From a virus: a stretch of 20,292 nt of DNA. The DNA is taken from the IMG/VR virus record IMGVR_UViG_3300010375_000057, positions 1 to 20,292 of that record; one strand, 5' to 3'. Made by a program: the position numbers and the translations under genes. The notes under the pieces are model-generated. The model was given only the letters and a program-made list of their open reading frames with translations. It ran no database searches and was not told the DNA's origin. This document shows positions 1 to 20,292 of this stretch, in pieces. Every line of letters starts with the position of its first letter. The first letter of the stretch is position 1.

Positions 1-1
1 G

Positions 2-265
2 AAGTGGGCACGTATCGAAACATGGGGCGGCAAGCTCGTCGAGAATATCGTACAAGCTGTCGCGCGCGATTGCCTAGCGGTTGCATTGCTCCGCCTGGAT
101 GACGCGGGGCATATGACGGTAGGCCACGTACACGACGAAATTATACTTGAAGGGGCTGAGGACGATTTGCCGGACGTATTGCGCTTAATGACTGAGCCGA
201 TACCCTGGGCACCGGGGCTGCCGCTGGCGGCGGAAGGTTTTACTAACTCATACTATAAAAAATAA
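2..265 (+). CDS. DNA polymerase, family A (phage type), C-terminal fragment
   Basis: Template-directed DNA synthesis for phage replication. Only the last 87 residues are in the window, because the gene begins upstream. The frame starting at base 2 reads without a stop to TAA at 263-265. It contains His-Asp-Glu (131-139), the motif C carboxylate region of family A polymerases, and then the ending typical of phage Pol I proteins: a Trp-Ala-Pro-Gly-Leu-Pro-Leu segment followed by Ser-Tyr-Tyr-Lys-Lys. The neighbouring primase-helicase, nuclease and SNF2 helicase fit a replication operon. The 5' exonuclease/proofreading part cannot be seen, so the domain content of the full protein is unknown. The family call is strong from motif plus C-terminal signature. 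Confidence 0.88.
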   Translation, partial: KWARIETWGGKLVENIVQAVARDCLAVALLRLDDAGHMTVGHVHDEIILEGAEDDLPDVLRLMTEPIPWAPGLPLAAEGFTNSYYKK

Positions 266-279
266 CAATCAAAACCAAA

Positions 280-534
280 ATGGCAAGAGCAAAATTTAAC
301 AGTTGGGCAAATTTTCGGGCAGGCGACAAGGCAAAAATTATATCGCTCGCAAAGCACCCGGACGAAGGCGGCAGGAATTGGCTGAAACAGGAAGATAAGA
401 AAATATACTACGGTAAGGTCGTAACCGTCGAACGAGTGTACCGCCACGACGGCCTGACCTGGGCGGATTTTACCGAACTGTATTTTTCGCACCCGGTTTG
501 CAAATTTAAGAAGGTTCGTACCAGCAAAAAATAA
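280..534 (+). CDS. Small hypothetical protein, SH3-like, tandem paralogue 1
   Basis: An 84-residue basic protein with no function I recognise. The ATG at 280 follows an A-rich leader with no Shine-Dalgarno, the usual start pattern in this window, 14 nt after the polymerase stop. It resembles the next gene: both have Phe-Arg-x-Gly-Asp near the N-terminus, then Ser-Leu, then Arg-Asn-Trp-Leu, a Thr-Val segment, Glu-Leu, and His-Pro-x-x-Lys-Phe near the C-terminus. The predicted pattern of short beta strands with a Gly-Asp turn is SH3/KOW-like, which is inference only. Its place between polymerase and primase-helicase suggests an accessory replication or nucleic-acid-binding role, but nothing in the sequence proves this. 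Confidence 0.75.
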   Translation: MARAKFNSWANFRAGDKAKIISLAKHPDEGGRNWLKQEDKKIYYGKVVTVERVYRHDGLTWADFTELYFSHPVCKFKKVRTSKK

Positions 535-546
535 TCTGTTATCCCT

Positions 547-819
547 ATGGTAAAATTTCGCGAGGGGGATACGGTTAGACTCGTATCCCTCTCAATCCAC
601 AAAAACGAAACACGAAACTGGTTACTGAAGGAAAAGGCGCAAGGTTTCAAGATCGAATTATACCGAGAGTTTACCGTAGACGACGTGGATTACGGAAAGG
701 TGGACGGTTGGATAAGCCTGCAAGAGTTAAATCATTATCACCCGGCGGACAAATTCGAGCTTGTAAGGAGAGTTAAAAATGAATCAACGGAATGCAATTA
801 CAATATGACTTTAGATTAG
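547..819 (+). CDS. Small hypothetical protein, SH3-like, tandem paralogue 2
   Basis: A 90-residue protein of unknown function and the second copy of the pair. ATG at 547 lies 12 nt after the previous stop. It keeps the shared landmarks Phe-Arg-x-Gly-Asp, Ser-Leu, Arg-Asn-Trp-Leu, Glu-Leu and His-Pro-x-x-Lys-Phe in the same order and at similar spacing, so an old tandem duplication is likely. Its last 28 nt overlap the start of the primase-helicase gene in another frame, suggesting translational coupling with it. The C-terminal tail after the last shared motif (about 17 residues) is unique and may simply be a by-product of the overlap. Confidence 0.72.
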   Translation: MVKFREGDTVRLVSLSIHKNETRNWLLKEKAQGFKIELYREFTVDDVDYGKVDGWISLQELNHYHPADKFELVRRVKNESTECNYNMTLD

Positions 820-3218
820 ACATAGCGACAGGGCGGAGCCGAAAGGAAACGGCCTGGAAAAATAAGCAAGTTGATTGGAGCGCGATACTTGACAAAATCG
901 CAGTTACGCACCGAACCGCCGAGCTGTACAAAGATTATCTCGCAGCAAAGAAGGAACGGCAAGACGAGATAAAGGATATCGGCGGGTTTGTCGGTGGGTT
1001 TCTCACCAGCGGCAGACGCAAGAGCGCTAACGTAATGGAACGGCAGCTTATAACGCTCGACATAGATCACGGACCGGCTGATATCTGGGAGGATTATAAG
1101 CTACAGTACGACAACGCGGCGGCGCTGTATAGTACGCATAAGCATAGCGCCGAAACGCCGCGTTACCGTCTGTTAATCGTCCTGGACCGTGCGGTATTTG
1201 CCGATCAATACGAAGCAATAGCGCGCCGCATTGCGGGCACCTTGGGGATAAACTACTTTGACGACACCACGTTTGAGGCGGCGCGCCTCATGTACTGGCC
1301 TTCGACTGCTAAGGATGGCGAGTATGTCTTTCACCACCAGGACGGCCCGGCGCTCAGTGCTGACGAGATACTAGCGTCGTACCGGGATTGGACCGATATT
1401 AGCCAATGGCCGGTGAGTGATCGGCAAGCGGACAGGATTAGGACCAGCGCAAAGAAGCAAGGCGACCCGCTGGAAAAGCCGGGTATTGTCGGCGCATTCT
1501 GCCGTACTTATGACATTCACGAAGCAATAGAGAAGTACCTAAGCGACGTTTACGAGACTACCGACCAGGAAGGCAGATATACGTATACCGCCGGGAGCTG
1601 TGCGGGCGGACTCATTACCTACGACGACAAGTTTGCATTTAGCCATCACGCGACAGACCCGGCGGGCGGAAAGCTGTGTAACGCCTTTGATCTTGTACGC
1701 CTGCATTTACACGGTCTAAAAGATGACGATAGTAAAGAAGACACGCCTATGAACCGGCGGCCGTCGTTCCTGGCTATGGAAGAAACAGCGCGGAAGGACG
1801 ACGCGGTACGGTTGCAGCTCGGGCGGGAGCGACTGGAAAGCGCCGCCGACGAGTTTGCGGAGGACTACCAGGGCGACGAGGACGAAAAGAGTGCCGTAGC
1901 AGATCCCGCGTCCGATGAGTGGTTAGGTAAGCTCGAACAGGATAAGAAGGGTAACGTATTGGCGACAGTCGATAACATTGTTTTGATACTGGAACATTCG
2001 CCAAAGCTCAAAGGCGCGTTAGCATTCGACGAGTTTATACAACGCCCTGTAGTGACGCGCTCCCTGCCCTGGCGCTCGATCAAATCCGGCCGTTTCCTCA
2101 CTGACCGAGACGAACAAAACCTTAGCCATCATCTCGAAAAATTCTACGGTATCCCCGCCAACGATTCGAAGCAAGGAAAGGCGTTAGGGGTGATCCTGGA
2201 AAGATATAAAGTACATCCCGTTCGGGAATACCTCAACGGCCTATCCTGGGACGGTACGCCGCGCGTCGACGGGGTGCTAATTGATTACCTGGGCGCGGCA
2301 GATACGCCCTATACGCGCGCAGTAACGCGTAAGACGCTTACGGCGGCCGTTGCGCGTGTGTTCTCACCCGGTTGCAAATTCGACTACATGCTCGTTCTCG
2401 TAGGAAGGCAAGGCGTCGGCAAATCAACCATTGCGCAAAAGCTCGGGAGAACCTGGTTCTCGGACACGTTTAGTACGATTGAGGGTAAAGAGGGTTTCGA
2501 GCAATTGCAGGGCGTTTGGATCGTCGAAATGGGGGAGTTAGCAGGAATGAAAAAAGCTGAGGTAGGGGCTATTAAGCATTTCATATCCAAAACCGTTGAT
2601 CGCTACCGGGTCGCATACGGTAAACACGTTACCGACTTTCCGAGGCAATGTATAATAATCGGTACGACCAATAACGGGGAGTTTCTGCGCAACGATGCCA
2701 ACGGCAACCGGAAATTTTGGCCTGTACCTGTATACGAACAAGCGCCGACCAAAGAAGTATGGGAGGAACTTACCGAGTATGAGGTAGGGCAAATCTGGGC
2801 GGAAGCGTTGACGCTGTACCGCGCTGGTGAATCATTGCACCTTGCCGCAAACCTGGAAGCGGACGCGCACGGCGTACAGGCCGAACATACCGAACGCGAC
2901 GAACGGAGCGGAGCCGTTGCAGAGTTCCTGGATATGCCTTTACCCGAAAAGTGGTATGAGTGGGATATAGACGAGCGGCGGAGCCATCTCAGCGCTGGTG
3001 ACCTTGCCGAGGCTGGGACTTTGGAAAGATCGGTTGTTTGTATTGCTGAAATATGGTGCGAGTTGTTCGGCCGTCGTTTGGCGGACATGACAAGCTATAA
3101 TACGAAAGACCTACACGCGATAATGCGCAATATTCCCGGTTGGGAAGCTACAAAAGGGCAACGGCGGATAAAGAACTACGGTAGACAGTTAACATACAAA
3201 CGTATAGGAATTGCATAA
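792..3218 (+). CDS. Primase-helicase: AEP-like primase domain fused to VapE/VirE helicase domain
   Basis: An 808-residue replication protein expected to prime and unwind DNA. The N-terminal part looks like an archaeo-eukaryotic-type primase: hydrophobic strand, Asp90-x-Asp92 metal-binding pair, Ser-Thr-His116, then a hydrophobic strand ending Leu-Asp-Arg near 130. The middle (about 215-310) carries the Gly-Ala-Phe-Cys-Arg, Ser-His-His and Asn-Ala-Phe-Asp-Leu-Val segments usual in phage VapE proteins. The C-terminal VapE domain has Walker A Gly538-Arg-Gln-Gly-Val-Gly-Lys-Ser-Thr, Walker B-like Trp-Ile-Val-Glu-Met at 576-580, a sensor strand ending Gly-Thr-Thr-Asn-Asn (to 628) and Asn-Gly-Asn-Arg640 as likely arginine finger. 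ATG 792 is the first start after an in-frame TGA at 780. The VapE assignment is firm; primase activity is inferred from motifs. Confidence 0.92.
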   Translation: MQLQYDFRLDIATGRSRKETAWKNKQVDWSAILDKIAVTHRTAELYKDYLAAKKERQDEIKDIGGFVGGFLTSGRRKSANVMERQLITLDIDHGPADIWEDYKLQYDNAAALYSTHKHSAETPRYRLLIVLDRAVFADQYEAIARRIAGTLGINYFDDTTFEAARLMYWPSTAKDGEYVFHHQDGPALSADEILASYRDWTDISQWPVSDRQADRIRTSAKKQGDPLEKPGIVGAFCRTYDIHEAIEKYLSDVYETTDQEGRYTYTAGSCAGGLITYDDKFAFSHHATDPAGGKLCNAFDLVRLHLHGLKDDDSKEDTPMNRRPSFLAMEETARKDDAVRLQLGRERLESAADEFAEDYQGDEDEKSAVADPASDEWLGKLEQDKKGNVLATVDNIVLILEHSPKLKGALAFDEFIQRPVVTRSLPWRSIKSGRFLTDRDEQNLSHHLEKFYGIPANDSKQGKALGVILERYKVHPVREYLNGLSWDGTPRVDGVLIDYLGAADTPYTRAVTRKTLTAAVARVFSPGCKFDYMLVLVGRQGVGKSTIAQKLGRTWFSDTFSTIEGKEGFEQLQGVWIVEMGELAGMKKAEVGAIKHFISKTVDRYRVAYGKHVTDFPRQCIIIGTTNNGEFLRNDANGNRKFWPVPVYEQAPTKEVWEELTEYEVGQIWAEALTLYRAGESLHLAANLEADAHGVQAEHTERDERSGAVAEFLDMPLPEKWYEWDIDERRSHLSAGDLAEAGTLERSVVCIAEIWCELFGRRLADMTSYNTKDLHAIMRNIPGWEATKGQRRIKNYGRQLTYKRIGIA

Positions 3219-3239
3219 TAAAAGCTGAACGGTTTGGAG

Positions 3240-3299
3240 CTATGACACCCAATGACACAAGTTAGTAGAACTTATAATAACTGTCATTGGCTGTCATAG
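3240..3299. repeat. Inverted repeat, 18-base arms, TGTCAT boxes in pairs
   Basis: The left arm (3240-3257) is the reverse complement of the right arm (3282-3299) at 17 of 18 positions. Each arm holds two copies of the box TGTCAT(T/A)G, starting about 10 bases apart and therefore on the same helical face. The 24-base centre contains a smaller 5-bp inverted repeat, AAGTT (3259-3263) and AACTT (3269-3273). It could be an operator for a dimeric or tetrameric repressor, or initiator-binding iterons. Confidence 0.7.
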
Positions 3300-3357
3300 G
3301 CCGTCACAGCTACAGCAACGACACCGAAGCCCGCTACAGGGCTGCATTTTATCCTCC

Positions 3358-3375
3358 TGTCATAGGTGTCATAGG
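3358..3375 (+). repeat. Tandem TGTCATAGG repeat (2 exact copies)
   Basis: Two exact adjacent 9-base copies of TGTCATAGG at 3358-3366 and 3367-3375. A third exact copy lies at 3292-3300, a one-mismatch copy at 3282-3290, and reverse-strand copies at 3239-3247 and 3249-3257. A further ATGACA box falls on the chosen nuclease start codon (3472-3477). The clustering within about 240 bases looks like iterons or operator half-sites. Confidence 0.7.
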
Positions 3376-3471
3376 TAAAATCCTTAGAGATTAAAAAGTA
3401 ATGATTAGGCAGATAGGGCGTAAATGGTATACCGCCTAAACAGCATGTATAAAAAGATAAAGAAAACAGCA

Positions 3472-3774
3472 ATGACACCTACGCCAAAGAAGGAAAATGA
3501 AAAGACACTCGAAAAAAAGCTGCGTGAAAAGGTAGCTCGTTTGGGCGGCCTTGCAGTAAAACTAATCGCGTCCTCTTTTACAGGGTTGCCGGATCGGTTG
3601 GTATTGATCCCTGGCGGGCGTATCTGGTTTGTCGAGCTGAAAAGCGGCGGTAAGAAACCGAGCCCTCGGCAGGAGATCGTAATAGCGCTACTCAGGCGAT
3701 TGGGCTTTACAGTATGGATAGTTGATAGCGAAGAAAAACTAAAACAATTTTTTGATGAGATACATACCGCATAG
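3472..3774 (+). CDS. VRR-NUC domain nuclease
   Basis: A 100-residue single-domain nuclease of the PD-(D/E)xK superfamily, VRR-NUC family, probably acting on branched DNA during phage recombination or replication. Visible landmarks, numbered from the start at 3472, are Gly-Leu-Pro-Asp41-Arg, then Glu55-Leu-Lys57, then Gln67 in a following helix, all in family order. Upstream in-frame ATGs exist at 3424 and 3445. I prefer 3472 because it follows an A-rich leader like other starts here and the protein still has its full family domain. The gene overlaps the SNF2 helicase gene by 20 nt. This pairing of VRR-NUC with an SNF2 helicase is common in phage genomes. Confidence 0.9.
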   Translation: MTPTPKKENEKTLEKKLREKVARLGGLAVKLIASSFTGLPDRLVLIPGGRIWFVELKSGGKKPSPRQEIVIALLRRLGFTVWIVDSEEKLKQFFDEIHTA

Positions 3775-5161
3775 CGGGCAAGTACTGGCAGAGGATCACA
3801 TTATCAACAACCCGGCCGCCGGGCTCTTTATGCAAATGGGTCTCGGTAAGACGGTTGCGACACTGACCGCGATAAACAGGCTTATATACGAGGACTTAGA
3901 AATAGAGCGGGTCTTAGTCGTTGCGCCTAAGCGCGTCGCGGAACATACGTGGACAACTGAGGCAAACAAATGGGACCATTTGCGGCATTTGCGCATATCT
4001 AAGGTAATGGGTACCGAGCGTCAACGTATCGAAGCACTGAGGCGTAAAGCTGATATCTACGTAATCGGTCGCGATAACGTCGCATGGCTCGTCGGGCAGT
4101 ACGCAAGCGGTTTTCCCTTCGACATGCTGGCATTGGACGAGCTGAGTAGCTTTAAAAATCCGAAATCGCGCCGGTTTAAGGCACTGCGCAAAGTGCGGCC
4201 CTTTGCTAAACGGGTCGTAGGACTTACGGGTACACCCCGCCCTAACGGGTTGCCGGACTTGTGGCCTCAGCTCTATCTGTTGGACATGGGCGAGCGCTTG
4301 GGAAAAACTCTCGGGAGCTTCCGGGAAACCTACCTAACACCAGGACAACGAAACGGACACACCGTTTACAATTACAAAGTTAAGAAAGACGATACCGGAT
4401 TGCTCGGCGATGACATTTACGAGCGAGAGATATACGAGAAGATCGCGGATATCTGCGTATCCATGCGCACGCAGGACTATCTATCATTACCGCCGAGGAT
4501 TGACAGGACGGTAGATATCATTTTACCGGCAACAGAGATGAAGGCTTACAAAAAATTTGAGGCCGAGCAAGTTTTAGGGCTGGCCGATGCGGGCGAGATT
4601 ACGGCGGTAAATGCTGCAGCCCTGGCGGGCAAATTGTTACAGTACAGCAACGGAGCGGTTTACGACCTCGACAAGACGGCGCATGTCGTACATAACGAGA
4701 AAATCGAAGCGCTGCGGGAAATACTGGACACTGCCAACGGCGCGCCTGTTTTGTTGTTTTATGCTTTTAAGCACGACGTTACCAGGATAAAAGCGGCATT
4801 CCCTGAGTACGAGCCGCGCGAGCTGGAAAGAGCTTCAGATATAGACGACTGGAACGCAGGCAAGATCAAATTATTTGTATTGCATCCGGCAAGCGCCGGG
4901 CACGGTCTCAACCTACAAGCAGGCGGCAATATAATCGTATGGTTTGGCCCGACGTGGAGCCTTGAACTATATCAGCAAGCGAATGCCCGATTAGATCGGC
5001 AAGGACAAACGCAATCTGTAATTGTCCACCACCTTATAACGAAAGATACCATAGACGAGCTGGTAATGAAACGCCTGGACGCCAAGGACCGGGGGCAGGA
5101 AAATTTATTACAAGCGTTGCGGCCGATGCTGCAAGAGTATGGGGTACAATTGAAGCAATAA
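3755..5161 (+). CDS. SNF2-family DEAD/DEAH-like helicase
   Basis: A 468-residue superfamily 2 ATPase of phage SNF2 type, presumably a DNA translocase in replication or recombination. In order: Walker A Met-Gly-Leu-Gly-Lys32-Thr, a Val-Ala-Pro-Lys segment (56-59), motif II Asp128-Glu129-Leu-Ser-Ser-Phe-Lys-Asn, motif III Thr158-Gly-Thr-Pro, motif V region Ala379-Ser-Ala-Gly-His-Gly-Leu-Asn, and motif VI Ala411-Arg-Leu-Asp-Arg-Gln-Gly-Gln. Both RecA-like lobes therefore look intact. ATG 3755 is chosen over the adjacent upstream TTG at 3752. The start lies inside the end of the nuclease gene, so the two are probably translationally coupled. It is the last gene of the replication block. Confidence 0.93.
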   Translation: MRYIPHSGQVLAEDHIINNPAAGLFMQMGLGKTVATLTAINRLIYEDLEIERVLVVAPKRVAEHTWTTEANKWDHLRHLRISKVMGTERQRIEALRRKADIYVIGRDNVAWLVGQYASGFPFDMLALDELSSFKNPKSRRFKALRKVRPFAKRVVGLTGTPRPNGLPDLWPQLYLLDMGERLGKTLGSFRETYLTPGQRNGHTVYNYKVKKDDTGLLGDDIYEREIYEKIADICVSMRTQDYLSLPPRIDRTVDIILPATEMKAYKKFEAEQVLGLADAGEITAVNAAALAGKLLQYSNGAVYDLDKTAHVVHNEKIEALREILDTANGAPVLLFYAFKHDVTRIKAAFPEYEPRELERASDIDDWNAGKIKLFVLHPASAGHGLNLQAGGNIIVWFGPTWSLELYQQANARLDRQGQTQSVIVHHLITKDTIDELVMKRLDAKDRGQENLLQALRPMLQEYGVQLKQ

Positions 5162-5290
5162 TACACCTATGTGTAGGAAAAACCATAGAACATATTAAAG
5201 GCAATTATTTTTTTGAAATGTACTACGATTCGGAAATGCGCGGCACTACTGAGATAAACGAGTCAATAGTATAACAAGTAAATGGAAACT

Positions 5291-5325
5291 GTATAGCGCT
5301 GTTGCTGCCTAGAGAGCGCCTATAC
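5291..5325. repeat. Inverted repeat, 10-bp stem with one bulge
   Basis: GTATAGCGCT at 5291-5300 pairs with AGCGCCTATAC at 5315-5325, all ten bases pairing if one C is bulged, with a 14-base loop. There is no T-run after it, so it is not an intrinsic terminator. It lies in the gene-free region before the small terminase gene. Confidence 0.55.
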
Positions 5326-5486
5326 ACTAAGCGACAAGCGAGATACCTTTGATATTCACGTTTAGGTTTTGATTGTGCGTTTGACTAGGGGGACAAAAAG
5401 GAATGTAGGGGGTAGGGGCCTTTGGGTCCTTCCCCTGAAAATTCCTAGCGCGTGCGCCCATGCGCAAAAAATCGCTAGTTGCGGAC

Positions 5487-5502
5487 TGCGGACAGGTCCG
5501 CA
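5487..5502. promoter_or_regulatory. Perfect inverted repeat TGCGGAC-AG-GTCCGCA (operator or terminase-site candidate)
   Basis: Perfect 7-base arms separated by two bases, 18 bases before the small terminase ATG. No U-tract follows, so it is not a terminator. Size and symmetry fit a dimeric protein site, such as a repressor operator or a small-terminase binding site. No family assignment is possible from sequence alone. Confidence 0.4.
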
Positions 5503-5520
5503 AATAATAAACTGACAAAA

Positions 5521-6129
5521 ATGCAGAGCGAACGGGTAAGTATACGGGAGTACGCCCGGCGGATAAATGTAAATGAGAAGGCAGTCCGCAAAGCGATTGC
5601 GGCCGGACGCATTGTAACCGGGTATGACGCAGACGCGAAAAAGATATTACCCGATTTGGCTAACGCTGAGTGGGGACACAAACATGAAGTAACCAGGGCG
5701 CAACCGGGGGTAAGCCGTGCGAAGGCAATAGAGAAGTTAGGCGCTTCCCCCGCCTTGCAGCCGATCACGCAGCGGGTCGCTGAAGTTTCCGACGAGTCGG
5801 CGGCTGTCCTGGTTGATCTTCTCAAAGGGTTGACGATAACGCCCCACATGCAGGTAGCTGAGGCAATGCGCATACGGGAGGTTATTGGGGCGGGTCTCGA
5901 CAAAATAAAGCTCGCCGAGGCCGAGGGTAGGGTAGTGGCAAAAGACAAAGTAGAGAAGGTATTGTACACCCTTGGAAACGAGCTAAAAAAGGCGCTCTTG
6001 AATATCCCTAACCGTGTAGTCCGCGACATAATGGCCGCAACGAATGAGGTAGAGGGAATTAACATACTAACCGACGAGATCACGGCGGTACTTACAACCT
6101 ACGGCAACTTAAACAAGGACACGTTATAA
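5521..6129 (+). CDS. Terminase small subunit (Nu1-like)
   Basis: A 202-residue DNA-recognition subunit of the packaging motor, which binds the packaging site and loads the large subunit. Residues about 6-28 form a helix-turn-helix (Val-Ser-Ile-Arg-Glu-Tyr-Ala-Arg-Arg then Lys-Ala-Val-Arg-Lys-Ala-Ile), the MerR-like winged-helix pattern of Nu1. The rest is helical with many charged residues, as expected for oligomerisation and large-subunit contact. ATG 5521 is preferred over an in-frame TTG at 5479: it follows an A-rich leader, and the longer form would start in the inverted-repeat region. The gene ends 2 nt before the large terminase. The call rests on the helix-turn-helix plus context. Confidence 0.85.
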   Translation: MQSERVSIREYARRINVNEKAVRKAIAAGRIVTGYDADAKKILPDLANAEWGHKHEVTRAQPGVSRAKAIEKLGASPALQPITQRVAEVSDESAAVLVDLLKGLTITPHMQVAEAMRIREVIGAGLDKIKLAEAEGRVVAKDKVEKVLYTLGNELKKALLNIPNRVVRDIMAATNEVEGINILTDEITAVLTTYGNLNKDTL

Positions 6130-6131
6130 AA

Positions 6132-8018
6132 TTGTTTGATCCTTCCGATATCGAGATACTACGCGGGTTCCTAAATGGACTACGACCCGAACCACGTATA
6201 ACCGTCCGGGAATGGGCGGACACGTACCGGCGCTTGCCGGACACCAGCGCGCGCCCTGGTAAATTCGATACGGCCGTGACGCCCTACCTGCGGGAAGTAA
6301 TGGAAAGACTCTCGGTACATGATCCTGCGCAAAAAATCGTAGTAAAGAAGTCCTCGCAGGTAGGGTTTACGGAGTGCGGTAATAATTGGCTCGGCTATGT
6401 TATAGACGTAGCCCCTGCGGGGTTCCTATACGTCATGCCCACAGACATGATGATGAAGGACACCAGCAAAAACCGTATTCAAAAAATGATCGAGTCGACG
6501 CCGAGGCTGACCGACAAGATTATGCCAGCTAAATCTAGGGACAAAGGTAATACGCTACTCTATAAAGAGTTTACGGGTGGATTCGTAAAGATGGTCGGCG
6601 CTAATTCGCCTGTTGGCCTGTCCTCGACAGCGGTACGATTTGTCTACATGGATGAGATTGATAGGTATCCATTGGATGTTGGCGGCGAAGGTTCGGCCTT
6701 GGCCTTGGCGGAAACACGCACCATAACTTTCGGGGCGCGTAAGAAAATATTTTTGACGAGCACCCCGACGCTGAAAGGAATCAGCGCGATAGATGCCGCA
6801 TTTGAGGCAACGGGGCAGCGCTATTACCATGTGCCGTGCCCGTTCTGCCATCACTTTCAGGCGCTTGTAATAGATCAACTACGATACGAGCCGGGCAATT
6901 ACTCGCGCGTTACTTACGAGTGCATCGAGTGCAAAAAGGAAATAGATGAGCGGTTTAAAAGCCGCATGCTGAACGCGGGAAAATGGGTACCGCTGTACCC
7001 TGAGCGCGAGCAAACCGGGAAGCAATACGGCTACTTTATAAACGCGCTCTATTCGCCTAACGGCTGGTTCTCCTGGGCGGACCTTGTACGTGAGCGCGAC
7101 GAAAGCGAGGGGGACATTCCTAAGAAAGTCGCATTCACCAATACCAAGCTAGGCGAGCCGTACGAGGCAGATGCAGGCGACAAACCAGATTGGGAGGCGT
7201 TGCACGACCGCGTAGAGCATTACACGCCAAACAAACCGTTTACGGGCGTCGTATTTATTACGGCTGGCGTTGACGTGCAAGCTGACCGCCTGGAAATTGA
7301 GATTGTCGGTTGGATGGAAGGCAAGTGTACGCAGTCTATAGACTACCGGGTTATCGAGGGCGATACGTCAGGCGCGGCAGTATGGCAAGAACTGGCGAAG
7401 CTCTTTAGCGAAACGTGGACACGGGAGGGGGACAACCAGGTATTACCCTTGCGCTTAATGGGCCTCGATACAGGTTACAATACCTTAAAGGCGTACGAGT
7501 TCACGCAGGCGCACGGCATTACTAAGGTGATCCCACTAAAGGGCCGGGACAAACTCGAAACTTTTGTTTCTGCGCCGCGCGCTGTCGACATAGTTAAGGC
7601 CGGTAAGAAGATCGGCCGCGTCAAGGTCTGGAATGCTGGCGTATCGCTTATAAAATCGGAAGTATACGGACATTTGAAATTGAAGATAGACAAAGAAAGC
7701 GGGGAAGTACCTGCTGGTTACTGCCATTTTCCAGATCGGGCACCGTCGTACTTCCGTGGGCTGACTGCTGAGGAACTTGTATTATCTAAAGACGCGCGCG
7801 GATTCGACGTATTCACATGGGTAAAGAAGTACAAGCGTAACGAACCGCTCGATTGCCGCGTATATGCGCGCGCTGCCGCTTATATCGTTGGTATGGACCG
7901 TTGGACGGCGGAGCGCTGGCGGCAGGAACGATATAATGGCACTGAGCAACCGGCGCGCGCCGAGCCCGAAAAACAACAGACTGAACAAAATAAAAAACGA
8001 GCAAAATTTTGGCAATGA
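6132..8018 (+). CDS. Terminase large subunit (lambda gpA family)
   Basis: A 628-residue packaging ATPase/nuclease that translocates DNA into the prohead and cuts it. The ATPase half shows an atypical Walker A (Lys-Ser-Ser-Gln-Val-Gly-Phe-Thr-Glu, 73-81) and Walker B Val-Tyr-Met-Asp174-Glu175. A Cys4 zinc-binding unit follows (Cys236, Cys239, Cys264, Cys267), as in gpA-family members. The nuclease half has Gly-Val-Asp381 and Gly-Leu-Asp446 as probable metal ligands. Length is close to lambda gpA (641). The start is TTG 6132, just after an A-rich stretch; the first in-frame ATG (Met57) would cut conserved N-terminal sequence. gpA-type enzymes normally package by cos cleavage. The stop overlaps the next ATG (ATGA). 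Confidence 0.96.
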   Translation: MFDPSDIEILRGFLNGLRPEPRITVREWADTYRRLPDTSARPGKFDTAVTPYLREVMERLSVHDPAQKIVVKKSSQVGFTECGNNWLGYVIDVAPAGFLYVMPTDMMMKDTSKNRIQKMIESTPRLTDKIMPAKSRDKGNTLLYKEFTGGFVKMVGANSPVGLSSTAVRFVYMDEIDRYPLDVGGEGSALALAETRTITFGARKKIFLTSTPTLKGISAIDAAFEATGQRYYHVPCPFCHHFQALVIDQLRYEPGNYSRVTYECIECKKEIDERFKSRMLNAGKWVPLYPEREQTGKQYGYFINALYSPNGWFSWADLVRERDESEGDIPKKVAFTNTKLGEPYEADAGDKPDWEALHDRVEHYTPNKPFTGVVFITAGVDVQADRLEIEIVGWMEGKCTQSIDYRVIEGDTSGAAVWQELAKLFSETWTREGDNQVLPLRLMGLDTGYNTLKAYEFTQAHGITKVIPLKGRDKLETFVSAPRAVDIVKAGKKIGRVKVWNAGVSLIKSEVYGHLKLKIDKESGEVPAGYCHFPDRAPSYFRGLTAEELVLSKDARGFDVFTWVKKYKRNEPLDCRVYARAAAYIVGMDRWTAERWRQERYNGTEQPARAEPEKQQTEQNKKRAKFWQ

Positions 8019-8392
8019 CACGTACGAGAACAAAACCCCGTGTTTTATTTACACCAGGACAACGCGAAGCCGTCAAAGCTGTAAAGCAATCTGTATGCGA
8101 GCGGTACGAAATTACTGAGTCGGACTTAATCAATGACAACAGTACAGCTGTAGCGTACTTGCGCTTTTATTGTTACTGGTTGCTGCGCAACAATACGTCG
8201 TTAAGCGAGTGGGCAATAGCTGAGGCGTTCAGCAAATCGCGTACGGCTGTACAGTACGGAATTGAGAAAATTGACAGTCAAAAAGATGTGTACCGAGACG
8301 TAGCGGGCAACCTTCGCGAAATCGCGCTGGCTGCAAATAAGTACCCGAAAAAATTTGAATGGTGTATACAACAGACCAATACCAACAACTAA
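8015..8392 (+). CDS. DnaA domain IV-like DNA-binding protein
   Basis: A 125-residue protein that looks like the C-terminal DNA-binding domain of the replication initiator DnaA without its ATPase. Numbered from ATG 8015: helix 22-33 ending Arg-Tyr-Glu-Ile, then a Leu/Tyr-rich helix (46-58), then the helix-turn-helix Thr61-Ser-Leu-Ser-Glu...Ala-Phe-Ser-Lys-Ser-Arg-Thr-Ala-Val (to 79) and Gly-Ile-Glu-Lys-Ile. This parallels the DnaA layout, in which Ser-Leu-x-x-Ile-Gly-x-x-Phe precedes an Arg-Asp-His-Thr-Thr-Val signature, but Asp-His is not conserved. ATG 8015 overlaps the terL stop by 4 nt. The packaging context suggests a role in DNA recognition or late regulation. The fold call is fairly good; the function is unknown. 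Confidence 0.6.
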   Translation: MTRTRTKPRVLFTPGQREAVKAVKQSVCERYEITESDLINDNSTAVAYLRFYCYWLLRNNTSLSEWAIAEAFSKSRTAVQYGIEKIDSQKDVYRDVAGNLREIALAANKYPKKFEWCIQQTNTNN

Positions 8393-8577
8393 CGGCCGCC
8401 ATTGCGCAGGGCGCGTTAAAAGTTAAATACGCTGATAAAGAGGTCGAATATAGGAGCCTTGCCGAAATGCTCCGTATCAAATCACTAATGGAAAAGGATT
8501 TAGGCATTAACAGCAGCGCGAGCGGTCGTCGTGTGTATGCTCAATTTACAAAAGGATTGAATGGCGAATGTGATTGA
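8359..8577 (+). CDS. gpW-like head-tail joining protein
   Basis: A 72-residue protein close in length to lambda gpW (68), which binds under the portal to complete the head and allow tail joining. It has the family pattern: an N-terminal helix (Tyr-Gln-Gln-Leu-Thr-Ala-Ala-Ile-Ala-x-Gly), a beta hairpin around Val-Lys-Tyr-Ala-Asp-Lys-Glu-Val-Glu-Tyr, then Leu-Ala-Glu-Met-Leu-Arg-Ile-Lys. Its place directly before the portal gene is the same as in lambda. ATG 8359 overlaps the preceding gene by 34 nt and the end overlaps the portal start by 17 nt. Confidence 0.82.
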   Translation: MVYTTDQYQQLTAAIAQGALKVKYADKEVEYRSLAEMLRIKSLMEKDLGINSSASGRRVYAQFTKGLNGECD

Positions 8578-10072
8578 CAAAGTGTATGAGTATGTCCATC
8601 CGTCGGGCGCTGTCCGTCGGGAGGCATCCCGCGCGAAGCTGCGCGCTATGAAGGAGGTGAGGGATCGATACAACGGGGAACGTAAGTACGACGGGGCCGC
8701 GCGCGGAAGGCATTACAGCGATTGGCAAAGCCCCAATGTCTCCGTTAACCAGGAGGTACAAGCCGCGCTTTCAACGTTGCGCGAGCGCTCGCGGGACCTT
8801 GGCAGAAACAACGGGTATGCAATGAACGCCGTACGCGCTATCGTAAATAACGTCGTCGGCACGGGCATAATTCCGACGCCTGCCGGTGCGCGTAAGAATC
8901 AGACTGGCAAACTTAAAGATGTTTGGAAACGTTGGGCAGATAAAACTGGCTGCGATTATTACGGGCATTTGAATATGTACGCGCTGCAAGGTCTTGTAAT
9001 GAAAACCGTAATTGAGTCAGGCGAATGTCTTGTCAGGAAAGTAAAGGGCACTAGTAAGGATGTGGTACCGTTGCGTTTGCAAGTTTTGGAGGGCGACTAC
9101 ATTGTAAGCGGCAAGCATAACGGACAATTCCAGGAGGACGGGTCCATTACCTATTACGGTATACACTATGGTAAAGACGGCCGCCCCCTCGGATACTGGC
9201 TGTATAAGAATCACCCTAGTGAGTTCGGCGCAGCTATGGAATACGTGCCCGCTGACGAGATTTTACACATATACGATATAGAGCGAGCGGGGCAAATGCG
9301 CGGTGTGCCTCTCAGTTGCGGCGTAATGCTGAGACTCAGGGACCTGGATGACTACGAATTTACCGAGCGCATACGGAACAAAGTGGCCGCGTCTTTCAGT
9401 GTGTTTATTACTGAGGACACAGTAGATGCGGGCAACGCACAAAATAGTCCTACCCTTGAAAAAATCGAGCCGGGTGCTATCGAATATCTACCACCGGGTA
9501 AGAAAATAGAGGTTGCCGCCCCACCGGTAACGCAGGGATTCGGTGATTACGTTAAGAGCAATTTACGCGGTATCTCTGCTGGGTTTGGTACATCATACGA
9601 GACGTTGACAAATGACTACTCGAATGTAAATTTTTCGTCCGGCCGTATGGGTTGGCTCGAATTTAATAAGAACGTAGAGCGCTACCAATGGCTTATGTTA
9701 ATTCCTCGCTTTTGTGATAAGGTTTACGATTGGTTTATTGAAGCTGCGAAGCTGGCCGGGCACGTACCTGACACCGTAAGCGTCTCCGTAACCTGGACAC
9801 CGCCGCGCCGGGAAATGATCGATCCCCACAAAGAAATGGAAGCATTAAAATCACAGCTCCGCACAGGTGTAACGAGTTGGCAGAATGTTATACGTGCGTT
9901 TGGTTATACGCCGGAAGATTTACGCGCCGAGTTGGAGCAGGATAAGAAAATGTTTGACGAGCTGGGCTTAATGCCTGAGTCGGACCCGCGCTTTGATCCT
10001 AATCGGATTGAATCTACGCCGGGTGAGTCTGACCCTTCGAAACCGACAAAAAACGAGAAGCCCCCTAAATAG
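8561..10072 (+). CDS. Portal protein (lambda gpB family)
   Basis: A 503-residue protein forming the dodecameric ring at the head vertex through which DNA enters and leaves. Features of the lambda-type portal family: an N-terminal Arg-rich segment, then Arg-Asn-Asn-Gly-Tyr-Ala-Met-Asn-Ala-Val, Asn-Val-Val-Gly-Thr-Gly-Ile, a glycine-rich segment near Glu-Ser-Gly-Glu-Cys, the Tyr-Val-Pro-Ala-Asp-Glu-Ile-Leu-His segment and Gly-Val-Pro. The C-terminal tail is charged and proline-rich (Lys-Pro-Thr-Lys-Asn-Glu-Lys-Pro-Pro-Lys). Length is near gpB (533). ATG 8561 lies within the gpW end. An intrinsic terminator overlaps the stop codon. Confidence 0.95.
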   Translation: MANVIDKVYEYVHPSGAVRREASRAKLRAMKEVRDRYNGERKYDGAARGRHYSDWQSPNVSVNQEVQAALSTLRERSRDLGRNNGYAMNAVRAIVNNVVGTGIIPTPAGARKNQTGKLKDVWKRWADKTGCDYYGHLNMYALQGLVMKTVIESGECLVRKVKGTSKDVVPLRLQVLEGDYIVSGKHNGQFQEDGSITYYGIHYGKDGRPLGYWLYKNHPSEFGAAMEYVPADEILHIYDIERAGQMRGVPLSCGVMLRLRDLDDYEFTERIRNKVAASFSVFITEDTVDAGNAQNSPTLEKIEPGAIEYLPPGKKIEVAAPPVTQGFGDYVKSNLRGISAGFGTSYETLTNDYSNVNFSSGRMGWLEFNKNVERYQWLMLIPRFCDKVYDWFIEAAKLAGHVPDTVSVSVTWTPPRREMIDPHKEMEALKSQLRTGVTSWQNVIRAFGYTPEDLRAELEQDKKMFDELGLMPESDPRFDPNRIESTPGESDPSKPTKNEKPPK

Positions 10073-10085
10073 GGGGTTTTTCTTT
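10061..10085 (+). terminator. Intrinsic terminator overlapping the portal stop codon
   Basis: CCCCCT (10061-10066), a 4-base loop, AGGGGG (10071-10076), then TTTTTCTTT to 10085: a GC-rich stem and U-tract of classic rho-independent form. A/G bases before the stem can pair with the first Ts and extend it. The portal TAG (10070-10072) lies in the loop and right arm, so ribosomes finishing the portal gene could affect folding. It separates packaging/portal genes from capsid genes. Confidence 0.85.
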
Positions 10086-10116
10086 GCGCCTATACGCCGC
10101 CTATAGTTTGCGCAAA
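10083..10116. repeat. Short inverted and direct repeats between portal and capsid genes
   Basis: TTTGCGC (10083-10089) is the inverse of GCGCAAA (10110-10116), and the latter sits in the 10-base palindrome TTTGCGCAAA (10107-10116). CGCCTATA is repeated directly at 10087-10094 and 10098-10105. These lie in the 127-base spacer between terminator and capsid gene and could be regulatory, but are short. Confidence 0.35.
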
Positions 10117-10146
10117 ACGCGCCTACTCGCGTCGCTCGCGGGTGCT

Positions 10147-10154
10147 TAGTTTTG
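10147..10154 (+). promoter_or_regulatory. Possible Bacteroidota -7 promoter box (TAnnTTTG)
   Basis: TAGTTTTG at 10147-10154 matches the Bacteroides -7 consensus TAnnTTTG. It lies just after the terminator and about 45 bases before the ATG at 10200, where a promoter for the capsid genes would be useful. I see no good TTTG -33 box at normal spacing, so this is weak. Confidence 0.22.
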
Positions 10155-10199
10155 ATCACCCGTTTTTACGATCCAATCCGAAACACTATTGAAAAACTA

Positions 10200-12191
10200 A
10201 TGAGCGAAAAACGCACCCTTGGAAAGATGCAGGGACGAGCGACGTTGATACCGGCGTCGTTCAACCCTGACGAAAACACTATCGACGTGGTGTTTGCCAC
10301 TGAAGTCGAAGTAATGCGAAGGGACTACGACGGCCTTTACCGCGAGGTCCTTGCCTGCGAAAGCTCGGCGGTCCGCCTGGACCGGTTGAACGCAGGCGGC
10401 GCGGTTATCGATTCTCACAACGCGTATTCCGTTACAAAACAATTTGGAGTAGTTGTTCGCGCTTGGATTGACGAAGGCACAAAGGAAGCGAAGGCGACTA
10501 TTAAATTATCTCAGCGCGATGAATGGAAAGGCGTTGTAGGTGATATTCTCGCGGGCATTATTCGAAACGTGTCGGTAGGGTACAATATTTACAAATTCTT
10601 GGTTGATGATTCTAACCAGGACGTACCGCCTATCTACCGCGCAATAGACTGGGAGCCTACCGAAATTTCCTTTACACCTGTTCCCGCCGACTACAACAGC
10701 GGCAGCCGGACCGACTCAGAACAAAATCAAGTTAAAATAACAATGAAGCGTAATAGCAAGGACATAGCGGACATTTACGCCGCTAGTCGGGCCGCTGGCC
10801 TGACAGACGAATACGCCCAATCTTTGGTAGACAGTGAAGCAACCAGAGAGGCCGTGCTCGCTGAGATTGAGGGTAAAAGGGCTGCAAAACCTGTGAAACC
10901 CATTAATGAAAGTGAAATACGCGCGCAGGAGAGGACCAGGATTACAGAAATACGCAAGGCTGCCCGCATTGCTGGCGTTGAGGCTGACTTTGTGGATACG
11001 CTTATAGACAACGGCGTTGCCCTGGAAGCTGCCCGCGCGCAGATTATCGACAAGGCCGCCGAGTCTAACGCGGTTGCTCCGCGCTTGCAAACTAGTGTTA
11101 CAGTAAGCGCAGACGAGAAGGATAAAAAGACGCGTGGCATGGAGTCAAGCATTTTGCAGCGCGCTGGTATAGTGAGCGCTGAGGTTGCCGGTGATCCTGG
11201 ACAATTCAGGGGCATGACCTTAATGGACCTCGCAAAGGAAGCGCTAACCGAGTCAGGTGTAAACTGGCGCGGTATGTCTCAGCGTCAAATTGCTACCCGC
11301 GCTTTGCAAATGTCTCGTGACGGCGGCGGCGGTCTTGCTTCCGGGGACTTTTCCTATGTGCTGCAAAACGTTCTTAACAAGACGCTGCGCACCATGTACG
11401 ACTTGCAGGAAAGAACCTTTACGCCCTGGACCCGGAAAAGCACTGCAAGCGACTTCAAAAATATACTGCGCACCCAGCTTAACGACTTGAAGTTGTCGAA
11501 AGTTAGTGAGGGCGGCGAGTATAGCTTTGCGCAGGCAGGGGATACTGGCGAGGTTTACAAGGTTTCGAAATACGGTAAGATCGTAAATATAGATTGGGAG
11601 GCAATCGTCAACGATGACCTGAGCGCGTTTTCTCGTTATCCTCAATTCCTTGCCGGGGCTGTTGCTCAGTTACAAAGCGACCTCATTTACGCGATCATTA
11701 CCGGCCCCCACGTAATGGGTGACGGAAACCAACTTTTCGACGCTGCGAACCACAATAACTATACCTCTGTCGGTACTGACATTTCAGTTACGAGTCTGGG
11801 TATCGGCCGTAAGCAAATGCGTCAACAAAAGACAGCTGCCGGAAATGTGTTGAACATCACACCTAAGTTTTTGGTTTGTGGCCCTAATAAAGAGCAAGTC
11901 GCATTACAGTACACTTCTCAAAACTACGTAGCAACTAAGAACAGTGATATTAACGTTTGGGTCGGCATGATGCAACCGATAATCGACGCGCGTATACCTG
12001 ATAACTCTTGGTTCCTTGTCGCAAACCCTGGCGTTATCGATACTATCGAATATGCGACCCTCGACGGTCAGGATATCTACACAGAAAGCCGCTACGGGTT
12101 CGACGTGGACGCCTTGCAATGGAAAGTACGTACCGTATTCGGCGCTAAGGCAATCGAGTGGCGCAGTATCTACAAAAACGCAGGGGCTTAA
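10200..12191 (+). CDS. Prohead protease/major capsid protein fusion
   Basis: A 663-residue fusion. Residues about 10-168 look like an HK97-type (S78/U35) prohead protease: His73 in Asp-Ser-His-Asn, Ser125 in Arg-Asn-Val-Ser-Val-Gly-Tyr, and the ending Glu-Ile-Ser-Phe-Thr-Pro-Val-Pro-Ala. Residues about 185-300 are a helical, charged linker likely acting as scaffold, with an internal repeat: 189-223 and 248-282 align without gaps. From about 315 on is the major capsid protein, expected to be HK97 fold and resembling the Mu gpT-like class. No separate capsid, protease or scaffold gene is present, consistent with one fused gene. ATG 10200 is chosen; an in-frame TTG at 10152 would add 16 residues and overlap the possible promoter box. 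Such fusions are known in other phages. Confidence 0.9.
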   Translation: MSEKRTLGKMQGRATLIPASFNPDENTIDVVFATEVEVMRRDYDGLYREVLACESSAVRLDRLNAGGAVIDSHNAYSVTKQFGVVVRAWIDEGTKEAKATIKLSQRDEWKGVVGDILAGIIRNVSVGYNIYKFLVDDSNQDVPPIYRAIDWEPTEISFTPVPADYNSGSRTDSEQNQVKITMKRNSKDIADIYAASRAAGLTDEYAQSLVDSEATREAVLAEIEGKRAAKPVKPINESEIRAQERTRITEIRKAARIAGVEADFVDTLIDNGVALEAARAQIIDKAAESNAVAPRLQTSVTVSADEKDKKTRGMESSILQRAGIVSAEVAGDPGQFRGMTLMDLAKEALTESGVNWRGMSQRQIATRALQMSRDGGGGLASGDFSYVLQNVLNKTLRTMYDLQERTFTPWTRKSTASDFKNILRTQLNDLKLSKVSEGGEYSFAQAGDTGEVYKVSKYGKIVNIDWEAIVNDDLSAFSRYPQFLAGAVAQLQSDLIYAIITGPHVMGDGNQLFDAANHNNYTSVGTDISVTSLGIGRKQMRQQKTAAGNVLNITPKFLVCGPNKEQVALQYTSQNYVATKNSDINVWVGMMQPIIDARIPDNSWFLVANPGVIDTIEYATLDGQDIYTESRYGFDVDALQWKVRTVFGAKAIEWRSIYKNAGA

Positions 12192-12249
12192 CAGCCCTTG
12201 CAGATATACGAGAGGACAAACATTTTATCAACTATTTCAAAATTGATCG

Positions 12250-12570
12250 GTGAATACACAAGTTAATAAAGGTAAATCTATCGAGATCACGGCAGGCGCG
12301 GCTATTGCAAGCGGCTCGCTTGTCCTGGTTGGCTCGTTGGTTGGTATCGCTGCCAATACTTACGCGATCGGCGACAACGCGGTAGTTTGGTTACTAGGCA
12401 CGCACATAGTGCCCAAGGCCGCCGAGGCATGGACACAGGGCGCAAAGCTCTATTACGATTCCACTAACAAAAACATTACGGTTACAGCTGGCGCTAACAC
12501 ATTTGCCGGTTACGCTGCGACTGCTGCCGCAATTGGCGACGCCACTGGATTAATCCTCTTACGTCAATAA
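12250..12570 (+). CDS. DUF2190-like capsid decoration protein
   Basis: A 106-residue protein rich in Ala, Gly, Val and Thr with no Cys. After a short N-terminus it has Gly-Lys-Ser-Ile-Glu-Ile-Thr-Ala-Gly-Ala, then repeating beta strands, and ends Gly-Leu-Ile-Leu-Leu-Arg-Gln. This resembles DUF2190, a family found just after the major capsid gene and thought to decorate the capsid like lambda gpD. The start is GTG 12250; an in-frame TGA at 12244 excludes longer forms and no in-frame ATG follows early. The stop overlaps the next ATG by one base (TAATG). Confidence 0.75.
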   Translation: MNTQVNKGKSIEITAGAAIASGSLVLVGSLVGIAANTYAIGDNAVVWLLGTHIVPKAAEAWTQGAKLYYDSTNKNITVTAGANTFAGYAATAAAIGDATGLILLRQ

Positions 12571-12911
12571 TGGACAATCTCTTTGACGGTATCCGGGACG
12601 CTGCGTATAACACTATACAGAACACAATGGGTAACGCGGCGACCTGGACACCCTCGGACGGCAGCGCTGCGCAAACTGGCCGGGTCCTGATAAACCGACC
12701 GACGCAAATGGAGGACGTAAGCGACGAGGACTATGCAGCGATAACCGCAAAATGCGAGTATCTGGAAAGTGCTTTTTTGGGTTTGTTTGAAGCGGTACAG
12801 TCTGGTAAGAGCGAAATAATAACAGTTAGCGGAATTGATTACTACGCGTACAAAGCGGACCGCAAATACGACGGTCAAACAATCATTTTACAAGTAGAGG
12901 CGAAAAAGTAA
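12570..12911 (+). CDS. Head-tail joining protein (lambda gpFII-like)
   Basis: A 113-residue protein probably forming part of the connector between head and tail, similar in size to lambda gpFII (117). It has an N-terminal helix, an acidic middle (Glu-Asp-Val-Ser-Asp-Glu-Asp-Tyr) and a beta-rich C-terminus (Ile-Ile-Thr-Val-Ser-Gly-Ile-Asp-Tyr-Tyr-Ala-Tyr, then Gln-Thr-Ile-Ile-Leu-Gln-Val). The assignment comes mainly from length, beta pattern and position between the decoration protein and tail genes. A different head-completion protein is possible. TAATG coupling with the previous gene is direct. Confidence 0.55.
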   Translation: MDNLFDGIRDAAYNTIQNTMGNAATWTPSDGSAAQTGRVLINRPTQMEDVSDEDYAAITAKCEYLESAFLGLFEAVQSGKSEIITVSGIDYYAYKADRKYDGQTIILQVEAKK

Positions 12912-12913
12912 CA

Positions 12914-13438
12914 ATGGATTTACGCGCCCAACAGGCTGCGATTAAGGATCAACTAAACGTAGCATTTGCGGGAACGGTGTTTACAGCTCAGGAATTGCCG
13001 GAAGTAGACGCGGATTATCAGCGGGCAGTACCTAATCCTATCGCCTATGTAGTATACACAGGCAGTAGTACAATAGGACACCTAAGTACCGATCCTGTGG
13101 TACAAGAACGAAAGCTAAAATTCAACATTGAATGTTACGGCCGTCTACTGTACGGCCCGAACGGAATATTTGCTCTACGCGCAATTATAGAGACTGCCCT
13201 TATTGGCTTTGCTCCGCCAAATTCTAAACGTCTTTACCTCGTAAGCGACGAGATAAGCCGGGGTGAAGACTCGATTTGGTCACACGTATACGCTTTCGAG
13301 TGTATAACGACGATAGTCCAGGCCAATTTAGAGGACCCCATAATAGTGCCCTCCCTCAAAAGCATAGGTAGCCCGTCGGCAGATTTTACGACGGACTATA
13401 ACACCGATTACGGAGAAGGTAAAGGCATCAACAACTAA
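12914..13438 (+). CDS. Mu gp37-like tail-end protein (probable tail terminator)
   Basis: A 174-residue protein that I assign to the Gp37/DUF1834-type group found just upstream of the tail sheath in Mu-like phages. It probably sits at the head-proximal end of the tail and ends tail polymerisation. Seen: an N-terminal helix, Pro-Ile-Ala-Tyr-Val-Val-Tyr-Thr-Gly-Ser strand, Lys-Phe-Asn-Ile-Glu-Cys-Tyr-Gly-Arg strand, a long helix with Arg-Ala-Ile-Ile-Glu, and Tyr-Leu-Val-Ser-Asp-Glu-Ile-Ser-Arg-Gly-Glu-Asp. The last 35 residues are Ser/Asp/Gly/Tyr-rich and probably disordered. Position between connector and sheath supports the call. Confidence 0.65.
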   Translation: MDLRAQQAAIKDQLNVAFAGTVFTAQELPEVDADYQRAVPNPIAYVVYTGSSTIGHLSTDPVVQERKLKFNIECYGRLLYGPNGIFALRAIIETALIGFAPPNSKRLYLVSDEISRGEDSIWSHVYAFECITTIVQANLEDPIIVPSLKSIGSPSADFTTDYNTDYGEGKGINN

Positions 13439-13460
13439 AACAAGATCAACAAAATCATTT

Positions 13461-14882
13461 ATGGCGAATACGTCTTACTTACACGGAATAGAAACCGTAG
13501 AGACCGAAATAGGCGGGCAAACGGTTCAAGTTGTCAAATCGGCCGTTGTTGCTCTCGTTGGTATCGCTCCGCAAGGCCCAAAAAATGCGCTTACCCTCTG
13601 TCTTACTGAGGCCGATGACGCGCAATTTGGTGAGGCCGTGCCGGGTTTCAATATTCCTAAGAGCTTGCAGATTTTACGCGCTATGGCCGCAAGTTACCCC
13701 GTTATGGTTGTTAACGTATTTGACGCTGCTACCAATCTTACACAAGTTACCGACGAGTCGCATGCAGTAACAGGCGGGGCGTTTAAGCTGTCTGCCGCGC
13801 CCGTTGGCGCTGTCACAATTAAGAACGGCGACGGATCGGCTGCGACGATTGTAGAGGGCGACGATTACGAGTTTGATGCGTTTGGCAATTTCAAGGCGTT
13901 AACCGCTGCCGTAGTAGACGGGACAGCGTACAAGGTGAGTTTTAAGAAACTCAACGCAGCAAGTGTAACCCCCTCGCAGCTCGCGGGCGGAGTAGATGGT
14001 AGCGGCAACCGTACGGGCCTCGCGCTGTATGACCTTGCGGGCAATACGTTTGGTTATAAGCCTAAGATTTTTATTGCACCTACCTACGCAAGTACCCCGG
14101 ACGTAGGAAACGGGCTGGCTGCTGCAGCATTGAAGCAACGCGCAGTCTACCTATTGGATGCTCCCGAGGGTACGACCGTAACCGGCGCTATCGCCGGACG
14201 CGGCGTTGGCGGTACGTTTACGTTCAACAGATCGGACGAACGCGCTATACTTCTCTACCCGTATTTGAAAATATTTGACGATGCTACAGCAGCCGACGCA
14301 ACGTACCCGTTTTCCGCTTTCATGGCGGGGCTGATTGTAAAGACTGATAACGAGCTGGGTTATTGGTTCAGTCCTTCCAATAAGGAGATCACGGCAGCAA
14401 CGGGAAGCGAGCGAGTAATAGAGTGGTCCCTTAATGATCCTAATTGCGAAGCTAACCAGCTCAACGCGGCTGGTATTGTTACTATCGCGTCCGGATATGG
14501 TACAGGTATGCGCGCATGGGGCAACCGTAATGCGTCCTATCCAACTAGCGGGCTCGTAAAGAACTTTATTTCGATTCGCCGGACCGATGACATGGTAGCG
14601 GAAAGCATGGAAGCGGCGGCGCTCCCCTTCATAGATCAACCCATTAGCCAAGGTACAATTGACGCAATGCGCGAGAGGGGCAACGCCCTTATACGTACAC
14701 TGATCCAACGCGGCGCGGTTCTGCCTGGTTCTCGCGTGAGGTTCGACAAGAGCGAAAACCCCGCGTCTCAGCTTGCGGCCGGACAGGTTGTATTTACCCG
14801 CAACTACATGGTTCCCCCACCTGCCGAGCGGATCACATTTAAGGACGTGTTAGACTTGTCCTTGTTGGCTCAATTCAAGTAA
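13461..14882 (+). CDS. Tail sheath protein (Mu gpL/P2 FI-like)
   Basis: A 473-residue contractile sheath subunit, showing the phage is a myovirus. The N-terminus Tyr-Leu-His-Gly-Ile-Glu-Thr-Val-Glu is typical, followed by Val-Val-Ala-Leu-Val-Gly-Ile-Ala-Pro (30-38) and a conserved C-terminal half with Ser-Pro-Ser-Asn-Lys-Glu-Ile, Trp-Gly-Asn-Arg-Asn-Ala-Ser, Phe-Ile-Ser-Ile-Arg-Arg-Thr-Asp-Asp-Met and Phe-Ile-Asp-Gln-Pro. Length lies between P2 FI (396) and Mu gpL (495); residues about 85-155 probably form an inserted surface domain. ATG 13461 follows an A-rich leader. The tube gene follows 20 nt later. Confidence 0.95.
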   Translation: MANTSYLHGIETVETEIGGQTVQVVKSAVVALVGIAPQGPKNALTLCLTEADDAQFGEAVPGFNIPKSLQILRAMAASYPVMVVNVFDAATNLTQVTDESHAVTGGAFKLSAAPVGAVTIKNGDGSAATIVEGDDYEFDAFGNFKALTAAVVDGTAYKVSFKKLNAASVTPSQLAGGVDGSGNRTGLALYDLAGNTFGYKPKIFIAPTYASTPDVGNGLAAAALKQRAVYLLDAPEGTTVTGAIAGRGVGGTFTFNRSDERAILLYPYLKIFDDATAADATYPFSAFMAGLIVKTDNELGYWFSPSNKEITAATGSERVIEWSLNDPNCEANQLNAAGIVTIASGYGTGMRAWGNRNASYPTSGLVKNFISIRRTDDMVAESMEAAALPFIDQPISQGTIDAMRERGNALIRTLIQRGAVLPGSRVRFDKSENPASQLAAGQVVFTRNYMVPPPAERITFKDVLDLSLLAQFK

Positions 14883-14902
14883 TCGTAAAAAAATACCGTA
14901 CT

Positions 14903-15424
14903 ATGGGAATAGTTGTAAACAGGCTTACAAACGCAAATATATATATAGAAGGCGCGTCCTACCTCGGCAGAGCTGAGGAAATAACGCTACCCGCGATCAA
15001 GTCCAAATTCTCCGATCACAAGGGCCTGGGTATGATAATGGACGTAGAGTTTCCTGCTGGGTTCGAAAAGATGCAGGGTAAAATTAAATGGTCCTCGCTC
15101 TATCCCGATATCGTTGACGCAGTTGGTAGCCCGTATAATGCCGTGCAAATGCAGATACGCGCCAATATGGACGTATACGATGCGAGCGGCGAGCGCAATA
15201 GCGTGTCTGTCGTATGTTTCCTTACCGTTCGTTTCAAAGACTCACTTTCGGCGCTTACGCTGAAAATGAACGAGCCGAGCGAACAGGAAAGCGAATACAG
15301 CGCGACGTACTACCGCCTGGAAATTGACGGGCAACCGCTGATTGAGATAGACGCTATCTCTCAGCTCTTTTTCGTGAGCGACCGGGACGAGCTGGCAGCT
15401 TACCGGGCTAATCTGGGCATCTAA
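14903..15424 (+). CDS. Major tail tube protein (P2 FII-like)
   Basis: A 173-residue protein forming the inner tube of the contractile tail; P2 FII is 172. Visible family features: Asn-Arg-Leu-Thr-Asn-Ala-Asn-Ile-Tyr near the N-terminus, the Glu-Ile-Thr-Leu-Pro-Ala-Ile segment, Gly-Leu-Gly-Met-Ile-Met-Asp-Val-Glu-Phe-Pro-Ala-Gly-Phe-Glu-Lys-Met, and a C-terminal Arg-Leu-Glu-Ile-Asp-Gly-Gln-Pro-Leu-Ile-Glu-Ile-Asp strand pair. It lies between sheath and chaperone as in P2. ATG 14903 follows an A-rich leader without Shine-Dalgarno. Confidence 0.92.
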   Translation: MGIVVNRLTNANIYIEGASYLGRAEEITLPAIKSKFSDHKGLGMIMDVEFPAGFEKMQGKIKWSSLYPDIVDAVGSPYNAVQMQIRANMDVYDASGERNSVSVVCFLTVRFKDSLSALTLKMNEPSEQESEYSATYYRLEIDGQPLIEIDAISQLFFVSDRDELAAYRANLGI

Positions 15425-15437
15425 AAAGACGTAAAAC

Positions 15438-15689
15438 ATGAATATCAAAACTGGCAAAGAGTTCACCCTTTCGGGAGGACAGAAAGTTGTAATTCGTGAG
15501 GCGAAAGGTAAGGACGCCGAGGCCGCTATGCGAGTGGCTGGCCAAGGGCAACAGGAAAAATATCTTTCGGCACTTATGGCGAGAACGGTAATCGTTGACG
15601 GTAAAGCTATCGTACCCGAAGCTCTTGCAGAGTTGCCCCTAAAGGACTACTTGAAAATACAAGGTGAATTTGCTGATCTAAATTTTTAG
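15438..15689 (+). CDS. Tail assembly chaperone, short form (P2 gpE/gp41 type)
   Basis: An 83-residue protein expected to bind the tape measure protein and help tail assembly without staying in the virion. It begins with Lys-Glu-Phe-Thr-Leu-Ser-Gly-Gly-Gln-Lys-Val-Val-Ile-Arg-Glu, has Thr-Val-Ile-Val-Asp-Gly-Lys and ends Phe-Ala-Asp-Leu-Asn-Phe, the pattern of the E/41/14 family. It sits between tube and tape measure genes as expected. Its last two sense codons AAT TTT are part of a slippery heptamer, so part of the ribosomes should shift to the -1 frame and make the long form. Confidence 0.88.
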   Translation: MNIKTGKEFTLSGGQKVVIREAKGKDAEAAMRVAGQGQQEKYLSALMARTVIVDGKAIVPEALAELPLKDYLKIQGEFADLNF

Positions 15690-15847
15690 TCAGTGTGCGA
15701 GATATGCTATTTCTCGCACACTTTTCACATACCCCGTATAGCGTGGTTCTGTCTTGGTCGACGCGCGATATCTCCTATCGCGTAGATCAATCCGTTTCAC
15801 TTTACAACCAGATGAACAAACCGCCCGAGGATGGACAAGGAAATTAA
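15438..15847 (+). CDS. Tail assembly chaperone, -1 frameshift long form (gpE+E' type)
   Basis: Predicted product of a -1 slip at AAATTTT (15680-15686): zero-frame residues 1-83 followed by 53 residues read from 15686 in the -1 frame up to TAA 15845-15847, 136 in total. The extension ends Asp-Gln-Ser-Val-Ser-Leu-Tyr-Asn-Gln-Met-Asn-Lys-Pro-Pro-Glu-Asp-Gly. The -1 frame is open from the slip site through the otherwise empty 141-base gap and ends 17 bases inside the tape measure gene. Lambda gpG/gpGT and P2 E/E+E' use the same design, where the long form links chaperone to tape measure. The sequence signal is strong; actual shifting and its rate are inferred. Confidence 0.85.
15680..15722 (+). 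promoter_or_regulatory. -1 ribosomal frameshift signal: slippery site plus stem-loop
   Basis: The heptamer A AAT TTT (15680-15686) fits X XXY YYZ in the zero frame. After a 5-base spacer that includes the TAG stop comes a perfect 11-bp stem, left arm 15692-15702 and right arm 15712-15722, with a 9-base loop. This is the standard layout of a stimulated -1 frameshift. The four Ts after the stem could suggest a terminator, but the open -1 frame argues for recoding. Confidence 0.85.
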
Positions 15848-17693
15848 AATAGGACTCATTCTTTCCGCTTACGACAAGGTTTCCGACGTGCTGGACAAAG
15901 TGTTTGGCAAGTCAAAGAAAAACTTTGCCGAAATGAAATCAGCCGCCGTTGACCTGGGCAAGGGCATGGCTATAATGGGTATGGGCGCGGCTGGCTTAAA
16001 AATGCTTGATGGTCAAATAGAGGCATTTGGTAAAATGGAGGAAGCCGGTAACGACCTGAAAGGCGCGTTAATGGGACCGGGCGGTGTATTAGACGAGTCG
16101 ATCTATAAGAAAATAGCCACGCTATCTATGGACTTGTCGGACAAGTACAAGGGGAGCGCTACCGACTACCTCGATATGATCCGTGTGTTAAAGGAAAACA
16201 GGATCAATGAGGCCGACGTGCTGGGCGGTATAGGCGACGCGACCGCGAAGCTATCGGACCTGTTCGACATGGCACCCGCGCATATTGCCGAGTTTTCGGC
16301 GCATATGCGTAACGATATGGGTGTAGCGGTCGGCGACATGGAAAAGGTAATGGACCTTGTAGCGCGTGTACATGGTAGCGGCGTAGGCAAAACCGGCAGC
16401 GAGGCTGTGACGGAAATGAATGAATTTTTTGGCAAGGCTTCGCTCGGGGCGGCGAACCTGGGCGTCCAGGGCCTCGAAGCGTCTAAGCAAATGGGCGCAC
16501 TCGGTGCGCTCTTCATGTCACGCGGTTTGTCCGGCGCGACCGTGGGTACTAACTTTCGGCGCATATTCGATGGGTTGCGCGACTCTGAAAAGTTAGGCAA
16601 GGCGAACGCGGTAGCGGCACAATTCGGTAAACACCTTAGCTTATTCGATAGGAAAGGTACGTTCCTCGGTATGGATAATTTTGTCCAGGAGTTAGGAAAA
16701 CTCGGCGACCTCAGTAGCTCACAGATTGCAGCTGTTCTAAAGGCGTTCGGTGGAAAGCAAGGTCTTAGCACTGATTTTATTGAATACCTGTCTAAAAATG
16801 GTCTAACGGGCTACCAAGAGTTTTTAGACAAGATGAACAGCCAAGCGGAGTTATCCGATAAGCTCGCGGTAAAGATGAAGGGCCTCAACTACCAAAAGGA
16901 GGTTTTTAGGACATCTACCGAGAATTTGAAAGCTACGCTAGGCGAAGCGCTCGCGCCTACGCTTACGGCCATCTACGATGTATTGAATAAAATTGTAGGC
17001 AAGCTCCGGGCCTTTGCTGAGGCGCACCCGAAACTAACAAAAATGGCAATGGCCTTCATTGCTATTGCGTCCGGCGCGCTTATGCTTTGGGGAGCTGTCA
17101 AAGTAATGACCGCGCTTACTACGGTACTACGCATTTTTGGAGTTACGCTTTACGCTACGCCTGTGCTCGGATGGATAGCCGCCATAGTGACGGCGCTCAC
17201 CTTGCTATACACATATTGGGATGAGATCACCGGATTTTTTAAGAATACAGAATTTCAATGGGGCGCGGTGTTTCGTAACATAGCCCGCTTTATATTGAAA
17301 TTCGCTCTATTCCCGCTAACAACCCTTTTAAAGGCAGTCGGATGGATAGGGAAGGCGCTACACTTGTCAGGGCTGCAAAAGGCCGGGGAGTGGGCTTCTA
17401 ATCTTGCGGATAATCTTACAGGCGGCAGCTTTGAGGACATGACCAAAGCGAAGCCAGGGAGTGCGGCCGCGGCCCGCCAAGGTCTATATGTGCCGCCAAA
17501 GAGTAAAGGAGCTGACGCGGTTTCCGGCCTCGTTAGTAATAACGACAAGTCTACTGTAACCAATAACGTGACCGTAAACCTTTCCGGCGGGGCAACAGCG
17601 GCGGACGGTAAGGCAGTGAGCGAAAGCATACAAAGCACATTCGACAAGCTAATGAAGGATCACGAACAACGTAAGGCAAGGAGGGCATTTTGA
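15831..17693 (+). CDS. Tail tape measure protein
   Basis: A 620-residue protein that sets tail length and is ejected with or before the DNA. The N-terminal 400 residues are helical with Gly/Ala/Met-rich segments (Gly-Met-Gly-Ala-Ala-Gly near 51) and the TP901-type core, including Phe-Met-Ser-Arg-Gly-Leu-Ser-Gly-Ala and Val-Leu-Lys-Ala-Phe-Gly-Gly. Two or three membrane-like segments lie at about 405-465, followed by an amphipathic region and a C-terminal Asn/Thr/Val-rich strand plus charged helix. It is fairly short; at roughly 1.5 angstrom per residue it predicts a tail near 90-100 nm, which is inference. Its ATG lies inside the -1 frame end of the chaperone, and its stop overlaps the next start. 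Confidence 0.92.
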   Translation: MDKEIKIGLILSAYDKVSDVLDKVFGKSKKNFAEMKSAAVDLGKGMAIMGMGAAGLKMLDGQIEAFGKMEEAGNDLKGALMGPGGVLDESIYKKIATLSMDLSDKYKGSATDYLDMIRVLKENRINEADVLGGIGDATAKLSDLFDMAPAHIAEFSAHMRNDMGVAVGDMEKVMDLVARVHGSGVGKTGSEAVTEMNEFFGKASLGAANLGVQGLEASKQMGALGALFMSRGLSGATVGTNFRRIFDGLRDSEKLGKANAVAAQFGKHLSLFDRKGTFLGMDNFVQELGKLGDLSSSQIAAVLKAFGGKQGLSTDFIEYLSKNGLTGYQEFLDKMNSQAELSDKLAVKMKGLNYQKEVFRTSTENLKATLGEALAPTLTAIYDVLNKIVGKLRAFAEAHPKLTKMAMAFIAIASGALMLWGAVKVMTALTTVLRIFGVTLYATPVLGWIAAIVTALTLLYTYWDEITGFFKNTEFQWGAVFRNIARFILKFALFPLTTLLKAVGWIGKALHLSGLQKAGEWASNLADNLTGGSFEDMTKAKPGSAAAARQGLYVPPKSKGADAVSGLVSNNDKSTVTNNVTVNLSGGATAADGKAVSESIQSTFDKLMKDHEQRKARRAF

Positions 17694-18343
17694 AGCTATT
17701 CACCGATATAACGGAACTGGAAAACGCGTTTGCTGAACTTAGCGGACAGCTTGGGGCGGAGCAAACGAGCCGGGCGCTGCGCATGGCTATTAATGACACC
17801 ATGCGCAAACAGCGTACGCAGCTACGCCAATATGTACGGCACACGTACAACATCCCAGGCGACAAGATAAACAGCATAGATTTTGGACCGGCTACGACGT
17901 ATAACCTGGAAAGTAAAATGTTTGCGAGTCATTCACCTGTACAGCTCGCGTACTTTAAGCCGATCTTTTCGAAGGGTAAAAGCACGATAAGGGGTAGCTA
18001 CTCAAAGAAAAAAGGATTAAGCGCAAAGAAGGGTAGGAGTGGTGGCCCTGAAGCAGGCGTATCGGTAGAGATCAAAAAGGAGCAACGCGTAACGATACTG
18101 TTTGCGTTTATGGTGGAAAAGTTCGAAAAACCTTTTGTATTCGCAAGGGGCCAGTACCAAAAGGGGAAGGGGTTTGTACGCGGAAAACCTCGGATGCCAA
18201 TTAGCGTGCTATCGTCGGCATCCGTTTTCAGCGCTGCGTTCGGTACCGACCGGAGGCCCGGGATTACAAAAAGCGCCTATACTGAATTTGCGCAAAAGGC
18301 AAATGAATATCTACAAAAAATAAAGGACGGAGTTATTAAGTAA
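17690..18343 (+). CDS. gpZ-like minor tail protein
   Basis: A 217-residue basic protein similar in layout to the prophage minor tail protein Z family (lambda gpZ is 192), probably a tail completion or connector component. Seen: an N-terminal helix with Arg-Ala-Leu-Arg-Met-Ala-Ile-Asn-Asp-Thr, then Thr-Tyr-Asn-Leu-Glu-Ser-Lys-Met, Leu-Ala-Tyr-Phe-Lys-Pro, a Lys/Gly/Ser-rich loop (about 93-117), Phe-Val-Phe-Ala-Arg-Gly, and Arg-Met-Pro-Ile-Ser-Val-Leu. The start is TTG 17690, overlapping the tape measure stop (TTGA); a purine-rich AAGGAGGGC lies about 6 bases before it, unusual here. In-frame ATGs come too late. The family call is moderate. Confidence 0.65.
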   Translation: MKLFTDITELENAFAELSGQLGAEQTSRALRMAINDTMRKQRTQLRQYVRHTYNIPGDKINSIDFGPATTYNLESKMFASHSPVQLAYFKPIFSKGKSTIRGSYSKKKGLSAKKGRSGGPEAGVSVEIKKEQRVTILFAFMVEKFEKPFVFARGQYQKGKGFVRGKPRMPISVLSSASVFSAAFGTDRRPGITKSAYTEFAQKANEYLQKIKDGVIK

Positions 18344-19230
18344 TGTTTGCGCAATTAGGTACAATACAATTCGATGGACTGCATAGTTTCGTAACGTACT
18401 CTACCGAAGAAGAACTTGTAATTGCAGAGTTTGCACTTATTGGCCGTAAGCCTAAACTTATGGCTGGCGGTGTCGGGCTCATGTCCCTAAACCTTACACT
18501 ATTCCTGCATGTCGAATTTACACCGGGTTCAATAGCTGACGAAGTAGCAAAACTACAAAGCTCGTTAGAAAATTTCGAGATACTTCCCCTTCTGTGGGGC
18601 AATGGCGAGACGGGCGGCGAGTGGATCATAAGGGAGATGGACGTAGAATATACAAACCTTGACGCCGTTGGGAACATTTACGAGGCTAAAGTTACACTTA
18701 ACCTTATCGAGTCTGTGCAGGAGAATAAAGAGCAGCAAGAGCGACAGAACGCGGCGAGCAATGCATTTGCAGCGGGTAACAAGAAACCGGCGACGAAATC
18801 GAAAAGGAAAAAGCCTCAGAGCTGTCAAAAACAAATATCGGCGCTTATACAGGAAATAGAACAATTCGGTAACGTAGTAAATCAAATTGTTCCCGTATAC
18901 ACGGGCGACCAAAAGCAAGCGGCGATAGTGTCGCGCGCGTGCGGGTCTATTTCAGAGGATTGCGGCCAAATCGAAACGGCCGTTAATACGGCTGGATCTT
19001 GCGTTGCAGGTAACAAGTCGTTACAAGAGGCCGCGCATAGTTGTAACCTAACCGCGCAAATGCTTTCGAATGATATAGTAAAAAATGCGAAGGCTGTTAA
19101 CGGCATAGATGTAGGTGAAGACGTACATGACGGCGACACTATAAAAGCAGAGAACCACGGACTACAATCAACTATTAAAAATCTTGCAGCAGTTGCGCAA
19201 CCTATCATTAAAACGGCAATAACTCAGTAA
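18343..19230 (+). CDS. P2 gpU-like tail protein with long C-terminal extension
   Basis: A 295-residue protein. Residues 1-125 match the P2 gpU family: Phe-Ala-Gln-Leu-Gly-Thr-Ile-Gln-Phe, Ile-Gly-Arg-Lys-Pro-Lys-Leu-Met-Ala-Gly, Leu-His-Val-Glu-Phe-Thr-Pro-Gly, Trp-Gly-Asn-Gly-Glu-x-Gly-Gly-Glu-Trp-Ile-Ile, and a final Thr-Leu-Asn-Leu-Ile-Glu strand. P2 gpU is 159 residues, so about 165 residues are extra. The extension begins with a charged Gln/Lys linker (125-160), then a helical part holding all five cysteines of the protein (161, 200, 207, 220, 234). TAATG overlaps by one base at both ends couple it to gpZ-like and gpX genes. The core call is strong; the extension is of unknown function. 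Confidence 0.87.
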   Translation: MFAQLGTIQFDGLHSFVTYSTEEELVIAEFALIGRKPKLMAGGVGLMSLNLTLFLHVEFTPGSIADEVAKLQSSLENFEILPLLWGNGETGGEWIIREMDVEYTNLDAVGNIYEAKVTLNLIESVQENKEQQERQNAASNAFAAGNKKPATKSKRKKPQSCQKQISALIQEIEQFGNVVNQIVPVYTGDQKQAAIVSRACGSISEDCGQIETAVNTAGSCVAGNKSLQEAAHSCNLTAQMLSNDIVKNAKAVNGIDVGEDVHDGDTIKAENHGLQSTIKNLAAVAQPIIKTAITQ

Positions 19231-19481
19231 TGGCTACTACGGAATATATCACACGGCCGGGGGACCGGTGGGACCTAATAGCTTACAAGGCTTTTGGCAC
19301 GGTAAATATGATCCTGTTGGAGGATGGGACGGAAGTAAACGCAATGTCCTATATTATGCAGAGCAACCCCGAGATACCCAAAGACGACATTTTAGACGCG
19401 GGCATTCTTTTGCAAGTACCCATTATACCCTCGACAGTTATACCGCTGACAACCGATTTACTGCCGCCCTGGAAAAAATAG
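19230..19481 (+). CDS. Tail protein X (P2 gpX-like, LysM-type)
   Basis: An 83-residue LysM-like tail protein (P2 gpX is 67). It starts Tyr-Ile-Thr-Arg-Pro-Gly-Asp-Arg-Trp-Asp-Leu-Ile-Ala, the LysM entry pattern, followed by Ser-Asn-Pro-Glu-Ile (49-54 region) and a Leu-Gln-Val-Pro-Ile-Ile strand. The C-terminal tail Leu-Thr-Thr-Asp-Leu-Leu-Pro-Pro-Trp-Lys-Lys is typical of gpX. It likely links tape measure end and hub. ATG 19230 overlaps the gpU stop by one base; the hub gene starts 3 nt after its stop. Confidence 0.88.
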   Translation: MATTEYITRPGDRWDLIAYKAFGTVNMILLEDGTEVNAMSYIMQSNPEIPKDDILDAGILLQVPIIPSTVIPLTTDLLPPWKK

Positions 19482-19484
19482 TCC

Positions 19485-20292
19485 ATGAATTTACCATTAG
19501 CAACATTTAGTCTACAGTACAACGGGAAGGACATTAGCGCCGATATCTCGGACCATGTTCTAAACTTGGAGTATACCGACAAACTGAAAGGCGAGGCCGA
19601 CGAGATTGCGGTAAGCCTGGAAGATAGCTCGAAGTTATGGCAAAACGCGTGGTACCCGGATAAGGGTGCGACACTGCAATTGTTCATACGCTTGGGCGGC
19701 CAGCAAATGAACGCGGGGAGTTTTACTATTGACGAGATCGAGGGCAGCGGTAGCACTAACGGCGACACGGTTTCTATTAGGGCAATTGGCGCAACGTTCG
19801 GCAAGGCGCTCAGGACGAGGGGCACCAGGGCACATGAAAATAAGGGCCTGCGCGAAATCGCGAACACGGTAGCGGGGAGCCTCGGCCTCACGCTGCAAGG
19901 CAATATACAGGACATACGTCCATCCCGCGTTCACCAATACCGGGAAACATCGTTAGGATTCCTTAACCGCTTGGCGGGGCAGTATGGCTACTTCTTTTCG
20001 ATAAGAGGTAACGCGCTCATATTCCAGAAATACAAAGACCTGGAAGGCCGTGCGCCGTCGCTCACCTTCGGACGGCACGACTTAATCAGCTGGTCTATTA
20101 AGGACAACACCATGCAAACATACACAGCTACCCGGATAAAGTACCATTTCCCTAAAGAGAAAAAAGTCATTACCTATAATGCCGCACCCGCGAGCGGAGA
20201 AGCCGACGGTTCGAGCTTCGATTCATTGGAAATGCGCGATCGGTGCGAAGATCAACAGCAGGCGCAAGCGTTGGCGGGTACAGCCATGCACC
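19485..20292 (+). CDS. Tail hub / late control protein gpD-like (5' part, truncated by window)
   Basis: The first 269 codons of a P2 gpD-family protein, which forms the hub at the distal tail end and resembles the T6SS VgrG/gp27 base. Seen: an N-terminal beta domain (Ala-Thr-Phe-Ser-Leu-Gln-Tyr-Asn-Gly-Lys-Asp-Ile), Ile-Arg-Ala-Ile-Gly-Ala, the Asn-Lys-Gly-Leu-Arg-Glu-Ile-Ala segment, Tyr-Arg-Glu-Thr-Ser-Leu-Gly-Phe-Leu-Asn-Arg-Leu-Ala near 150-160, and Gly-Tyr-Phe-Phe-Ser-Ile-Arg-Gly-Asn-Ala-Leu. These are the family hallmarks. ATG 19485 follows the gpX stop by 3 nt. The frame is open to the window end, so the rest of the gene lies outside. Confidence 0.9.
   Translation, partial: MNLPLATFSLQYNGKDISADISDHVLNLEYTDKLKGEADEIAVSLEDSSKLWQNAWYPDKGATLQLFIRLGGQQMNAGSFTIDEIEGSGSTNGDTVSIRAIGATFGKALRTRGTRAHENKGLREIANTVAGSLGLTLQGNIQDIRPSRVHQYRETSLGFLNRLAGQYGYFFSIRGNALIFQKYKDLEGRAPSLTFGRHDLISWSIKDNTMQTYTATRIKYHFPKEKKVITYNAAPASGEADGSSFDSLEMRDRCEDQQQAQALAGTAMH

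Follow-up and report, generated by a model that had tools for sequence, protein, structure and literature searches.

The tail module and the site of the predicted frameshift

The window, which is the whole stretch of DNA analyzed here, is an IMG/VR virus record of 20,292 bp with genes for terminase, portal, capsid, contractile sheath, tube, chaperone, tape measure, and baseplate. The features of the region from the tube gene to the tape measure gene are listed in Table 1. No Rfam match was found in the window.

Table 1. Features of the tail tube, chaperone, and tape measure region of the window
Feature	Position	Strand	Evidence
Tail tube protein, P2 FII-like, just 5′ of the chaperone gene	14903–15424	+	Pfam Phage_tube, 6e-44
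Tail assembly chaperone, short form, 83 aa, P2 gpE/Mu gp41-like	15438–15689	+	PF10109, phrog_21320, place between tube and tape measure
Slippery heptamer A_AAT_TTT, −1 register, last two sense codons	15680–15686	+	In register in 16 non-redundant loci
Zero-frame stop codon TAG, directly 3′ of the heptamer	15687–15689	+	TAA/TAG at the same place in 14 of 16 loci
Spacer, 5 nt (5 to 7 nt in most relatives)	15687–15691	+	Sequence comparison
Putative stimulatory stem-loop; arms 15692–15702 and 15712–15722, loop 15703–15711	15692–15722	+	Fold, recoding test, covariation
−1 extension; 53 codons 15686–15844, stop codon 15845–15847	15686–15847	+	Codon-position test, homology to P2 E′-type extensions
Tail tape measure protein; shares 17 nt with the extension	15831–17693	+	Pfam PhageMin_Tail, 2e-16; phrog_28, 6e-54

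The 3′ end of the chaperone open reading frame reads GAT CTA AAT TTT TAG. As stated in the initial annotation, AAATTTT occupies the final two sense codons in the right register, being read as A AAT TTT, a proper X_XXY_YYZ site. The same annotation described the heptamer as overlapping the stop codon, which needs to be corrected, as it abuts the TAG instead. Its coordinates for the following elements agreed with the sequence: 5 nt after the heptamer starts a stem of 11 base pairs without a mismatch, which closes a loop of 9 nt, and the −1 frame remains open for 53 codons until its stop codon ends 17 nt inside the tape measure gene. The long form of the chaperone is predicted to comprise 83 + 53 = 136 amino acids.

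Twelve tail and head open reading frames of the window contain 18 in-register XXXYYYZ sites in 4040 codon positions, so that the heptamer alone is weak evidence. Two of these 18 sites are AAATTTT, the second being inside the portal gene (9628 to 9634), and there is no reason to think that this second site is used. Given the conservation in relatives described below, sequence comparison places the combination of heptamer and hairpin far above chance.

Conservation of the heptamer in related loci

The chaperone, tube, and tape measure proteins of the window, when used as sole queries, retrieved no more than two close relatives from IMG/VR. Relatives were found via a tube-profile search and a search with the extension peptide, the latter without a requirement for the heptamer. 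After removal of duplicates and with the window counted in, 16 non-redundant loci carried an in-register AAATTTT at the end of the chaperone gene. The proposal that heptamer, spacer, and stem should be conserved in relatives was borne out, with the heptamer in these 16 loci, a hairpin at 5 to 7 nt in most of them, and compensatory changes in the stems.

The zero-frame stop codon adjoins the heptamer in all but two loci, L003 and L125, which carry TCG at this position. The base 5′ of AAT TTT is an A in 16 of 16 loci, although the codon that ends with this base stands for six different residues (L, I, A, E, V, or Q). When the probability of this A was taken from the codon usage of each locus, the product of the sixteen probabilities was 10^-20, a number that is an index and not a P value, because the sequences are related and not independent.

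Seven sister loci (L112, L114, L121, L111, L113, L118, and L120) possess the same −1 extension with AAATTTT replaced by TTC GGG GGG (C_GGG_GGG), by T_TTT_TTT, or by CTT TTT shortly before the stop codon. Since the extension is kept without AAATTTT, the slip site is replaceable. A significant hairpin (p < 0.02) was present in three of the seven, L111, L113, and L118. In about 50 tube relatives with a higher use of Shine-Dalgarno sequences, for instance L030, L044, and L065, XXXYYYZ was not found at the end of the chaperone gene, and the region downstream of a distant tube match in Acidovorax genomes was likewise without XXXYYYZ.

Selection on the −1 extension as a protein

The closest relatives of the window are L003, with a 79% identical tape measure protein, and L004, with 80% identity in the tube and 74% in the tape measure protein. 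Both keep AAATTTT, the open −1 frame, and the hairpin. The zero frame past the chaperone stop codon and the remaining frame contain stop codons in the window, L003, and L004. Differences at codon positions 1, 2, and 3 of the −1 frame numbered 10, 2, and 25; 15, 6, and 31; and 13, 6, and 31 in the three pairs among these phages. In the first two pairs, synonymous versus nonsynonymous codon differences were 15/13 and 23/14 in the −1 frame but 3/26 and 3/33 in the zero frame. Changes thus accumulated at third positions and were mostly synonymous in the −1 frame only, which indicates selection on the extension at the protein level. A −1 frame broken in relatives had been named as an observation that would speak against the frameshift; the frame was found intact and under this selection.

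Selection on the hairpin as RNA

A 61-nt stretch containing the hairpin of the window folded with −18.3 kcal/mol, a z of −6.2 compared to dinucleotide shuffles (0 of 200), and the stem was among the most stable 0.7% of the 42-nt stretches in the window. In a recoding test, the −1-frame peptide was held constant and its codons were redrawn from the phage's own usage; only 0.02% of 5000 such trials folded as stably. Across the 16 loci, the z of synonymous recoding ranged from −4.5 to +0.7, and the hairpin reached p ≤ 0.025 individually in 14 of them. The pooled z of −11.9 overstates independence, the loci being related, but their stems differ in sequence and register. As a control, 15 stretches of the tape measure gene gave a mean z of 0.1.

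The pairing register, expressed as the sum of paired offsets, was 52 in most loci, 53 in L115 and L116, 54 in the window and L003, and 47 in L122 and L127. Among seven loci of register 52, 95.2% of the cells were paired, compared to 39 to 57% when the register was slid; these loci showed 10 double changes, and their covariation score was reached by 0 of 500 shuffles. As judged from recoding and covariation, the hairpin is selected as RNA while its pairing register turns over between lineages. L125 kept the heptamer with no strong stem, and the simple helix of L023 was not significant in 42 nt, so that the hairpin is usual but not strictly required. A possible pseudoknot between the loop sequence UGCUAU and a downstream AUAGCG, spotted by eye in the window, was dropped because no counterpart was seen by eye in L003.

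Relationship to known systems

The chaperone of the window matched PF10109 (Phage_TAC_7) with 4.5e-5 and 23.8 bits, just under the curated cut-off of 25, and phrog_21320 with 8e-9. These families were matched by 6 of 10 (best 2e-5) and 8 of 10 members of the lineage, respectively. When the extension was compared with chaperone long forms, as had been suggested, it turned out to be homologous to the P2 E′-type extensions: a profile of 13 sequences aligned with the extensions of P2, AcaML1, Pasteurella phage, and WOcauB1 (Wolbachia-type), among others, with an hhalign probability of 95.5 and an E value of 1.4e-8. A profile from three sequences only was too thin and gave nothing. No direct match of the extension to PF06528 (Phage_P2_GpE) was found, and phrog_10636 matched the extensions of both P2 and L125.

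The chaperone family together with the homology of the extension indicates that the phage carries a system of the P2 E/E+E′ type. In common with gpE/E+E′ of the P2 FETUD operon (PF10109 and PF06528) are the slot between the FII tube and the tape measure gene, the chaperone family, the homologous −1 extension, the shift near the chaperone stop codon, and the reach of the extension to the start of the tape measure gene. The slip sites differ, being T_TTT_TTG in P2, AcaML1, and WOcauB1, G_GGA_AAG in the Pasteurella phage, and A_AAU_UUU in the lineage of the window, where this site usually abuts the stop codon and is accompanied by a strong hairpin. In the recoding test, the hairpin of P2, AcaML1, WOcauB1, and the Pasteurella phage was weaker or absent, that of P2 (L016) having a non-significant z of −1.2.

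The initial annotation had traced the principle to lambda G/GT and P2 E/E+E′, and gene order and the homologous halves place the window with the same kind of system. The slip site of lambda is G_GGA_AAG, and GGGAAAG occurs in some tube relatives. Lambda G/GT shares the logic of a minor −1 fusion of the tail chaperone (PMC5009743), but lambda is a siphophage and the protein sequences are different. The lambda fusion joins the chaperone that binds the tape measure protein to a tube-binding domain (PMC5009743). The same heptamer, AAAUUUU, also comes up in papers on frameshifting in RNA viruses. Genes and hosts are unrelated there, and the shared sequence represents convergence on a generic XXXYYYZ motif.

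Proposed mechanism and alternative explanations

The P2 gpE-like tail assembly chaperone gene very probably uses a programmed −1 ribosomal frameshift, as deduced from sequence comparison. The majority of ribosomes would read A AAU UUU and terminate at UAG, which yields the 83-amino-acid short form. While tRNA-Asn and tRNA-Phe occupy AAU UUU, the ribosome would be held by the hairpin that starts 5 nt beyond the heptamer, and a minority of ribosomes would undergo a tandem −1 slip to AAA UUU and translate 53 more codons into the 136-amino-acid fusion. Slow termination at the abutting stop codon may perhaps be an added stimulus to slippage. By analogy with lambda gpG/gpGT and P2 E/E+E′, the short form is expected to coat the tape measure protein, and the extra domain of the long form to recruit the tube protein. 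The efficiency of slippage would thereby set the ratio of short to long chaperone, which would control tail assembly.

A variant of this explanation is a stop-assisted slip of a single tRNA-Phe on U_UUU with the stop codon in the A site, the AAA being incidental. It would lead to the same product, and both modes could coexist. The heptamer abutting the stop codon in 14 of 16 loci agrees with such a slip, as do L113, L118, and L120, where nothing but CTT TTT precedes a nearby stop codon. The two loci with TCG have no adjacent stop codon, however, and the AAA is invariant despite the varying preceding residue, as predicted by tandem slippage, so that the stop-assisted slip is unlikely as the sole mode. 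Alternatively, translation may re-initiate past the chaperone stop codon, at ATG 15704 or GTG 15695, and produce the extension as a small protein of its own without a frameshift. The window, L003, and L004 indeed have an in-frame ATG, 14 nt past the TAG in the window. The codons 5′ of this ATG (V-S-V-R-D), however, are conserved as protein in the three close phages, with synonymous changes; the ATG of the window is in a loop closed by a strong stem; and L024 and L023 do not possess it. Re-initiation, moreover, has no need of the heptamer, yet 16 loci retain it in register with all seven bases unchanged; re-initiation is therefore very improbable.

Two explanations at the level of transcription are still less probable and deserve next to no weight. 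The hairpin may be an intrinsic terminator or attenuator between the chaperone and tape measure genes, which would fit the TTTT after the GC-rich stem in the window, but the U-run is not conserved because L003 has TGTC and L004 ATTTC after the stem. The stem is also inside a selected coding frame, and its spacing from the heptamer is fixed. A terminator scan made no call on this strand, which is weak evidence because the scan takes loops of 3 to 8 only. Slippage of the RNA polymerase instead of the ribosome could generate the fusion on the run AAATTTTT, which is composed of A/T only. This run holds just 5 T and 3 A, whereas programmed transcriptional slippage has been linked to runs of >7 A or >8 T (PMC3711429), and polymerase slippage requires no hairpin at 5 to 7 nt, yet the hairpin is selected.

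Host and novelty of the cassette

Shine-Dalgarno-like sites precede 8% of the open reading frames of the lineage, compared to 53% in other tube relatives, and 3 of 13 open reading frames of the window itself. The integrases of two isolate provirus contigs had their best match, a weak one with 23 to 25% identity, in Persicobacter. Because of this scarcity of Shine-Dalgarno sequences and the integrase matches, the host is likely a member of the Bacteroidota; the initial guess of this phylum thus received indirect support, which falls short of proof.

The frameshift cassette had also been suggested to be undescribed. Leaving aside the original Xu 2004 survey, no report of AAATTTT/AAAUUUU in a phage tail chaperone was found in the literature searched, and neither the INPHARED phages nor the PLSDB plasmids contained a match to the long form. 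Within the literature and phage records searched, the lineage-wide cassette of A_AAU_UUU and hairpin, usually abutting the stop codon, appears to be new, while the mechanism is of a well-known kind, and the principle of tail building is unchanged by the finding. It is an evenly balanced question whether this Shine-Dalgarno-poor, probably Bacteroidota-infecting, contractile-tail lineage has evolved its own cassette, with A_AAU_UUU usually right before UAA/UAG and a strongly selected hairpin of shifting register at 5 to 7 nt, in which stop codon and hairpin may replace a Shine-Dalgarno stimulator that its hosts cannot use.

Annotation by single open reading frames misses the long form of the chaperone. 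The 16 loci are a ready set for the detection and testing of frameshift signals in phages whose hosts make little use of Shine-Dalgarno sequences, and they are a clean natural case of an RNA hairpin under selection, the pairing register of which turns over inside a conserved peptide.

Elsewhere in the window, a 127-amino-acid open reading frame (8009 to 8392) contains a DnaA C-terminal DNA-binding domain (PF08299, 4e-9) and is located between the terminase and portal genes, an odd site for a replication-initiator domain. The capsid open reading frame (10152 to 12191) encodes 679 amino acids with the capsid domain confined to residues 381 to 676; the long part N-terminal to this domain is possibly a head protease fused to the capsid protein.
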